Shown: positions 1 through 64,000 of the stretch, piece by piece | Layout of the letters: each line of letters starts with the position of its first letter | Numbering within the stretch: position 1 is the first letter of the stretch | DNA from: an uncultured Lacinutrix sp. | Lineage (GTDB): Bacteria > Bacteroidota > Bacteroidia > Flavobacteriales > Flavobacteriaceae | Length of the DNA stretch: 64,000 bases | Direction of reading: 5' to 3' | NCBI GenBank assembly: GCA_937129145.1 | Contig: CAKZMU010000031.1 | Coordinates: 1-64,000 of the forward strand | The notes under the pieces: model-generated | What the model was told of the DNA's origin: nothing | What the model saw: the letters and a program-made list of their open reading frames with translations, nothing else | The model's database searches: none | Program-made: the position numbers and the translations under genes

Positions 1-93
1 AATAATTTATCTGATGGATTATACCTATTAGTAATGAAAGATTTAAGCGGAAATATTTTAGAGAATAAGCGTATTCTAGTGAACAACAAGTAA
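1..93 (+). CDS. C-terminal end of a secreted protein with a type IX sorting tail (partial)
   Basis: Only the last 30 codons are in the window. The reading frame from base 1 gives a tail containing GLYLLVMKDLSGNILENKR and ends at TAA (91-93). The pattern Gly-Leu-Tyr-Leu, then a Gly turn and a Lys/Arg-rich end, is what the type A C-terminal sorting domain of type IX secretion looks like in Bacteroidota. I infer that the protein is exported across the outer membrane and anchored or released there. The catalytic or binding part lies upstream and cannot be judged. A strong palindromic terminator follows 29 bases after the stop. Confidence 0.6.
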   Translation, partial: NNLSDGLYLLVMKDLSGNILENKRILVNNK

Positions 94-122
94 CGTTTTC
101 TAATTCATTTGACTCTCAAACA

Positions 123-156
123 AAAAAGCAGTTTAGAAATTTCTAAACTGCTTTTT
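123..156. terminator. Bidirectional terminator between the sorting-tail gene and tRNA-Met
   Basis: A perfect 34-base palindrome, with 17-base arms starting AAAAAGCAG and ending CTGCTTTTT. It has A and T runs at both ends, so it can stop transcription from the left gene (+) and from tRNA-Met (-). Confidence 0.85.
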
Positions 157-163
157 ATTTTTG

Positions 164-237
164 TAGCGAGAACGAGAATTGAACTCGTGACCTCCGGGTT
201 ATGAATCCGACGCTCTAACCAACTGAGCTACCTCGCC
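164..237 (-). tRNA. tRNA-Met (CAT)
   Basis: Read on the minus strand this is a 74-base cloverleaf. The acceptor GGCGAGG pairs with TCTCGCT, the D arm is GCTC/GAGC, the anticodon loop is TTCATAA (anticodon CAT), and the T arm is ACGAG/CTCGT around TTCAATT. The first pair is G-U, which argues against initiator tRNA (no C1-A72 mismatch). An elongator tRNA-Met is most likely; a lysidine-modified tRNA-Ile with the same anticodon is less likely. One A-C mismatch sits at the top of the anticodon stem. CCA is not encoded. Confidence 0.93.
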
Positions 238-252
238 ATATCATTGCGGCTG

Positions 253-282
253 CAAATATAAAAACAAAATGATTGAGTGCAA
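253..282 (-). promoter_or_regulatory. Promoter of tRNA-Met
   Basis: On the minus strand TTG (280-282) is followed by 19 bases and then TATATTTG (253-260). This is an exact match to the Bacteroidota sigma factor consensus TTG-N19-TAnnTTTG. The -7 box ends 15 bases before the tRNA 5' end. Confidence 0.8.
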
Positions 283-369
283 GTATTAACTAAACAAAAA
301 TATTTTTAATTTTTAGTTTTAAAACTACATAATTAATGTATATATTAACGCCAAATATTTTTAAAATTT

Positions 370-756
370 ATGGACGATAAAATAAAGGTAGAACTGGAGT
401 TTCCTATACATGCATCACCTCAGTTATTGTATCAATATATTTCGACACCTTCTGGATTGTCTGAATGGTTTGCAGATAATGTAAACTCTAGAGGAGAACT
501 ATTTACATTTATTTGGGATGGTAGTGAAGAACAAGCAAAACTTTTAAATAAAAAAAACAGTGAACGCGTAAAATTTAAATGGCAAAATGGTGAAGATGAT
601 GCTACATATTTTGAAATTAGAATTCAAGTTGACGATATCACTAAAGATGTATCTTTAATGGTGACTGATTTTGCTGATGATGATGAAGTTGATGAAGTAA
701 AAATGCTTTGGGAAAACCAAATTTCTGATTTGAAGCAAGTTCTTGGTTCTGCATAA
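370..756 (+). CDS. START-like domain protein
   Basis: A 128-residue cytosolic protein that I recognise as the short START-like (SRPBCC fold) family common in Bacteroidota. It opens with a beta strand (KIKVELEFPIHASPQLLYQY), then the helix and LSEWFADNV turn typical of AHSA1/START folds, and ends in a long helix (LWENQISDLKQVL) that would close the ligand cavity. It has no signal peptide or membrane segment. The ligand is unknown and I assign no reaction. The gene stands alone behind tRNA-Met and is followed by a terminator hairpin. The ATG start fits the first strand of the fold. Confidence 0.85.
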   Translation: MDDKIKVELEFPIHASPQLLYQYISTPSGLSEWFADNVNSRGELFTFIWDGSEEQAKLLNKKNSERVKFKWQNGEDDATYFEIRIQVDDITKDVSLMVTDFADDDEVDEVKMLWENQISDLKQVLGSA

Positions 757-775
757 CAATTCTTATAAAATAAAT

Positions 776-783
776 TATATTTG
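776..783 (+). promoter_or_regulatory. -7 box for the class IV aminotransferase gene
   Basis: TATATTTG matches the Bacteroidota -7 element. There is no TTG at the expected -33 distance, so only half of the promoter is supported. The box directly abuts a terminator hairpin and lies 23 bases before the ATG, so the transcript would begin inside the hairpin. Confidence 0.5.
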
Positions 784-806
784 TCCCGTTTATTCGGGAC
801 TTTTTT
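783..806 (+). terminator. Terminator of the START-like gene, abutting the next start codon
   Basis: A stem GTCCCG/CGGGAC with loop TTTATT is followed by six T. The T run ends at 806 and the ATG of the next gene begins at 807. Confidence 0.8.
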
Positions 807-1652
807 ATGGTAAATACTAACGGAAATATATTACAACAAACTGATGCTAGCCTGTCTATAAATAATAGAGGCTTCAACTATGGCGATGCAGTTTTTGAAA
901 CCATTAAAGTATCACATTCTAAAATACTATTTTGGGAAGATCATTATTTTAGATTAATGGCTTCTATGCGCATTATACGTATGGAAATACCTATGAGTTT
1001 TACTTTGGAATTTCTTGAAAATGAAATTTTAAAGCTTATAGAAACTAGTAATCAATCTCAAAAAACCGTAAGAGTAAAGTTGGTTGTTTTTAGGGACAGT
1101 GATGGCTTATATACACCAATTACTAACGATGTTTCCTATCTTATTACTACAAAAGAATTGAACGCTGATTTTTATCAACTTGATGATGTTTCATATCGCG
1201 TAGATTTATACAAAGACCATTATTTATCACCCAGCTTATTATCTACTTTAAAAAGCAATAACAGACTCATAAATATCATTGGAGGTATTTATGCCAAAGA
1301 AAATATATTAGATAATTGTTTATTGCTAAACACCAATAAAAATGTTGTTGAAGCTCTAAATTCAAACATATTTTTAGTAAAAGAAAAGTTAATAAAAACA
1401 CCACCATTAACTGATGGATGTATTAAAGGCGTTATGAGAAAACAAATAATGGAAATTATCAAGCTCATGCCTGAGTACATCATTGAAGAAAAACCCATCT
1501 CACCTTTTGAACTACAAAAAGCAGACGAATTGTTTTTAACAAATGTTATTACTGGAATACAACCTATAACCAATTATAGAAAAAAGCAGTTTTCTACAAG
1601 CTTTTCTAAAAACGTATTGGCAAAATTGAATGTAAAAGTGAGGTTAGCTTAG
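807..1652 (+). CDS. Class IV PLP aminotransferase (4-amino-4-deoxychorismate lyase / branched-chain aminotransferase type)
   Basis: A 281-residue PLP enzyme of fold type IV. The N-terminal motif NNRGFNYGDAVFETIKV is the family signature. The PLP lysine is best placed at K149 in STLKSNNRL. The region ELFLTNVITGIQPI near the C terminus is the phosphate-binding loop. Family members either split aminodeoxychorismate in folate synthesis or transaminate branched-chain amino acids. The short length and DGLYTP segment lean towards the PabC-like side, but I would not fix the substrate. The start is supported by alignment with the family N terminus, although it follows a terminator T run directly. Its stop codon overlaps that of the convergent yqgE gene. 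Confidence 0.85.
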   Translation: MVNTNGNILQQTDASLSINNRGFNYGDAVFETIKVSHSKILFWEDHYFRLMASMRIIRMEIPMSFTLEFLENEILKLIETSNQSQKTVRVKLVVFRDSDGLYTPITNDVSYLITTKELNADFYQLDDVSYRVDLYKDHYLSPSLLSTLKSNNRLINIIGGIYAKENILDNCLLLNTNKNVVEALNSNIFLVKEKLIKTPPLTDGCIKGVMRKQIMEIIKLMPEYIIEEKPISPFELQKADELFLTNVITGIQPITNYRKKQFSTSFSKNVLAKLNVKVRLA

Positions 1653-2209
1653 TTGTAGCTTGGGTCTTCGGGAGCATTGGACCAAATGCTATATTCGCCA
1701 CCAAGTTCAAGCATTTTTTCTTTCCAAAAATCGGCATCATTTTTTTCAATAATGGATTTTTTATAAATATTGGTTGTTACAATCCATGTATTAGAAAGTA
1801 ATTCGCTAGAAAGTTGTTCGTTTTCCCAACCTGTATAGCCTAGAAAAAACCTAATATCATTATTACTTAGCGTGTTGTTATTAATAAGTTCAGTAACTTT
1901 TTCAAAATCCCCTCCCCAATAAATACCATTAGATATTTCAATACTATTTGGGATTAACTCTGGTATTTTATGAATAAAATATAGGTTGTCTTGTTCAACA
2001 GGGCCTCCATTATAAATTTTGAAGTCTCCTTCTATTTCAGGAATTAAATCGCTTATAGTATAATCTAAGGGTTTGTTTAATATAAAACCTATAGAACCTT
2101 CTTCATTATGGTCGGCTAATAAAATGACCGATCTATTAAAAGAGAGATCCCCTAAAATTGATGGTTCAGCAATGAGCAGATGGCCTTTTTTCGGATTTGG
2201 ATTAACCAT
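1649..2209 (-). CDS. YqgE/AlgH family protein
   Basis: A 186-residue protein of the YqgE/AlgH (DUF179) family. Visible family features are the N-terminal GHLLIAEPSILGDLSFNRSV, the FILNKPL motif, the YNGGPVEQDNLYFIH segment, and the C-terminal FLGYTGWENEQL. The structure of this family is known but its biochemical role is not; AlgH was linked to alginate regulation in Pseudomonas. The protein is cytosolic, with no signal or membrane span. Its stop (TAA on the minus strand) overlaps the stop of the convergent aminotransferase, leaving no room for a terminator between the two genes. Confidence 0.93.
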   Translation of the reverse strand: MVNPNPKKGHLLIAEPSILGDLSFNRSVILLADHNEEGSIGFILNKPLDYTISDLIPEIEGDFKIYNGGPVEQDNLYFIHKIPELIPNSIEISNGIYWGGDFEKVTELINNNTLSNNDIRFFLGYTGWENEQLSSELLSNTWIVTTNIYKKSIIEKNDADFWKEKMLELGGEYSIWSNAPEDPSYN

Positions 2210-2283
2210 GTTAGCTAAGTTTATACTTACAATCTAAGACATATTTATGTAATAAACAACATTTTCAATGGTTGATAAACTAA

Positions 2284-2311
2284 AAAAGGCTCGTTGTACA
2301 ACGAGCCTTTT
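2284..2311 (-). terminator. Terminator of the HU gene
   Basis: A perfect 28-base palindrome (AAAAGGCTCGTTGT and its complement) starts 24 bases after the HU stop. The minus-strand reading ends in a run of six T. Confidence 0.85.
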
Positions 2312-2334
2312 AATATAAAACGTATGCTTACTTT

Positions 2335-2607
2335 TTAGTTTACAGCGTCACTTAAATCAGATCCAGCTTTAAACTTTACTACATTTTTAGCTTTGATTTT
2401 TATTGTTTGTCCTGTTTGAGGGTTTCTTCCGTCTCTAGCAGCTCTTCTTGTAACTGACCAAGATCCAAAACCTACTAAAGAAACTCTGTTTCCTTTTTGT
2501 AATGATCCTTCAATGTCAATTAATAGACCATCTAATGCTTTTTTAGCAGCAGCTTTTGTAATTCCAGCGTTTTCTGCCATTCCATTGATTAAATCTGTTT
2601 TGTTCAT
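2335..2607 (-). CDS. HU family DNA-binding protein
   Basis: A 90-residue nucleoid protein. It starts MNKTDLINGMAENAGITK, the usual HU dimerisation helix. It carries the signature GFGSWSVTRRAARDGRNPQT at about residues 46-65, whose arm with its proline inserts into the minor groove. Length and sequence match a typical HU that bends DNA as a dimer. It is a single-gene unit with its own strong promoter about 60 bases upstream and its own terminator, which fits a highly expressed gene. The start is the only plausible ATG. Confidence 0.97.
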   Translation of the reverse strand: MNKTDLINGMAENAGITKAAAKKALDGLLIDIEGSLQKGNRVSLVGFGSWSVTRRAARDGRNPQTGQTIKIKAKNVVKFKAGSDLSDAVN

Positions 2608-2664
2608 AAAATTAAGTTTTTAAATTGTTTATTATTTGGGTTAACTTTCTTGTTAAATCCTACA

Positions 2665-2694
2665 CAAAATTATACGTAAAATCCATTCGTACAA
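2665..2694 (-). promoter_or_regulatory. Promoter of the HU gene
   Basis: On the minus strand TTG (2692-2694), exactly 19 bases, then TAATTTTG (2665-2672). This matches TTG-N19-TAnnTTTG and predicts a 5' leader of roughly 50 bases before the HU ATG. Confidence 0.8.
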
Positions 2695-2798
2695 GTAATA
2701 GCAAGGGAAATACGTGTTTTTGTTGATAACTTAATGCAATTGTTAATAAAGGAGTGCTTTTTTTGCTCAATTTTTATATTATCAACAATGATAAGGGT

Positions 2799-3749
2799 TT
2801 AGAGCATTTTTGCATCGGTATTAAATGAATACCCATTTAGTAGTGAAATGATATCCATTTTTCGCTTTCCAGGAAGTTTGATTTCCTCCAATATAATGTA
2901 TCCTTTTTTAACAGCGACCTTGATGGATTTTTTTGAGCTTATAATTTGTCCAATATCATCATCATGGTCTTCCTCTTGTTTTTCAACTTTGTAAACTTTT
3001 ACATTTAATTGTTCACCGTCGTTTTCCATTAAACACCATGCAGCGGGATAGGGACACAAGCCTCTTACTTTGTTGTAGATATTATCGAGTGTGTCTGTCC
3101 AATCTATTTCACTGTTGTCTTTATTTAGTTTGTAAGCTGTTTTTACTTCGGTGTTTTTTGGTTGCGGAATGGTTTCTACATTCCCTTCTTTAATTAACTC
3201 AACAGTTTCCAAAACCAAATTGCTTCCTAAGTGCATGAGTTTGTCGTGTAGTTCGCCAGCGGTTTCGTTTGATGATATATCTACTTCTTTTTGTAAAATC
3301 ATTTCGCCAGTATCAATATGCTCATCTATAAAAAATGTTGAGACGCCTGTTTTTGTTTCACCATTTATAATCGCCCAATTTATAGGTGCTGCGCCTCTAT
3401 AATTTGGTAGTAGGGAAGCATGTAAATTAAAAGTACCATATTCAGGCATTTGCCACACAACTTTTGGCAACATCCTAAAGGCTACAACTATTTGCAAATT
3501 GGCGTTTAAAGCGTTTAACTCTTTAATAAAGGCGTCACTTTTAAGGTTTGTTGGTTGTAAAATGTTAAGGTCAGCAGATTCTGCATAAGTTTTTACAGCA
3601 CTTTTATGTAGTTTTCTGCCTCTTCCAGCAGGTTTATCTGGAGCTGTAATGACACCTACTATATTATAATTATTTTCTACTAAGCTTTTTAGAATAGTAA
3701 CCGCAAAATCTGGTGTTCCCATAAATACAATTCTTAAATCTTTCGTCAT
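2799..3749 (-). CDS. fmt: Methionyl-tRNA formyltransferase
   Basis: A 316-residue enzyme that moves a formyl group from 10-formyl-tetrahydrofolate to Met-tRNA-fMet for translation initiation. The N terminus LRIVFMGTPDFAV starts the Rossmann domain. The folate-binding and catalytic signature is seen as NLHASLLPNYRGAAPINWAI at about residues 108-127, followed by DTGEMILQ. The C-terminal OB-like tRNA-binding domain runs from about residue 210 (VRGLCPYPAAW). Length is normal for Fmt. The start codon overlaps the recQ stop by four bases, so translation is probably coupled, with recQ upstream in the same operon. Confidence 0.97.
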   Translation of the reverse strand: MTKDLRIVFMGTPDFAVTILKSLVENNYNIVGVITAPDKPAGRGRKLHKSAVKTYAESADLNILQPTNLKSDAFIKELNALNANLQIVVAFRMLPKVVWQMPEYGTFNLHASLLPNYRGAAPINWAIINGETKTGVSTFFIDEHIDTGEMILQKEVDISSNETAGELHDKLMHLGSNLVLETVELIKEGNVETIPQPKNTEVKTAYKLNKDNSEIDWTDTLDNIYNKVRGLCPYPAAWCLMENDGEQLNVKVYKVEKQEEDHDDDIGQIISSKKSIKVAVKKGYIILEEIKLPGKRKMDIISLLNGYSFNTDAKML

Positions 3750-5650
3750 GGTTTTTTTCTTTTATAAGTGTTTGTATTTGTAAGTTCTATTAAATTGTTT
3801 TCGAGCATATCTCTTAATATTGATGCGATATGACTTTCTTTTATTTTTGTTGCTTCAATAATATCTCTAGATGATAAAGGTTTTTCTTCTAAAACCGAAA
3901 TAATTTTTTCGATATCTGATTTTTGAATAGTATTGGGTTGGTCACCATTCTTTTGAAGACAAACCGAGCAAATGCCACAATCTTGTGAATCGTCTTCGCC
4001 AAAATAGGAGAGGAGCTGCTTACTTTTACAAATATTATCATTATTCACATAATCAATTACAGCAGTTACTTGCTGTGTTTTTAACGCATTTTGCTGCTCT
4101 ATGATTTTTGCAATTCTATTAATGGTTTTATCGTCTTCTCGAGGTTCTAAAAACGTTATTTCGGCATCAGTTTTATTAAGTTTTAATGATATAATTTCAT
4201 CTTTTTCTAACTGAATTAAAACATCAATAACATCATCCTCTTTCAATGAAAGTTTTTTGGCGATAATTGAAGCATTAATCTTTACGTCTTGGTCAAACAC
4301 ACCACCATAGGTTCTTAAAATGGATTTAACGACTATGCTTATGTTTTGATGCTTTTCCAGATAGGTAAACAAATGATTGCTGCTCACCAAGAACATAATA
4401 ATGGATGTGTTTTGATATTGTCGAGATAAATGAATAATACTCGTTCTATCTAAAGCTTGTAAAGCGTTATACGTGGTGTGTGTATTGAAATTATAAGTTC
4501 TGCAAAAAGCATTAAAATTAAAATTGAATGTTGTAAAATCGCCTTCGCCATATGATATTTGAAAATAGCTACATAACTTTCTATAGACTAATTTTATAAA
4601 GTCTATACTAGGTAGGATTTTTAAAAACTGATTTTTGACATGCTGCTCATCTCCTTTATTTTTTAAAATAATTGCGAATGCTTTTTTATTATTACGTCCA
4701 GCTCTTCCTGCCTCCTGAAAATAACTTTCTAAACTCTCAGGAAGGTTGACATGAATAACTGTTTTTACATCAGCTTTATCAATTCCCATACCAAAAGCAT
4801 TGGTTGCAACCATGACTTGCTTTTGGTTGTTAAACCATTGATTAAAATGGGCTTCTTTTTCGTTGTTAGAAAGCCCACCATGATAATAAGTACTTAAAAA
4901 GCCATTTTTTTCTAAAGATGTATGAATTTCATGTGCATGCTTTCGGCTTCTAACATAAATAATTGATGATTGCGGATTCTTTTTGAGTATTTGTTCAATC
5001 TTGTAAAGCTTGTCTTCAACTTCAAAAACCATAAACGCCAAGTGTTCCCTTTTAAAACTTTGTTTAAAAATCTTTGGGCTTATAAAATCCAAGTTTTTTA
5101 CAATATCTTCTACCACTTTAGTTCTTGCTGTGGCAGTTAAAGCAATAATATTTACTGTTGGCTGTAACTCTCTTAATATGGTAATATTTTTATAAGCAGG
5201 TCTAAAATCGTTTCCCCATTGACTTATACAATGCGCTTCATCTACCGCAATTAGGTTCACGTTCATTTGCCTAATCCTGTCTTGTACAATGTCTTGCTGT
5301 AAACGCTCGGGAGATAGGTATAAGAACTTATAGTTGCCATAAATACAATTGTCGAGCATGGTATTTAGCTCATTATATTTATACTCGCTAGTCAACGCCA
5401 TGGCTTTAATGTCTTTTTCTTTTAAAGCTCTTACTTGGTCTTTCATTAAAGCGATTAGCGGAGAAATAACAATGCAAATGCCTTCGTTTATTAAAGCTGG
5501 AATTTGAAAGCAAATAGATTTTCCGCCGCCTGTTGGCAATAGTGCAAACGTATCTTCACCTTCAAGAACAGCATTAATGATATCTTCTTGCAAAGGTCTG
5601 AAACTCGTATGATTCCAATAACGCTCTAATATTTGTATTGGGTGAGACAC
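3746..5650 (-). CDS. recQ: ATP-dependent DNA helicase RecQ
   Basis: A 634-residue superfamily 2 helicase that unwinds DNA 3' to 5' in recombination and fork repair. It has Walker A LPTGGGKS (residues 38-45), the DEAH box in AVDEAHCISQWGNDFRP, helicase motif VI in EAGRAGRNNKKA, and a RecQ zinc site (cysteines in NDNICKSKQ and DCGICSVC). A winged-helix region follows. I do not see a clear HRDC domain, so the C terminus is shorter than in E. coli RecQ. The start is GTG (minus strand, 5648-5650), one base into the stop of the upstream ATPase gene (TAGTG), and the stop overlaps fmt. Confidence 0.96.
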   Translation of the reverse strand: MSHPIQILERYWNHTSFRPLQEDIINAVLEGEDTFALLPTGGGKSICFQIPALINEGICIVISPLIALMKDQVRALKEKDIKAMALTSEYKYNELNTMLDNCIYGNYKFLYLSPERLQQDIVQDRIRQMNVNLIAVDEAHCISQWGNDFRPAYKNITILRELQPTVNIIALTATARTKVVEDIVKNLDFISPKIFKQSFKREHLAFMVFEVEDKLYKIEQILKKNPQSSIIYVRSRKHAHEIHTSLEKNGFLSTYYHGGLSNNEKEAHFNQWFNNQKQVMVATNAFGMGIDKADVKTVIHVNLPESLESYFQEAGRAGRNNKKAFAIILKNKGDEQHVKNQFLKILPSIDFIKLVYRKLCSYFQISYGEGDFTTFNFNFNAFCRTYNFNTHTTYNALQALDRTSIIHLSRQYQNTSIIMFLVSSNHLFTYLEKHQNISIVVKSILRTYGGVFDQDVKINASIIAKKLSLKEDDVIDVLIQLEKDEIISLKLNKTDAEITFLEPREDDKTINRIAKIIEQQNALKTQQVTAVIDYVNNDNICKSKQLLSYFGEDDSQDCGICSVCLQKNGDQPNTIQKSDIEKIISVLEEKPLSSRDIIEATKIKESHIASILRDMLENNLIELTNTNTYKRKKP

Positions 5651-6192
5651 TATAAGTTTTTTACTATGTTTAGTATAAAATCGGCACGACTCTCAACAGA
5701 GCCAAATGGCACATCGTGTAATTCGTAACCATATTTAGAATAGGTATTTATTAAATGGTCATGAATTTGTACTGCTTGGTCAAAACTCTCGTAACGCTCA
5801 TTGTCGCTCACATATATTTGTTGCCAAGGAGCAAGGATAAATACATGCTCGTAGTTAAAGTTTTTACAGGCTTCAACAAAACGTTCTGGGTAATTTGTAC
5901 CTAAATAATCCATGTAAGCCACAACATCTGGAATGCCTCTATCTAAAAAAGTAAATGCTTCATTACTCAAATTTGCTTCTTCAAATTGTTTTCTTCTGCC
6001 TTCTAAAAGCATATCGCTAAACAACAGAGGTTCGGTTAAAAATAGTTGGTCTATGCCTTTTTTTTGCGCCTCCAATATTACTTGGCGAGAGACTTCTTCT
6101 AGGCAAATAAAATCCCTACGCAATAATTCATTGATAATAGAAGTTTTACCAGTACCTGGACCACCAGTTATGACAATTTTTTTTGCACTCAA
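5650..6192 (-). CDS. P-loop ATPase/kinase of the AAA_28 (NadR/Ttd14-like) family
   Basis: A 180-residue protein with a Walker A motif TGGPGTGKTS near residues 9-18, then EEVSRQVI and FLDRGIPDVVAYMDYLG, as in NadR- and Ttd14-like AAA_28 domains. The Asp-Arg-Gly segment resembles the Walker B and substrate site of nucleoside-type kinases. The substrate is not known and I do not assign one. It is the first gene of a tight operon with recQ (1-base overlap) and fmt (4-base overlap), but this may reflect only compact gene packing. Confidence 0.85.
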   Translation of the reverse strand: MSAKKIVITGGPGTGKTSIINELLRRDFICLEEVSRQVILEAQKKGIDQLFLTEPLLFSDMLLEGRRKQFEEANLSNEAFTFLDRGIPDVVAYMDYLGTNYPERFVEACKNFNYEHVFILAPWQQIYVSDNERYESFDQAVQIHDHLINTYSKYGYELHDVPFGSVESRADFILNIVKNL

Positions 6193-6283
6193 AGTGTATT
6201 GATTTTCTCAGTAAAAATCGTAATTAAATGCAGAAATAAAAAATATTTAAAAGTGTATATTTGTCACGCTTTAAAAAAAGGTT

Positions 6284-6574
6284 ATGAGTGTACCAAATGC
6301 AGAAGAATTTTATAAAAAACTAAAAGAACAACTTTTAGAAACGGCTACGTGGCCATCTGAATATTTATACAAGTTTATAGTTAAGTCTGATGTAAGCAAA
6401 ATAGCAGAGATTGAAGCTCTTTTTGATAATACAGGAGCGGTGATAAATACTATTGAATCTAAAAACGGAAAGTACACCAGCGTGTCAATAAACGTGATTA
6501 TGAAAAATCCAGACGCGGTTATTTCTAAGTATATAGAAGTAACAAACAATGTTGAAGGCGTAATTTCGTTATAA
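6284..6574 (+). CDS. DUF493 family protein (YbeD-like)
   Basis: A 96-residue small cytosolic protein of the DUF493/YbeD family, which has an ACT-like alpha/beta fold. The segment WPSEYLYKFIVKSD matches the conserved first strand (family: FP..f.fKvIG). The later SKNGKYTSVSINVIMKNPD matches the two central strands. The function in Bacteroidota is unknown; the family is thought to be regulatory. A -7-like box TATATTTG (6256-6263) lies 21 bases before the ATG, supporting this start. Confidence 0.88.
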   Translation: MSVPNAEEFYKKLKEQLLETATWPSEYLYKFIVKSDVSKIAEIEALFDNTGAVINTIESKNGKYTSVSINVIMKNPDAVISKYIEVTNNVEGVISL

Positions 6575-6698
6575 AGTTATCTAATTAATGTGCCAAAAAT
6601 CATTTAAAAGCAATAGCTATTGCTTAATTTTTTGTACTTTGGCAGAAGTGAAAACTTCGTAAGAACTTATTAATTCTACACATACATAATACAATATT

Positions 6699-7340
6699 TT
6701 GATAGATCAATTAGAGTACAACACAGAACGTGAGCATTTAATAATACCTGAATATGGACGCCATATGCAGAAAATGATTAATTATGCTAAAACACGAGAA
6801 ACTAAAGAAGAACGTAACAAACTAGCGAAATCGATTATTTCGGTTATGGGAAATTTGCAACCACATTTACGTGATGTTCCAGATTTTCAACATAAACTTT
6901 GGGATCAGCTTTTTATAATGGCCAATTTTGAATTGGACGCGGATTCACCTTTCGAAAAACCATCAAAAGAAGTTTTAGAAGCTAAGCCAGAACCATTGGC
7001 GTATCCTCAAAACTATCCTAAATACCGCTTTTATGGTAATAATATTAAAACCATGATTGATGTTGCAAATACTTGGGAAGAAGGAGAAATGAAAGAAGCT
7101 TTGGTATATACCATTGCAAATCACATGAAAAAATGTTTCTTGAATTGGAATAAAGATACGGTTGAAGATGTTGTTATTTACGACCATCTTTTAGAATTGT
7201 CAAACGGAAAAATCAACTTAAAAGATACTGATGAAGATTTAACGGATTCTTCAAGTTTGATGCGCTCTAAAAAGAAATATTCTAAAAAGCCTGGAGGGAA
7301 GAAAAATAATAACAATAACCGAGGTCGTAAACGCTATTAA
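6699..7340 (+). CDS. DUF4290 domain-containing protein
   Basis: A 213-residue conserved Bacteroidota protein of unknown function. It begins IDQLEYNTEREHLIIPEYGRH, the family's signature N terminus, and continues as an all-helical domain to about residue 165. The tail is low in complexity and strongly basic (Lys/Asn/Arg-rich, ending NNRGRKRY), which suggests contact with nucleic acid or ribosome; this is inference. The start is TTG at 6699, chosen because the family N terminus begins exactly there. It sits 3 bases upstream of murA and is probably cotranscribed with it. Confidence 0.88.
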   Translation: MIDQLEYNTEREHLIIPEYGRHMQKMINYAKTRETKEERNKLAKSIISVMGNLQPHLRDVPDFQHKLWDQLFIMANFELDADSPFEKPSKEVLEAKPEPLAYPQNYPKYRFYGNNIKTMIDVANTWEEGEMKEALVYTIANHMKKCFLNWNKDTVEDVVIYDHLLELSNGKINLKDTDEDLTDSSSLMRSKKKYSKKPGGKKNNNNNRGRKRY

Positions 7341-7343
7341 TTA

Positions 7344-8651
7344 ATGAGTACATTTAAAATTGAAGGTGGTCACCAATTAAAAGGTGAAATTCAACCACAA
7401 GGAGCAAAAAATGAAGCACTTCAAATTTTATGTGCTGTTCTATTGACTTCCGAAAAAATCACCATTCACAACATTCCAGATATTGTAGATGTTAATAAAC
7501 TCATTAAGCTTTTAGAAAAACTAGGCGTTAAGGTCAATAAACTGGCTCATGGCTCTTATAGTTTTCAAGCAGATGACATAAACTTACCATATTTAGAAAC
7601 AGAGCAATTTAAAATTGACGGTGGTGGTTTACGTGGTTCAATTATGATTGTTGGGCCGTTACTTGCTCGTTTTGGCAAAGGTTTTATACCAAAACCAGGA
7701 GGCGATAAAATTGGCAGACGCAGACTTGATACGCATTTTCAAGGTTTTATAAAGCTTGGTGCTGACTTTAGATATAACCGCGAAGAACACTTTTATGGTG
7801 TCGAGGCAAAAAAATTAAAAGGTGCTTACATGCTTCTAGATGAAGCATCGGTTACTGGAACTGCCAACATTGTAATGGCAGCTGTATTAGCCGAAGGCAC
7901 TACAACTATATACAATGCTGCTTGTGAACCTTATTTGCAGCAACTTTGTAAAATGTTGAATAGAATGGGTGCCAATATCTCAGGAATTGGCTCAAACATG
8001 CTCATTATTGAAGGTGTTGATAGTTTAGGAGGTACAGAGCATACCATGCTTCCAGATATGATTGAAATTGGAAGTTGGATTGGACTTGCGGCTATGACCA
8101 AAAGTGAACTGACTATTAAAAATGTTAGCTGGAATGACTTAGGATTAATACCAAGCGTTTTTAGAAAATTAGGTATCACTGTAGAACGTCAAGGAGATGA
8201 TATTCATATTCCTGCGCATACTAATGGTTACGAAATACAAAGTTATATAGATGGTTCTATATTAACAGTAAGCGATGCACCATGGCCTGGATTTACACCA
8301 GATTTATTGAGTATTGTTTTAGTAATTGCAACACAAGCAAGAGGAAGCGTGCTTATACACCAAAAAATGTTTGAAAGTCGCTTATTCTTTGTGGATAAAT
8401 TGATAGATATGGGCGCCAAAATTATTTTATGCGACCCTCATAGAGCTAACGTTATTGGTCATGACTTTAAATCGAGTTTAAAAGCAACAACAATGACCTC
8501 TCCAGATATTAGAGCAGGTATTTCATTGTTAATTGCAGCGTTATCTGCTAAAGGAACATCGACAATACATAATATAGAACAAATTGATAGAGGCTATGAG
8601 CGCATAGATGAACGTTTACGTGCTATTGGTGCTAAGATTGAAAGGGTTTAA
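7344..8651 (+). CDS. murA: UDP-N-acetylglucosamine 1-carboxyvinyltransferase MurA, Asp-type active site
   Basis: A 435-residue enzyme for the first committed step of peptidoglycan synthesis (UDP-GlcNAc plus phosphoenolpyruvate). The N terminus GGHQLKGEIQPQGAKNEAL holds the UDP-GlcNAc-binding Lys-Asn pair. The catalytic loop reads PKPGGDKIGRR, with Asp at residue 121 where E. coli has Cys115. Asp at this place is known from Mycobacterium and Chlamydia and gives insensitivity to fosfomycin, which alkylates the Cys. The rest of the two-domain fold and the length are normal. It probably shares a transcript with the DUF4290 gene and ends at a strong terminator. Confidence 0.97.
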   Translation: MSTFKIEGGHQLKGEIQPQGAKNEALQILCAVLLTSEKITIHNIPDIVDVNKLIKLLEKLGVKVNKLAHGSYSFQADDINLPYLETEQFKIDGGGLRGSIMIVGPLLARFGKGFIPKPGGDKIGRRRLDTHFQGFIKLGADFRYNREEHFYGVEAKKLKGAYMLLDEASVTGTANIVMAAVLAEGTTTIYNAACEPYLQQLCKMLNRMGANISGIGSNMLIIEGVDSLGGTEHTMLPDMIEIGSWIGLAAMTKSELTIKNVSWNDLGLIPSVFRKLGITVERQGDDIHIPAHTNGYEIQSYIDGSILTVSDAPWPGFTPDLLSIVLVIATQARGSVLIHQKMFESRLFFVDKLIDMGAKIILCDPHRANVIGHDFKSSLKATTMTSPDIRAGISLLIAALSAKGTSTIHNIEQIDRGYERIDERLRAIGAKIERV

Positions 8652-8671
8652 AATAAGAAAGCATTAAACAT

Positions 8672-8700
8672 AAAAAGCTCCTAATTTAGGAGCTTTTTTT
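8672..8700. terminator. Bidirectional terminator between murA and the SnoaL-like gene
   Basis: Inverted repeat AAAAAGCTCCTAA / TTAGGAGCTTTTT with T runs on both strands, between two convergent genes. Confidence 0.85.
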
Positions 8701-8716
8701 ATTGATTAAGAATAGG

Positions 8717-9076
8717 CTATGCGTCGTAAAAAAATTGTTCGTTTACAATTTTACCATCTTTTACTTCAAAAACACAAACTTCTTCCATTTGTGTTCTACC
8801 TTTTTCTTTAAAAGTTACATCAAAGTCCATTTTTGCTGTAAAGTGATTTCCAGCAACAACAGGGTCACTAATTTCACTATTGTGGAACTCTTCAACATTA
8901 TCTAGCCAAATTTTACTTTTGTTTAAAACATTCTCTTTTCCTTCTACTACGGCTTCAGGGAAGCCAGGCATTTCTTTGCTTGTCACATTATCGGCGTAGA
9001 GTTGTTCTACACATTCTAAATTCTCGCCTTTTCTGCACATGTCTGCCCATTTATTTGCTACTTCTTGTGTGGTCAT
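8717..9076 (-). CDS. SnoaL-like / NTF2-fold protein
   Basis: A 119-residue cone-shaped NTF2-fold protein. Typical features are the first helix (VANKWADMCRKGE), LYADNVTSKEMPGF, and beta strands ending in FEVKDGKIVNEQFFYD. Family members include ketosteroid isomerases, polyketide cyclases and many of unknown role. Acidic residues line the presumed cavity but no catalytic set can be assigned. It is the last gene of the minus-strand run with the photolyase (65-base gap) and may be cotranscribed with it. Confidence 0.83.
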   Translation of the reverse strand: MTTQEVANKWADMCRKGENLECVEQLYADNVTSKEMPGFPEAVVEGKENVLNKSKIWLDNVEEFHNSEISDPVVAGNHFTAKMDFDVTFKEKGRTQMEEVCVFEVKDGKIVNEQFFYDA

Positions 9077-9141
9077 TTTAAATAGTTTTATGTTAGACCT
9101 ACAATTTAGCGAAAAGGAATTATAATTTCATTAATTAGGTG

Positions 9142-10452
9142 TTAGAATTTTTCTAGTGCTTCTTTATACGTTTTTAAACAGCGTTCTCTTGCAAATTTGT
9201 GATCTACTATTGGTTGCTGATAAGTAAGCTCTTGATATTCAGGCACCCATTTTTTAATGTATTTGTGGTCTTTATCAAATTTTTGAATTTGAGTGGTAGG
9301 ATTGAAAATTCTAAAATAAGGAGCCGCATCAACACCACAACCTGCTACCCATTGCCAATTGCCAATATTGCTCGATATTTCGTAATCATGCAATTTTTCA
9401 GCAAAATACGCTTCTCCCCAACGCCAATCAATAAGTAAATGTTTACATAAAAAACTACCAACTAACATACGTACACGATTATGCATAAATCCTGTTTCGT
9501 TAAGTTCTCGCATGCCTGCATCTACAAGCGGATAACCAGTGTTACCTTGGCACCAAGCTTTAAACTCCTCTTCATTATTTCGCCATTGTATAGCATCGTA
9601 TTGTGGTTTAAAACTTTTGGTAACCGTATGTGGAAAATGCCACAGGATTTGCATAAAAAATTCTCTCCAAATAAGTTCTTTTAAAAACGTGATGTTATCA
9701 CTTTCTAGAGCTTTTTGCATCATATTACGAATACTTACTGTGCCGAAACGTAAATGAGGCCCTAGTTTTGATGTGCCTTTTTTTGCAGGAAAATTTCTTG
9801 TGGCTTCATAATTGTTTATAATACTTTCTGAAGTATTGTATGGCTCAATGGATTGATTTGAGGTTTCAAAACTAATATCTTTTAAAGTTAAAAATGGTTG
9901 ATTTGAATCGTTTACTAATTGAGATAAATGTTCTTCGGATTTATAATTCCTAATTGTGTTATTTTCAAGAGCTGCAATCCACTTTTTAGAATATGGTGTA
10001 AAGACTTTATAGGGTGTGCCATCATCTTTTACTACCTCGTTGGTTTCAAAAATTACTTGGTCTTTGTAACTTTTGAATTGAATGTTTTTAGTTTCTAAAA
10101 ACGTTTTTACGTCTTTATCTCGTTTAATCGCATAAGGCTCATAATCGTGGTTGGTGAATACAGTGTTTATATCGTAATTAGAAGCTAACTGTTTAAAAAT
10201 GGCCAAAGGTGTATCATAAAATAGTGCTATTGAACTGCCGTGTTTTTCTTTTAAAGACTTGTTCATTGCACTTAAAGTGTCATGAATAAACGTGACGCGT
10301 GCATCATCTTTAGGCAATAATTCCAAAATGTCTCTATCAAAAATAAATATAGGTAAAACTGGGTGTTCACTTTTTAATGCATGATATAAACCAACATTGT
10401 CATCTAACCTTAAATCACGTCTAGACCAGAATATATTTATAGTTTCAGTCAT
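9142..10452 (-). CDS. Cryptochrome/deoxyribodipyrimidine photolyase
   Basis: A 436-residue flavoprotein that repairs UV-made pyrimidine dimers with blue light. The N-terminal antenna-binding Rossmann domain starts INIFWSRRDLRLDDN. The FAD domain shows TSKLGPHLRFGTVSIR, ELIWREFFMQILWHFP, the MHNRVRM loop, FLCKHLLIDWRWGE, and the substrate-site segment NIGNWQWVAGCGVDAAPYFR. These are class I CPD photolyase features, although some relatives act as cryptochromes. The ATG overlaps the stop of the SRPBCC gene by one base (TAATG). SRPBCC, TspO and photolyase genes together form a light-response cluster often seen in marine flavobacteria. Confidence 0.95.
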   Translation of the reverse strand: MTETINIFWSRRDLRLDDNVGLYHALKSEHPVLPIFIFDRDILELLPKDDARVTFIHDTLSAMNKSLKEKHGSSIALFYDTPLAIFKQLASNYDINTVFTNHDYEPYAIKRDKDVKTFLETKNIQFKSYKDQVIFETNEVVKDDGTPYKVFTPYSKKWIAALENNTIRNYKSEEHLSQLVNDSNQPFLTLKDISFETSNQSIEPYNTSESIINNYEATRNFPAKKGTSKLGPHLRFGTVSIRNMMQKALESDNITFLKELIWREFFMQILWHFPHTVTKSFKPQYDAIQWRNNEEEFKAWCQGNTGYPLVDAGMRELNETGFMHNRVRMLVGSFLCKHLLIDWRWGEAYFAEKLHDYEISSNIGNWQWVAGCGVDAAPYFRIFNPTTQIQKFDKDHKYIKKWVPEYQELTYQQPIVDHKFARERCLKTYKEALEKF

Positions 10453-10913
10453 TAATATTTGCCAAAAAGGTCTTCTAATTTTTGTGTTCTATACTCAAAT
10501 ATCTCTTCTAACTTTGGTTTTACTAGAATTGGTTGTACTAATTGACCAAGCCAACCAAAAGGCACTTTATAATCGATGATATCTTCCATTTCAATACCAC
10601 CATCAATTTCCTTTATAAAATGCTTATGATGCCATAAGGCATAAGGTCCAAAGCGTTGTTCGTCTACAAAATATTGTTTATCTTTTACATGTGTGATTTC
10701 GGTAACCCATTTTGTTTTAATCCCTAAAACAGGCGTTACAATATACTGAATGATTTGTCCTGGGTACATTGGTCTATCTGCTCCAGAAAGTATATCAAAA
10801 CTCATATAATCTGGTGTAATGGCTTTTAAATTTGTTGGACTTGACAGAAAGTTCCATGCTTCATCTACCGAAATAGGAAGATTTTGTTTTTTATGTAATT
10901 GGTATATTTTCAT
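10452..10913 (-). CDS. SRPBCC family protein
   Basis: A 153-residue START/Bet v1-fold protein. The motif ISVDEAWNFLSSPTNLKAITPDYM is the typical entry to this family. The segment WHHKHFIKEIDGGIEMEDIIDYKVPFG forms the central strands, and the C-terminal helix (LEEIFEYRTQKLEDLFGKY) closes the pocket. It is often annotated as a cell-division inhibitor or polyketide cyclase, but the ligand is unknown. It is translationally coupled to the photolyase gene (1-base overlap), and the same pairing recurs in other flavobacteria, so a role in the light response is likely by inference. Confidence 0.9.
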   Translation of the reverse strand: MKIYQLHKKQNLPISVDEAWNFLSSPTNLKAITPDYMSFDILSGADRPMYPGQIIQYIVTPVLGIKTKWVTEITHVKDKQYFVDEQRFGPYALWHHKHFIKEIDGGIEMEDIIDYKVPFGWLGQLVQPILVKPKLEEIFEYRTQKLEDLFGKY

Positions 10914-11003
10914 GTGATAGTAATTATTGTTTTTCTAAGGTCACATGTAACATCCATAAAATAGTTACGCTGTGCGATAAAATTCTAGTCATGGATGTTT
11001 CAT

Positions 11004-11483
11004 CTAATTATGAATAACAACATATGAATTTAACGAAATGGCAATGCATAGCCAGATAATGTATGGCAATAGTAAGAACCGAATAGTTTGTAATGAATCT
11101 GCTCTAAACGTTAAGAAATAATATAATATGACAATTAAAAGCAACACAATTACTATCAATGCAAAAATCGTCATGTGCTGATTAAAAAATATATAATTCC
11201 AGCTAACATTCAATAGTACTTGAAACGCATACAGCAACCATAAAAATTTGGAGTTTTGCCAATCAAAAAGATATGCAAGGTATATGGAGAAACAGACCAT
11301 AATGGTTGTCCAAGCAACGCCAAACACCCAACCTGGAGGTGTCCATGGAGCAAGATTCTGACTCATGTACCAACTTGATGTTGAACCATTATTCATTAGT
11401 AAGTTACCAATGTATAAACCACCAAAATTTATGAGCAGAAACAGTAAAACAAGTTGATAAAACTTCATACTAATAGGCTTCAA
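11004..11483 (-). CDS. tspO: TspO/MBR family membrane protein
   Basis: A 159-residue inner-membrane protein with five predicted helices, the TspO/peripheral benzodiazepine receptor fold. The loop NLAPWTPPGWVFGVAWTTI carries the conserved Pro and Trp residues of the tetrapyrrole and cholesterol pocket, and helix IV has the typical NVSWNYIFF. TspO binds or degrades porphyrins and modulates light and oxygen responses, which fits the photolyase neighbours. The N-terminal codons overlap the end of the upstream small gene by 14 bases, so MKPISMKFYQ may start at either Met. A 90-base gap with a 9-base inverted repeat separates it from the SRPBCC gene. Confidence 0.93.
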   Translation of the reverse strand: MKPISMKFYQLVLLFLLINFGGLYIGNLLMNNGSTSSWYMSQNLAPWTPPGWVFGVAWTTIMVCFSIYLAYLFDWQNSKFLWLLYAFQVLLNVSWNYIFFNQHMTIFALIVIVLLLIVILYYFLTFRADSLQTIRFLLLPYIIWLCIAISLNSYVVIHN

Positions 11484-11700
11484 TCATTGGCCTACCTTTT
11501 AAGCGCTTTTCAATCTTTCTTTTTATAACTGTTAAACGCTTCATGATATCCATGATTTTAGCGTCTTTTTTCTCTTTATAAATTTCGTTTAATCCTAAAA
11601 TAAGAGACTTAGCTTCCCTAGATATTTTCACTCTGTCACTTGTAGATAAACTGCGTCTTTTTTGTTTTTCAAACTCTAATGCTTTGTCTATTAAATCCAT
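11470..11700 (-). CDS. Small basic helical protein upstream of tspO
   Basis: A 76-residue protein of unknown function. It is almost entirely helical and rich in Lys and Arg (KQKRRSLSTSDRVKISREAK; TVIKRKIEKRLKGRP), with a likely coiled coil around residues 35-65. It has no signal or membrane segment. It overlaps tspO by 14 bases and is therefore very likely a real, cotranslated gene heading the light-response operon. A -7-like box TATTTTTG (11739-11746, minus strand) lies 38 bases upstream. The charge suggests nucleic-acid binding, but no known DNA-binding motif is clear. Confidence 0.75.
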   Translation of the reverse strand: MDLIDKALEFEKQKRRSLSTSDRVKISREAKSLILGLNEIYKEKKDAKIMDIMKRLTVIKRKIEKRLKGRPMIEAY

Positions 11701-11738
11701 AGCTAGTGTATTTATTAATTGTACTGTTAGTAATAGTG

Positions 11739-11746
11739 CAAAAATA
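11739..11746 (-). promoter_or_regulatory. -7 box upstream of the TspO/photolyase operon
   Basis: TATTTTTG on the minus strand matches the Bacteroidota -7 element. No TTG is found at the expected -33 spacing, so an alternative sigma factor or an activator may be needed. Confidence 0.4.
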
Positions 11747-11784
11747 CAAATGTTTAACTATTTTATATAAAATTTAAACAAACT

Positions 11785-12441
11785 TTAACAGCATTGGTCG
11801 TCTTTAACCAATTTACAGCTTGCCACAGCTAGAAATGCGCCAATAAAAGGTGCGGTAAGATACAACCATAAATGTTGCAAATTCCCAGAAATAATTGCAG
11901 GAGCAAGTGAGCGAATTGGGTTCATGGATGCTTTGGTCATTGGACCAGCAAACATAGCTTCCAATAAAATAACACCACCAACAGCAATGGCTGCCATAGT
12001 ACCAATTTCTTTGCTTCCAGTAGAGACATTTATAATAGTGACCATTAAAAAGAAGGTAAGTATGAGCTCCAATACAAATGCTTTGTAAGGTTCAAAACCA
12101 TCAGCAGGAAGTGAGCTTCCTAATGTATCGCTTTCAGGAAATAAAAACCATAGAATAAAACATGCCAAAAATGCACCAATTGCTTGCGAAAGGATATATT
12201 TTGGTACTTCTTTCCAAGGGAATTTCTTTGTATACGCAAATCCAAACGTAACTGCTGGATTAAAATGTGCGCCAGATATTTCACCAAACGCATAAATCAT
12301 TGCCATCACAATCAGTCCCCAAGTAATGGCAACGCCAACGTGTGTTATGCTACCATTGGTAATTTCGTTTACAGCTATGGCACCACAGCCACAAAATATC
12401 ATGGCAAAAGTCCCTATAATTTCGGCGTAGTATTTTTTCAT
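11785..12441 (-). CDS. Aquaporin / aquaglyceroporin (MIP family)
   Basis: A 218-residue channel with six predicted helices. The two half-helix motifs are HFNPAV (Asn61) and SMNPIRS (Asn174); the second is NPI instead of NPA. By alignment with AqpZ and GlpF the selectivity filter would be Trp41, Ala162, Ala171 and Arg177. Trp with two small residues resembles the wide GlpF-type filter rather than the narrow water-only one. The protein ends in two adjacent cysteines (DDQCC). Glycerol, urea or arsenite-type solutes are therefore plausible cargo, but no ars gene lies nearby. It has its own -7 box TATATTTG (12456-12463). Confidence 0.92.
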   Translation of the reverse strand: MKKYYAEIIGTFAMIFCGCGAIAVNEITNGSITHVGVAITWGLIVMAMIYAFGEISGAHFNPAVTFGFAYTKKFPWKEVPKYILSQAIGAFLACFILWFLFPESDTLGSSLPADGFEPYKAFVLELILTFFLMVTIINVSTGSKEIGTMAAIAVGGVILLEAMFAGPMTKASMNPIRSLAPAIISGNLQHLWLYLTAPFIGAFLAVASCKLVKDDQCC

Positions 12442-12556
12442 GTGTGTAGTTTGAACAAATATACTATAATCTCAAATCTAATGTATGGGTGATTTGCTAA
12501 TTTGATTTCGTAAATTAGCACTTAATTAATCGATTAACACTAAAACTTTAACACAC

Positions 12557-13399
12557 ATGAAAAAATTACTTTTAATAATGCTTGCATTTACCATGTCTTA
12601 CGCAGTAAATGCGCAAATACAAACACCTGCGCCAAGCCCTGCATCTAAGGTAGAGCAGAAAGTAGGATTAACCGATATTACCATTGAATATTCTAGACCA
12701 AGCGTAAAAGGAAGAAAAATATTTGGTGGATTAGAACAATTTGGAAAAATTTGGAGGACTGGTGCCAACGCTAGAACAAAAATCACGTTTAGTGATGATA
12801 TTACATTTGCTGGTCAAGAGGTAAAAGCAGGTACTTATGCCATTTTTACAAAACCAGGAGAAAAAACTTGGGAAGTATATTTGTATACAGAACATCAAGG
12901 CTCTGGAGCGCCACAGACTTGGGACGCGTCTAAAGTTGCAGCCAAAGCTACGGTTGAAGCAATGCCAATTCCATTTGTAGTCGAAACGTTTACTATTGAC
13001 ATCAACAATATTAGAAGTGCTAGTGCTAACTTAGACATTATGTGGGAGCAAACATATATTACCGTGCCTTTTACGGTACCTACCGATGCTAAAGTATCTG
13101 CAGCTATTAAAAACATTATGAGTGGCCCTAGTTTTAATGACTATTACGCTGCTGCTGGATATTATTTGTCTGAAGGAAAAGATATGACTCAGGCAAAAAA
13201 GTGGATAGATAAAGCGATGTCAATGAACGAGAACCCTCGTTTTTGGCAATTACGCCAACAGGCGCTGATTTATGCTGCTGCTGGTAACAAAAAAGGAGCA
13301 ATCGATTTGGCTAAAAAATCCTTAGCTGCTGCTGAAAAGGCTGGAAATGCGCAGTATGTTAAGATGAATAAGGCTTCAATTGCTGAGTGGATGAAATAG
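12557..13399 (+). CDS. DUF2911 domain-containing exported protein
   Basis: A 280-residue exported protein. A signal peptide (MKKLLLIMLAFTMSYAVNAQ) precedes the DUF2911 domain, seen as VGLTDITIEYSRPSVKGRKIF, then IWRTGANARTKITF and KAGTYAIFTKPGEKTWEVYL. The C-terminal 90 residues are helical and repeat-like (AKKWIDKAMSMN, GAIDLAKKSLAAAEKAG), similar to tetratricopeptide repeats. This architecture is common in Bacteroidota, but its function is unknown. It is probably periplasmic. It is divergent from the aquaporin and ends in a strong terminator. Confidence 0.93.
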   Translation: MKKLLLIMLAFTMSYAVNAQIQTPAPSPASKVEQKVGLTDITIEYSRPSVKGRKIFGGLEQFGKIWRTGANARTKITFSDDITFAGQEVKAGTYAIFTKPGEKTWEVYLYTEHQGSGAPQTWDASKVAAKATVEAMPIPFVVETFTIDINNIRSASANLDIMWEQTYITVPFTVPTDAKVSAAIKNIMSGPSFNDYYAAAGYYLSEGKDMTQAKKWIDKAMSMNENPRFWQLRQQALIYAAAGNKKGAIDLAKKSLAAAEKAGNAQYVKMNKASIAEWMK

Positions 13400-13422
13400 T
13401 TTTTGCAAAGAAAACATTATTG

Positions 13423-13450
13423 AAAAGCGAGCTAATTAGCTCGCTTTTTT
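13423..13450 (+). terminator. Terminator of the DUF2911 gene
   Basis: A perfect 26-base palindrome (arms AAAAGCGAGCTAA and TTAGCTCGCTTTT) followed by T residues, 23 bases after the stop. It differs by one base from the terminator at 15655. Confidence 0.87.
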
Positions 13451-13541
13451 TATTAGGATTTATCTCATTAGATAATCAAATGAGCTAAGATTTAAATATT
13501 GTGTGCTATATTTAGAGTCTAAACTAACCAATTAATTATTT

Positions 13542-15638
13542 ATGAATAAGCAATTTGAAGCCTTAAAAAAAGTAAGCCCAAATAGGATATTTTATATCAG
13601 CATAATTGTTATTGTATGTTTTTCATCTTTAGTGTCTTGCAAAGATGATCAATACGCCATAGTTGAAGAAGAACCCTTTTTATTAGGAAGAGGGTTTGGT
13701 TTTAGTTCGGCTACTGTAAATGTTAAGGATATAGATAGTGCGCGTCAATATTTTTCAGAAAAACTTGGATTCTCTTTTGGGAGGTCTAAAGAAGCAGAAC
13801 AAGGCAATATTAAAGGAACACTTACTAGCGCATTGGCATTTCCAGATATGTCGTCAATTGAATTATTGTCAATTGTTGATTCTATTCCTGTTAAAGGTAA
13901 AGACTCAGTATTGCATGAGTTTTTAATACAAAAGCCTGGTGTTAGAATGTACAACATTTCTAGCTCGTCTATAGATAGTACATACTCGTGGCTTGCATCA
14001 AAAGATTTTGAATTGGACTCAATAGAGAGTTATAAAACATTAAATGAATCACCTAATAAAAAAGCTTGGGATGATGATTATACCGAGCTATTAAATCTTG
14101 GCTTTAAAGATATACAGAAGCAAGAATATCTTCCTCAATTTTCAAAAATGCCTGATTTCCCTTATGACCGAATGAAAGAATGGGATGCCTTTTATAATAT
14201 GCAAAGAGGATTTTTAAGTCACCCAAATGGCGCACTTGGGGTAGTTGCATTAAAAATTCTTGTTCAAGATGTAGAATCAGTTCGTAACGAGTTTTTAAAA
14301 ATGGGACTAGAAGAACTTAAGGATTCATTAAACGAAGATATAATCAGGTTTAAGGTTAAAAGAAACCAAGAAATACAATTAATTGCTTCACCATCTGAAA
14401 AAAGTGAGCAAACTGAGACAACAAAAAAGGAAAACCCGAGAGTATTCAGCATAGTTTTCGAGGTTAAAAACATTGATGAAACCTATGATTTTTTAAAAGA
14501 AAACTTACCAGAAGAGGCCTTGCAATGGGACTCTACTTTAAACCAGATAACAGTTTTAAAAGATTACGCATATGGTCTGCAGTTAGAATTCGTACAAGAG
14601 TCTGAAAAACAAGCATTAATGGCGCAGAAACTCGAACTAAATTTCGGAGCAAAATTAGACAGTGTTGCAAGACATAATGCTAGCGCTATGTATCAACAAT
14701 ACTGTGCATTATGCCACGGAAAGGATAGAGAAGGTTATGCAGCAGATAATGCGCCTTCACTGCGTTCAAAATCTTTATTGGCATCCTCAAAAGGCAATAA
14801 TTTTATAAGATATACCATTCAATATGGTAGAGGAGAGTCTGCAATGGCTGGATATTATGACCAACTAGGTGGACCACTAACATTTTTAGAAATTGAGTTA
14901 CTTATAAAATGGCTGGAAGAAGAAGCAGGTATAGAAAAACCTGTTGAGCTTTCTAGAGACCCAGTTGTTGGCGATGTAGAATTAGGGAAAAAAGTTTACC
15001 AAACCCAATGTGCAGTTTGCCATGGTAATGAAGGAGAAGGTATTACTGCACCAGCTTTAGGCAATCCAATGCTTTTAGCTACGGCAACCGATGATTTTTT
15101 ACGTTATGCTATTAAAGAAGGAAGAGATGGTACACCAATGTTAGCCTATAAAGATATTCTTAGTGAAAAGGAAATAGATGACGTTACTACTTTTTTAAGG
15201 AGTAGAGCTTCTGGTTGGAATGTGCCAAAAACAGATTCCATTAAAATACCAACGCCAGAAAACTATATTCTAAACCCAAATGGGTCACAACCTGATTTCG
15301 AGCTAAGAGAAGGACGCTTTGTATCTGCTAAGCAGTTAAATCAAGCAATAGAAGATAGCACAAGATTGGTAATTTTGGATGCTCGGTCGGAAGTTGCATG
15401 GAGGCAAACACATATTCCTGGGTCTATTCCAGTGCCTTATTATGAAGACCCTGAAGAGTTTGCAAAGCATATTCCTAAAGAAAACACGATGATAGTAGCC
15501 TATTGTGCATGTCCTCATGCGGCTTCAGGAAAGGTAATTAGTAAATTGAAGAAACTAGGCTATAACAATACTGCTATTTTAGATGAAGGTGTTTTAATTT
15601 GGGCACAGCTAGGGTATCCTGTAAAACATGGTCACTAG
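13542..15638 (+). CDS. Lipoprotein fusing VOC-like domains, two cytochrome c domains and a rhodanese domain
   Basis: A 698-residue predicted lipoprotein. The signal ends in a lipobox LVSC (Cys33). Two or three glyoxalase/VOC-like modules follow (around FSSATVNVKDIDSARQYF, VVALKILVQDVESVRNEF and FSIVFEVKNIDETYDFL). Then come two cytochrome c domains with CALCHG (388-393) and CAVCHG (490-495). The C-terminal rhodanese domain has VILDARSEVAWRQTHIPGS and an active loop YCACPHAASG with Cys655. Heme domains imply periplasmic electron transfer, and rhodanese implies sulfur transfer or sensing. The combination is unusual and I cannot name a substrate. It is a single-gene unit between near-identical terminators; the ATG at 13542 gives a proper signal peptide. 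Confidence 0.9.
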   Translation: MNKQFEALKKVSPNRIFYISIIVIVCFSSLVSCKDDQYAIVEEEPFLLGRGFGFSSATVNVKDIDSARQYFSEKLGFSFGRSKEAEQGNIKGTLTSALAFPDMSSIELLSIVDSIPVKGKDSVLHEFLIQKPGVRMYNISSSSIDSTYSWLASKDFELDSIESYKTLNESPNKKAWDDDYTELLNLGFKDIQKQEYLPQFSKMPDFPYDRMKEWDAFYNMQRGFLSHPNGALGVVALKILVQDVESVRNEFLKMGLEELKDSLNEDIIRFKVKRNQEIQLIASPSEKSEQTETTKKENPRVFSIVFEVKNIDETYDFLKENLPEEALQWDSTLNQITVLKDYAYGLQLEFVQESEKQALMAQKLELNFGAKLDSVARHNASAMYQQYCALCHGKDREGYAADNAPSLRSKSLLASSKGNNFIRYTIQYGRGESAMAGYYDQLGGPLTFLEIELLIKWLEEEAGIEKPVELSRDPVVGDVELGKKVYQTQCAVCHGNEGEGITAPALGNPMLLATATDDFLRYAIKEGRDGTPMLAYKDILSEKEIDDVTTFLRSRASGWNVPKTDSIKIPTPENYILNPNGSQPDFELREGRFVSAKQLNQAIEDSTRLVILDARSEVAWRQTHIPGSIPVPYYEDPEEFAKHIPKENTMIVAYCACPHAASGKVISKLKKLGYNNTAILDEGVLIWAQLGYPVKHGH

Positions 15639-15654
15639 AACATAGAACATAAAA

Positions 15655-15682
15655 AAAAGCGAGCTAATTGGCTCGCTTTTTT
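15655..15682 (+). terminator. Terminator of the VOC-cytochrome-rhodanese gene
   Basis: Hairpin with arms AAAAGCGAGCTAA and TTGGCTCGCTTTT (one G-T wobble pair) followed by a T run, 16 bases after the stop. Confidence 0.87.
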
Positions 15683-15844
15683 AGTTAATAACTTTGTTGC
15701 CAAATGGTAATGATATCATTGACATTCTAGTGAGAAAATTTTAATTTCGCTTATGTATGCTAAACTAGCTTCAGTATCGTTTGATATAAAAAACGTGTAC
15801 TGAACGCAGTCTAAGTATTTAAATGCTGCATATCATAACATTAT

Positions 15845-16624
15845 ATGCAATTCAAAAAATTGAGAGTAACTAACACAGATAGAACAGGAGTTTATGTGTC
15901 CGCATTAATTTTTACTAAAGAATTAAAATGGATATTTCGCGAACAACCAATTGTTGATGTTGGAATTGATGCATTAGTAGAAGAAGTTATTGAGGGTAAT
16001 CCTACTGGACAATTTCTTGCCACACAAATTAAAACTGGATTGGGCAATTTTTATGATTCAAAAAAACACTTAACACTTTATGTAACTAAAATCCATTATC
16101 ACTATTGGACTAATCTAAACTTACCTATAATCCTAATAGCACATTTACCAAAAGATGAAGAAACAACTTGGGAATTGATTAATGAAAATACCTTAATCAA
16201 AACCGAAGCTCAATGGAAATTGAATATTCCAAAAGATAAGAAGTTAAATGAGGATTCAACTCTAGAACTTGCTAAAATTCTAAAAAAAGAAGTTCAAGAT
16301 GACTTTATCAAATCCTTTATTAAACAAGATATTTCAGAAACACAGATTGATGAAATAATTGAAGAATCTAAGTCAATAGATGAAGCAGGTTCAATTTTAA
16401 ATGATATGACTGAAATTATCTTAAATCTTGGTGCGAAGACGAATGAGCTAACTGAAAAAATAAACGAATTCGCTAGAATGAAAGTAACCAAAAGAGATAA
16501 AAGGCTTGTTCGTAATATAAAAACATATTCTGAATACCTGAATAAAGTAGCAATTAAACTTAATGCCAGAATTGATGAATTCGCTGATTATTTCTCAGAA
16601 GGGTTTAAGCTTATGAGAAACTAA
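15845..16624 (+). CDS. DUF4365 domain protein (PD-(D/E)XK nuclease-like), probably frameshifted near its 3' end
   Basis: A 259-residue protein with the DUF4365 pattern near the N terminus: QPIVDVGIDALVEE, then ATQIKTG. Asp42 followed about 20 residues later by Gln61-Ile-Lys63 is the core of a PD-(D/E)XK nuclease fold, as in Mrr-like enzymes. DUF4365 proteins are often found in defence or mobile contexts, but their activity is mostly untested. Residues 150-259 are helical and coiled-coil rich. The frame ends FKLMRN-stop, while a sister frame continues coherently for 94 more codons to 16893, so a one-base change has probably truncated this gene. No partner defence gene is adjacent. Confidence 0.75.
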   Translation: MQFKKLRVTNTDRTGVYVSALIFTKELKWIFREQPIVDVGIDALVEEVIEGNPTGQFLATQIKTGLGNFYDSKKHLTLYVTKIHYHYWTNLNLPIILIAHLPKDEETTWELINENTLIKTEAQWKLNIPKDKKLNEDSTLELAKILKKEVQDDFIKSFIKQDISETQIDEIIEESKSIDEAGSILNDMTEIILNLGAKTNELTEKINEFARMKVTKRDKRLVRNIKTYSEYLNKVAIKLNARIDEFADYFSEGFKLMRN

Positions 16625-16893
16625 CCCTTATCGATTTTAAGTTAAATCAAAATTATAAATCATTACAAGAAACTTTTGATACTATAAATTATTTGATTCC
16701 AGAAATTGAAGAATCTATTGGTGCTATGATACATTTCAGAAGTGAAATATCCTCATTACCAACAGAATATTCTCATTTAAAGAAAGCAAGATTAAAAATG
16801 ATTAATTCAATAAATCAAATTATGGAGGAATTTAAACTAGCCAATAGTTTATCTGAAAATTTCTCAAAGAATTTAGAAGAAATATTGAACTAA
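16609..16893 (+). pseudogene. Out-of-frame C-terminal remainder of the DUF4365 gene
   Basis: Frame +1 is open from 16609 (after TAA at 16606) to TAA at 16891-16893. It reads EKLTLIDFKLNQNYKSLQET, then a helical stretch ending LSENFSKNLEEILN. Its composition and helical character continue those of the preceding DUF4365 product. The switch from the upstream frame needs a -1 shift around 16600-16624. Independent translation from TTG at 16693 would give only 66 residues. I see no convincing slippery heptamer, so mutation or a sequencing error is more likely than programmed frameshifting. Confidence 0.6.
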
Positions 16894-16894
16894 A

Positions 16895-17040
16895 ACAGCA
16901 TATATAACACGGTATATAATTTATTGCTTAGTCTATACGAAAATCCGCGAGGACTTTCTATTCGGTTTGTATTTGCTAATTTAGTTGCTGAAACACGCAA
17001 CGAAATCATACATAAACACGATAAACGTAACTCAAAATCC
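16895..17040. repeat. Structured intergenic element after the DUF4365 gene
   Basis: A 146-base noncoding stretch with two hairpins: GAAAATCC-GCGA-GGACTTTC (16939-16958, one mismatch) and GTTGC-TGAAACAC-GCAAC (16984-17001). Phrases such as TTTAGTTGCTGAAACACGCAAC resemble an intergenic element I recall from other flavobacterial genomes, but I cannot check this here. Its position directly after an accessory gene suggests a mobile or cassette-associated repeat; this is inference. Confidence 0.4.
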
Positions 17041-17047
17041 TTTTGTT

Positions 17048-18784
17048 TTACTCACCAATAGCCTCTAAACCCTCATTTGGCGGATTTCTATCAAAAGATT
17101 GCAGTAATATTGCAATCACCATCACAATCACACAGCCTACAAAATTCAACCATAAAAAAGGCAAATTAATCACTTCGTATTCGTTTAATAAAAACAATGC
17201 TATCACCAATACTTGTGTAATTAACGCCGCAGTAAACACTGCATTCCCTTTCACCCATTTTATAAAAAAGGCTAGTAAAAAGATACCTAATACGTTTCCG
17301 TAGAAAATAGACCCAATAATATTAACGAGTTGTATTAAATTTTCGGCGAGGTTAGCGACACAAGCAATACCAATGGCTAAAATACCCCAACCCAAGGTAA
17401 ACATCTTTGAAGCTTTTACCATCTCTTCATCGGAGTGCTTTCCTGTATTTCGTTTGTATAAATCGATAGTGGTGGTAGAGGCTAAGGCGTTTAATTCGCT
17501 GGATGTACTCGACATAGCAGCACTTAAAATAACTGCCAATAACAAGCCTATTAAGCCTCTTGGTAAGTTGTTTAATATAAAGTTGATAAATACATAATCT
17601 TTATCGTTTTTTTCGACTTTTAACTGTTGCTCCTCAGCTGCTTTTTCAATGAGGACTCTTGCATCGCTTCTAAGTGCTTCGTAGGCGTTGTTAGCATCGG
17701 CAATCTTTTTGGTGGTTGCCTCGTTTTTATTGTCAATAAAATCGGCTATGTAAGTTTGTTTGTCTTTAAAAATAGCTTCTTGTTCTGCTTGTAATACTTT
17801 GTATTCCTCAGCATATTGCGAATTTAAAACTGTTTTTGTCGCGTCTGGGTTAAAGTTTAAAGGCGCTTGATTAAACTGATAAAACACAAACACCATCACA
17901 CCAACCAATAAAATAAAGAACTGCATTGGTACTTTTAGTAAGCCATTAAATAGCAAACCTAATTGCATTTCTTTGACTGATTTCCCACTTAAATACCGTT
18001 GTACCTGACTTTGGTCTGTTCCAAAATAGGAGAGCATTAAAAATGTACCACCAATAATACCACTCCAAAACGTATAGCGATTGTTTAAGTCGAATGAGAA
18101 ATCTAAAACTTCCATTTTCCCATTTGCTCCTGCGATTTCTAATGCTTTAGAAAATGTGATGTCAGCAGGGAGCTTGCTAACTATAATAATAAAAGCAACC
18201 ACCATTCCTGTAAAAATCACGACCATTTGGTGTTTTTGAGTCACGCTTACAGCTTTGGTGCCTCCAGAGACAGTATAGATTATTACAAGGATTCCGATGA
18301 TGATATTTAATAATACCAAATTCCAACCAAGTACTACAGATAATATAATTGATGGCGCAAAAATGGTAATTCCAGCAGCGAGACCACGTTGTATTAAAAA
18401 GAGGATTGCTGTTAGGGTTCTCGTTTTTAAATCAAATCGATTTTCTAAAAACTCATAAGCTGTATAGACGTTTAATCGATGGTAGAGCGGAATAAATACC
18501 ATGCAAATAACAATCATTGCTATTGGTAATCCAAAGTAGAACTGTACAAATCCCATACCGTCGTTAAAGGCTTGTCCAGGAGTTGAGAGAAAGGTAATAG
18601 CACTTGCTTGAGTTGCCATGACAGATAAACCAATGGTCCACCATTTTGAGGTGCTTCCGCCTTTTAGGTAGTCTTTAACGTCTCTATTTTTTCTGGTTAT
18701 CCATGTACCATAAGCTACAATGGTAACAAGTGTAAATATTAGGATAGTCCAGTCTAAGGTTTCTAATTTTATAAAATGATTCAT
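17048..18784 (-). CDS. Sodium:solute symporter (SSS family)
   Basis: A 578-residue inner-membrane transporter with about 13-14 predicted helices, of the SSS family (pfam SSF) that couples Na+ entry to uptake of sugars, acids or amino acids. Visible family motifs are WWTIGLSVMATQASAITFLS in the first helices, AYEFLENRFDLKTR, and YFGTDQSQVQRYLSGKS, the conserved site between helices. A long hydrophilic insert (about 325-395) is unusual in length and rich in Glu, Lys and Ala. The operon partners are a PIG-L deacetylase and a 37-residue membrane protein with one-base gaps, which suggests uptake of an acetylated sugar or its product. Confidence 0.92.
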   Translation of the reverse strand: MNHFIKLETLDWTILIFTLVTIVAYGTWITRKNRDVKDYLKGGSTSKWWTIGLSVMATQASAITFLSTPGQAFNDGMGFVQFYFGLPIAMIVICMVFIPLYHRLNVYTAYEFLENRFDLKTRTLTAILFLIQRGLAAGITIFAPSIILSVVLGWNLVLLNIIIGILVIIYTVSGGTKAVSVTQKHQMVVIFTGMVVAFIIIVSKLPADITFSKALEIAGANGKMEVLDFSFDLNNRYTFWSGIIGGTFLMLSYFGTDQSQVQRYLSGKSVKEMQLGLLFNGLLKVPMQFFILLVGVMVFVFYQFNQAPLNFNPDATKTVLNSQYAEEYKVLQAEQEAIFKDKQTYIADFIDNKNEATTKKIADANNAYEALRSDARVLIEKAAEEQQLKVEKNDKDYVFINFILNNLPRGLIGLLLAVILSAAMSSTSSELNALASTTTIDLYKRNTGKHSDEEMVKASKMFTLGWGILAIGIACVANLAENLIQLVNIIGSIFYGNVLGIFLLAFFIKWVKGNAVFTAALITQVLVIALFLLNEYEVINLPFLWLNFVGCVIVMVIAILLQSFDRNPPNEGLEAIGE

Positions 18785-18785
18785 A

Positions 18786-18899
18786 CTAAGAAAGTGATAC
18801 TGTTATAAAATAAAATAGAATGATGTAAATAGCATTAGCTACCAAAACTAGAGTATACCAGTTTTTCCATTTTGCTTTTTGATATGTGTGGTCTTCCAT
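18786..18899 (-). CDS. 37-residue single-span membrane protein between PIG-L and symporter genes
   Basis: A small ORF starting at ATG (18897-18899, minus strand) and ending at TAG (18786-18788). Its product starts MEDHTYQKAKWKNWYTL and continues into one hydrophobic helix of about 20 residues ending ITVSLS. The upstream PIG-L stop is one base away and the symporter ATG is one base past this stop, so the ORF fills the gap exactly. That spacing and the membrane helix make it very likely a real gene. It may be a small accessory subunit of the symporter, as small partners are known for some SSS transporters; this role is inference. Confidence 0.75.
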   Translation of the reverse strand: MEDHTYQKAKWKNWYTLVLVANAIYIILFYFITVSLS

Positions 18900-18900
18900 G

Positions 18901-21429
18901 CTAATCGGTTAATTTTTTATTTAAATTAATGTTGTCTTTTCCAATAGAGAGCATGTTGGCAAAGAGCCTGTAAGCTCCAGAAACTCCCGCTGGAAACTCC
19001 CTAAAAAAGCTTAATCCTGTGTATATATAATGTCCTTTACCGTGTTTTGCGACCAATAAACTTCCGTCTTTTGGAGTTTCTCCTTTATCGTTTATGGAGA
19101 TTAAAGGTGTGAATTCCTTACTCCATTCGTTAGGAAAATATAAACCACGTTCTTGTACCCAACCATCAAAATCTTTTTGATTGATTTTGTTAGGGAAATT
19201 TAAAAGTTCGTGGTCTGGATTTAGTATTCTTACCTCGGCATGTTCGTCGGTCACTCTATCTCTCGATAGTTTTAAATCGTATGGCGCAATGTTGTCCACT
19301 TTTACGCCTCTGCTAGTATTGTATTGCACAATCATATTACCACCTTGCTCTACAAAATCAAATAGAATATCTTGCTTAAATTTTAGTTCATCAATAATAT
19401 TATAGGCTCTAATACCAACCACAACAGCATCAAAACGAGCTAAATTTTCAGGGGTAATATCTTCTGGTTTTACTTTAATGACGTTGTAGCCAATTTGCTG
19501 TAAGCTTTCTGGAACGACATCACCAGCACCTTCAATATATGCAATGTTTTCGCCGCGTTTTTGAATGTCTAGACGCACAATTTTACTTTCACTTGGTAAT
19601 AACACTGTTTGAAAAGGAATGTGGCTATAATCTATTTCTACAATTTCTTTGGAATAGGTTTTACCGTTTACGGTTACTTTTGGAATTAATAATCCTTCGC
19701 TTTGAAATTTAGGTGGAATTACCGTAAATACTAAGGTTTGTGTTTCTCCTTTATTTTTTAAACTTATGTTTTGTTGTTCAGGATAGACGTTCCAATCTTT
19801 TGGGTGTTCAAATGTAATAGTGCCTTCAAGAATATTTTTTCCAGCTTTAACGGTTACTTCAATCTCTTTTTGTTTATCGTTTTCAAATATGAAGACTTTA
19901 TCGCTGATTCTTGCTGATACCTCTGGAATGATTTCAAACGGCCTGTATAACTCACCTTTATCTGGTTTTGAATAACGATATACCACATCTTTAGTAATGG
20001 CAATAGGTGTGTTGTTTATCTGTAAATTAAATTCGACAGATAATCCTCTAGGAGTTTCAGGTTTTCCAATTAATTGTTGGTCATCTACTTTGTACATGCC
20101 TAAAGTGCCTTTTTCTTCCAGCCAATAAGGTGTTGTAGTTTCGATGTCCTGAGGTAGCGTGATGTTTTGTTTAAATGTGTCTTTTGTATTAGGAGCTAAT
20201 GCTAGACTTTTTTCAACTGAACTTCCGTCTGAAGATACTTTGTAAGACATTAATTTTACATTGGCATTACTTCGGTTTAGGGTTTCAAAATTCAGTACAA
20301 TATCACTTCCTGCGCTCGTTGTAGGTGTGTTGGCAGATGCTTCTAAATACAAGCCTAAACAAGCTTCAATAATATTTTCTAACTCTTTGATTTTTATGTC
20401 TTTCCAATGCTTATCTTCAATTTTTTGTAGAAGTTGGTGTGCGCTCATTAAATCATCTAAATGAACAGAAGGATTTCTAAAATTAAAGTTTTTTTCAACG
20501 TCATTTAAAATGTTTCCAATCGCCTTTCCACCTTTCACACGATTCCAAGACACATCAATTCCTGAAAAGACATTGTCTTTGTTTTCTGGAAATTCACCTT
20601 TTAAAAACTCGATATATTCTTGTTGTGAGCCACGAGTGGATAAGCGACCAAACCCTTGACATAAATGCTGGCTGCTTGCCAAAGATGCAATTTCGTTATT
20701 GGACATACCTTTTAAAGGGTAATACACACCAACATCAAAGCTTAGCATATTGCTTTTATCTATTTTATCAAACTCTTCTTGACTTCCATAACGCCACCAA
20801 GATGTGTTGTAAAACAAGCGTTTAGGTTGCCAAGTATCTACATATTGTAATTGGTCTGAGAACTTTGTTTTGTCATTGACCAAATCAAAAGCTTCCATAC
20901 TTAAAAGAGCGGAACTTGTGTGATGACCATGTGTACTTCCAGCTCTTCTGTGGTCAAACCTGTTAATAATAACATCTGGTTTAAATTGGCGTATTGCCCA
21001 AACAACATCGCTCAATACTTCGTCTTTGTTCCAAATAGTTAATGTTTCATCAGGATGTTTGGAGTAGCCAAAATCGTTGGCTCTTGTAAATAGTTGTTCG
21101 CCACCATCTACACGTCTTGCAGCCAATAACTCTTGAGTTCTTATAACTCCTAAAAGCTCTCGTATTTCTGGTCCGATTAAATTTTGACCACCATCACCAC
21201 GAGTCAACGATAAGTACGCTGTTCTGGCTTTAACGTGATTGGACATGTAAGATATGAGTCGGGTATTCTCATCATCTGGATGTGCTGCTACATATAATAC
21301 TGACCCTAAAACATTTAATTTTTGAATGCTTTCATAAATTTCGGAAGCATTTGGCTTTTTGGGTTGCTGACCGTAAGAAATTAGTATTGAAAAAAGAGCA
21401 AAGAGTGTTGCTATTTTAAATCTATGCAT
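18901..21429 (-). CDS. Exported PIG-L family deacetylase with large C-terminal extension
   Basis: An 842-residue exported protein. A signal peptide (MHRFKIATLFALFSILISYG) is followed by the PIG-L domain, with the metal motif AAHPDDEN (His50, Asp52, Asp53) and a downstream His pair in STHGHHTSSA. PIG-L enzymes are zinc-dependent deacetylases of N-acetylglucosamine-type groups. The C-terminal half contains beta-sandwich stretches (around 500-600) and an alpha/beta domain with VVVGIRAYNIIDELKF and HGKGHYIYTGLSFFREFP, similar to glutamine-amidotransferase-like folds. Probable location is the periplasm or outer surface. It heads an operon with the small membrane protein and the SSS transporter, and a -7 box TATATTTG lies at 21453-21460. 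Confidence 0.93.
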   Translation of the reverse strand: MHRFKIATLFALFSILISYGQQPKKPNASEIYESIQKLNVLGSVLYVAAHPDDENTRLISYMSNHVKARTAYLSLTRGDGGQNLIGPEIRELLGVIRTQELLAARRVDGGEQLFTRANDFGYSKHPDETLTIWNKDEVLSDVVWAIRQFKPDVIINRFDHRRAGSTHGHHTSSALLSMEAFDLVNDKTKFSDQLQYVDTWQPKRLFYNTSWWRYGSQEEFDKIDKSNMLSFDVGVYYPLKGMSNNEIASLASSQHLCQGFGRLSTRGSQQEYIEFLKGEFPENKDNVFSGIDVSWNRVKGGKAIGNILNDVEKNFNFRNPSVHLDDLMSAHQLLQKIEDKHWKDIKIKELENIIEACLGLYLEASANTPTTSAGSDIVLNFETLNRSNANVKLMSYKVSSDGSSVEKSLALAPNTKDTFKQNITLPQDIETTTPYWLEEKGTLGMYKVDDQQLIGKPETPRGLSVEFNLQINNTPIAITKDVVYRYSKPDKGELYRPFEIIPEVSARISDKVFIFENDKQKEIEVTVKAGKNILEGTITFEHPKDWNVYPEQQNISLKNKGETQTLVFTVIPPKFQSEGLLIPKVTVNGKTYSKEIVEIDYSHIPFQTVLLPSESKIVRLDIQKRGENIAYIEGAGDVVPESLQQIGYNVIKVKPEDITPENLARFDAVVVGIRAYNIIDELKFKQDILFDFVEQGGNMIVQYNTSRGVKVDNIAPYDLKLSRDRVTDEHAEVRILNPDHELLNFPNKINQKDFDGWVQERGLYFPNEWSKEFTPLISINDKGETPKDGSLLVAKHGKGHYIYTGLSFFREFPAGVSGAYRLFANMLSIGKDNINLNKKLTD

Positions 21430-21527
21430 GGTTATTTAGGTTTGCTAATAACCAAATATATAAAAGAAACCAAGTCTAATCTAGGTTTTAATCTTTCTTT
21501 AACTTAAAACCGTCTTACTAGAATAAA

Positions 21528-22049
21528 TTATTTATCGTAAGCATCCTTTTCAACAAGTGTTACAGCTTTTTGTAGAAACATGTTGTTTGGGTAGGTAAGC
21601 AAATCACCATTACTATTTCTAATATGAACTTGGAAAGAGCGAATATCTTCAATAATACCAATAACTTCATGCTCTTTATCGTGTATATGTATTTTATCTC
21701 CAATTTTGTATGGAAAAGAGAAAAACATCACTATGCCTGAAGTCACATTGCTCAAAATTGACCAATTTGCAAATAGCGTAATACCTAAGATTGCAAAAAC
21801 TGAAGAAAATAGTAGAATGATATCATCTATGGCTATACCTAGTATAAATGCTTCAATGAGTAATGCAATTAAGAAGAAAGTTACTGAAACGTATCTGCCA
21901 ACTAATTTAATTCTGGCTCTGTTTTTATGTCTAGAACGACCTAATTTACTCACCATTAAATTGGCAATAAACTGGATGATAAATAAAACTCCGAAGATAA
22001 TTACAGAGTTAATGATTTCTGTGTAATATGTATTAAAAAATTGTGTCAT
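21528..22049 (-). CDS. Small mechanosensitive channel (MscS family)
   Basis: A 173-residue inner-membrane protein with three predicted helices followed by the start of the MscS beta domain. The pore helix and following domain are seen in ILGITLFANWSILSNVTSG, FFSFPYKIGDKIHI and the FQVHIRNSNGDLLTYPNNMF segment. The family opens under membrane tension to release solutes during osmotic downshock. It lacks the C-terminal alpha/beta domain of E. coli MscS, so it is a minimal version. A -7-like box TATCTTTG (22066-22073) lies just upstream, so it may be transcribed separately from maf. Confidence 0.9.
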   Translation of the reverse strand: MTQFFNTYYTEIINSVIIFGVLFIIQFIANLMVSKLGRSRHKNRARIKLVGRYVSVTFFLIALLIEAFILGIAIDDIILLFSSVFAILGITLFANWSILSNVTSGIVMFFSFPYKIGDKIHIHDKEHEVIGIIEDIRSFQVHIRNSNGDLLTYPNNMFLQKAVTLVEKDAYDK

Positions 22050-22098
22050 TCTTCAATATTTTTTGCAAAGATAAGTCTGTTTTTCGAACTTAAAAGTT

Positions 22099-22689
22099 TT
22101 ATTCTGTCGAAAATTTCAATAAAGTTTGATATACTAAATGCAGAGGCAACCCCATAACATTAACAAAAGAACCATCTAAATGAGTCACACCAATTTGACC
22201 TATCCATTCTTGAATGCCATATGCTCCAGCTTTATCCATTGGGTTAAAGTTGTTCACGTAATACCAAATCTCATCATCTGTAAACTCCTTGAAGGTCACC
22301 TTTGTAATATCGTGTATTGTTTTTTCTAAAGACACTGTTTTAAAACAAACTGATGTAATGACTTCGTGCGTGGTATTGCTCATGGATTTTAGCATTTCAA
22401 AGGCTTCTTGCTTAGACCTTGGTTTACCAAGAGCTTCTTCATTATGCCAAACAATAGTATCGCTTGTTATGAGGATATCGTTTGGTTTCAGTTCTTTTTC
22501 AAAAGGTAAGGATTTAAGCTGCGCTAGATAGTTACTGATTTCAAAATGGCGTAAACGGTTTGGGTATTCTTCTTTAACAGGTTTTAGAATAATATCGAAT
22601 TCCAACCCTAAATCTTTAAAAAATTGTTGACGCCTTGGCGAACCAGACGCTAAAATAATACGGTAATGTTTTAGTTGTTCGTTGAGCAT
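22099..22689 (-). CDS. maf: Maf family nucleotide pyrophosphatase
   Basis: A 196-residue house-cleaning enzyme that hydrolyses non-canonical or methylated nucleoside triphosphates. The signature LASGSPRRQQFFKDLG lies at about residues 13-28, the catalytic Asp is in LITSDTIVWHNEEALGKP, and KAGAYGIQEWIG follows near the C terminus. The substrate class (dTTP/UTP versus 7-methyl-GTP) cannot be settled by eye. Its ATG overlaps the stop of the UbiA gene by one base, so it is part of the DUF2520-KdsC-UbiA-Maf operon. Confidence 0.95.
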   Translation of the reverse strand: MLNEQLKHYRIILASGSPRRQQFFKDLGLEFDIILKPVKEEYPNRLRHFEISNYLAQLKSLPFEKELKPNDILITSDTIVWHNEEALGKPRSKQEAFEMLKSMSNTTHEVITSVCFKTVSLEKTIHDITKVTFKEFTDDEIWYYVNNFNPMDKAGAYGIQEWIGQIGVTHLDGSFVNVMGLPLHLVYQTLLKFSTE

Positions 22690-23603
22690 TAGTTAAATAC
22701 AAATGGATACAATAACAAAGATAACACACCAAACAACATAATTACTTTTAAAATAGCAGACAAATGTTGATACTCTTTTTTTTGTTCTGCCGAAAAGACT
22801 TTAATCGTAAAATAGAGCATAGGCCCAACCACAAACACCAAAAAGTAAATAACAGCTTCAATAGTATTGTACAAATAAGACACAATGTAGTGTACAACAG
22901 CTATGAGTGGCAAAAACGATAATCCAAAAACAAATAAGGTCGCTCTGTCTCTTCCAATAAGTATGGGTAGCGTTTTCATTTGTGCTTTGTAGTCGCCATT
23001 AACATCTTCAATGTCTTTGATAATTTCCCGCAAAAGGTTAATCATAAACGCAAACACAGCATAATTAAAGGTGATTACAAAAATGTCTAAATATAATTCC
23101 CTGTTGGAAGTTGTAATGGATGGAATTAAATCAAACACAGGAACAATTAATATGCTTAATGCCACTAGCATTGAAATAACAATGTTTCCTAGTAACAGCG
23201 TTTGTTTAAAATACGATGAGTACAAGTAAAGCAATGCTGAAATAATGACGAAAATGACTGCAAAACCACTTCTATCAATAGTATTAGACACATAAAACCC
23301 CAAACCAACACCAAGTACATTTAAAACTATAAAGAGGTTTAAAGCTGCTTTTTCAGTAATGCTTTTGCCAACAATTACTTTGTTGGGTTTGTTAACTAAA
23401 TCGGTTTCAATATCATAAATATCATTGATGATGTTTCCAGCAGCAGCAATAAAAAGTGTGGCTAACACAAGTAAGGTAAATTGAAAATTGCTTAAAGTAA
23501 GTACAATATTAAAAGACTCAAAAAGTGCATATTTAATAAGGATTTGCACTAAAGCGATTAACAAAAGGTTTTTCCAGCGTATGAGATTTAAGATATTAAT
23601 CAT
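22689..23603 (-). CDS. UbiA-type prenyltransferase (geranylgeranylglycerol-phosphate geranylgeranyltransferase-like)
   Basis: A 304-residue integral membrane protein with about nine helices. The first Asp-rich motif NDIYDIETD (residues 60-68) binds the prenyl diphosphate through magnesium, and a second acidic motif appears as EIIKDIEDVNGD. Bacteroidota members are commonly named geranylgeranylglycerol-phosphate geranylgeranyltransferase, by analogy with archaeal lipid synthesis, but the substrate in bacteria is uncertain. It is coupled to maf by a 1-base overlap and separated from kdsC by a short repeat-rich spacer. Confidence 0.9.
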   Translation of the reverse strand: MINILNLIRWKNLLLIALVQILIKYALFESFNIVLTLSNFQFTLLVLATLFIAAAGNIINDIYDIETDLVNKPNKVIVGKSITEKAALNLFIVLNVLGVGLGFYVSNTIDRSGFAVIFVIISALLYLYSSYFKQTLLLGNIVISMLVALSILIVPVFDLIPSITTSNRELYLDIFVITFNYAVFAFMINLLREIIKDIEDVNGDYKAQMKTLPILIGRDRATLFVFGLSFLPLIAVVHYIVSYLYNTIEAVIYFLVFVVGPMLYFTIKVFSAEQKKEYQHLSAILKVIMLFGVLSLLLYPFVFN

Positions 23604-23625
23604 TTAGTGTGTTATTGAGTTCACT

Positions 23626-23681
23626 TACTGCAAACTGTGACTGCAACTGAGAACTGCGACTGCAAACTGAGACTGAAAACT
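23626..23681. repeat. Imperfect ACTG-type repeat between kdsC and the UbiA gene
   Basis: Between two minus-strand genes the spacer repeats variants of GACTGCAAACTG and GAACTG about six times. Copies differ and unit length varies, so this is a degenerate simple repeat, not a CRISPR array. Confidence 0.5.
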
Positions 23682-24207
23682 AGTCATACTTCGCATCAAA
23701 ATTAGCATCCCATTTACCTTGAACTTTTAGTACTTGTTCAATCACATCACGTACAGCGCCTTTACCACCATTTTTATGAGATACATAGCTTGAAATTTCT
23801 TTAATTTCGGGTGCGGCATCTTGCGGACAACATGGTAAGCCTACTAATTTCATGACTGGATAATCAGGAATGTCGTCGCCCATGTACAATACGTTCTCTA
23901 ATTTTAAATCATAGATATGTAAAAACTCTTTTAATTGGTCAATTTTGTTGTGAGCACCTAAGTAAATATCGTTTACCCCCAATCCTTTTAAACGCAATCG
24001 TACACCTTCGTTGGAGCCTCCAGAAATCACACACATATTATACCCTTGGTCAACCGCAGTTTTAATGGCGTATCCGTCTTTAATATTCATGCGTCTTAGC
24101 ATTTCACCTTTTGTGGTGATAGTAACAGTACCATCTGTAAGGACACCATCTACATCAAAAATAAAGGTGGTAATATCATTTAAGTATTCTTTATAGCTTT
24201 TTCCCAT
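23680..24207 (-). CDS. KdsC-like HAD phosphatase (3-deoxy-D-manno-octulosonate 8-phosphate phosphatase)
   Basis: A 175-residue HAD-family phosphatase without a cap domain, normal for KdsC, which removes phosphate from KDO-8-phosphate in lipopolysaccharide core synthesis. The nucleophile motif is IFDVDGVLTDG (Asp18 and Asp20). VISGGSNEGVR is motif II, and the last motif is MGDDIPDYPVMKLVGLPCCP. It overlaps the upstream DUF2520 gene by 17 bases. Other C0 HAD phosphatases look similar, so the KDO assignment rests on family resemblance. Confidence 0.9.
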   Translation of the reverse strand: MGKSYKEYLNDITTFIFDVDGVLTDGTVTITTKGEMLRRMNIKDGYAIKTAVDQGYNMCVISGGSNEGVRLRLKGLGVNDIYLGAHNKIDQLKEFLHIYDLKLENVLYMGDDIPDYPVMKLVGLPCCPQDAAPEIKEISSYVSHKNGGKGAVRDVIEQVLKVQGKWDANFDAKYD

Positions 24208-24955
24208 GGGTTTGTTTAATTGATTTTGTTAATAGCTCATAAATCTCTTTATGAATGTCTTTATCTAAGGTTCTTAAATGTTTTTTTATCGTTTTTTTAT
24301 CACCTCGCTTCGCTGGACCAGTTTGAGCCATATAAGGAGAGAGCGTTTCAATTTTACGAGCAGTTTCCTTAATTAATGGTTTTAAAATATCAAATTCGAC
24401 ACTTTTAGATTCGGTAATCTCATGTCCAATACGATAGAGCTGATTGGTGAAATTATTCACAAATACAGCAGCTAAATGCAAAGCTGCACGTTGGTCTGAA
24501 TTTACCCTATAATGTTTACAACCTAGAGCTTCTGATAGGTTTTTTAAGGTTTGTAAATAGGCTTTGTTTTCAATTTCAATACAAATAGGGACTTCAGTAA
24601 AATCGATATCAGCATCTTTTGTAAACGTTTGTAAAGGATACAACACACCACGTATGTTTTTTTTGTCTAAGTCATGCAAACTCACGCTTCCTGAGGTGTG
24701 TACGACCAATTTTTCAGTAAATGGCAACTTTGATGATAAGGCGCCAATAACATCATCACTTACAGCAATAATATACACATCGACTTGTTTTAAATCATTG
24801 AGATTATCTGTAATTACTAGATCGTTTTGGTACGATGTAATGGCGTCTAGGTTTCTGTTGTACCATTGTAGTACAGAAACATTTTCAGCTTTATTTAAAG
24901 CTTTGTACAAATGTGTAGCCACATTTCCTGCGCCAATGATTGTTACTGATAACAT
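24191..24955 (-). CDS. Rossmann-like and DUF2520 domain protein
   Basis: A 254-residue protein with an N-terminal NAD(P)-binding Rossmann fold (VTIIGAGNVATHLYKAL, glycine motif GAGNVA) and a C-terminal helical DUF2520 domain (ALHLAAVFVNNFTNQLYRI). The layout matches the NADP oxidoreductase coenzyme F420-dependent/ProC-like superfamily. The substrate is unknown. It is the first gene of the operon leading to kdsC, the UbiA enzyme and maf, and stands divergent to the globin gene across 60 bases. Confidence 0.9.
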   Translation of the reverse strand: MLSVTIIGAGNVATHLYKALNKAENVSVLQWYNRNLDAITSYQNDLVITDNLNDLKQVDVYIIAVSDDVIGALSSKLPFTEKLVVHTSGSVSLHDLDKKNIRGVLYPLQTFTKDADIDFTEVPICIEIENKAYLQTLKNLSEALGCKHYRVNSDQRAALHLAAVFVNNFTNQLYRIGHEITESKSVEFDILKPLIKETARKIETLSPYMAQTGPAKRGDKKTIKKHLRTLDKDIHKEIYELLTKSIKQTHGKKL

Positions 24956-25001
24956 ACTGCTAAAATAGATAAGTAAAATATGATTTAAAAGTTTGTTGAA
25001 C

Positions 25002-25009
25002 TATCTTTG
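25002..25009 (+). promoter_or_regulatory. -7 box of the truncated globin gene
   Basis: TATCTTTG matches the Bacteroidota -7 element, 6 bases upstream of the globin ATG (25016). No TTG lies at the normal -33 distance. The position implies a nearly leaderless transcript. Confidence 0.45.
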
Positions 25010-25015
25010 TAAACA

Positions 25016-25405
25016 ATGGAAAAAAAAGATATAAAAACGAGAGAAGATGTTTATCTTCTTGTATCAACATTCTACAGTAAAGTTCGAAAAGACGACACTT
25101 TAGCGCCTTTTTTTGATAGAATAGACGATTGGGACGAACACCTAGACCGATTAACAACCTTTTGGGAGTCCAGTTTGTTTTTAAAAACGAAATATTATGG
25201 AAACCCATTAGAAGCTCATGTGAAGGCCGATAGGGAGCACGGTAATAAAATATCCGAATTTCATTTTGGTATTTGGTTAAACTTGTGGTTTGAAACCATT
25301 GAAGAACTATTTGAAGGTGAAACAGCCGAAAACGCTAAACGACGAGCCAGAAAAATGGGAACATTCCTTTACTTAGAAGTTTTTAAAGCAAGACAAAATA
25401 GCTAA
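25016..25405 (+). CDS. Group III truncated hemoglobin
   Basis: A 129-residue 2-on-2 globin. Group III features are the start TREDVYLLVSTFYSKVRKD, the aromatic-rich WESSLFLKTKYYGNP, and HVKADREHGNKISEFHFGIWL, which contains the proximal histidine region. Roles proposed for the family include oxygen or NO chemistry under low oxygen, though the function is not settled. It lies directly before the cytochrome c maturation gene on the same strand (90-base gap), so heme context is shared, but the larger gene has its own -7-like box. Confidence 0.92.
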   Translation: MEKKDIKTREDVYLLVSTFYSKVRKDDTLAPFFDRIDDWDEHLDRLTTFWESSLFLKTKYYGNPLEAHVKADREHGNKISEFHFGIWLNLWFETIEELFEGETAENAKRRARKMGTFLYLEVFKARQNS

Positions 25406-25460
25406 TTCAATATACATGTTAAAAGATTGTTTTCGCAGTACTCTTTACAAAGAAAAACAC

Positions 25461-25469
25461 TAAATTTGC
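25461..25469 (+). promoter_or_regulatory. -7 box of the CcsB/CcsA gene
   Basis: TAAATTTGC fits TAnnTTTG, 26 bases before the ATG. The base triplet at the -33 position is TAC rather than TTG, so this is a partial match. Confidence 0.45.
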
Positions 25470-25495
25470 ACGACTTTTAAAAGACGATTTTCGTT

Positions 25496-28400
25496 ATGCT
25501 AAAAAAAATCTCCAACATTCTTTTTTCTACCAGACTTACAGCCTTTTTATTTATAGCTTTTGCTGTTGCAATGATTACAGGAACTTTTATGGATGCAGGT
25601 CAAGACACCTCACCAACGCCATATTCCAGAACACTTATTTACAATGCTTGGTGGTTTGAAACCATTATGGTTTTGTTTACTATAAATTTTATTGGAAACA
25701 TTTTTAGATACCGTTTATTAAGAAAAGAAAAATGGGCAACATTAACGCTGCATTTGGCTTTCATATTTATATTTATAGGAGCGTTCATTACAAGATATAT
25801 TAGTTACGAGGGTATGATGGCGATTCGTGAAGGCGCTACCGAAAATGTGTTCTTATCTCAAAAAACATATTTAACTGCTTACATTGATGGTGATTATATA
25901 GTTGATGGACAACAACAACGCCGAGTGCATGAATATGAAACCGATTTTTCACATAGGCTAAATAACAACTTTAAAGAAAGTACAGATTATAACGGTCAAC
26001 CAGTGACTATAGAGTTAGAAGAATTTATTCTTGGAGCCGAACAGGATGTTGTACCAGACGATTCAGGAGAAAACTATTTAAAAATAGTTGAAGCTGGTAT
26101 GGGAGGCTCTCATAACCACTTTTTAAAAGAAGGTCAAGTACAAAGCATTCACAATGTGTTGTATGCACTTAACAAACCTACCGATGGAGCAATTAATATC
26201 ACACATACCGACAGTTCGTTAACCATTCAGTCGCCTTTTGAAGGTGAGTATTTAACCATGGCAACACAAGCTAAAGGCAAATTGGTAAAAGATAGCTTGC
26301 AACCTTTAGTGTTACGTTCAAGATATATCATTGGTAATCAAACATTGGTGTTTCCAAAGCCAGTGGTGAAAGGTGTGTTTGATGTTGTAAAAAAATCAGA
26401 GATATTAAAAAATGATGAAGATGGCTTGGTCTTAAAAGTCACTGCTAACGATGAAACTAAAACCGTAAAATTGCTGGGAGGTAAAGGCACAAATAATGCA
26501 TTTAAAAAAGTGACAATTGGAGGCTTGGATTTTCACTTAAAATATGGCTCCAAAGTTATAGAGTTGCCATTTAGCATTAAGTTAAATGATTTTATAGCCA
26601 AACGTTTCCCAGGCACCGAAAACAGTTACTCAGCTTACGAAAGTAAAGTAACGGTATTGGATGAGCAAGAAGGCGATTTCGATTTTCATATTTACATGAA
26701 CAACATATTAAACCATAGAGGGTACCGTTTTTTTCAAGCATCGTTCGACCCAGATGAGAAGGGAACCATTCTATCTGTAAACCATGATTTCTTGGGAACA
26801 AATATCACATATCTAGGGTATTTTTTATTGTATTTTGGGTTAATGGCAATACTGTTTGCAAAAAACACACGATTTGACGATTTAAGAAACCGCTTGCAAA
26901 AAATAAAAGTTAAAAAAGCCTCCATGTGCATTGCCCTGTTTTTGGCAACCACTATTGGTTTGCATGCACAAGAAGTCCATACTGAAGATGATGGTCACGA
27001 CCATACACAACAACAAGTAACCAAGTCACAAATAGATTCTATTTTGAGGGTCAATATAACTCCTAAAGAACACGCCGATAAATTAGGACGTTTGGTCATT
27101 CAGGATTTTGATGGACGTATGAAACCCATACATACCTATGCATCAGAGTTATTGCGTAAACTTTCAAAATACGATATATATGAAGGTTTTGATGCGAACC
27201 AAGTGTTTTTATCAATGCAGGAAAGTCCGTTCTTGTGGTATAATGTACCAATTATTCATTTGAAACCTAAAAAGTCAGATACCATTAGAAGTATTATTGG
27301 GTTGGATAAAGATAAAAAATACGCAACCCTATCTCAGTTCTTCACCGAAAAAGGCGTATATAAACTTGGAGGTTATTTACAAGAAGCTTATAGTGCACAA
27401 GTACAAACAGCCATACAAAAAGAGTTTCTAGAAGCTAACCAACGTGTAAACCTGTTACACAGTACTTTAAATGGAAATACGTTAAAAATCTTTCCTATTC
27501 CAGAAGATGACAATAATACTTGGACTTCTCCTCAAGATTATAGAGAGCAAAAACTTCAGTTTGAAGATTCACTTTACGGAAACTTTATAAACACTGGTTT
27601 TAAAGCGTATTTATATATGCTTAATGAAGGCAAAAAAACTGGCGATTTTGCTGAAAGTGATAAACTATTAGCAGCTATTAAAAAAACACAGCAAAAATAT
27701 GGTGCTGAGGTTATGTTAAGTGAGAAAAAAATAGACACTGAAATACTATACAACAAATATGATATTTTCAAGAGCCTGTTTAGTTGGTATATGTATGCAG
27801 GAACATTGATGTTTATCTTACTTATAGTTCAGATATTTAAAGATAAAAATAAAGGCATTAATACTGCTGTAACAGTTTTTAAATATATTATAGTGGGTCT
27901 GTTTTTATTACATACTGCTGGTTTAATTGTAAGATGGTATTTATCTGGTCACGCACCTTGGAGTGATGCTTATGAGTCCATGATATACGTAGCTTGGGCA
28001 ACCATGTTGTTTGGATTGTTATTTGGTCGAAAAAGTGATATCACCTTTGCGGCAACTGCCTTTGTAACTGCAATGATATTAATGATTGCCCATTGGAGCT
28101 GGATGGATCCTTCCATTGGCACCTTACAACCCGTTTTAAATAGTTATTGGTTAATGATTCATGTAGCAGTTATCGTTGGAAGTTATGGGCCATTTACTTT
28201 AGGGATGATTTTGGGAGTGGTGTCTTTATTATTAATGATTCTTACTAACGATAAGAATAAGAAAAAAATGGACATTAACATTAAAGAACTCACCATTGTT
28301 AACGAAATGGCGCTAACTGTTGGTTTGGTAATGCTAACCATTGGTAACTTTTTAGGTGGTATGTGGGCAAACGAAAGTTGGGGACGTTATTGGGGATGGG

Positions 28401-28690
28401 ACCCTAAAGAAACCTGGGCGCTTATTAGTATCATGGCGTATGCGTTTATTATTCATATGCGTTTAGTACCAGGGTTAAGAGGTCGTTTTGGATTTAATTT
28501 AGCTTCTATTATTGGAATAGCATTTATAATTTTCACTTATTTTGGAGTTAATTTTTATTTAGCAGGATTACATTCTTATCAATCTGGACAACAATTAGAC
28601 AGTGTAAATACTATAGCTACTGTGTTTGCCATTGTGGCGATACTTGCGTTTTTTGCTTACAGAAAATATACTAAGTACTACAGGAAGTAG
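25496..28690 (+). CDS. Fused CcsB (ResB)-CcsA (ResC) cytochrome c synthase
   Basis: A 1064-residue membrane protein. The N-terminal half is ResB/CcsB-like, with helices near residues 10-30, 55-75 and 85-105, a large periplasmic domain (about 110-430) and a further helix. After a His-rich linker near 500 and a second soluble region, the C-terminal half has 7-8 helices and the heme-handling WWD motif in RYWGWDPKETWALI (about 963-976), typical of CcsA. System II enzymes of this type carry heme across the membrane and attach it to CxxCH motifs. It would serve c-type cytochromes such as the fusion protein at 13.5 kb. The full-length fusion is normal for Bacteroidota. Confidence 0.95.
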   Translation: MLKKISNILFSTRLTAFLFIAFAVAMITGTFMDAGQDTSPTPYSRTLIYNAWWFETIMVLFTINFIGNIFRYRLLRKEKWATLTLHLAFIFIFIGAFITRYISYEGMMAIREGATENVFLSQKTYLTAYIDGDYIVDGQQQRRVHEYETDFSHRLNNNFKESTDYNGQPVTIELEEFILGAEQDVVPDDSGENYLKIVEAGMGGSHNHFLKEGQVQSIHNVLYALNKPTDGAINITHTDSSLTIQSPFEGEYLTMATQAKGKLVKDSLQPLVLRSRYIIGNQTLVFPKPVVKGVFDVVKKSEILKNDEDGLVLKVTANDETKTVKLLGGKGTNNAFKKVTIGGLDFHLKYGSKVIELPFSIKLNDFIAKRFPGTENSYSAYESKVTVLDEQEGDFDFHIYMNNILNHRGYRFFQASFDPDEKGTILSVNHDFLGTNITYLGYFLLYFGLMAILFAKNTRFDDLRNRLQKIKVKKASMCIALFLATTIGLHAQEVHTEDDGHDHTQQQVTKSQIDSILRVNITPKEHADKLGRLVIQDFDGRMKPIHTYASELLRKLSKYDIYEGFDANQVFLSMQESPFLWYNVPIIHLKPKKSDTIRSIIGLDKDKKYATLSQFFTEKGVYKLGGYLQEAYSAQVQTAIQKEFLEANQRVNLLHSTLNGNTLKIFPIPEDDNNTWTSPQDYREQKLQFEDSLYGNFINTGFKAYLYMLNEGKKTGDFAESDKLLAAIKKTQQKYGAEVMLSEKKIDTEILYNKYDIFKSLFSWYMYAGTLMFILLIVQIFKDKNKGINTAVTVFKYIIVGLFLLHTAGLIVRWYLSGHAPWSDAYESMIYVAWATMLFGLLFGRKSDITFAATAFVTAMILMIAHWSWMDPSIGTLQPVLNSYWLMIHVAVIVGSYGPFTLGMILGVVSLLLMILTNDKNKKKMDINIKELTIVNEMALTVGLVMLTIGNFLGGMWANESWGRYWGWDPKETWALISIMAYAFIIHMRLVPGLRGRFGFNLASIIGIAFIIFTYFGVNFYLAGLHSYQSGQQLDSVNTIATVFAIVAILAFFAYRKYTKYYRK

Positions 28691-28757
28691 TAATTTCTTA
28701 TTCATCCAAATAGTTTGATGACTAAATTTTAGTACCTTAGAAATCAAAACTTGAGAC

Positions 28758-28946
28758 ATGAATTTTTTCAAAAAACTAGGTATAGCCAATACTTTAATGT
28801 TAGTGTTGTGTTTGGTTATAATAATTGTTGCTGAATATTTATTTCTTTCTGGCGAAGAACTGCATGGTATTTTTGTAGGTTTATGGGCACCAATGCTTCT
28901 AGGGTTATTAATTTTATTTAAAATGGTAAACAATGGAAGCAAATAA
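28758..28946 (+). CDS. Small two-helix membrane protein
   Basis: A 62-residue protein with two predicted membrane helices (LGIANTLMLVLCLVIIIVAE and GLWAPMLLGLLILFKMV). No family is recognised. It lies 67 bases after the CcsB/CcsA gene and overlaps the next small ORF by 14 bases. The overlap with two further ORFs on the same strand and the clear transmembrane pattern support translation. A role in respiratory or heme assembly is possible from position only. Confidence 0.65.
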   Translation: MNFFKKLGIANTLMLVLCLVIIIVAEYLFLSGEELHGIFVGLWAPMLLGLLILFKMVNNGSK

Positions 28947-29040
28947 TATAGTTTTGTATTTCTCGCTTATTGTTGCTGTTTTTGTGGCTATTTGGGCAAT
29001 TGTAATAATTAGGGCTTATGATAAAATTGGAAAAGATTAA
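28933..29040 (+). CDS. 35-residue single-span membrane protein
   Basis: A small ORF from ATG (28933) to TAA (29038-29040). It begins MEANNIVLYFSLIVAVFVAI, continues through the helix, and ends in a charged tail RAYDKIGKD. It overlaps the previous gene by 14 bases and the following TPR lipoprotein by 23 bases. Size and shape recall small oxidase accessory proteins such as CcoS or CcoQ, but I see no diagnostic residue. The overlapping arrangement on both sides is the main support. Confidence 0.55.
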   Translation: MEANNIVLYFSLIVAVFVAIWAIVIIRAYDKIGKD

Positions 29041-29965
29041 AATATTAGTATTAGTGAGTACAGTATTTTTTGGTTGTAAAAATCAAGAAAATCTAAGCGA
29101 AGTTAAGATTAATACATCTCAAGGGATGTCTTTATTAAATACACCTTTAATTAGACGACAAGTAAATCCTACTCAAGATTCTCTTCAAATTGTTAAGTAT
29201 TTAGATGCCTTAAAAGATTATGAAAACAACAACAAACTAGCAGATAATATTATTTGGCTAGGAAGAAGAGTTGCTTATCTGGGCGATTACAAACGTGCTA
29301 TCGAAATATTTTCCGAAGGTATAAATGAGTTTCCTGATGATGCTCGATTTTTAAGACATAGAGGGCACAGATACATAAGCACACGACAATTTAATAATGC
29401 CATTGACGATTTTGAAAGCGCAGTATTGCTCATAAAAGATACCGAAGATATTATTGAACCAGATGGCGTTCCAAACAGACTTAATCAACCAGTATCCAGC
29501 TTGCACACCAATATTTATTACCATTTAGGGTTGGCATATTATTTAAAAAACGATTTAAAAAATGCATTAAAATATTTTACCGAATGTTTGGAAGCTTCAA
29601 AAAATGACGACATGCAAGTAGCTACAAGACATTGGCTATACATGATTTTGCAACGTATGAACATGAAAGATGAAGCCGCTTCTATTTTAAATCCTATTAG
29701 GGTAAATATGGATATAATTGAGAATGTCGCCTATCACGATTTATTATTATTCTATAAGGGTATTCGTACTGAAAACGAATTGCTTAAAGTTGAAAATGGC
29801 TCAGTTGGTGCCAACGAAGCAACCCAATATGGTATTGCTAATTGGCATTTTTATAATGGTAATGAAGATAGAGCTATAAACATGTTTATGAATATTATTA
29901 AAAATGGTAATTGGTCTGGGTTTGGCTACATTGCTGCCGAAGCAGATATGAGCAGACTGCAATAA
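29018..29965 (+). CDS. TPR-repeat lipoprotein
   Basis: A 315-residue predicted lipoprotein. The N terminus MIKLEKIKILVLVSTVFFGC ends in a lipobox with Cys20. At least three tetratricopeptide-type helical pairs follow: WLGRRVAYLGDYKRAIEIF, FLRHRGHRYISTRQFNNAI and NIYYHLGLAYYLKNDLKNAL. Such proteins act as scaffolds in the envelope. The start overlaps the 35-residue ORF by 23 bases; the ATG at 29018 gives a proper signal peptide. Partner and function are unknown. Confidence 0.85.
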   Translation: MIKLEKIKILVLVSTVFFGCKNQENLSEVKINTSQGMSLLNTPLIRRQVNPTQDSLQIVKYLDALKDYENNNKLADNIIWLGRRVAYLGDYKRAIEIFSEGINEFPDDARFLRHRGHRYISTRQFNNAIDDFESAVLLIKDTEDIIEPDGVPNRLNQPVSSLHTNIYYHLGLAYYLKNDLKNALKYFTECLEASKNDDMQVATRHWLYMILQRMNMKDEAASILNPIRVNMDIIENVAYHDLLLFYKGIRTENELLKVENGSVGANEATQYGIANWHFYNGNEDRAINMFMNIIKNGNWSGFGYIAAEADMSRLQ

Positions 29966-30032
29966 TATTTGGTCAATAAAAAATAAATACCAATATTTGC
30001 GATGTTATGATTAATTAAATTCACTTCCGTTT

Positions 30033-30081
30033 GTCGAGTTCTTTCTCGACCCTTTATTGCGAAATGCTTTTAGCATTTTGC
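30033..30081. repeat. Two adjacent hairpins before the MATE gene
   Basis: GTCGAG-TTCTTT-CTCGAC (30033-30050) and GCGAAATGC-TTTTA-GCATTTTGC (30059-30081, one wobble or mismatch). No long T run follows either of them, so a simple terminator is not certain. They may be an attenuator or terminator for the TPR gene. Confidence 0.4.
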
Positions 30082-30106
30082 TTTGTATATATTTAATCAT
30101 ATCATT

Positions 30107-31513
30107 ATGTCATCCAACAATATTTCAATAAAACAATTTTTTAAGTACTTCAAAATTGCCGTATCTGGTAAAGAAGAAAGTTTTACAACTGGCAGTATTC
30201 GTCGTGCTATTTTCATGCTCTCTATTCCAATGATTTTGGAGATGCTCATGGAATCCATTTTCGCAATAGTTGATATTTTCTATGTCTCTCAAGTAAGTGT
30301 TAATGCCGTAGCAACCATTGGTTTAACCGAATCTGTTATCACATTAGTCTATGCTATTGCCATTGGTTTAAGTATGGCAGCTACTGCTGTAGTGGCTCGT
30401 CGTGTGGGCGAAAACGATATAAAGGGTGCCTCACAAGCTGCTGTTCAAGTTATTTTTCTGGGGACTGCTGTGGCTATTGGTATTAGTGTCATAGGTATTT
30501 TGTATCCAAAAGAAATTCTAAGTATTATGGGAGCTGAAGCTGACCTCATTGAAGAAGGCTATGGTTACACGCAAATACTTATGGGTGGAAACATAACCAT
30601 CATGTTACTGTTTCTAATCAATGCTATTTTTAGAGGTGCTGGAAACGCTTCAATAGCTATGTGGACGCTAATTCTATCTAATGGTCTAAATATTATTTTA
30701 GACCCAATTTTTATTTTTGGTTTTGGACCCATTGAAGCTCATGGTGTTGAAGGAGCAGCTATTGCAACCACAATAGGTCGTGGTAGTGCTGTCTTGTTTC
30801 AGTTGGGAATCTTGTTCTTTGGTTATAGTAAAATTAAAGTAGCGTTTAAGGATTTAGTACTGCAAGTAGGTGTCATGTTAAATTTAATAAAAGTCTCGCT
30901 TGGTGGTATTGGTCAGTTTTTAATTGGCACAAGTAGTTGGGTGTTTTTAATGCGAATTATGAGTGAGTTTGGTAGCGAAGTGCTCGCAGGCTATACCATT
31001 GCTATTCGCGTGATGATGTTTACCTTAATGCCAGCGTGGGGAATGAGTAATGCTGCTGCTACATTGGTAGGTCAAAACTTAGGAGCAAAACAGCCTGAAC
31101 GTGCTGAAATATCAGTTTGGAAAACGGGAAAATATAGTGCCATTTTTATGCTGTTGGTATCTATTGTGTATTTGGTGTTTTCGCCACAAATAATTGGTTT
31201 GTTTACTGCTGAAGCCGAAGTCATTAAATACGGAAGCCTTTGCTTGCGAGTTATTGCTGCTGGCTATGTGTTTTATGGTTATGGTATGGTTGTTATCAAT
31301 GCGTTTAATGGTGCTGGAGACACTAAAACACCAACATATATCAACTTTGTGTGTTTTTGGTTGTTCCAATTGCCATTTGCGTATCTCATGGCAATTACTT
31401 TGGATTATGGTCCAATAGGAGTATTTGCTGCCATTACTTTAGCTGAAATACTTATTGCAGTCATTGGTATTATTTGGTTTAAAAAAGGGAAGTGGAAGTT
31501 GACTGTTGTCTAA
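30107..31513 (+). CDS. MATE family efflux transporter
   Basis: A 468-residue inner-membrane exporter with 12 predicted helices, using a Na+ or H+ gradient to expel drugs or metabolites. Family features are RRAIFMLSIPMILEMLMESI and FYVSQVSVNAVATIGLTE in the first helices, and the matching second-half segment MSNAAATLVGQNLGAKQPER. I chose the ATG at 30107 (MSSNNISIKQFFKYFK), because the longer frame from TTG at 30083 runs into a hairpin and adds eight residues that do not look like coding sequence. The substrate is not predictable. Confidence 0.93.
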   Translation: MSSNNISIKQFFKYFKIAVSGKEESFTTGSIRRAIFMLSIPMILEMLMESIFAIVDIFYVSQVSVNAVATIGLTESVITLVYAIAIGLSMAATAVVARRVGENDIKGASQAAVQVIFLGTAVAIGISVIGILYPKEILSIMGAEADLIEEGYGYTQILMGGNITIMLLFLINAIFRGAGNASIAMWTLILSNGLNIILDPIFIFGFGPIEAHGVEGAAIATTIGRGSAVLFQLGILFFGYSKIKVAFKDLVLQVGVMLNLIKVSLGGIGQFLIGTSSWVFLMRIMSEFGSEVLAGYTIAIRVMMFTLMPAWGMSNAAATLVGQNLGAKQPERAEISVWKTGKYSAIFMLLVSIVYLVFSPQIIGLFTAEAEVIKYGSLCLRVIAAGYVFYGYGMVVINAFNGAGDTKTPTYINFVCFWLFQLPFAYLMAITLDYGPIGVFAAITLAEILIAVIGIIWFKKGKWKLTVV

Positions 31514-31530
31514 CGAAAAACTACTAGTAA

Positions 31531-31635
31531 CGTCATTACGAGAAGTGAGGAACGAACGACGTGGTAATCTGTTGATTTCAAGTTATTTTCATGAGATTGC
31601 TTCTACAAACAATAAATGTCTGTATCGCAATAACG
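31531..31635. repeat. Intergenic palindromic repeat (REP-like)
   Basis: A 105-base stretch between two convergent genes. Its ends are CGTCATTACG and CGCAATAACG, an imperfect inverted pair, and the inner parts GGTAATCTG and GAGATTGC are also imperfectly complementary. It resembles a dispersed hairpin repeat of Bacteroidota genomes of the type CGTCATTGCGAGG...CGCAATGACG, as I recall it. This copy has drifted. Confidence 0.55.
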
Positions 31636-31646
31636 TAATTTACATA

Positions 31647-32222
31647 TTAGAATCCATTAACTTCTCTAACCATACCTACACTTAAATCAAGCTCTATATC
31701 TCCAATCCTCACACGAACCAATCGTAAAGTAGGAAAGCCGACAGCTGCAGTCATTTTTCTTACTTGTCTAAATTTGCCTTCGGTGAGGATTATGGATATC
31801 CAAGAGGTTGGTCCATGGCGTTCATCACGAACATGACGTTTTTCAATGAGGTAGTTTGAAATGTCATTTACATAAAAAACCTTGCAAGGTTTGGTTGTAT
31901 AGGGTTTACCATGAATGTTTATGGTTATACCATTTTGTAATTTAATAACAGCTTCTTTAGTAATCAATCCATCGACTTGCACAAAATATTCTTTTTCTAC
32001 TTTATTACTCGTGATGCGCGAACTAACTTTTCCATCTGTAGTTAATAAAAGTAAACCTTCTGATGTTTCATCCAATCTTCCAATTGCCATCGTGCCTTTT
32101 GCGAAATTATACAATTCACCAAGTAACTTTTTATTTTTGCGTTTGTTTTGATTATTGACAAACTGACTTAAATACCGAAACGGTTTATGTAAAATATAAT
32201 GATGGTGTTTTTCTTGTAGCAT
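31647..32222 (-). CDS. rRNA pseudouridine synthase (RsuA/RluE type)
   Basis: A 191-residue enzyme converting uridine to pseudouridine in rRNA. The catalytic Asp lies in GRLDETSEGLLLLTTDG, followed by the family segment KVEKEYFVQVDG and the C-terminal EGKFRQVRKMTAAVGFPTLRLVRVRIG. It has no S4 domain, which fits RluE-like 23S enzymes better than RsuA. The target base cannot be stated with certainty. It is divergent from the cystathionine-type gene. Confidence 0.92.
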   Translation of the reverse strand: MLQEKHHHYILHKPFRYLSQFVNNQNKRKNKKLLGELYNFAKGTMAIGRLDETSEGLLLLTTDGKVSSRITSNKVEKEYFVQVDGLITKEAVIKLQNGITINIHGKPYTTKPCKVFYVNDISNYLIEKRHVRDERHGPTSWISIILTEGKFRQVRKMTAAVGFPTLRLVRVRIGDIELDLSVGMVREVNGF

Positions 32223-32279
32223 TTAAGGGACAATGTATGGCTTTTTTTGTAATTTTAAAATCGTATAAATTACCCTTCT

Positions 32280-33434
32280 ATGAAAAATAAAAAATCAGGA
32301 ATAAATACCATTTGCACTCACGTTGGTGAAACACCAGATGAGCAATTTAAAGGCTCCGTATCGCCTATATACATGTCATCATCCTATGAGTTTATGGATG
32401 TTGGTGTAAAACGCTATCCACGTTACTTTAACACACCAAATCAAGAGTATTTGGCAAAAAAAATTGCTGCTTTGGAACACGCTGAAGCTGCTATGATTTT
32501 CAGTTCAGGAATGGCTGTAATTAGTACAACATTGTTGGCTTTTTTAAGTTCTGGCGACCATATCGTATTGCAAAATGATATTTACGGAGGTACACGTAAT
32601 TTAATTGAAGAGCAATTTAAACGATTCAATATTGAATATTCTTTTACTGAAGGTTTAGATGCTAATGATTTTGAAAAAAGCATACAACCTAACACCAAAC
32701 TTATGTATTTAGAAACGCCTTCTAATCCGCTATTAAAACTGGTTGACATTGAGGCTGTTGCTAACGTTGCAAAATCAAAAGGTATTCTCACGGTTATCGA
32801 TAATACGTTTGCGACACCAATCATTCAAAAACCTATAGATTTTGGAATTGATATAGTCCTTCATAGCGCTACCAAGTATTTTGGAGGCCATAGCGATATT
32901 AGTGCAGGAGCTGTGGCGACCTCTCAAGATAATATTGATGCTATTTGGAATTTGGCAAAAAACCTTGGAGGTAATTTAAGTGACTTTATGGTTTGGATGT
33001 TAGAACGTAGTATGAAAACTTTAAACATTCGTGTAAAGGCACAACAAAAAAATGCTAAAAAGGTGGCTAAAAAACTTCAGAAATTGGACGCTATTGATAC
33101 AGTGTATTATCCAGGACTTAAAAGCCATCCAGATTATAAACTTGCTAAAAAGCAAATGAAAGGCTTCGGCGCTATGTTGTCATTTGATTTAGCTGAAGGA
33201 TTGGATGCCGAACAGTTTTTAAAATCTTTAAAACTGATAAAACCATCCATGAGTTTAGCAGGTGTTGAAAGCACTATGATTTTGCCTGCAATGACATCTC
33301 ACGCATTATTAACACCAGAAGATAGAGCAGCACAAGGCATAAAAGATGGGTTGATTCGTTTTTCGGTTGGACTAGAAGAAGTTGATGCGCTAATGACTGA
33401 TGTTGAGCAAGCGATTAGTGAAATTGTGAATTAA
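32280..33434 (+). CDS. Trans-sulfuration PLP enzyme (cystathionine gamma-synthase/lyase family)
   Basis: A 384-residue PLP enzyme of the Cys/Met metabolism family. The start INTICTHVGETPDEQFKGSV is typical. PLP sites are SGMAVISTTLLAFL, the Tyr of DIYGGTRNL, the Asp of VIDNTFATP, and the Schiff-base Lys in HSATKYFGGHSD. The C terminus has LAGVESTMILPAMTSH and GLIRFSVGLE. The family includes cystathionine gamma-synthase, gamma-lyase and beta-lyase; I cannot separate these by eye. A second family member lies at 57.8 kb with an adjacent Lrp regulator. Confidence 0.92.
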   Translation: MKNKKSGINTICTHVGETPDEQFKGSVSPIYMSSSYEFMDVGVKRYPRYFNTPNQEYLAKKIAALEHAEAAMIFSSGMAVISTTLLAFLSSGDHIVLQNDIYGGTRNLIEEQFKRFNIEYSFTEGLDANDFEKSIQPNTKLMYLETPSNPLLKLVDIEAVANVAKSKGILTVIDNTFATPIIQKPIDFGIDIVLHSATKYFGGHSDISAGAVATSQDNIDAIWNLAKNLGGNLSDFMVWMLERSMKTLNIRVKAQQKNAKKVAKKLQKLDAIDTVYYPGLKSHPDYKLAKKQMKGFGAMLSFDLAEGLDAEQFLKSLKLIKPSMSLAGVESTMILPAMTSHALLTPEDRAAQGIKDGLIRFSVGLEEVDALMTDVEQAISEIVN

Positions 33435-33467
33435 GAATTACAAATTAGGAATTACAAATTATGAATT
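33431..33467. repeat. AT-rich simple repeat before the four-helix-bundle gene
   Basis: Short variants of GAATTACAAATTA and GAATTATGAA run from the stop of the PLP gene to the next ATG. Similar AATTCATAATT-type repeats recur at 33822-33955 and 34865-34914. Confidence 0.5.
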
Positions 33468-33821
33468 ATGAAAAGTGATAATGTTGTTCAAATTAAAAGT
33501 TATGCGTTTGCAGTTAATATTGTAAAACTTTACAAGCATCTTTGTGAGAATAAAAAAGAATATACATTATCTAAGCAACTTTTACGTTCTGCAACATCAG
33601 TTGGTGCAAATATTGAAGAAGCTATTGGCGGACAATCACGAAAAGATTTCTATGCCAAATTAACCATTTCATATAAAGAAGCCAGAGAAACTAAATATTG
33701 GTTAAGACTACTTACTGATACTCATTATTTAACAGATGATGAAAGCAAACCATTACTAGAAGATGTAGAAGAATTATTGCGGATTATTGGTAGTATTCAA
33801 AAAACCATTCGTAATTCATAA
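33468..33821 (+). CDS. Four-helix-bundle protein (23S rRNA intervening sequence type)
   Basis: A 117-residue protein of the S23/four-helix-bundle family, named for ORFs inside intervening sequences of 23S rRNA but common at free chromosomal sites in Bacteroidota. Diagnostic segments are KEYTLSKQLLRSATSVGANIEEAIGG in the second helix and FYAKLTISYKEARETKYWL in the third. Related proteins include the diversity-generating-retroelement factor Avd. No reverse transcriptase or variable repeat is nearby. The gene lies between AT-rich simple repeats, and these flanks suggest it was inserted; this is inference. Confidence 0.9.
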   Translation: MKSDNVVQIKSYAFAVNIVKLYKHLCENKKEYTLSKQLLRSATSVGANIEEAIGGQSRKDFYAKLTISYKEARETKYWLRLLTDTHYLTDDESKPLLEDVEELLRIIGSIQKTIRNS

Positions 33822-33955
33822 ATTGGAATTTGAAATCAGGAATTAGGAATTTTGAATTAGGATTGAAAACTAGGATGTTAGAAGGAAAGAGAAAAAGAGG
33901 GAGAGAGAAGAAAATTCATAATTGAGAATTTGTAATTCATAATTAATTATAAATT
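33822..33955. repeat. AT-rich repeats with a 35-base polypurine tract
   Basis: GTAATTCATAAATTGGAATTTG- and GAATTAGGAATTTTGAATTAG-type copies are followed by a pure A/G run (33880-33914), then ATTCATAATT repeats up to the rlmF start. I see no gene here. Confidence 0.6.
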
Positions 33956-34846
33956 TTGCATAAAAATAACAAGCATCAAAACGATTATGATTTTGATATA
34001 CTAACTCAAACCATTCCAGATTTAGAAGACTATGTGTTTACAAACAAATTTGGTTCAACGACTATTGATTTTGCGAATCCAGAAGCTGTTAAATGTCTTA
34101 ATAAGGCACTTTTAAAAACATATTATTCTATAGATTATTGGGAATTTCCTGATGCACATTTGTGCCCACCAATTCCGGGACGTGTAGATTACACACATCA
34201 CTTAGCCGATTTGTTTAAAAATTCAAAACCGAAAAACTCAATAAAGGTTTTAGATGTAGGTACAGGCGCCACATGTATTTACTCTTTGCTTGGAGCTGCT
34301 GAATATGATTGGCAATTTGTAGCGACAGAAATTGATACACAAGCATTAAAAAATGCACAAACAATCATTGACAAAAATAACTTGAGTGAAGTTATTAAAT
34401 TACGTTTGCAACCAAATAAAACTCAAATTTTAAAAGGAATTATGCAAGCTAATGATGTGTTCGCTTTTAGCATGTGTAATCCGCCGTTTTATAAAAATGA
34501 ACAAGAAGCGATAGCTGCTACTACAAGAAAATTAAAAGGTTTAAATAAAGACCATACAAATCCAGTTAGAAATTTTAGTGGTACCGCTAACGAACTTTGG
34601 TATGAAGGAGGAGAAAAAGCATTTTTGCATAATTACCTATATGAAAGCTCCTTGTTTAAAACTAATTGCTTTTGGTATACAAGTTTAGTATCTAATAAAG
34701 ATTTGGTAAAATCTATGCAGAAATCTTTAAAGAAGTTAGGGGCAACACAAGTGAAGGTTATAAATATGCAACAAGGAAACAAAGTAAGTAGAGTAGTAGC
34801 TTGGTCTTTTTTAACTGCTAAGCAGCAAAAATATTGGGAATCTTAG
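33956..34846 (+). CDS. rlmF: 23S rRNA (adenine(1618)-N(6))-methyltransferase RlmF
   Basis: A 296-residue SAM-dependent enzyme methylating A1618 (E. coli numbering) of 23S rRNA. Family hallmarks are the start HKNNKHQNDYDFDIL, LCPPIPGRVDYTHHLADL, the SAM loop LDVGTGATCIY, and the catalytic motif MCNPPFYKNEQEA. Length agrees with RlmF. The start is TTG at 33956, supported because the family N terminus begins at just this point. It is flanked by AT-rich repeats on both sides. Confidence 0.94.
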   Translation: MHKNNKHQNDYDFDILTQTIPDLEDYVFTNKFGSTTIDFANPEAVKCLNKALLKTYYSIDYWEFPDAHLCPPIPGRVDYTHHLADLFKNSKPKNSIKVLDVGTGATCIYSLLGAAEYDWQFVATEIDTQALKNAQTIIDKNNLSEVIKLRLQPNKTQILKGIMQANDVFAFSMCNPPFYKNEQEAIAATTRKLKGLNKDHTNPVRNFSGTANELWYEGGEKAFLHNYLYESSLFKTNCFWYTSLVSNKDLVKSMQKSLKKLGATQVKVINMQQGNKVSRVVAWSFLTAKQQKYWES

Positions 34847-34864
34847 CTTAAACAAATTGCACGA

Positions 34865-34914
34865 TAATTCGTAATTTGCAATTCATAATTGAAAATTCAT
34901 AATTCATAATTAAC
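34865..34914. repeat. AT-rich simple repeat between rlmF and bshB1
   Basis: Four or five imperfect copies of AATTCATAATT and its variants fill the spacer. They are the same type as the repeats on the other side of rlmF. Confidence 0.5.
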
Positions 34915-34917
34915 TAT

Positions 34918-35640
34918 ATGAAACTAGATATACTTGCTATTGGTGCACACCCAGACGATGTGGAATTAGGCTGCGGTGCTACTATAGCCAAAGAAATAGC
35001 CAATGGTAAAAAAGTTGGTATTATTGACCTTACCAGAGGAGAGCTTGGTACACGAGGAACTGCCGAAACTAGAGATGAAGAATCTAGTAATGCTGCTAAA
35101 ATTTTAGGAGTGGCAACTAGAACAAATATGGAATTTGCTGATGGGTTTTTTACGAACGACAAACAACATCAATTAGAGCTTATTAAAATGATACGAAAGT
35201 ATCAACCAAATATTGTGTTATGTAATGCTATTGACGACAGGCATATAGACCATGGTAAAGGCAGTAAACTTGTAAGTGATGCGTGTTTTTTAAGCGGTTT
35301 ATTAAAAATTGACACCAAGTGTCCAGATGAAGATGATTGGCAAGAACCTTGGCGACCAAAACACGTGTATCACTATATACAATGGAAACATATTGAGCCA
35401 GAATTTGTGGTAGATGTTTCTGGGTTTATGGATAAAAAAATGGAAGCTGTAATGGCGTATAAAACACAATTTTTTAATCCAAATAGTAAAGAACCCCAAA
35501 CACCTATTTCTAGTAGTAATTTCACCGATAGTATCGAGTATCGTGCTAGAGATTTGGGAAGATTAATAGGAGTAGAGCACGCTGAAGGTTTTACTGTGGA
35601 ACGTTATGTTGCAGTCGATAGTTTATACGACTTAAAATAA
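34918..35640 (+). CDS. bshB1: Bacillithiol biosynthesis deacetylase BshB1
   Basis: A 240-residue PIG-L-fold zinc enzyme that removes acetyl from GlcNAc-malate, the second step of bacillithiol synthesis. The metal site AIGAHPDDVELGCG (His11, Asp13, Asp14) is followed by LTRGELGTRGT and the downstream ligand in DDRHIDHGKGSKL. The segment KKMEAVMAYKTQFFNP matches BshB1 closely. Partner genes bshA and bshC are not in the window. It differs from the exported PIG-L protein at 19-21 kb in lacking a signal peptide and a C-terminal extension. Confidence 0.94.
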   Translation: MKLDILAIGAHPDDVELGCGATIAKEIANGKKVGIIDLTRGELGTRGTAETRDEESSNAAKILGVATRTNMEFADGFFTNDKQHQLELIKMIRKYQPNIVLCNAIDDRHIDHGKGSKLVSDACFLSGLLKIDTKCPDEDDWQEPWRPKHVYHYIQWKHIEPEFVVDVSGFMDKKMEAVMAYKTQFFNPNSKEPQTPISSSNFTDSIEYRARDLGRLIGVEHAEGFTVERYVAVDSLYDLK

Positions 35641-35654
35641 TTACAAAAAACTCT

Positions 35655-35685
35655 TTGTAAAAAAATTGAAATAATTTACATTTGC
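35655..35685 (+). promoter_or_regulatory. Promoter of the tRNA-His unit
   Basis: TTG (35655-35657), exactly 19 bases, then TACATTTG (35677-35684). This is a full match to the Bacteroidota consensus. The predicted transcript would include the degenerate tRNA half before the intact tRNA-His. Confidence 0.8.
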
Positions 35686-35708
35686 ACTCGCCTTTCGAGG
35701 CATTATTT

Positions 35709-35742
35709 ACATGGTGGCTTTCACTAATTGGTTAGAGCTTCC
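35709..35742 (+). pseudogene. Degenerate 5' half of tRNA-His
   Basis: ACATGGTGG followed, after a diverged part, by TTGGTTAGAGC aligns with the 5' part of the intact tRNA-His at 35778-35810 (ACATGGTGG and TTGGTTAGAGC are identical). The D-stem 5' arm is altered and no anticodon, T arm or 3' acceptor follows. Confidence 0.6.
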
Positions 35743-35781
35743 TTTTGCTAAACTTTTTTAAAGTTTAAAAATAAATAACAT

Positions 35782-35858
35782 GGTGGTTGTAGCTCAGTTG
35801 GTTAGAGCATTGGTTTGTGGTACCAAGGGTCGCGGGTTCGAATCCCGTCTTCCACCCA
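35782..35858 (+). tRNA. tRNA-His (GTG)
   Basis: Cloverleaf with D arm GCTC/GAGC, a perfect anticodon stem TTGGT/ACCAA around loop TTGTGGT (anticodon GTG), and T arm GCGGG/CCCGT around TTCGAAT. The extra 5' G opposite a C at the discriminator position is the histidine identity element. Acceptor-end limits are accurate to one or two bases. Confidence 0.93.
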
Positions 35859-35865
35859 GAAAGAC

Positions 35866-35895
35866 AAAGCTTCTCAGTGATGAGAGGCTTTTTTT
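35866..35895 (+). terminator. Terminator of tRNA-His
   Basis: Stem AAAGCTTCTCA / TGAGAGGCTTT (one G-T pair), loop GTGA, then a T run, directly after the tRNA. Confidence 0.85.
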
Positions 35896-35906
35896 GTGAA
35901 ATGAAC

Positions 35907-36392
35907 TTAGGTTTGTGGGCTGCATTTTTTTATTTTAATATAAATTAATATTACCGTAATAACCTCTGCGATATAATATAGGGTTGATTGTACAAAATAT
36001 AAATTGTTTTTACTTCCTAAATATTCATAGTACGCTGTAATCCTGTCGTTAACTATATCGTATTCAAAATAGTATTGAATAAAAGGATAAACTATTTGAA
36101 TAAGTTGTGAAACAAAATATATAATAAAACTATAGATGAAGTATTTTAGAATTTTGTCACTAATTGATTCATAATTGGTGAAAATCTTATTGATTATAAA
36201 ATTAATTAATAATAAGAATACTAGAGCATCAAATATTTCAGATGCCCAAAAAACCAATGAAGGACTTATATCTAAATAAATTAAGAAATCTTTTAAAAAA
36301 CTTCCAAAGCTATAGCTTATACTTGAAATTGCTTTGTAAACAAAAATTCCAAATCCGAAAAAACCTATAAACTTATTTTTATCAATATTCAT
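35907..36392 (-). CDS. Hypothetical four-helix membrane protein
   Basis: A 161-residue protein with four predicted membrane helices (about residues 8-25, 45-65, 85-105 and 135-155) and no recognised family. It is rich in Ile, Phe and Tyr and more AT-biased than its neighbours. It stands alone beside tRNA-His, with 190 bases of apparently empty sequence upstream. A location next to a tRNA and the biased composition are compatible with acquired DNA, but there is no integrase. Confidence 0.6.
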   Translation of the reverse strand: MNIDKNKFIGFFGFGIFVYKAISSISYSFGSFLKDFLIYLDISPSLVFWASEIFDALVFLLLINFIINKIFTNYESISDKILKYFIYSFIIYFVSQLIQIVYPFIQYYFEYDIVNDRITAYYEYLGSKNNLYFVQSTLYYIAEVITVILIYIKIKKCSPQT

Positions 36393-36521
36393 TAAAATAT
36401 GTAATGTTAGTGGATAAGTCTAAATCTAAATAATTTTTTAATGGATAAATATTATTACTTGTGCCGTAGATTTATACATGTTCAAATCTAACAAATTTTC
36501 AGATTAAAAAAGATAGCAAAC

Positions 36522-36562
36522 AAAAAGCCTCCAATTCCGATAGTTATCGGAAGGAGGCTTTT
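36522..36562 (-). terminator. Terminator of the longer M28 peptidase gene
   Basis: Arms AAAAGCCTCC and GGAGGCTTTT enclose a second inner stem TTCCGATA/TATCGGAA. The minus strand reads into a T run about 20 bases after the stop. Confidence 0.82.
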
Positions 36563-36583
36563 CTATTTATAACTTAAAATATT

Positions 36584-38137
36584 TTATTCTTCAGTAGCTT
36601 TATCAACTACAATACGCTCTGCACGATTTGCTAATTCCCATGCTGTATGGAATACCAAACGAGATCTGTTTTCTAACAAGTCATAGTTAACTTTGTCTGG
36701 AGTATCTGTATGCCTGTGGTAGTCATCATGAGTTCCATTAAAATAAAATATGATTGGAATATTGTTTTTTGCAAAGTTGTAGTGATCTGAACGATAGTAA
36801 AAACGATTAGGATCGTTCTCATCATTATACGTGTAATCTAGTTCAATGTTAGTAAACGTTTTGTTAACTTCTTCAGAGATTTCATGTAGCTCAGTACTTA
36901 ATTTATCTGCACCAATTAAATAGATGTAGTTTCTGTCGCCTTCACGCTTAGGGTCTATACGACCAACCATATCAATATTTAAGTTTGCTACGGTGTTTGC
37001 TAGAGGTTTTAATGGCTCATAATCGGTATAATATCTAGAGCCTAACAATCCTTTTTCCTCACCAGTTACGTGTAAAAAGATAACTGAACGCTTTGGACCA
37101 TGACCTTTATCTGCCGCTGTTTTAAAAGCTTCGGCAACTTCTAATAATGATACTGTTCCAGATCCATCGTCATCAGCTCCATTAAAAATTTCACCTTTTG
37201 CATTTACACCTACGTGGTCTAAATGTGCAGAAATCACAATGTATTCGTCTGGTTTTTCAGAACCTTTAATCATTGCCGCTACATTTTCAGAAGGCATAGA
37301 CTCAGTAATACTTTCGTAGTTCATGTCTAATTTTGTAGCTACAGTTGCAGTTTCGGTTGACTCATTAATATTAGGCACTAGGGCTTTACCCATTTTTTCA
37401 TTGATTAGGAAATCATAAATCTCAGCGTCTGCACCTTCTTTTTTTGGTAATGACAAACGGTTGCTTCCACCACTTTCTTCACGTTGTTTGAAGAATGCTG
37501 AATAACGGTTAAATAACTGAGTGTCCATAAAAAATATGGCTTTAGCACCATTATCTTTTGCAGCAGTTCTTTTTGAAGACAATGCTTGACGGCCGTTAGA
37601 CCATTTTGATGCTTCTTTACCGCCGCTTAATATATTGTTTCCAGCGTTGTCTTTAGGCTCACCACCTTTAACAACCACTATTTTTCCTTTTACGTCTAAA
37701 TCTTTATAATCACTATACTTTTCATCATCAATTCCGTAACCTGCGTACACCACTTCTGAAGCAGAAATAGAGCCAGTAGCAGCAGCAGTTTGTGAAATGA
37801 AATCATCAAAATAGCTAAATGACTCACCATTTACTGAAATATTCACATTAGGTTTCTTTACAATATTTAAAGGTACTTCTTGAAAATAGTTACCTTCAAT
37901 AACGGAAGGAATTCCTAAGGTTTCATATTCATTTTTTAGATATTCAACAGCTTTCTTTTGTCCAGGAGCTCCTGTATCACGTCCTTCAAACTCATCCGAA
38001 GCATAAATGTACAAGTGGTCTTTTAACTCGTCTTCGGTAATAGTTTCGCCATAGGCAACAACATCTTCTTGGGTTGCTTCTTTTTTACAAGAAAAAACTA
38101 CTAAAGAGATACATAATAGTAATAGTGTTTTTTTCAT
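36584..38137 (-). CDS. M28 family metallopeptidase with PA domain (lipoprotein)
   Basis: A 517-residue predicted lipoprotein aminopeptidase (lipobox VFSC, Cys17). A PA domain occupies about residues 110-270 inside the peptidase fold. The zinc ligands of M28 are visible: SAHLDHVG (His), GADDDGSGT (bridging Asp), HVTGEEKGLLGS (catalytic Glu-Glu), NIDMVGR (Asp) and the final His in RSDHYNFAKNN. It likely trims peptides in the periplasm or on the surface. It lies next to a shorter paralogue with a very similar C-terminal half, so the pair arose by tandem duplication. Confidence 0.94.
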   Translation of the reverse strand: MKKTLLLLCISLVVFSCKKEATQEDVVAYGETITEDELKDHLYIYASDEFEGRDTGAPGQKKAVEYLKNEYETLGIPSVIEGNYFQEVPLNIVKKPNVNISVNGESFSYFDDFISQTAAATGSISASEVVYAGYGIDDEKYSDYKDLDVKGKIVVVKGGEPKDNAGNNILSGGKEASKWSNGRQALSSKRTAAKDNGAKAIFFMDTQLFNRYSAFFKQREESGGSNRLSLPKKEGADAEIYDFLINEKMGKALVPNINESTETATVATKLDMNYESITESMPSENVAAMIKGSEKPDEYIVISAHLDHVGVNAKGEIFNGADDDGSGTVSLLEVAEAFKTAADKGHGPKRSVIFLHVTGEEKGLLGSRYYTDYEPLKPLANTVANLNIDMVGRIDPKREGDRNYIYLIGADKLSTELHEISEEVNKTFTNIELDYTYNDENDPNRFYYRSDHYNFAKNNIPIIFYFNGTHDDYHRHTDTPDKVNYDLLENRSRLVFHTAWELANRAERIVVDKATEE

Positions 38138-38232
38138 TTTATTGGTTGTTATATTTTAATGTTGTGCGATATTACAAAAAAAGAACGACTATAATGCGTT
38201 GTATAGCGTGTCTTTTAACACTTTTTAACACA

Positions 38233-39267
38233 TTATTTATCAACAATTATGCGATTTTCTTGATTGGCAAGTTGCCATGCGGTTGCAAAAACGAGTTTGG
38301 TACGTTTTTCCAATAAATTATAATCTATTTTATCGGCAGTATCTGTTACTTGGTGATAATCTTCATGTTCGCCATTAAAATAAAAAATTACAGGAATATT
38401 GTGCTTTGCAAAATTGTAGTGGTCTGACCTGTAATAATACCTATTGCGCTCGTTTTCTTCGTTATATTTATAGTCAAGATTAAGGTTTACAAATTCTTTA
38501 TTTACAGTTTCAGAGATGAAATGTAATTCGGTACTCAATCTATCTGCGCCAATAACATAAATATAATTTGAATCATTTTCGTGGCGTTTGTCAACACGAC
38601 CAATCATATCTATATTTAAATTTGCTACGGTGTTTTCGAGAGGAAAAGCTGGGTTTTCTGTGTAGAATCTTGACCCTTGCAACCCTTCTTCTTCGGCTGT
38701 AAGATGTAAAAACAGGACACTTCGTTTTGGACCATGTCCATTATTTTTTGCTTCATTGAAGGCTTGCGCCATTTCCATGAGAGCCACAGTGCCTGAGCCA
38801 TCATCGTCTGCACCATTATAAATGTTGCCATCGTCATCAATGCCTTCATGGTCGTGATGTGCAGAAACTAAAATTACTTCGTTTGGTTTTTCATTTCCTT
38901 TTATAAAAGCCAATACATTTTCTGAGTCATTAAAACCGTCACCTAAATAAGCTTTAGGTATTATTTGAAAATAACTGGAATCAGGATATGGAGAGGGAAT
39001 CTCTTGAGATATATAATAATCTTTTAAAAAATTAACGCCTTTTTTTTGTCCTGGACTACCAGTTTTTCTGCCTTGAAATTCATCGGATGCAAAAAGATAT
39101 AAATGTTCTTTTAGTTCACGAGAAGTTATGGTTTGGGAGTATGTTTTTATGTGGTCTGGCTTTGCAATTTCAATATTGTCGGCAATGGCTTGCATTTTTT
39201 CTTTGTGACTTAAAGATGCACAAGACCCTACAAGTACTAATGCCGAAGCGTATATTAAAATTTTCAT
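38233..39267 (-). CDS. M28 family metallopeptidase (short paralogue, lipoprotein)
   Basis: A 344-residue predicted lipoprotein (lipobox VGSC, Cys16). It keeps all M28 zinc ligands: SAHHDHEG, GADDDGSGT, LTAEEEGLQGS, NIDMIGR and RSDHYNFAKHN. It lacks the PA domain of the longer neighbour, and the first 75 residues join directly to the catalytic core. The C-terminal 230 residues closely match the neighbour. Both are on the minus strand, 95 bases apart, with this copy upstream. Confidence 0.93.
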   Translation of the reverse strand: MKILIYASALVLVGSCASLSHKEKMQAIADNIEIAKPDHIKTYSQTITSRELKEHLYLFASDEFQGRKTGSPGQKKGVNFLKDYYISQEIPSPYPDSSYFQIIPKAYLGDGFNDSENVLAFIKGNEKPNEVILVSAHHDHEGIDDDGNIYNGADDDGSGTVALMEMAQAFNEAKNNGHGPKRSVLFLHLTAEEEGLQGSRFYTENPAFPLENTVANLNIDMIGRVDKRHENDSNYIYVIGADRLSTELHFISETVNKEFVNLNLDYKYNEENERNRYYYRSDHYNFAKHNIPVIFYFNGEHEDYHQVTDTADKIDYNLLEKRTKLVFATAWQLANQENRIIVDK

Positions 39268-39407
39268 TTATTGACCTTTGTTTGATATTAATTACCAAAA
39301 GCAATTCATGAATAAATTGCTGTTATATTAAAAAACAACAATTTTTCCGAATTAATAATTTGATGAATTAAGCAATTAATTATTAGGCAAATAAAGTAAA
39401 AATAAAC

Positions 39408-39737
39408 TTAATTTTCAATATCTAAATCCTCTAATTCTTCTAGAGCATCTTCTTGAGATTGTTTTTCTTTTTCAATAGTTTCAATGTCGTTTTCTACAAT
39501 ATTATCTTCAAAAACTGTTCTATAAATAGATAGTACAAGCGCAATAATGGTTACAAGAAAAATGACTTTTACAAATTTTGTATTTGCGTCATCTTTTTGA
39601 GCCATTTTAAAAGCAATAAAGCCTAAAATAAATGCAATAACAATTGGTATTAAAGCAATGGCACCAAATGGAAGTATAGATAAGACTAACCCTAAAACTG
39701 CTGCAATTACTGCTAATGTGGTCACTAATAATCTCAT
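39408..39737 (-). CDS. Hypothetical membrane protein with acidic tail
   Basis: A 109-residue protein with two or three predicted helices (about 3-20, 22-45 and 58-78) followed by a highly acidic C-terminal tail (KEKQSQEDALEELEDLDIEN). No function is recognised. It follows the DUF3108 gene by 4 bases on the same strand and is probably cotranscribed. Confidence 0.75.
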   Translation of the reverse strand: MRLLVTTLAVIAAVLGLVLSILPFGAIALIPIVIAFILGFIAFKMAQKDDANTKFVKVIFLVTIIALVLSIYRTVFEDNIVENDIETIEKEKQSQEDALEELEDLDIEN

Positions 39738-39741
39738 ATTT

Positions 39742-40521
39742 TTAATTTTTTAAACCGGTTGCACTTTGTATTCTTAACTCGCCATTTCCAACTGGTACTT
39801 TAAACTTGGCATAAACAGGAATTTTGTTGGCATCGGCAGTGAGCCAAAGCAAATTATCTTTATTGCCTTTTAAAAAATTGTTGTGATTCATTCCTATGGC
39901 TAATTTATAACATTCTTTTCTACCAATATTTGTATTAATTGTTTCTTTTGCCAACAAGGTAAGTGTTATGGTAAATTCTTCGTTATCCATTAACACCGTA
40001 AAAGTATCCGAATTTCCTATACTTGCTTTATGTATGTCTAAATTTCTAATGTGGTAAAGCGTGGCAATTATATCTCTTGAATTAGAAGCGATATTAAGAT
40101 TCTTGTTTTCATCCCAATAGGTGCCATCACCGCGTCTTTTACGCTTTAAACTTTTTACAGTATTGGTTTTATGATTGTAATTATATTGCATGAATTTGTA
40201 ATAACCACCTTCATTAATGTCTCTTTTATATAGATAAGGTTTTAGAGAATTTGGGTGCGCATAACTTTCATACAAATCGTTAATCTTAAAAAAAGTATCC
40301 CATTTTGTAAAGGTTCTTGCTTTACCTTTTAAGTGTAGCAACGTGCTTTTCGAGGTTTTTACCTCATTGGTTTCCATGGTTACTTGAGCAAGGTCTGTTA
40401 ATAACCCAGACATGTTGTAAGATGCTGTAAACACTAACTTTTCGTTTGCGCCTATCGCATTATTTTGACTATGGATAAAGCATGATGCTAAGCATAAAAT
40501 GGTAAAAACAAATGATTTCAT
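39742..40521 (-). CDS. DUF3108 domain-containing exported protein
   Basis: A 259-residue protein with a signal peptide (MKSFVFTILCLASCFIHSQ) and a DUF3108 beta-barrel-like fold. Visible family parts are EKLVFTASYNMSGLLTDLAQ, a region with basic RDINEGGYYKF, RDIIATLYHIRNLD, and the end KIPVYAKFKVPVGNGEL. The open frame extends 19 codons further upstream, but the ATG at 40521 gives a clean signal peptide and is chosen. The family is periplasmic with unknown function. Confidence 0.88.
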   Translation of the reverse strand: MKSFVFTILCLASCFIHSQNNAIGANEKLVFTASYNMSGLLTDLAQVTMETNEVKTSKSTLLHLKGKARTFTKWDTFFKINDLYESYAHPNSLKPYLYKRDINEGGYYKFMQYNYNHKTNTVKSLKRKRRGDGTYWDENKNLNIASNSRDIIATLYHIRNLDIHKASIGNSDTFTVLMDNEEFTITLTLLAKETINTNIGRKECYKLAIGMNHNNFLKGNKDNLLWLTADANKIPVYAKFKVPVGNGELRIQSATGLKN

Positions 40522-40619
40522 AAAAAATGGTTTGTAGTTAATAACGCAAATATTATCATATATTATACCAAAATACAATGCTTATCTTAAAGTAGCTAAT
40601 TAATTTTTTTATTTATGAA

Positions 40620-40650
40620 TTGAATTAACTGACATTTGTCATAGTTTTTG
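40620..40650 (+). promoter_or_regulatory. Promoter of the Usp gene
   Basis: TTG (40620-40622), 19 bases, then TAGTTTTTG (40642-40650), a -7 box with one extra T. It lies about 44 bases before the TTG start of the universal stress protein gene. Confidence 0.55.
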
Positions 40651-40693
40651 CTTTTAGACAACAATATTTTTATCATGTTAAAAATATAGAACA

Positions 40694-41536
40694 TTGAAAT
40701 CAATATTATTACCTACAGATTTTTCGAAGAATTCCATCAACGCTATTAATTATGCTGTGGAATTGTTTAAAGATGAACCATGTGAATTTTATGTAATAAA
40801 CATTCAAAAGGCATCGTCGTTTGTATCGGATGATTTAATGACTATGACCTCTTCGGCAACCATTTATCATACACTTATTGATATTGCTAAGAAATCGATT
40901 AAAAATATAATAAGTGAATTAAAGGAAACGTATACAAATAACTTGCATAAGTTTTACTCGATGGTAGATTACGATAATTTTGTTGATGGTGTTAATCAAG
41001 CGTGTGAGTCTCGACACATAGACTTAATAATCATGGGTACTAAAGGCGCTTCTGGTGCCGAAAAAGTATTATTTGGCAGTAATACTGCAAGGGTGATGCA
41101 ACGTTGTGCCACGCCTGTACTTGCCATACCTGATGGTTGTAAGTTTAGTAAGTTAGACAGAATTGCTTTTACATCAAACTATTCAATAAAGTATCATAAG
41201 GAAGACCTTCAAGCGTTATTGAATGTTTCTAAACTTCATAAATCCAGTATTGATATTTTACATGTTTCAAAAGAAAAGTTAACTGAAACCCAAGAAACGA
41301 ATAAAACGTTTTTAGATGCTTATTTTAAGGGTTTAAGCCACGATTTTGTTAATCTTGAAGCATCTGATATTTTTCACGCTATTCAAGATTACATACAAAA
41401 TAATAATATAAAGATATTAGCAATGACAAGTAGGCATCATTCTTTTTTAGAGCGTCTATTTGCAAGACAATTGGTGGAAGCTTTTGCTTTCGATATTGAT
41501 ATTCCGTTTTTGGTAATGGAAAATTCAATGGAATAA
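40694..41536 (+). CDS. Universal stress protein, tandem Usp domains
   Basis: A 280-residue protein with two UspA folds. The first is well preserved: SILLPTDFSKNSINAINYAV and the ATP-loop segment MGTKGASGAEKVLFGSNTARV, a G-2x-G-9x-G-S/T type motif. The second (from about residue 150) is diverged. Family members respond to starvation, oxygen or redox stress. The start is TTG at 40694, supported by the exact family N terminus (MKSILLPTDFS). A long perfect hairpin follows. Confidence 0.92.
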   Translation: MKSILLPTDFSKNSINAINYAVELFKDEPCEFYVINIQKASSFVSDDLMTMTSSATIYHTLIDIAKKSIKNIISELKETYTNNLHKFYSMVDYDNFVDGVNQACESRHIDLIIMGTKGASGAEKVLFGSNTARVMQRCATPVLAIPDGCKFSKLDRIAFTSNYSIKYHKEDLQALLNVSKLHKSSIDILHVSKEKLTETQETNKTFLDAYFKGLSHDFVNLEASDIFHAIQDYIQNNNIKILAMTSRHHSFLERLFARQLVEAFAFDIDIPFLVMENSME

Positions 41537-41568
41537 TAATTTAGATGTATTAAAATTATTTTAACGCT

Positions 41569-41606
41569 AAAAGCTCCTTTATAAATAAAATTATAAAGGA
41601 GCTTTT
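41569..41606. terminator. Bidirectional terminator between Usp and M14 genes
   Basis: A perfect 16-base stem (AAAAGCTCCTTTATAA and its complement) with loop ATAAAA, between two convergent genes. Confidence 0.87.
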
Positions 41607-41629
41607 ATTGTTTTTTGTTTTAATGAAAT

Positions 41630-44206
41630 TTACTTTTCAGCGCCCATATAAATAGAGTTAAAAATCAATTTATAAGTGCCTCTTGGCTGCCCTCTAAACT
41701 GAGGTCTAAAGCCAAATAGTACAATATCACCATTTCCATGAGGAATGTGCATCATGGCGCTTTTATTTTTTAAATAACGCTCTTCACCCATTGCCCAACC
41801 ACTCATTAATAAGTCTTTGTCAGCATAAGAAGTGACTTCAATAACGTTAACCTTAGGAGCATCAGCAATATCTTCGGCACCACCTTCACCAGATTTTCGT
41901 TGTCTTACAGTTTGAAAAGCACGACTTCGGTTAAAAGAGGCAGCTACTTCATCCATCATTCCATAAGCTAACGGATTTTTTGTATCTACTTTCATTCTAA
42001 TAAGTGAACCTGGAATAAAGAAATTACTGGACGAAATGCTTGAAATCACATTACGTACTGGTAGTCCTAATTGCTGAATAGCCAAATCACTTGCAGAATC
42101 AAAGAACACAACCGTACCTCCAGATTTTGCATACTGGTTAATTTTTGCCATTCCATTTAAGCCAATACCACCTGTGAATTTTTCAGGCATGCTATTTTCA
42201 CGATAGCCATGTAAAATACCATTTTGACTTTGTGATGGAAAAATAACAGCACTGTATTGTGATAATTTTCCATTTTTAATGTCTTTATTGTGCAAAGTGT
42301 CAATGTCGAACTCAAATTGTTCTAGCATCCATCTCGTCCATCCTTCATCCATATTTGCTTGCCAAGATTTGTAAAGACCTACTTTTATTTTATTTAGTTC
42401 TATAACTTTAGAATTATCAATATTGCTAGCTCCTTTAAAATCCAGTCCTAACTCTTTACTTAGTTTTGACACCTCATTTTTCAAGCCTCTTTTTCCTTTT
42501 ACAACAAAAGAACCAGCTGAAAAATCATTGTAATCAGCTTTTAGTTTACTAACGGTATAACCAGCTTTTTGAAGTCTGTTTACAGCTAAAGCACTCAAAT
42601 TATCTTTATTAGAAAACATAAAATTGCCACTACCGCTAACGTTTCCTTCGTCATAGCTAAGTTTAGATGTGATTGGTTCTGTTTTAGTATTAAAAGAGTC
42701 ATTAATCTTATCAACAGTCACACCCATTTGCATAGGTAATGTCCAACCAGCCAAATCGTAAGGTGGTTGTGGTGGACCTCCTGGATACAAAAACTGGTCA
42801 GGATAATCTTGCTTTTCCATTAAATCTGTCAAATAAGGTCTAAAAGCTTGCGCACCATAAAAAATTATAGACCCAGCTTCATAGGTTTTATCACCTACAG
42901 AAAAAGAAGAAGTCGCTTTATGAGCCTCCAAACCACCTTGCATTAAAATATTTGTGAGGTTAATGGACTCACTTGGATTCCATTGGTCTTTTGGAATAAT
43001 GTATGCAAATACTTTATCTGTATCTTCAATGGCATCTTTTCCCATGTCGTAAATGTTATATAGGAATTCATCTTTCTTATCGGCAGCTAAGTCTAAAATT
43101 CCCATAGAAGCCGTCAGCATATAATCTACAGCATCCCTAAAATGCGATTCGCCACCTTCCCAAGGATATGGATAGAAAATCTCGGTACCATTAGATGGTT
43201 TTCCTCCAACATTTCTTGGTTTTTTCTTTGGGTCATAAAAACGAGGTGTAGGAGTGGAGTGGGCTACTTCGGTTAAAATTCCTACTTGGTTATGATAGTA
43301 TGGTGTGGTTCTCATACCTCCATTCCAAAACATACTAAAAGCTGTTCCAGATATTACTCCAGGCATTTTTTTCATAGCAAATCTATTTGCCATTGCTGTT
43401 CCAACAAGATTAACACCTGTAGTAACTCCTGGGTGTATGTTTGGATTTACAGGACTTCTAAAAGGCGGTAAAAATATACGCGCCCAAGCTGGAGAAGTTT
43501 GATGATGGTTATGTACAATTTGTGGATACCATTGATTGTATAAAACTGTTGTAACTGCCTTAGTTTCTGGCATGTTATTCATAAACCAATCACGGTTATT
43601 ATCATGACCAACATATTTTTGATAGAGTATAGGAGGACCAGTTGTTTCGTAAGGTGTGCCTAAGTTTTTCTTGTACCAATCCACAACAATATCAACACCA
43701 TCAGGGTTTATTACTGGAACCACAAGCGTAATAACGTTGTCTCTAATTTTTTTCATTTCTTCAGATTCTTCTGAAGCTATTCGCCACATAAGTTCTGATG
43801 TCATTTGCGCATGCGCACGTTCGGTAGCGTGCATACCTCCATCAAACCATACAATAGCCTTTCCTTCGTAGGATAGTTTTTTAGCTTCTTCAGGTGATAT
43901 TCTTGCGCGCGATAGTTTTTCGCTTATGGTTCGCCATTTGTCAAGTGATTTCATGTTTTCTTCACTCGAAATAAATAATAGTTTCATAGGTCTTCCCATA
44001 ACCGATTTTCCAATCTCAATCATTTGAACACGGTCGGTCGATGCTGCTAGTTTTTCGTAATAGTCTAGCATTTGGTCGTAATCGGCTAGTTTGTAATCGG
44101 CGCCGACTTCAAAGCCAAAAACATCGGACGGTTTAGGAATTTGGGCATTAACAGATATGCTTGCCAAAAAGAAAAGGCAAAACAAAAAGCGAAATAAATT
44201 CTTCAT
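41630..44206 (-). CDS. M14 family zinc carboxypeptidase, exported
   Basis: An 858-residue exported peptidase. A signal peptide (MKNLFRFLFCLFFLASISVNAQ) precedes the M14 catalytic domain. Zinc ligands are His and Glu in GGMHATERAH (about 120) and a later His in IVHNHHQTSP; the catalytic Glu lies in GILTEVAHSTP. A long C-terminal half includes an alpha/beta domain (about 580-760, with GGTVVFFDSASDLA and GDIVLFGFRPQFRGQ) similar to glutamine-amidotransferase-like folds. This two-part layout is typical of Bacteroidota M14 members. It probably acts in the periplasm or outside the cell. No obvious terminator separates it from the tRNA-Ser region. Confidence 0.94.
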   Translation of the reverse strand: MKNLFRFLFCLFFLASISVNAQIPKPSDVFGFEVGADYKLADYDQMLDYYEKLAASTDRVQMIEIGKSVMGRPMKLLFISSEENMKSLDKWRTISEKLSRARISPEEAKKLSYEGKAIVWFDGGMHATERAHAQMTSELMWRIASEESEEMKKIRDNVITLVVPVINPDGVDIVVDWYKKNLGTPYETTGPPILYQKYVGHDNNRDWFMNNMPETKAVTTVLYNQWYPQIVHNHHQTSPAWARIFLPPFRSPVNPNIHPGVTTGVNLVGTAMANRFAMKKMPGVISGTAFSMFWNGGMRTTPYYHNQVGILTEVAHSTPTPRFYDPKKKPRNVGGKPSNGTEIFYPYPWEGGESHFRDAVDYMLTASMGILDLAADKKDEFLYNIYDMGKDAIEDTDKVFAYIIPKDQWNPSESINLTNILMQGGLEAHKATSSFSVGDKTYEAGSIIFYGAQAFRPYLTDLMEKQDYPDQFLYPGGPPQPPYDLAGWTLPMQMGVTVDKINDSFNTKTEPITSKLSYDEGNVSGSGNFMFSNKDNLSALAVNRLQKAGYTVSKLKADYNDFSAGSFVVKGKRGLKNEVSKLSKELGLDFKGASNIDNSKVIELNKIKVGLYKSWQANMDEGWTRWMLEQFEFDIDTLHNKDIKNGKLSQYSAVIFPSQSQNGILHGYRENSMPEKFTGGIGLNGMAKINQYAKSGGTVVFFDSASDLAIQQLGLPVRNVISSISSSNFFIPGSLIRMKVDTKNPLAYGMMDEVAASFNRSRAFQTVRQRKSGEGGAEDIADAPKVNVIEVTSYADKDLLMSGWAMGEERYLKNKSAMMHIPHGNGDIVLFGFRPQFRGQPRGTYKLIFNSIYMGAEK

Positions 44207-44397
44207 AAGGTTGGTTTAAAGGTTATGCTTTATGTATAAAGCATAAATTTAAAAATTATTTAGCATTATCAATGGTTTTTAACAGGATAGTTGTTTGGTG
44301 TTGAAAGCGATGTGTGGAAAAAACAAACAATGCTACACTTGCTTTATTTTTTGTTTTACTCCAAAAGCTGAAGTAAACTTTGTTTTTTCCATAAAAC

Positions 44398-44426
44398 AAA
44401 AAACCATAACTCTCGTTATGGTTTTT
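44398..44426 (-). terminator. Terminator of tRNA-Ser
   Basis: Stem AAAAACCATAAC / GTTATGGTTTTT with a TCTC loop. The minus strand reads into a T run just after the tRNA. Confidence 0.82.
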
Positions 44427-44432
44427 CTTTTG

Positions 44433-44517
44433 CGGAGAAGGAGGGATTCGAACCCCCGGAGGTGTGACCCTCGCTGGTTTTCAAGACCAGTGCATTCGAC
44501 CACTCTGCCACTTCTCC
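44433..44517 (-). tRNA. tRNA-Ser (TGA)
   Basis: A class II tRNA with a long variable arm. Acceptor GGAGAAG pairs with CTTCTCC, the anticodon loop CTTGAAA gives anticodon TGA, and the T arm is GGGGG-type around TTCGAAT. The length of 85 bases fits tRNA-Ser. Confidence 0.95.
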
Positions 44518-44528
44518 TAATGCGGTTG

Positions 44529-44559
44529 CAAATATAGAATCCTTTTTTAATTCTGTCAA
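44529..44559 (-). promoter_or_regulatory. Promoter of tRNA-Ser
   Basis: On the minus strand TTG (44557-44559), 20 bases, then TATATTTG (44529-44536), followed by CAACCGCA. The same TATATTTGC plus GC-rich start is seen before tRNA-Met. Confidence 0.75.
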
Positions 44560-44636
44560 ACCTTTTCTTATTTATTTTTGATTTATAATAAGCCACATTT
44601 TATTATTGTTTTATCAACTTAATCTATTACTTATCA

Positions 44637-44668
44637 TTGTTGTTACTCTAAGTTATATCTATTTTTGC
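44637..44668 (+). promoter_or_regulatory. Promoter of the nitroreductase-family gene
   Basis: TTG (44637-44639), 20 bases, then TATTTTTGC (44660-44668), about 20 bases before the ATG at 44689. Confidence 0.65.
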
Positions 44669-44688
44669 ACTATAATTTTTGATATTGT

Positions 44689-45315
44689 ATGGATATTATT
44701 GAGAGATTACAGTGGCGCTATGCTACGAAAAAGTTTGATGACAAAGCAATAATTGCTTCAGATAAAATAGAGATAATTAAAGAAGCTTTTAATTTAACTG
44801 CAACATCTTATGGAATGCAACCTATTTCTTTATTAATAATAAAAGACAAAACTTTACAACAAGAATTGGTTAAACATTCAAAAAATCAAGAGCAAGTAAG
44901 TCAAGCATCTCATCTTTTGGTGTTTTGTATTTCAAATATTAATAGAAGTACAATTACTGATTATTTTGATAGAGTTAAATTGATAAGAGATACACCTGAT
45001 GAGATTTTAAATCCTTTTAAGGAGTATTTAATAGATAATTTTTCGCAAAAAAATCCAGAGGAAATAAAAGATTATTGTATTAAGCAGGCATATCTAGCAT
45101 TGGGTAACCTTTTGACTGTTTGCGCCATAGAAGGTATAGATGCCTGTCCAATGGAAGGTTTTGAGCCATCTGCTTATGATGAGTTTTTATCGTTAAAAGA
45201 GAAGGGATTAGAATCTGTATTACTAATGCCTATTGGTTATAGAGCAAAAGACGACATGTTTGCAAACTTTAAAAAAGTAAGAAAAGAAATAAGTAACAGC
45301 GTTATTGAAATGTAA
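44689..45315 (+). CDS. Nitroreductase-family NAD(P)H-dependent oxidoreductase
   Basis: A 208-residue FMN enzyme of the nitroreductase fold. Features are the N-terminal RLQWRYATKKFDDKAI (FMN phosphate contact), TATSYGMQPISLLII, the helix AYLALGNLLTVCAIEGIDACPMEG, and the C-terminal LLMPIGYRAKDDMF. NfsB-like relatives reduce nitro compounds and quinones. It is a single-gene unit with its own promoter and a terminator. The start is supported by the family's N terminus. Confidence 0.92.
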   Translation: MDIIERLQWRYATKKFDDKAIIASDKIEIIKEAFNLTATSYGMQPISLLIIKDKTLQQELVKHSKNQEQVSQASHLLVFCISNINRSTITDYFDRVKLIRDTPDEILNPFKEYLIDNFSQKNPEEIKDYCIKQAYLALGNLLTVCAIEGIDACPMEGFEPSAYDEFLSLKEKGLESVLLMPIGYRAKDDMFANFKKVRKEISNSVIEM

Positions 45316-45345
45316 AAATGGGCAACATAGTAAGTTACCCATTTT
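45315..45345. terminator. Terminator between the nitroreductase and lipoprotein genes
   Basis: Arms AAAATGGG-C-AAC and GTT-A-CCCATTTT form a stem with one mismatch. It lies between convergent genes and can act on both strands. Confidence 0.7.
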
Positions 45346-45368
45346 GTTATTTCATTGTCAATTATTGA

Positions 45369-45752
45369 TTATTGAGAGACTACTTTTTTACCGTCTGTTT
45401 TAAAATCTTCTCCCATTCCAGATACGTAACCTTTAAAAAGCATATTTTCAAAAGTACCAGTTAAACCAAAATCAATGTCTTGAGTTACGAAAGTTGCAGA
45501 TAATTTACTATCTACAATTTTAACATTATTAAGATTCATAGCTCCCATATCTGAATTTACGATACCTGTATATTCACCAGCTTCATTTTTTGAAATGGTC
45601 ATTGTAGCTGAGACGTCACCTTGCGGTGTGCCTGATATCACAAGGTTCCATTCGCCAACATAAGGGTCTGCTTTTACAACTTTTTTAGTTGAGCCGCAAC
45701 TAGTAACTAGGAATAATGCAATAAAACTTAATAATAGATGTGTTTTTTTCAT
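45369..45752 (-). CDS. Small conserved-type lipoprotein
   Basis: A 127-residue predicted lipoprotein (lipobox VTSC, Cys19). After a short linker it forms a beta-rich domain starting YVGEWNLVISGTPQGDVSAT and ending in TGTFENMLFKGYVSGMGE, resembling small lipocalin-like folds. No function is known. It is a single gene with its own terminator. Confidence 0.8.
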   Translation of the reverse strand: MKKTHLLLSFIALFLVTSCGSTKKVVKADPYVGEWNLVISGTPQGDVSATMTISKNEAGEYTGIVNSDMGAMNLNNVKIVDSKLSATFVTQDIDFGLTGTFENMLFKGYVSGMGEDFKTDGKKVVSQ

Positions 45753-45924
45753 AATGTGGTTGTTTATGAATGAAAAGTACGAAACTTTCAGTTATAAATT
45801 GATATTTGTTATCTGAAAAATATATTCATACGAAATCCTATAAATCAATTTTGAAGTGTACAATTTAATTGTAGCTTTGAATACTGAAACCTTGAACCCG
45901 AAACTTAAAACCTTAAATTTAAAA

Positions 45925-47121
45925 ATGCCTGGATTTGAATTATTTGGCGAAGCCGAACGAAAAGAACTAAACGATGTTTTAGACAATGGCGTATTAATGC
46001 GCTACGGATTTGATGGCATGCGAAATGGCCATTGGAAAGCTAAGGAATTGGAGAGTGAGTTAGAACTACAATTACAAAGCAAACATGCACAATTAGTGTC
46101 TAGCGGAACTGCAGCAGTAACCATTGCATTAGCATCAGTAGGTGTTGGTGCTGGTGATGAGGTGATTATGCCAACGTTTACGTTTGTAGCCAGTTTTGAA
46201 GCTATTATGATGCTAGGAGCAATTCCTGTTTTGGTAGATATCGATGAAACATTAACGTTGGATGTTGAATCTACAAAACAAGCCATTACACCTAAAACCA
46301 AAGCCATTATGCCAATTCATATGTGTGGTAGTATGGCAAATATGGATGCTTTACAGGATTTGTGTAATACTCGCAATTTGATTTTAATTGAAGATTCATC
46401 ACAAGCAACTGGTGCTACTTATAAAGGAAAACCTTTAGGGAGCATTGGCGATTTGGGTTGCTTATCACTCGATTTTGTAAAAATCATCACAGCTGGAGAA
46501 GGTGGAGCTGTATTGACTAATAATGAGAAATTTTATAGAAATGCCGACCATTTCTCAGACCATGGACATGACCATGTAGGAAACGATAGAGGTGCTGAAA
46601 CCCATCCGTTTTTAGGATATAATTTTAGAATTTCTGAGCTGCATGCTGCTGTTGGATTAGCGCAATTACGACGTTTGGATGAATTTGTTGCTATTCAAAA
46701 GAAAAACTATACGATTATTAGAGAAGCACTTTCTGTAATTCCTGAAGTTACTTTTAGAACTGTTCCAGAAGGAGGTGAGGAAAGCTATTCGTTTTTAAGT
46801 TTCTTTTTACCAGATTTGGAAACTGCCAGAAACGTATCAAACGCTTTTAAAGAACATGGTATTGATGCCTGTTTTCATTATTATGACAATAATTGGCATT
46901 ATATAAGAAAATGGGAGCATTTAAAAGATTTAAAGACCTTATATCCTTTATCTCAAGAAGTAAAAGAAGGTTTAAAATATCTTAAAACAAAAACCTTTGA
47001 ACAATCAGACCGTTATATTGGCAGAAATATTTCCTGCTTGATAAAGTTATCTTGGACAGAAGAAGACGTTAGGGAAAGAGCTTCAAAAATGAAGAAAATT
47101 ATTAAAGGAATCTGTTCTTAA
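45925..47121 (+). CDS. DegT/DnrJ/EryC1/StrS family aminotransferase
   Basis: A 398-residue PLP enzyme of the sugar aminotransferase family. It has SSGTAAVTIALASVGVGAGD, the Asp-containing LIEDSSQATGATYKG, and the PLP-lysine region LDFVKIITAGEGGAVLTN. The C-terminal part HDHVGNDRGAETHPFLGYNF matches the substrate loop of the family. The open frame extends 23 codons upstream, but those codons are a repetitive leader, so ATG 45925 (PGFELFGEAERKE) is chosen. Members aminate nucleotide sugars for glycan synthesis; no partner sugar gene is adjacent. Its stop overlaps that of ribB. Confidence 0.9.
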   Translation: MPGFELFGEAERKELNDVLDNGVLMRYGFDGMRNGHWKAKELESELELQLQSKHAQLVSSGTAAVTIALASVGVGAGDEVIMPTFTFVASFEAIMMLGAIPVLVDIDETLTLDVESTKQAITPKTKAIMPIHMCGSMANMDALQDLCNTRNLILIEDSSQATGATYKGKPLGSIGDLGCLSLDFVKIITAGEGGAVLTNNEKFYRNADHFSDHGHDHVGNDRGAETHPFLGYNFRISELHAAVGLAQLRRLDEFVAIQKKNYTIIREALSVIPEVTFRTVPEGGEESYSFLSFFLPDLETARNVSNAFKEHGIDACFHYYDNNWHYIRKWEHLKDLKTLYPLSQEVKEGLKYLKTKTFEQSDRYIGRNISCLIKLSWTEEDVRERASKMKKIIKGICS

Positions 47122-48275
47122 TAATTCACATACCCAACAATCTCCAAACCATAACCAATCATACCAACACGTTTGGTTTGTTGGCTATTAGATATTAATC
47201 GCAGCTTATGAATATTTAAGTCGTGCAGTATTTGTGCACCAATACCAAAATCTTTGGTGTCCATTTCTATAGCTGGAGCTTTTACTACTTTACCTTCAAG
47301 TTGAGTGTCTTTTAAAACTGCTAGGCGTTTTAATAAGTTCATGGATTGACTTTGCTGATTAATAAACACAATAGCGCCTTTACCAGCATCAGTAACTACC
47401 TTAAACATATCGTCAAGTTTTTTATCAGCATTATTGGTTAAGGTGCCAAGAATATCATTATTCACCAACGTCGAATTTATTCGTGTTAGCACAGCTTCGC
47501 TAGTATCCCAAACGCCTTTGGTTAAAGCAATATGTATTTGATTGTTAGTGGTTTGCTGGTATGCTCTTAATCGAAAACTTCCAAAGCGAGTTTCAATTTG
47601 AAAATCTTCTTTCTTTTCAATTAAAGAGTCGTGCTCCATACGGTAAGCCACCAAATCTTCAATAGACACAATTTTAATGTCAAATTTTTCGGCTACTTTA
47701 ATAAGCTGCGGAAGTCTAGACATTGAGCCATCTTCATTCATTATCTCCACAATAACACCTGCAGGTTGCAAACCTGCTAACTTTGCCAAATCTATAGCAG
47801 CTTCGGTATGTCCAGTTCTACGTAAAACGCCGCCTTGCTTTGCAACAAGAGGAAAAATATGTCCAGGACGTGCAAGTTCAAAAGGTTTGGTATCTTGATT
47901 AATTAATGCGTGAATTGTTTTTGCTCTATCACTTGCCGAAATACCTGTAGTGACACCGTTACCTCGTAAATCTACTGATACTGTAAAGGCAGTTTCCATG
48001 GGGTCGGTATTGTTATTTACCATCATACCCAATTCCAGCTCCTTACATCTGTTTTCGGTTAAGGGAACACAAATTAACCCTCTACCATGCATCGCCATAA
48101 AATTAACGGTCTCTGGTGTAATTTTTTCGGCAGCAGCAACAAAATCGCCTTCATTTTCCCTGTTCTCGTCATCTACAACAATAACAACTTTACCTAAACG
48201 AATATCGTTTATGGCTTCTTCAATAGTGTTGAGTTGTATCTTGTTGGTGTTCTTTAAAGTGTCCACTTGCGTCAT
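47118..48275 (-). CDS. ribB: 3,4-dihydroxy-2-butanone-4-phosphate synthase with degenerate GTP cyclohydrolase II domain
   Basis: A 385-residue riboflavin-synthesis protein. The N-terminal RibB domain is intact: VVDDENRENEGDF (Mg site), TGISASDRAKTI, GHIFPLVAKQGGVLRRTGHTEAA. The C-terminal half has the RibA fold, but the zinc-cysteine region, normally Cys-x10-Cys-x-Cys, reads NSTLVNNDILGTLTNNADKK (about 265-285) with no cysteine. It therefore probably makes only the butanone phosphate, and another gene must supply GTP cyclohydrolase II. It follows the LptF/G gene with a 41-base gap and may be the last gene of that operon. Confidence 0.94.
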   Translation of the reverse strand: MTQVDTLKNTNKIQLNTIEEAINDIRLGKVVIVVDDENRENEGDFVAAAEKITPETVNFMAMHGRGLICVPLTENRCKELELGMMVNNNTDPMETAFTVSVDLRGNGVTTGISASDRAKTIHALINQDTKPFELARPGHIFPLVAKQGGVLRRTGHTEAAIDLAKLAGLQPAGVIVEIMNEDGSMSRLPQLIKVAEKFDIKIVSIEDLVAYRMEHDSLIEKKEDFQIETRFGSFRLRAYQQTTNNQIHIALTKGVWDTSEAVLTRINSTLVNNDILGTLTNNADKKLDDMFKVVTDAGKGAIVFINQQSQSMNLLKRLAVLKDTQLEGKVVKAPAIEMDTKDFGIGAQILHDLNIHKLRLISNSQQTKRVGMIGYGLEIVGYVNY

Positions 48276-48316
48276 GATTATTGAATGATTGCGTAAAGAT
48301 ATGGCTTAATTGTAAG

Positions 48317-50314
48317 TTACCTAATTTGTTTTAAATCTTCTTTCATTTTCTTTTTGTAGAAATTGAAGTATAGAGGATAAAGAGGAATACCTACTAGAAT
48401 TAAAATAAATATGTTTGAAATTATGTTTCTGTCTAAAAGTTTATTAAAGTTTACTTGATTCATAAACGATTTTATCAAAGTGATTAAAAACAGTATTACT
48501 GAAATAGCTCCAATCACAATCAATACTTTCCCCAAAGTTGGAAAACCGTTGTTATTTAATATTAATCCAGCCAATAATGGGATTATGTATATAAAATATA
48601 ATTTGAAAGAGAGTTGGGAGTTTTCTACATACGAGTTTTTGTAGCGCAACGCATTTTCATAATTCTCGTTACGTAAATTACCTCCAAAGCGTAGCTCTTC
48701 TTCTGTAATACCTCTGGTATTTAAAATATTAATTGAGGTATTGCGATAGCTTTCATCTAAATCGTATTGACGGTAGTTTTTCACAATATCTATTAATTTT
48801 TTATCAGAATAACTTTTGATTTTTTCATATTCTGAAGAATTCTCATCAAGAAGTGCAGTTTCGTCTGTAGAATCATTAGTAATTCCTTTTGTTAGCATAT
48901 TTTTTAAAGGCTCTAACATGCTATCCAGTTCAAATAAGGCCCTATCTTTTGTGGCTCTATTTGTTAAATAAATACTTAAGGGCAGCATGATTATGGTTGA
49001 AGTCCACGTTGCCAATATTGGGTTTATACTATTATCCTCTGCGCTATTTTTAGCTAAAATCCCAATGAAATGATACGTAAGAAACAAGACTACAGCAATA
49101 ACAATAGGTAGTCCAATACCTCCTTTTTTAATCAATGCACCAAGAGGCGCTCCAATAAAAAATAAAATAATACAAGCAATGGCCAAAGCAAATTTTTCGT
49201 AATAAGAAATAATGTGTTTGTTTAGGTTTTTATCTTTAGTTGCTTGATTTTTAAGTTTGTTATTAATGATGTTTATACCAGAGTTTATTGTGCCTAAGGC
49301 ATTTTGAACTGTTTGGGCTTTCTCTCGGTTATTATTAAAAACGTCAATAACGCTCTCTTTTTTAAACTCTGTATTAACATTTTCGATGTCAATGTTTGTG
49401 TTAAGTGTTGGTGCCGATGATTGTGCATACAAATCAAAAGCTAGCTTATCGTAATCCTTTTTCTTTTTGGTTTTAAGTGAGTCAATGGTATATGCTAACT
49501 CATTAATGTTTAACATTGAATATCGTGCAGTCACTGTTTTGTTTTCAAAATCAACATTATCTATTTGTGCTAAATCTATGTAAAACGTATTTTTTTCGAA
49601 CGTACTCTTAACAAAAGGACGATTTTTTGTTTTTTGTTGATAATCTTTAGGTTGTAATTGTTCATGATAGCGTCCATTAAACAGTACAAGTTCTAGTACA
49701 TCGGAATCGTCATGACTTATTAACTCGCCAGTTTCAGCATTTATTACTATCCAATTCCCATCATTAGCATCGTTTTTTTTATGAACGATAACACCTTCTA
49801 AATACTGACCTCTATCACCCGTTTTATTTTTAACCTTAATATTTATTAAATCACCAATTTGGTTAAACTGCCCTTTGGCAATTGCCATTGCTGGTTTCTT
49901 TTTTGCAATATTTTTTCTGAGATTATAGAAATTAAATTCGGCAGTAGGAATAACATTATTAGCAAAGAAAAATGTAATTATTGAAAGCCCAAAAATAAAG
50001 ACACCCAAGCTCCTCATAGCTCTTTGGAGCGAGATACCTGTAGATTTCATAGCTGCAAACTCATAGTTTTCGGCAAAACCACCAAAAACCATAATGGATG
50101 ATAATAAAATGGTAAGCGGAAGCACCAAAACAATAATTCTTGGTGACACATAGAGCAAAAATTTAGCAATAATGTCCAGTTCTAAATCTTTACCTGCAAG
50201 TTCATTTATGTAAAGCCAAACAGATTGTAAAACAAAAATCAGCATGAGTATAATAAACACGCTGAAAAAGGTTTTTAAATACGTAATGAGTATGTATCTG
50301 TCTAATATTTTCAC
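48317..50314 (-). CDS. LptF/LptG family lipopolysaccharide transport permease
   Basis: A 665-residue inner-membrane protein of the YjgP/YjgQ family, part of the ABC complex that pulls lipopolysaccharide from the inner membrane. The first helices (ILDRYILITYLKTFFSVFII) and SSIMVFGGFAENYEFAAMKS are typical. The large periplasmic beta-jellyroll region and helices GAPLGALIKKGGIGLPIV follow. It is longer than E. coli LptF by a C-terminal extension with additional helices, normal for Bacteroidota. It lies 9 bases after lolA. Confidence 0.93.
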   Translation of the reverse strand: MKILDRYILITYLKTFFSVFIILMLIFVLQSVWLYINELAGKDLELDIIAKFLLYVSPRIIVLVLPLTILLSSIMVFGGFAENYEFAAMKSTGISLQRAMRSLGVFIFGLSIITFFFANNVIPTAEFNFYNLRKNIAKKKPAMAIAKGQFNQIGDLINIKVKNKTGDRGQYLEGVIVHKKNDANDGNWIVINAETGELISHDDSDVLELVLFNGRYHEQLQPKDYQQKTKNRPFVKSTFEKNTFYIDLAQIDNVDFENKTVTARYSMLNINELAYTIDSLKTKKKKDYDKLAFDLYAQSSAPTLNTNIDIENVNTEFKKESVIDVFNNNREKAQTVQNALGTINSGINIINNKLKNQATKDKNLNKHIISYYEKFALAIACIILFFIGAPLGALIKKGGIGLPIVIAVVLFLTYHFIGILAKNSAEDNSINPILATWTSTIIMLPLSIYLTNRATKDRALFELDSMLEPLKNMLTKGITNDSTDETALLDENSSEYEKIKSYSDKKLIDIVKNYRQYDLDESYRNTSINILNTRGITEEELRFGGNLRNENYENALRYKNSYVENSQLSFKLYFIYIIPLLAGLILNNNGFPTLGKVLIVIGAISVILFLITLIKSFMNQVNFNKLLDRNIISNIFILILVGIPLYPLYFNFYKKKMKEDLKQIR

Positions 50315-50323
50315 TTGGAAAAC

Positions 50324-50965
50324 CTAGTCTAGTTTATTGATATAGTAATCTTTGTACTTTGTTTTATCAAAGGTAAACAAGGTTTTTGACAATGGCTCGT
50401 TAGTTTTAAAAGAATTAACAGTAATCGTGGTTTTGGTGTTGTTGGCACCAACTTCAATAAGGTTGTAAATGTGTTTTGTTTTTACATCTATACCTAAAAG
50501 CACATTTTTAATTTCAGAGTTTGAGTCAATAGGAATTAACTTCACATACTGAATTTTTCTACCCTTAACATTCTGTACGATATCCATTTCATAGTTATAA
50601 CCATCTTGGTAAAACGATAACATTTTGCTAGGAGTTATGGTCGTTTCGTCTTCGGTGTTTTCACTAGAAATAGTTACTTCTTCATCCTCAGGGCTTATAT
50701 TGTAAAGTGTTTTACCATCAAAAATCCTTGTGATTCCAAACGCATTTAAAACATATTTATCACCTTGAAGTATCACGTCGCCACGCATTTCTTGTTTAAT
50801 GTTTTCTTCGGTGTTTATTAGAACGTATTTAAAATCTATTGATACATTTTCATAACCCTTAGTAATAGTATTTACATCGTCTAACAGTTTTTTTGCTTCA
50901 TTGGCATTTTGTGAAAACACAAATGTTTGGCTAATTAAAATTAATGCAATTAATATCTTTTTCAT
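50324..50965 (-). CDS. lolA: Outer-membrane lipoprotein carrier protein LolA
   Basis: A 213-residue exported protein. A signal peptide (MKKILIALILISQTFVFSQ) precedes the LolA beta-half-barrel, seen in NVSIDFKYVLINTEENIKQE, MRGDVILQGDKYVLNAFGI and YFTFDKTKYKDY-like end segments. LolA ferries lipoproteins across the periplasm. The gene lies between ftsK and lptF/G, which is a familiar arrangement in Bacteroidota. Confidence 0.92.
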   Translation of the reverse strand: MKKILIALILISQTFVFSQNANEAKKLLDDVNTITKGYENVSIDFKYVLINTEENIKQEMRGDVILQGDKYVLNAFGITRIFDGKTLYNISPEDEEVTISSENTEDETTITPSKMLSFYQDGYNYEMDIVQNVKGRKIQYVKLIPIDSNSEIKNVLLGIDVKTKHIYNLIEVGANNTKTTITVNSFKTNEPLSKTLFTFDKTKYKDYYINKLD

Positions 50966-50983
50966 TTTTATAACTTATATTTT

Positions 50984-53413
50984 TTATCCTTTTTCGTTTG
51001 CTAGAAGCTGGTCTAGAGCAGCTAAATCTGGTACTAACACTTGTCTTGCTTTACTACCTTCAAACTGACCAACAATGCCAGCAGCTTCTAATTGGTCAAT
51101 TAATCGTCCAGCTCTATTATAGCCTAATTTTAGTTTTCGTTGTAAGAGCGAAGCAGAACCTTGTTGTGCAGTTACTATAACTTCGGCAGCTTCCCTAAAC
51201 AACTTATCTCTATCGGAAATATTTACATCAATACTTGTGCCAGTTTCTTCACCAACAAATTCAGGTAATAAATGCGCATCTGGATAGGCTTTTTGCGAAC
51301 CTATAAATTCTGTGATGCGTTCTACTTCAGGTGTGTCTACAAACGCACATTGTAGTCTAATCATATCGTTACCTTGTGTATATAACATATCACCACGACC
51401 AATTAATTGGTCGGCCCCAGAGCCATCTAAAATCGTTCTTGAATCTATTTTTGATGTTACCCTAAAAGCTATTCTTGCAGGAAAATTGGCTTTTATAATA
51501 CCAGTAATTACGTTTACCGAAGGACGTTGTGTGGCGATAATTAAATGTATGCCAATGGCACGTGCTAATTGTGCTAAACGCGCAATAGGTGTTTCTACTT
51601 CTTTGCCAGCGGTCATTATTAAATCGGCAAACTCATCAACCACCAATACGATATACGGTAGAAATTGGTGACCGTCATTTGGATTTAGTTTTCTTGCTCT
51701 AAACTTCTCGTTATACTCTTTTAGATTTCTACAAAAGGCATTTTTAAGCAATTCATAACGATTATCCATTTCAATACACAAAGAATTAAGTGTATTGATA
51801 ACTTTGGTATTATCAGTAATAATCGCTTCTTCGCTATCTGGTAATTTTGCTAGATAATGTCTTTCTATTTTGTTGAAAAGGGTTAACTCTACCTTTTTTG
51901 GGTCAACCAACACAAACTTGACTTCTGCTGGATGCTTTTTGTAAAGTAATGAGGTTAGGACTGCATTTAATCCAACCGATTTTCCTTGTCCAGTAGCACC
52001 AGCCATCAATAAGTGAGGCATTTTAGCCAAATCCACCACAAAGGTTTCGTTGCTAATGGTTTTACCAAGAGCAATTGGTAATTCCATTTGTGATTTCTGG
52101 AATTTTTGCGAGGCAATTACCGAATGCATAGAAACTATCGTAGCATTTTTGTTTGGCACCTCTATACCAATTGTGCCTTTACCAGGAATTGGTGCAATAA
52201 TACGAATACCCAAAGCGGATAAAGACAAGGCAATATCATCTTCTAGGTTTTTAATTTTTGAAATTCTCACACCAGCTTCAGGAACAATTTCGTACAACGT
52301 TACTGTTGGGCCAATAGTTGCTTTTATGCTTGAGATACCAATTTTATAGTTGTTGAGCGTATTGACAATTTTGTTTTTGTTTTCTTCAAGCTCTTCTTGA
52401 TTAATGGTAATACTTTCGGTATTGTATTTTTTTAGAAGGTCTAAAGGCGGAAACTTATAATTTCCAAGCTCTAGAGTAGGGTCGAAGCGACCAAAATCTT
52501 CAACTAATTTATCAGCAAGATTATCAGTTTCAGACTTTTCTTCTTTAACAGCTTCTACCTCCATTTCCATGGCGTCAGCTTCCTCTTGTTTGGCTATTTC
52601 TACCTCAAGTTCTTTTTTAGGGTCTGGTGTTTTTTTCTTTTTTTTGTCTCTACTTGAGTGATTTTCTATGGTAGGTTTTAAATTTTCTAATGGAATTTCA
52701 AACGCAGATTTGATATCTTCGGCTTCAGCTGACAAATTATTATCTATTGGGACAAATTCTGAATCTTCCGAATTCATATTTTTTTCCTTGGCGAAATCTT
52801 TTTTCAATTCTTTTTTTGCAGAATTGAAAAATTTACCAAAATGCTGCGGCGTTAATTTAAAACGAATGGCTAAATAGGCAATTAAGCACAGTAATAGCAG
52901 AAGTACTGTTCCTATTTTGCCAATATAGTCTTGTAGAAAATCATTAAGTTCAAACCCAACTGTGCCTCCTAATATTGGTGTTTTACTTGAAGCAAACCCA
53001 AACACCACCGAAACCCAAACAACACTCAAAGTGCCCCAAAACCAATGACGCCAAAGACGTGCTTTATTTATGTTGAGCAACACATAAATTCCTGATAAAA
53101 ATATCAAGCCTGAAAATATAAATGATGCGACACCAAAACCTTTATAGATAAACAAATCACTTACCCAAGCACCAAACTTGCTCATCCAGTTTTGAGCTTC
53201 AATCTCTCGTGAGGTAAATTGATTTAGTACACTTTGGTCTGCTTGTCCAGTAAAAAAGAAGGATAAAAAAGCCAGAAACAACAAGATACCAAGAATTAAC
53301 AGCAAGCTACCAAAAACCAATTTTTGCTGATTGGTTAATGATAAATTGGGCTTTTTTCTTTTGGAGGTTGTTTTCTTTTTAGTTGTTTTAGCTCTGGTTT
53401 TCTTCTTGGCCAT
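50984..53413 (-). CDS. ftsK: DNA translocase FtsK
   Basis: An 809-residue septal DNA pump. Four or five N-terminal membrane helices (about 30-190) are followed by a charged linker and the RecA-like motor, with Walker A GATGQGKSVGLN (about 470) and Walker B LVVDEFADL. The winged-helix gamma domain (LKLGYNRAGRLIDQLEAAGIVG) that reads KOPS-type sequences is at the C terminus. The Lys-rich N terminus (MAKKKTRAKTTKKKTTSKRK) is common here. It is in an operon with lolA and lptF/G; a -7 box TATTTTTG sits upstream (53433-53440). Confidence 0.97.
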   Translation of the reverse strand: MAKKKTRAKTTKKKTTSKRKKPNLSLTNQQKLVFGSLLLILGILLFLAFLSFFFTGQADQSVLNQFTSREIEAQNWMSKFGAWVSDLFIYKGFGVASFIFSGLIFLSGIYVLLNINKARLWRHWFWGTLSVVWVSVVFGFASSKTPILGGTVGFELNDFLQDYIGKIGTVLLLLLCLIAYLAIRFKLTPQHFGKFFNSAKKELKKDFAKEKNMNSEDSEFVPIDNNLSAEAEDIKSAFEIPLENLKPTIENHSSRDKKKKKTPDPKKELEVEIAKQEEADAMEMEVEAVKEEKSETDNLADKLVEDFGRFDPTLELGNYKFPPLDLLKKYNTESITINQEELEENKNKIVNTLNNYKIGISSIKATIGPTVTLYEIVPEAGVRISKIKNLEDDIALSLSALGIRIIAPIPGKGTIGIEVPNKNATIVSMHSVIASQKFQKSQMELPIALGKTISNETFVVDLAKMPHLLMAGATGQGKSVGLNAVLTSLLYKKHPAEVKFVLVDPKKVELTLFNKIERHYLAKLPDSEEAIITDNTKVINTLNSLCIEMDNRYELLKNAFCRNLKEYNEKFRARKLNPNDGHQFLPYIVLVVDEFADLIMTAGKEVETPIARLAQLARAIGIHLIIATQRPSVNVITGIIKANFPARIAFRVTSKIDSRTILDGSGADQLIGRGDMLYTQGNDMIRLQCAFVDTPEVERITEFIGSQKAYPDAHLLPEFVGEETGTSIDVNISDRDKLFREAAEVIVTAQQGSASLLQRKLKLGYNRAGRLIDQLEAAGIVGQFEGSKARQVLVPDLAALDQLLANEKG

Positions 53414-53475
53414 TAATCCCTTTTAATTGTAACAAAAATACAAATTACAAACGTTTATCCTACACCTTATAGTAT

Positions 53476-53844
53476 TTAAAAAATCTTTGGAATGTAAATT
53501 ATTAAACCAATAATTATGGCAGTTATTGCAAATATAAATACTGCACCTGCAGATATATCTTTTATCAGCCCTATTTTCTTGTGATATTCTGGATGAATAA
53601 AGTCTGCTATTTCCTCAATGGCCGAATTAATACCTTCTACAGTCATAATTAATCCAATCACTAAAATTTGTATTATCCATTCGGTAGTCGACAGTTCAAA
53701 ATAAAGCCCTGCAATAGTCATAAAAATTGCTATTACAAACTGTACTTGTATGCTTGCTTCATTTTTTATTAAATGAAAAGCACCTTTAAAAGCAAAACCA
53801 ACACTTTTAATTCTGCCAATAAAAAAAGATGGTTTTTTAGTCAT
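53476..53844 (-). CDS. dgkA: Diacylglycerol/undecaprenol kinase family protein
   Basis: A 122-residue three-helix membrane protein of the DgkA family. The signature NSAIEEIADFIHPEYHKKIGL, followed by KDISAGAVFIFAI, carries the conserved Glu and Asn of the active site. Gram-positive-like members phosphorylate undecaprenol rather than diacylglycerol, and which substrate applies here is not clear. It overlaps the upstream tpx gene by 8 bases and precedes ftsK by 62 bases. Confidence 0.93.
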   Translation of the reverse strand: MTKKPSFFIGRIKSVGFAFKGAFHLIKNEASIQVQFVIAIFMTIAGLYFELSTTEWIIQILVIGLIMTVEGINSAIEEIADFIHPEYHKKIGLIKDISAGAVFIFAITAIIIGLIIYIPKIF

Positions 53845-54343
53845 TGTTTAATGCATCTAAAGCAGCTTCGTAATTGGGCTCATCTACTGTTTCAGGTACT
53901 TGCTCAGTATATAGCACAGTATTGTCTTCGTTTAACACAATCACACATCTTGAGTGTAATGCTTCAAGTGGACCGTCGATAAAATTTAATTCGTATGTTT
54001 TTCCGAAGCTACCATCTTTATAATCAGAAAGCATAACCACATTGTCTATACCTTCAGCACCACAAAAACGTGCTTGTGCAAATGGTAAATCTCTAGAAAT
54101 ACAGAGGACTTTGGTATTTTCCATTTGTGAGGCTTTTTTGTTGAATTCCCTAACAGACTGCGCACAAGTGCCTGTGTCAATACTTGGAAAAATATTCAAT
54201 ACTTTTTTTGAGCCTTTAAAATCTGATAGTGATTTGGTGGACAAATCGGTAGTAGTCAGTGAAAAATCTTTTGTTATTGTGCCAACTTCTGGTAAGTTTC
54301 CAGAGGTGTTTATCTCGTTTCCTTTTAGGGTTACTTTTGCCAT
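53837..54343 (-). CDS. tpx: Thiol peroxidase Tpx (atypical 2-Cys)
   Basis: A 168-residue peroxiredoxin that reduces hydroperoxides with thioredoxin. The peroxidatic Cys60 lies in SIDTGTCAQSV and the resolving Cys94 in FAQARFCGAEG, the normal Tpx pair. Length is standard. It overlaps dgkA by 8 bases and follows an AhpC gene, so two peroxide enzymes stand side by side. Confidence 0.96.
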   Translation of the reverse strand: MAKVTLKGNEINTSGNLPEVGTITKDFSLTTTDLSTKSLSDFKGSKKVLNIFPSIDTGTCAQSVREFNKKASQMENTKVLCISRDLPFAQARFCGAEGIDNVVMLSDYKDGSFGKTYELNFIDGPLEALHSRCVIVLNEDNTVLYTEQVPETVDEPNYEAALDALNND

Positions 54344-54391
54344 GATATTATGTTTTAAATATGAATTTAAAAATAAGAATAATAAAACAGA

Positions 54392-54417
54392 AAAACCACT
54401 TCAACTGAAGTGGTTTT
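54392..54417 (-). terminator. Terminator of the AhpC gene
   Basis: A 12-base stem (AAAACCACTTCA and its complement) with a two-base AC at the tip. On the minus strand it ends in T residues, 24 bases after the stop. Confidence 0.85.
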
Positions 54418-54440
54418 AATAAGTTTTTTTAAGCAATTGC

Positions 54441-55073
54441 TTAGTGCGAAGCTAAATATTCAGCAGTCGATTTGTGGTCTGCTTTCATACCTTCTGAACC
54501 TTTGCTCCAGTTTGCTGGACACACTTCGCCATTTTCTTCAAAGAATTGTAAAGCATCAACCATACGCAACGCTTCATCAACGTTTCTTCCTAATGGTAAA
54601 TCGTTTACCAATTGATGACGTACTGTACCTTCTTTATCAATTAAGAATAAACCTCTGTATGCGATTAATTCACCTTCAGATTGTAGCATATCATTTTCAT
54701 CATAATATGTTTCACCAGCTAAAACATCGTAGTTTGCAGATATAGTTTTATTGGTATCTGCAACTAAAGGATACGTTACACCTTTAATACCACCATGACC
54801 TTTGTCCATTTGTAACCAACCAAAGTGAGATTGCTCAGTATCGGTTGATACACCAACGACAGCAACGTCACGAGATTCAAAATCTGCTAATCTGCTTTGA
54901 AACGCATGCAATTCTGTTGGGCATACAAATGTGAAATCTTTTGGGTAAAAGAAAAGCACTACATATTTTTTACCTAAATATTGGTCTAATGAAAAGTTTT
55001 CAGCAAATTCGCAGCCATTTACTACTGCTTGTGCGTTAAATTTTGGAGCTTTTTGTCCTACTAATACTGCCAT
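54441..55073 (-). CDS. Peroxiredoxin (AhpC/typical 2-Cys)
   Basis: A 210-residue typical 2-Cys peroxiredoxin. The active site FYPKDFTFVCPTELHAFQ has peroxidatic Cys51. The resolving Cys185 is in NGEVCPANW near the C terminus, and GGLG-like and YF-type sensitivity motifs are only partly present. It detoxifies H2O2 and alkyl peroxides with a thioredoxin or AhpF partner, not encoded nearby. A -7 box TATATTTG (55110-55117) suggests its own promoter. Confidence 0.96.
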   Translation of the reverse strand: MAVLVGQKAPKFNAQAVVNGCEFAENFSLDQYLGKKYVVLFFYPKDFTFVCPTELHAFQSRLADFESRDVAVVGVSTDTEQSHFGWLQMDKGHGGIKGVTYPLVADTNKTISANYDVLAGETYYDENDMLQSEGELIAYRGLFLIDKEGTVRHQLVNDLPLGRNVDEALRMVDALQFFEENGEVCPANWSKGSEGMKADHKSTAEYLASH

Positions 55074-55174
55074 TTTTATTGTTGTTTAAGTTTATTAATA
55101 ATTTGAATACAAATATACATAACAACATAGGTTGAAATGGCGATAGTAATTAAAATTTTTTATGAACCAATAAG

Positions 55175-56662
55175 TTATTCTGATTTTGTGGTAAGCTGCT
55201 TAATTTTAATTGAGAATGCAGCAAACAATAATGTTGTAAACGGACTTAACCAGTTAAAAATGGCAAAGAAGAAATAATCAACTACTGGAACACCCAGCAC
55301 ACCACTTTGATAAGCCCCACAGGTGTTCCAAGGTACTAATACCGAAGTTACTGTACCTGAATCCTCTAAAGTTCTGCTTAAGTTTTCAGGAGCAAGACCT
55401 TTATCTTCATAAGCTTTTTTAAACATTTTTCCTGGTACAACCAATGCTAAATATTGGTCGGAAGCAGTGACATTTAAGGCTAAACAACTCGCTACTGTAC
55501 TTGCAAATAAACCAAAGGTTGTTGTGGCTAAACTTAGTAAAGCTGAACTAATTCGTGCTAAAGCACCAATAGCATCCATTACACCACCAAATACCATGGC
55601 ACAAATAATTAGCCAAATTGTACCAAGCATTCCTGCCATTCCACCAGCTGTAAATAAATCGTTTAATTCAGCACTTGTGGTTACTACTGCTGAATCCACT
55701 GTCATAGCGTTCATAATTCCTTGGTAAGCCGATTGAAATGTCAAACTATCAGCTTGAGCTACAGACATTACTATTTCTGGTTGTGCAATTATTGCAGCAA
55801 CGGCACCTAATAGTGTCCCTAATAATAAGGCAACTAATGGTGGAGTTTTTTTGATAATCATTACAATTACAGCTATTGGAACCAAAAATAACCACGGAGA
55901 TACATTAAATGCTGAATCAATAGCTGATAGTTTATCTGAAATATCAGGTGAGCCATTGGTATCAATACTTAACCCAATAATGATAAAGACTATTAAAGTA
56001 ACTATTATTGTTGGTACTGTAGTTAATGCCATGTATTTGATATGGTCAAATAATTCACCTCCAGCCATAGCTGGAGCTAGGTTAGTAGTATCACTCATAG
56101 GAGACATTTTATCTCCAAAGTATGCTCCAGACAGTACAGCACCTGCTGTCATTCCCATAGAAATCCCTAATGTTTCTCCAATTCCTACTAAAGCAATACC
56201 AACAGTTGCAGAAGTTGTCCAACTGCTACCAGTAGCTATTGAAATGATGGCGCAAATAATAACACTAGCTGCTAAAAATATGGTTGGATTTAGAATTTGT
56301 AATCCATAATAAATCATTGACGGTATAATACCACTAATTAACCATGTTCCCGCTAGTGCGCCAACCATTAATAAAATAAGAATAGCTCCAGTTGTTGACT
56401 TAACATTTTTAGCAACTTCTTCAAGCATTTGCTTATATGATACCTTATTATAAAAACCAACAATGGCTGCTACAGCTGCACCAAGTAATAAAACAAATTG
56501 GTTACTTCCACTTAATGCATCATCTCCATATACATAAATATTATAAGCTAACATACCAACAAGCGCAAACACAGGAATTAATGCTTCCCAAATATTCAGT
56601 TCTACGTTTTCAACAATATGTTCGTCTTGCGGTTGTCTAGGTTTTATATCTTGGCTTTCCAT
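55175..56662 (-). CDS. Na+/H+ antiporter NhaC family protein
   Basis: A 495-residue inner-membrane protein with about 11-13 helices of the NhaC family. Family landmarks are ATGSSWTTSATVGIALVGIG, GAYFGDKMSPMSDTTNLAPA, and the C-terminal SRTLEDSGTVTSVLVPWNTCG. It exchanges Na+ for H+ (some relatives exchange malate and lactate) to control pH and sodium, which is useful for a marine-type cell. It is a single gene, divergent from the YdjM-like gene across 88 bases. Confidence 0.93.
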   Translation of the reverse strand: MESQDIKPRQPQDEHIVENVELNIWEALIPVFALVGMLAYNIYVYGDDALSGSNQFVLLLGAAVAAIVGFYNKVSYKQMLEEVAKNVKSTTGAILILLMVGALAGTWLISGIIPSMIYYGLQILNPTIFLAASVIICAIISIATGSSWTTSATVGIALVGIGETLGISMGMTAGAVLSGAYFGDKMSPMSDTTNLAPAMAGGELFDHIKYMALTTVPTIIVTLIVFIIIGLSIDTNGSPDISDKLSAIDSAFNVSPWLFLVPIAVIVMIIKKTPPLVALLLGTLLGAVAAIIAQPEIVMSVAQADSLTFQSAYQGIMNAMTVDSAVVTTSAELNDLFTAGGMAGMLGTIWLIICAMVFGGVMDAIGALARISSALLSLATTTFGLFASTVASCLALNVTASDQYLALVVPGKMFKKAYEDKGLAPENLSRTLEDSGTVTSVLVPWNTCGAYQSGVLGVPVVDYFFFAIFNWLSPFTTLLFAAFSIKIKQLTTKSE

Positions 56663-56732
56663 AAATGTTTAGTTAGTTTTGCATTGTAATGTTACGATTT
56701 TCGCTTTAGCTATGCAAATCGAAATACTTCAT

Positions 56733-56741
56733 TACATTTGC
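56733..56741 (+). promoter_or_regulatory. -7 box of the YdjM-like gene
   Basis: TACATTTGC fits TAnnTTTG and lies 9 bases before the ATG at 56751. This argues that the longer reading frame from 56679 is not the true start. No clear -33 TTG was found. Confidence 0.45.
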
Positions 56742-56750
56742 TTTCCAAAT

Positions 56751-57785
56751 ATGGATTCAATTACTCAAATAGTTTTAGGAGCTGCATGTGGCGAAGTTGC
56801 CTTAGGTAAAAAAATAGGTAACAAAGCGTTACTCTTTGGAGCTATTGGTGGTACCATTCCTGATTTAGATGTGTTTGTTGGTCGTTGGTTTTACAACAAT
56901 GAAATAGACATTATGGCGTTCCACAGAGGCTTTATGCATTCCATTTTGTTTACTATTATTGGTGCTTTTGTGTTTGGTTGGCTGGTTTTTAAATTGTACG
57001 ATAAAGGAAAACGAAAAGGAACAACCACCAAGAAAGGTTGGATTTGGCTGTTCTTTTTATCGCTGTTTACACATCCTATTTTAGATAGTTTTACACCATA
57101 TGGCACACAATTATTTGCGCCATTTAGTGATTACCGTGTAGCATTTAACAATATTTCTGTTGCTGACCCAATGTACACTTTGCCATTTTTCTTTTGTATG
57201 ATTGTATTGCTATTTTATAAAAGAAATACAGAAAAGCGCAAATTATGGTTAAAATTAGGGTTGGGGATAAGTTCGGTTTATTTGTTGTTTACTTTGGTGA
57301 ATAAGGTGTATGTCAATTCGGTTTATAAAAAAACGTTGCAGTCTGAAGGAATTTCATATTTACGATATCAAACTCAACCAACCATTTTCAATAATATTTT
57401 ATGGTATGGCGTTGCTGAAACGGAAACAGAATACCATTTGGGCTTTTATTCCATTCTTGATAAAAGTAGTCAAATAACTAATTGGAAAGTTATAAGCAAA
57501 AAGAATGATTTATTACCAATGAACGATACAGATTTGGCAAAATTAGCATGGTTTAGCAATGATTATTACACAGTTAGAACTACTAAAAAAGATAACGAAT
57601 ATAAATATTGCGATTTAAGATATCCTTTATTGAACCCAGATGATGTAGAATCATCGTTATTTACCTTTAGGGTTTATAAAAATGGCTCACGTTGGGATAT
57701 GAAAAATAGTGGGCCAGACTTTGATGAAAACACAACTGCATCCTCATTGTTTGGACCAATGATACAGCGTTTAAAAGGCCAATAA
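56751..57785 (+). CDS. YdjM/DUF457-type membrane metal-dependent hydrolase
   Basis: A 344-residue membrane protein of the YdjM/LexA-regulated hydrolase family (DUF457). The N terminus MDSITQIVLGAACGEVALG and the His/Asp set in GTIPDLDVFVGRW, FHRGFMHSILF and LFTHPILDSFTPYGTQLF form the probable metal site. About five helices lie in the first 200 residues and a soluble region follows. The frame is open upstream to 56679, but that part contains the promoter, so ATG 56751 is preferred. The substrate is unknown. Confidence 0.9.
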   Translation: MDSITQIVLGAACGEVALGKKIGNKALLFGAIGGTIPDLDVFVGRWFYNNEIDIMAFHRGFMHSILFTIIGAFVFGWLVFKLYDKGKRKGTTTKKGWIWLFFLSLFTHPILDSFTPYGTQLFAPFSDYRVAFNNISVADPMYTLPFFFCMIVLLFYKRNTEKRKLWLKLGLGISSVYLLFTLVNKVYVNSVYKKTLQSEGISYLRYQTQPTIFNNILWYGVAETETEYHLGFYSILDKSSQITNWKVISKKNDLLPMNDTDLAKLAWFSNDYYTVRTTKKDNEYKYCDLRYPLLNPDDVESSLFTFRVYKNGSRWDMKNSGPDFDENTTASSLFGPMIQRLKGQ

Positions 57786-57786
57786 A

Positions 57787-59010
57787 CTAAACTACCTCCG
57801 CAGGTTTTGCATTTAAAACATTGAGTTTCTCCATACAATCTCTCATCATATTATATGTACGTTCAATATCTGCATCCAAACCAATAGAGAATCTAATCAG
57901 TCCATCGCTCAATCTCATTTCGTCTCGTTCTTCATCAGGTATTTCAGATGATGTTGAACTTCCAGGAGCAGAGAACAAAGTTTTATAAAACCCTAAACTT
58001 ACTGCCAAATACCCAAGGTTTTTTTCTTGCATCATTTCCATGAGTTCATTAGCTTTATCAATAGAGCCAACATCGATGGTCAGCATGCCTCCAAAGCCAT
58101 ATTTGTCGTGCATCATGGATTTGAAAAGCTTGTGTGAAGGATGCGATTTTAATCCAGGATACACAGTTTTTAAACCATCCTGTTCAAATTTTTCAGCTAA
58201 ATACATAGCATTTTGGCTATGCTGTTGCATTCTAATGTGCAGCGTTCTTAAGTTTTTAAGTACTGAGGCAGAACGTAAGCTATCCATTGTAGAACCTAGT
58301 AACATGCATGCACCATCATTGACGTTTCGTAAATCGTCAATAAATTCCTGAGTGCCACAAATAACACCAGCAACCGTATCAGACGACCCATTAATGAATT
58401 TCGTTAAACTATGTACCACGACATCTGCACCTAGTTTAGCAGGAGAAATGGATAGTGGTGAAAATGTATTATCGACTACCAATTTTAAATTATGTTTCTT
58501 GGCTATTTTGGCTAATCCTTTTATATCTGCTACTTCCAATAATGGATTGCTAACAGATTCGCAATAAATGATTTTAGTGTTTTTAGTGATTGAAGCTTCT
58601 ACAACTTCCAGTTTTGTTATATCAACAAACGAGGTGTCAATATTAAATTTTGGAGTGAAATTCTTTAAGAATGCATATGTACCACCATAAATAGTTCTGC
58701 TTGAAATTACATGGTCTCCAGCATTGCAAAGTTGCATGATTACTGGTGTAATGGCGCCCATTCCTGAGGCTGTTACTGTGGCAGTTTCTGTACCTTCCAT
58801 TGCTGCCAAGGCTTCTCCTAGATATAGATTGGAAGGTGAGGAGTGACGTGAGTACAAATAGCAACCATCTGCATTACCTTCAAAGGTATCGAACATGGTT
58901 TTTGCTGAAAGGAACGTATAGGTTGATGAATCGGAAACGGAAGGGTTTACACCTCCAAATTCCCCAAAGTACTGTAGGTCTTGTATGTTGTTTGCTGGTT
59001 TAAATGACAT
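57787..59010 (-). CDS. Methionine gamma-lyase-like PLP enzyme
   Basis: A 407-residue Cys/Met-metabolism PLP enzyme. PLP contacts are TASGMGAITPVIMQLCNAGD, the Tyr of RTIYGGTYAF, the Asp in LVVDNTFSPL, and the Schiff-base Lys in VVHSLTKFINGSSD. The C terminus has GLIRFSIGLD. It differs from the 32.3-kb paralogue by a longer N terminus and a CYLYSRHSSPSNLYL segment. Methionine gamma-lyase or O-acetylhomoserine sulfhydrylase are the likeliest activities. It is divergent from an Lrp regulator, so control by amino-acid supply is likely. Confidence 0.88.
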   Translation of the reverse strand: MSFKPANNIQDLQYFGEFGGVNPSVSDSSTYTFLSAKTMFDTFEGNADGCYLYSRHSSPSNLYLGEALAAMEGTETATVTASGMGAITPVIMQLCNAGDHVISSRTIYGGTYAFLKNFTPKFNIDTSFVDITKLEVVEASITKNTKIIYCESVSNPLLEVADIKGLAKIAKKHNLKLVVDNTFSPLSISPAKLGADVVVHSLTKFINGSSDTVAGVICGTQEFIDDLRNVNDGACMLLGSTMDSLRSASVLKNLRTLHIRMQQHSQNAMYLAEKFEQDGLKTVYPGLKSHPSHKLFKSMMHDKYGFGGMLTIDVGSIDKANELMEMMQEKNLGYLAVSLGFYKTLFSAPGSSTSSEIPDEERDEMRLSDGLIRFSIGLDADIERTYNMMRDCMEKLNVLNAKPAEVV

Positions 59011-59173
59011 AGCTTCAAATTTTATAGTTCTATACTACAAAGTTCAGTTATATAGGAATAATAATCAATAGATAATGTGTAGTTTAGAAAATAAAACTGC
59101 ATTACATCGATTAAATTGAAAAATTTTAATTGTTTTGTTTAATATGGTAGATTATTCTGAAAAAATATCGATT

Positions 59174-59632
59174 ATGAAATTTGATGCTATTGATAATAAC
59201 CTCTTAGAATTATTGCAAGAAGATAGTAAACAAACAAATAAAGAGCTATCTAATAAACTAATGCTTTCGGTAACAGCTGTTTATGAGCGTATTAAAAAGC
59301 TTGAAAAAGCTGGCGTTATTGAAAAGTATGTGGCTTTAGTTAATAAAGAAAAGGTCAATAAATCGTTTGTTGCGTTTTGTAGTATTAAATTGGTAAAACA
59401 TTCTCAAGATTATGTGATACAATTTGAAAAAGAAGTAGCTAGACTAAACGAGGTTGTAGAATGCTACCATATAAGTGGCGATTATGACTATTTATTAAAG
59501 GTGTTTGTTAGCGATATGGAGGCCTTTAGGGAATTTATGGTAAAAAAACTTACAACAATAGATCATATTGGCAGTACACACAGTTCGTTTATGATTAATG
59601 AAGTAAAACATACTACTGCTATAAATTTATAA
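59174..59632 (+). CDS. Lrp/AsnC family transcriptional regulator
   Basis: A 152-residue regulator. The N-terminal winged helix is seen in FDAIDNNLLELLQEDSKQTN and SVTAVYERIKKLEKAGVIEK. The C-terminal RAM (ACT-like) domain carries NEVVECYHISGDYDYLLKVF, where amino-acid ligands bind. Starts at 59135 (TTG) and 59144 (ATG) are also open; I prefer ATG 59174 because the family begins MKFD-x-ID. It is divergent from the methionine gamma-lyase-like gene, the usual layout for Lrp and its target. The CPBP gene follows after 3 bases. Confidence 0.92.
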   Translation: MKFDAIDNNLLELLQEDSKQTNKELSNKLMLSVTAVYERIKKLEKAGVIEKYVALVNKEKVNKSFVAFCSIKLVKHSQDYVIQFEKEVARLNEVVECYHISGDYDYLLKVFVSDMEAFREFMVKKLTTIDHIGSTHSSFMINEVKHTTAINL

Positions 59633-59635
59633 GGA

Positions 59636-60262
59636 ATGACTTCGGTTAAATATAGGTTTTCTGAATTCTTTATAATTTTCATTATTGTTCCTGTTTTGTT
59701 CTCATTACATTTTAACGCATGGGTTAAGTTGGTAGTAGGGTTAATGGGGTTTGTATACATTGTTTTTGTGCTACTAAAGATAGAAAAACTGAAATTTAAA
59801 ATTGCTCCAAACTTAAAGTGGCAGCCCTTTTTAAAGGAAGCATTCCTTAAGTTATTGTTAATTGCTTTAATAACCTATGTGTTTGTATATTTTACAAATA
59901 AGGATGCGCTTTTTAATGTTATGATTACCAAGCCAAAACTTTGGGTTGTAATTTTATTCGTGTATAGCTTTTTTTCGGTGTACCCCCAAGAATTGATTTT
60001 TAGAACGTTTTTCTTTAAGAGGTATAAGGAGCTAATAAGTAATAAGTCGCTTTTTATTTTTATTAATGCCGTGGTGTTTTCGTTAGGGCATATTTTCTTT
60101 AGAAATACTTTGGTATTAGTACTTACATTTTTGGGAGGCTTGCTTTTTGCTTATACATATTATTATACAAAATCCACGCTTTTGGTAAGTGTAGAGCATG
60201 CTATTTATGGTTGCTGGTTATTTACGGTTGGGATGGGAGATATGCTTGGTTTTCCATCATAA
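59636..60262 (+). CDS. CPBP family intramembrane metalloprotease
   Basis: A 208-residue membrane protein with six to eight helices of the CPBP (Rce1/Abi) family. Motif 1 reads PQELIFRTFFFKRY, so the first Glu of EExxxR is Gln118 while Glu119 and Arg123 are kept. Motif 2 is VFSLGHIFF with its His, and motif 3 is SVEHAIYG. These make the expected intramembrane active site. Members process prenylated or small peptides. It starts 3 bases after the Lrp stop and is likely cotranscribed. Confidence 0.88.
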   Translation: MTSVKYRFSEFFIIFIIVPVLFSLHFNAWVKLVVGLMGFVYIVFVLLKIEKLKFKIAPNLKWQPFLKEAFLKLLLIALITYVFVYFTNKDALFNVMITKPKLWVVILFVYSFFSVYPQELIFRTFFFKRYKELISNKSLFIFINAVVFSLGHIFFRNTLVLVLTFLGGLLFAYTYYYTKSTLLVSVEHAIYGCWLFTVGMGDMLGFPS

Positions 60263-60432
60263 ATAAGTACAAATCTCATTTAAAATAAGATAATAAACTC
60301 CCTATTTGCTTTAATAAATGTAGTATTACATTATAAAGCAATGAAAAAATAAGTAGTAAAAGAATAAATAAAAATGTTTGTAACTAGACAAACAAAAAAT
60401 AGCTTTATACTAGCAGTCTTGTAGTTAGTGTA

Positions 60433-60636
60433 CTAGCTAACTTTACTTAGAAGCTTACCATCTTTATATTCACCAAGAACAATAACGTCTTTTAATCTTT
60501 CGTATTCCTTGATGGCAAATTCCATTTGCTTTTTGTTGTCTCTTCTAATTTTTATCCCAGTTTTAGATCCTCTGTTTCTTACTTCAATATAAAATCCGTC
60601 TCTTAAATCTAAAGGCTTTGTTGCTGGTCTCCCCAT
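60433..60636 (-). CDS. Small basic protein, conserved type
   Basis: A 67-residue protein starting MGRPATKPLDLRDGFYIEV, followed by a basic strand (RGSKTGIKIRRDNKK) and a helix (MEFAIKEYERLKDVIVLGEY). The GRP start resembles an AT-hook-like tail and the following part looks like a small integrase-type N-terminal fold, but no catalytic domain is present. I recall similar short proteins in other flavobacteria. Function unknown; DNA binding is an inference. Confidence 0.72.
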   Translation of the reverse strand: MGRPATKPLDLRDGFYIEVRNRGSKTGIKIRRDNKKQMEFAIKEYERLKDVIVLGEYKDGKLLSKVS

Positions 60637-60844
60637 GTTTGTATTGTTTTTTTAATTAATTGATGTCTATTTAAAGTGTTGACTTTTAATAAAAATCATA
60701 GTTCTACAATATACAATAACTTTTTACTTTTAAAATAATTGTTGATAACTATTAATTATTATGGTATAGATTCTACTTTTTACTTCAAACATATTGCTAT
60801 TAGAAGATTAATTTAGACTATATTTAACTGTTAATTAAATCTTA

Positions 60845-61570
60845 ATGAGAAAAGCGCTTTTTATTTTTATTGTTTTCCACAGTATAATGTCTAATGCTCA
60901 AGTAAGTGATTTAGAAAAAGAACTTTTAGTTTGGTTTGACAATAAAATGGGTGACACAAATATTGATTTGTCAAATGGCTTAGAAGTAATTGAGCAGTAC
61001 CCAGGATACCCAAGTGGTTCGCACAAATATTTTTCTTCAAGATATTTTACTAACGGAAACATTAATTACTTGGGGCAGGATTTTTATGGCATTTCTATGG
61101 CATATGATGTTCTTGAAGACAAGGTTATTGCAAAGGTTGGTGATAATAAAAATATTTATGTAATTCAGTTTTTAAGTAATAGAGTTAATAGTTTTACTAT
61201 TCATAGTACAAATTTTGTTAGAATAAATGATGTGAACATAAATGGTTTTTTTGAGTTAATGAAAGAAACCATAGGGCTTAAGCTCTATAGAAAGCATAAA
61301 AAACTAGCCAACGGAAGAGATGTTTATGGTAATGAAACGGCTGCTTTTACTTTTGAAGATGTAAAGCCTGAGTATGTCATTGAGTTCAAAAACAATTTTA
61401 GGGTTATTAAAGAAAAATCAGATTTATATGAGTTGTTTCCCAATATCCAGAAGCAAATTAGCAATGCCTTAAAAAAAGATAGAACTGTGCGATATGCATG
61501 GAGAAAGAAAGATATGCTTGTTGTATTTAATAAAATTCATGAGATATTATTAAAAGAAAAAGTAAATTAA
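60845..61570 (+). CDS. Exported protein of unknown function upstream of a TonB receptor
   Basis: A 241-residue protein with a signal peptide (MRKALFIFIVFHSIMSNAQ). The mature part is mixed alpha/beta, with a repeated hydrophobic and charged pattern (GLEVIEQYPGYPSGSHKYF; GNETAAFTFEDVKPEYVIEF). I recognise no family. It lies 2 bases before the TonB-dependent receptor gene and is surely cotranscribed with it, which suggests a periplasmic or surface partner of the receptor. A TATATTTA -7-like box lies near 60817. Confidence 0.75.
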   Translation: MRKALFIFIVFHSIMSNAQVSDLEKELLVWFDNKMGDTNIDLSNGLEVIEQYPGYPSGSHKYFSSRYFTNGNINYLGQDFYGISMAYDVLEDKVIAKVGDNKNIYVIQFLSNRVNSFTIHSTNFVRINDVNINGFFELMKETIGLKLYRKHKKLANGRDVYGNETAAFTFEDVKPEYVIEFKNNFRVIKEKSDLYELFPNIQKQISNALKKDRTVRYAWRKKDMLVVFNKIHEILLKEKVN

Positions 61571-61572
61571 AT

Positions 61573-64000
61573 ATGAAAAAATATCTTTTAGTAATTTTTT
61601 TAGTTCTTATTACAATAGAAGTAAAATCGCAATCAACACAGCGTGTTTTTTCTTTTGATTATTCAAATAAAACCTTAGAACAAATCTTTATAGATTTGGA
61701 AGAATTAACACTTCACAAATTTTATTTTTTCAACGATTGGTTTAATAAAGACCTTAAATCAGGAAGTTTTAAGGATAAAACTCTGGAGTATATACTCAAC
61801 AGTTTACTTAGTGACACAACTATTAATTTCTATATAACTGAAGATAAAAGAGTAATCCTAACAAAAAATAGTGCGATTTACAATTTTTTGCCAGACAGCT
61901 TTTCTATTAATAAAGAAAAACCATTAGAGCAGATAGACAGTACAATAGTTGCAGAAAAAAAAGAACAATTACCTGTTTTTTTCGATGACAATAGAGCAAA
62001 TAAAGCAGCATCAATTAGAACAATAAGAATTGGAAAGGCTAATGCTGAACAAAAAAGAGAAAAGTATACGCTTGTAGGGACAGTCAATAGTTTTAAGTCA
62101 CAAAAACCTTTGTCTGATGTAACTGTAAAAGTGATTGGTTCTAGTAAAGGGTCAGTGACTGACAAAGATGGCGTCTTTAGTTTGGAATTACCTTTAGGAG
62201 AAAGCATGATTGAAATTCAATCTCTAGGTTATGAGAAGATTGTTGGAAAAGTTTTTATTTATAGCGATGGAGAGGCTTCTTTTGATTTGCGTGAAGATTC
62301 TCAATTATTAGATGAAGTAATTGTAGAAGCTGGAGTAGATAAAAATGTAAAAGAAACAGTTACAGGCTTAACCAAAATTGATGTAAGTGAAATTAAAACC
62401 ATACCGCTTGTTCTTGGAGAGCGAGATATATTAAAGGTTGCTACAACTATGCCTGGTATTTCTAAGGCAGGAGAGGGCTCTACTGGTTATAATGTGAGAG
62501 GAGGAAAAGAAGACCAAAATCTTATATTGTTAGATGACGCAGTAATATATAACCCTACTCACTTTTTTGGTCTTTTCTCAGCATTAAACCCATTTACCAT
62601 TGGAGAAGTTAATATATACAAGGGTAATATTCCAGCCGAATATGGAGGTAGATTATCATCAGTATTTGATTTAAAAACAAAAAAGCCAAATAAAACTAAA
62701 TTTTCAGGAGAGGCATCTATTGGTCCAGTTACAAGTAATGTTTCATTAGAAATCCCTATCATAAAAGAAAAGTCCTCGCTATTAATTGGAGGGAGAGGAG
62801 CCTATTCTAACTGGGTTTTAAAAGCATTGGATGATAAAAAAATAAGTAAGAGTAGTGCTTCCTTTTACGATTTTATCGCTAAATATGACCATGAAATTAA
62901 CGAGAATAATAATTTAAGTGTTACTGGCTACCTTAGTAATGACGATTTCAGTATTTCTTCTGATTCCCTTTTTAGCTATAAAAACAAACTAGTATCTCTC
63001 AAGTGGAAAAGTATAATAAATGATAAAAACACAGGGAGTTTACAATTAAAAAGTAGTAGTTATTTGTTTGATATTCTGTACGATGGTGAAGCCGTTAACG
63101 ATTTTAAATTGGGTTACGATTTAAATGAAACGGAGTTGAAATTAAAAGTAAATTATTTGATTGATGATGATTTAGAACTCGATTATGGACTAACAGGAAA
63201 GTTATATAATATTAATCCAGGTAATATTGAACCTTTTGGGTCTAAATCAATTATATCTAATATAAAACTGCCAAAAGAAAGAGCCTTAGAAACTGCTGCT
63301 TTTATTTCAGGAAAATATGATGTAAACGAAGACTTAGCTTTTAATGCAGGAATTAGGTATGTTAATTACTCTTTTTTAGGTGAAATTTCGCAACGCACAT
63401 ACGTAGATGGAGCACCTAAATCTACTGGAACAATTAATGAAACTTTGTTTTATGATAAAAATGAGGTTGTAAAATCCTATGGAGGGCCTGAAGCAAGAGT
63501 TTCTGCACGATATTTTATTGCACCTAGTGTATCTATAAAAGCTAGCTATAATAATATGTACCAATTTATTCATACATTATCTAATAACACAACAGCTTCT
63601 CCTATAGATACTTGGAAATTATCCGATTTAAATATTAAGCCTCAAAAATCGCAACAATACTCATTTGGAGTTTTTGCAAATTTTAATGATAATCTTTATG
63701 AAGTTAGTCTTGAAGGGTATTATAAAAAAATGAATAATGTATTAGACTATAAGGTTGGTGCAGATTTATTATTAAATGAAACTCTTGAAACTGAAGTTTT
63801 GCAAGGAAAAGGAAAAGCATACGGCTTAGAGTTTTTTCTTAAAAAAAGTAAAGGAAAATTAAATGGTTGGTTGTCTTATACTTACTCAAAATCTTTACTA
63901 AAACTAGATAGCCCTTTTCCTGAAGAGGTTGTTAATAAGGGAGAATATTTTCCTGCAAATTTCGATAAGCCTCATGACTTAAGCCTTATATCTAATTACA
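61573..64000 (+). CDS. TonB-dependent outer-membrane receptor with STN-like and CarboxypepD_reg-like domains (partial)
   Basis: About 809 residues are visible; the frame is still open at the window end. A signal peptide (MKKYLLVIFLVLITIEVKSQ) is followed by a secretin/TonB short N-terminal (STN-like) region (about 28-98: FDYSNKTLEQIFIDLEEL). Then come a long linker, a CarboxypepD_reg-like domain (about 165-250: TLVGTVNSFKSQKPLSDV, GSVTDKDGVFSLELPLGE), the plug (about 265-375, with GISKAGEGSTGYNVRGGKEDQ) and the beginning of the barrel. Such receptors import complex ligands with TonB energy, and the STN-like part can signal to a FecR/sigma pair. No anti-sigma gene is visible. The ligand is unknown. 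Confidence 0.9.
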   Translation, partial: MKKYLLVIFLVLITIEVKSQSTQRVFSFDYSNKTLEQIFIDLEELTLHKFYFFNDWFNKDLKSGSFKDKTLEYILNSLLSDTTINFYITEDKRVILTKNSAIYNFLPDSFSINKEKPLEQIDSTIVAEKKEQLPVFFDDNRANKAASIRTIRIGKANAEQKREKYTLVGTVNSFKSQKPLSDVTVKVIGSSKGSVTDKDGVFSLELPLGESMIEIQSLGYEKIVGKVFIYSDGEASFDLREDSQLLDEVIVEAGVDKNVKETVTGLTKIDVSEIKTIPLVLGERDILKVATTMPGISKAGEGSTGYNVRGGKEDQNLILLDDAVIYNPTHFFGLFSALNPFTIGEVNIYKGNIPAEYGGRLSSVFDLKTKKPNKTKFSGEASIGPVTSNVSLEIPIIKEKSSLLIGGRGAYSNWVLKALDDKKISKSSASFYDFIAKYDHEINENNNLSVTGYLSNDDFSISSDSLFSYKNKLVSLKWKSIINDKNTGSLQLKSSSYLFDILYDGEAVNDFKLGYDLNETELKLKVNYLIDDDLELDYGLTGKLYNINPGNIEPFGSKSIISNIKLPKERALETAAFISGKYDVNEDLAFNAGIRYVNYSFLGEISQRTYVDGAPKSTGTINETLFYDKNEVVKSYGGPEARVSARYFIAPSVSIKASYNNMYQFIHTLSNNTTASPIDTWKLSDLNIKPQKSQQYSFGVFANFNDNLYEVSLEGYYKKMNNVLDYKVGADLLLNETLETEVLQGKGKAYGLEFFLKKSKGKLNGWLSYTYSKSLLKLDSPFPEEVVNKGEYFPANFDKPHDLSLISNY

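Follow-up and report, generated by a model that had tools for sequence, protein, structure and literature searches.

Described systems related to a diheme rhodanese

In flavocytochrome c sulfide dehydrogenase a redox-active cysteine pair feeds electrons to a diheme cytochrome c. Tandem class I cytochrome c domains are also present in CcoP/FixP, the diheme subunit III of the cbb3 oxidase (TIGR00782). In the Geobacter ext cluster the rhodanese-like protein ExtH is encoded alongside c-type cytochromes, although the accessible part of that report presents separate genes and multiheme cytochromes, with no fusion (PMC5877670). The accessible text of another paper describes a fusion of rhodanese to a dioxygenase, not to a cytochrome (PMC13047784). 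Among the NCBIfam rhodanese models, the best for the protein studied here is NF041203, a rhodanese-related (seleno)protein whose motif is given as CxU in a published table (PMC13188914). Weak profile similarity links its N-terminal part to 4-hydroxyphenylpyruvate dioxygenase and other VOC proteins.

In the window (the whole stretch of DNA analysed, 64,000 nucleotides), one open reading frame on the forward strand (13542-15638) encodes 698 residues, and its order of domains, VOC, cytochrome c, cytochrome c and rhodanese, is supported by the reading frame, by Pfam and by its relatives. The family is an unfamiliar combination built of known domains. In the literature searched, where most subscription papers fell outside, we met no published description of a heme-heme-rhodanese family. 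This rare bacterial lipoprotein, which unites sulfur-handling, diheme and binding domains, might by itself connect sulfur chemistry with respiration.

Domain architecture of the lipoprotein

Residues 1-32 (13542-13637) form a putative lipoprotein signal peptide, assigned from the lipobox motif LVSC. Cys33 (13638-13640), the predicted lipid anchor, is invariant in all 10 aligned sequences and is followed by KDD. The VOC-less protein of genome G272, considered below, has no Cys before heme 1. In the accessible part of PMC5080379, the optimal signal of surface-exposed lipoproteins is given as C-X-K-(D/E)2-X and the minimal one as K-(D/E)2 or Q-A-(D/E)2. The window protein reads CKDD, with the Lys one place off that optimum, and KDD after the anchor occurs only in the window copy and is not conserved in relatives.

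The VOC part matches Pfam Glyoxalase (PF00903) over residues 56-159 with 24.2 bits (cut-off 20.6), falls slightly short of Glyoxalase_3 (24.7 bits, cut-off 25.1) and reaches 14.1 bits against Glyoxalase_5 at residues 228-319 (cut-off 27). The N-terminal parts of 12 members, the window protein included, all match both Glyoxalase and Glyoxalase_3 at E≤0.1 (best 7e-13 and 1e-14), and nine of the 12 touch the 4-hydroxyphenylpyruvate dioxygenase model TIGR01263. Against solved structures the similarity is weak (best PDB E 1e-4). Within this part we distinguish unit A (residues 55-112; 13704-13877), unit C (232-283; 14235-14390), which has a weak, below cut-off match to an HPPD N-terminal model, and unit D (300-354; 14439-14603). 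Profile self-comparison with hhalign gives probabilities of 83 for A-C and 79 for A-D, both spanning only 22 columns, and 19 for C-D. A possible degenerate unit B (133-163; 13938-14030) lies within the Glyoxalase/Glyoxalase_3 match and is unsupported by self-comparison (0.1-5 for all its pairs). An AlphaFold model built from three sequences displays three beta-alpha-beta units in the VOC part, at a pLDDT of 37 there and 33 for the whole protein, both too poor to lean on. Together, these comparisons suggest three VOC units (A, C and D), the fourth being unproven. Across the 12 aligned VOC parts no His is invariant, and the positions that we take to be the usual metal ligands, placed by eye, hold Ser, Asn, Gly, Arg or Ala. 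Thus a VOC metal site is not supported; in contrast to 4-hydroxyphenylpyruvate dioxygenase and other VOC proteins, the window protein is exported and does not conserve the His/Glu metal ligands.

The central part matches Pfam Cytochrome_CBB3 in two stretches (59.7 bits, cut-off 27). Cytochrome domain 1 (14667-14933) holds CALCH at residues 388-392 and Met435, and domain 2 (14970-15209) holds CAVCH at 490-494 and Met533; Pfam, the alignment and PDB profile matches support each. Both CxxCH motifs and the one Met per heme are invariant in all 11 aligned sequences, as expected of two class I cytochromes c. The best PDB match of the diheme profile is CcoP (3mk7 chain C; E 5e-15). In contrast to CcoP, the diheme part is fused to rhodanese and VOC domains and we noticed no oxidase genes next to the gene; with 51.1 bits, the protein scores below the TIGR00782 cut-off of 179.95. 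It also stays below the models for the sulfur cytochromes SoxX (14.2 bits, cut-off 61) and SorU (18.6 bits, cut-off 100). Whereas flavocytochrome c sulfide dehydrogenase carries an FAD domain, no such match appears among the nine Pfam families listed to E 1, and a rhodanese stands in its place; any likeness is in how the two would work. The host encodes a ResB/CcsA-type cytochrome c maturation protein (25496-28690).

The C-terminal rhodanese domain (residues 593-696; 15318-15629) is supported by Pfam (PF00581 at 595-688; 50.7 bits, cut-off 22.2), by the alignment and by PDB profile matches. The PDB search also returned two designed TIM barrels (E 2.5e-6 and 6.4e-6), so its weaker matches carry little weight.

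An unusual CxC active-site loop

The rhodanese loop reads YCACPHAASG from residue 654 and contains the active-site motif Cys655-Ala-Cys657-Pro-His659 (15504-15518). The pattern Y-C-x-C-P-H-A-A-S is kept in 16 of 16 members found, 14 with and two without the VOC part (a count that covers 14 whole sequences, the truncated G704 copy and the second frame of the split G122 copy). Cys655, invariant in 11 of 11 aligned sequences, aligns with the loop Cys of PDB 6mxv, which we take to be catalytic. The standard rhodanese loop has six residues, CxxGx(R/S/T). CxCPHAAS does not conform to it and, within a common rhodanese profile, is one residue longer than the loops of the two solved rhodanese-like proteins 6mxv and 1yt8.

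CxC was found in none of the 22 other rhodaneses with a readable loop, from 31 rows fetched. Ten have a second Cys five places beyond the catalytic one; these C-x4-C proteins are small rhodaneses, of which eight belong to a single further family of the phylum, f32 (L043, L044, L046, L048, L050, L051, L052, L055), and two to f38 (L053, L054). In the 14 sequences checked, the mature chain has no cysteines other than the CxC pair, those of the hemes and that of the lipid anchor (the last present in the 12 VOC forms). Stray cysteines occur only ahead of the lipid Cys or in the signal or leader (G000, the window's genome, and G002, G003, G1093 and G045).

Scores against NF041203 are 50.6-53.7 bits, below the cut-off of 115. 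Judged by its sequence, the window rhodanese is thus related in shape to that family and is not a member. The G272 protein matches NF045521 better than NF041203 (52.2 versus 42.2 bits), and ordinary rhodaneses match NF041203 in nine of 14 control genomes, none over the cut-off. NF041203 has C-x-U where the window family has C-x-C, a correspondence drawn from the model or motif name and from the table in PMC13188914, as no protein scoring over the cut-off was encountered. This likeness hints that a chalcogen at position C+2 may be used for redox chemistry.

The reading frame and the Pfam searches, in which both VOC and rhodanese profiles score over their cut-offs, confirm what a preliminary description had noticed in this gene, namely a lipobox with Cys33, a VOC-like part, CxxCH motifs at 388 and 490 and a C-terminal rhodanese with the Cys655 motif. 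Its proposals also gain support: export as a lipoprotein from the lipobox, electron transfer by hemes from the CxxCH and Met residues, and sulfur-type chemistry from the rhodanese match and Cys655. Where it had counted two or three VOC-like units, self-comparison and the very low-confidence model favour three. Its use of the VOC domains as a metal site is not borne out by the 12 aligned VOC parts.

A rare, patchily distributed family

The VOC-cytochrome-cytochrome-rhodanese order occurs in 14 genomes, the window's and 13 others (G000, G002, G003, G089, G209, G122, G390, G447, G498, G525, G559, G704, G765 and G1093). We therefore regard it as a rare conserved family rather than a singleton. The preliminary description had held the order to be novel, which stands insofar as we met no described family in the literature; the search that it had suggested for the same order in other genomes succeeded, and the gene is not unique. 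Two further genomes of one genus (G045 and G272) encode the heme-heme-rhodanese core, with no VOC match found in either protein.

All searches of genomes stayed within the window's phylum and drew on overlapping samples, and the counts are lower bounds, because several searches scored only a few candidates per genome. At least 3 of 40 relatives carry full-length copies, and an N-terminal query found copies in at least 4 of 299 genomes of the window's family. Across the phylum, at least 6 of 395 genomes have full-length copies; 52 have any match at E≤1e-8, and in the other 46 it covers about a single domain. Further samples yielded at least 4 of 92, 6 of 195 and 3 of 114, a class-level sample at least 1 of 295, and another at least 6 of 339 (four with VOC, two without). 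We detected no plasmid copies by tblastn with the whole protein (E≤1e-10) or the VOC-less core (E≤1e-8).

Identity is 84-97% in the window's genus, 61-74% among G525, G390, G447 and G498, and 47-56% between lineages. The window's own family does not form a single clade in a tree of 11 members, where G209 groups with G525, G390, G447 and G498 at modest support (88/90). This placement, together with the patchy distribution, hints at transfer or repeated loss.

Conservation differs between the parts. Mean column identity is 57% in the VOC part, 81% in the two cytochromes and 77% in the rhodanese, and dN/dS for the one pair compared (window and G003) is 0.20, 0.05 and, for linker plus rhodanese, 0.07. 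Where the VOC part is missing, the diheme and rhodanese parts remain joined. By these sequence measures, the constrained core is the diheme cytochrome fused to the CxC rhodanese, and the VOC part evolves faster.

Single members show signs of decay or sequencing error. The G122 copy is split into two frames (L058 7961-10095); the G704 copy (L072 4078-5559), cut at a contig end so that it starts inside the VOC part, has CALRH instead of CxxCH at heme 1 and stands outside the 11-sequence alignment; and the G002 copy (L031 8001-10061) has an early stop and is 14 residues shorter than that of G003. Because of these defects, some genomes may be able to do without the gene or be losing it.

Proposed sulfur and dithiol redox chemistry

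The reading that we prefer, at a probability of about 0.4, is that the protein is a sulfur/dithiol oxidoreductase that is exported, held by a lipid anchor and connected to the respiratory chain. Cys655 would accept sulfane sulfur, donated by sulfide, thiosulfate or a persulfide, and carry it as a rhodanese persulfide. Cys657 would attack that persulfide or bond with Cys655, which would create a disulfide/dithiol couple at CxC. Both electrons of the couple could then travel singly across the two His/Met hemes towards an oxidase or a further cytochrome c. Without conserved metal ligands, the VOC part would serve as a ligand-binding or scaffold module that holds the substrate near the core in most members. 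The protein would work like a flavin-free sulfide dehydrogenase; we prefer the oxidative direction, and both direction and substrate are guesses. Should the mechanism be right, sulfane-sulfur handling would here be joined directly and covalently to electron transfer by cytochrome c. To our knowledge, the step from sulfane sulfur to cytochrome c otherwise depends on flavin enzymes, molybdenum enzymes or separate proteins.

Since the CxC pair has no other cysteine partner in the mature chain, we infer that this internal couple is the natural redox partner of the hemes, and two hemes would match the two electrons of a dithiol. The concentration of constraint in the cytochromes and rhodanese, kept together even without the VOC part, points the same way. 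Against this redox reading, the direct oxidation of a dithiol by heme without flavin is chemically harder, NF041203 scores lie far below the cut-off while ordinary rhodaneses match that model too, no clear sulfur-oxidation gene is present among the identified neighbours, and the G704, G002 and G122 copies look defective. A DsrE-like gene about 8 kb from the G498 copy scores 19.9 bits (cut-off 22.7). The preliminary description had read the gene as a periplasmic redox or sulfur-linked enzyme or sensor with the VOC domains as substrate or metal site; the lipoprotein, the hemes and the sulfur chemistry are retained here, and the VOC metal site is not.

In G045 (L103 9953-17608) and G272 (L104 10156-17696), the VOC-less gene and an ABC permease gene (no family match) run convergently, 4 bp apart. 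The permease gene is followed by genes for an ATPase, NosD, NosL and NosZ, and the cluster includes a cytochrome c gene; the nos-cluster genes were named by family search for G045. NosDFY has been suggested, by similarity, as a sulfide supplier for CuZ in the accessible parts of two papers (PMC7660919; PMC6530538). The VOC-less gene is a candidate sulfur or redox supplier for the same site. We tentatively propose that the family as a whole is a flavin-free, extracytoplasmic CxC rhodanese whose own two hemes connect it with the respiratory chain, and that the form beside nosD-nosL-nosZ in two genomes might supply sulfur or redox equivalents to the CuZ site of nitrous oxide reductase. If true, this shorter form would be a testable candidate for how sulfide reaches CuZ. 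A role in N2O reduction was rejected for the VOC form, as NosZ is over the cut-off in only three of seven member genomes tested (G000, G089 and G525; not G209, G498, G559 or G390) and so is not required.

Gene neighbourhoods and alternative roles

In the window, the gene lies between a DUF2911 gene and a DUF4365 gene (Pfam). Behind the DUF2911 gene and behind the lipoprotein gene stand two hairpins with T runs, almost identical to each other, on the forward strand (13424-13447 and 15656-15679). The G002 and G003 copies are likewise followed by hairpins. Terminator-like sites are not clearly commoner in the window than in shuffles (4 found, mean 2.8), nor are promoter-like sites (15 found, mean 17.7). 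The preliminary description had seen no helper genes, which agrees with this placement between two terminator-like hairpins and does not extend to some other lineages. No partner gene is constant across nine lineages, and because the neighbours vary, no pathway is fixed.

The main rival is a soft-metal protein, in which Cys655-x-Cys657-x-His659 would bind copper, zinc or arsenite, with the hemes setting its redox state, in metal homeostasis or delivery. We consider this possible but unlikely. CxCxH is present in 16 of 16 members, and several neighbourhoods suit a metal role. The G559 and G498 copies, from different families, share genes for CobW, a Peripla_BP_2 binding protein, a permease, an ABC ATPase (the last two presumably so identified), DUF5916 and a TonB receptor, within one 20-kb stretch in G559 and about 18 kb either side in G498; counted to the first start codon, 12 bp in G559 and 50 bp in G498 separate the gene from its co-oriented upstream neighbour. 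In three of nine lineages (G704, G209 and G498) a gene for a Fur-family regulator is found at a distance of 1.6 to 12 kb, and G498 and G704 share, besides this regulator, nearby MerC, phosphatase and presumably FolE-like genes. In G002 and G003, a co-oriented gene for an ACR3 arsenite exporter is separated from the family gene by two others on its upstream side (TIGR00832; the G003 gene scores 439.9 bits, cut-off 282.8); near the G525 copy lie a MIP homologue, ArsR-type genes and LMWPc genes; and the nos copper genes adjoin the VOC-less form. However, the metal implied changes from lineage to lineage, CobW has no match at E≤1e-15 in 8 of the 13 member genomes tested, among them that of the window, and an exact palindrome near the Fur-family gene of G498 does not precede the family gene. 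The rhodanese fold and the position of its catalytic Cys are also retained.

Less probable still is the reverse flow, in which respiratory electrons would pass through the hemes to the CxC disulfide and reduce disulfides, sulfane sulfur or polysulfide outside the cytoplasm. The anatomy read from the sequence would serve either direction. His/Met class I cytochromes c, however, are usually of high potential, unfavourable for disulfide reduction, and we recognised no electron donor among the neighbours common to lineages. That the protein is a redox sensor or signalling lipoprotein would fit its many domains and its lack of a constant partner gene, yet the Pfam list contains no output domain, and Fur, the only regulator family common to lineages, is near the gene in just three of nine; we find this improbable. 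Catalysis by the VOC part as a dioxygenase or lyase, with the hemes serving it and the rhodanese accessory, is very improbable despite the uniform VOC matches and the contacts with TIGR01263, given the lack of an invariant His, the weakest constraint of the three parts and the VOC-less proteins of G045 and G272.

Two metal-specific roles were set aside. A zinc (Zur/COG0523) role, suggested by the cluster common to G559 and G498, was rejected on the distribution of CobW and on the position of the palindrome; DUF1826 is named in a figure legend on Zur-regulated COG0523 clusters in the accessible part of PMC2770081. An arsenic role was a lead only: the window has a general MIP channel where G002 and G003 have ACR3, and, beyond these two and G525, arsenic genes were not seen in the other lineages. 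The window channel gene (11785-12441, reverse strand), just before the DUF2911 gene, encodes a MIP-family protein (172.8 bits, cut-off 171.25) and scores 143.5 bits against the aquaporin Z model (cut-off 256). The ACR3-type genes in that place are at L031 4780-5826 and L032 4782-5828, the latter over the cut-off.

Across six neighbourhood stretches there was no Rfam match at gathering score, and hence no cobalamin riboswitch; a TGTTA/TAACA scan gave scattered matches only. The exact palindrome, TGCAACNNNGTTGCA, is at L060 17388, 18972 and 19010, at L088 3297 and 8506 (G498) and at L072 2024 (G704), near genes for the Fur-family regulator, MerC, a TonB receptor, the DsrE-like protein and an FAD-type protein. 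It is absent before the family gene in G498; the G704 contig does not reach the region upstream of its copy. By its placement, it is a possible operator of the Fur-family regulator in this lineage.

Just downstream of the gene, three close relatives share a variable insertion spot (window 15638-17048, L032 10103-11279, L031 10061-12184), occupied by the DUF4365 gene in the window, by a gene for a 288-residue protein in L032 and by one for a 619-residue protein, FAD enzyme-like by eye, in L031.
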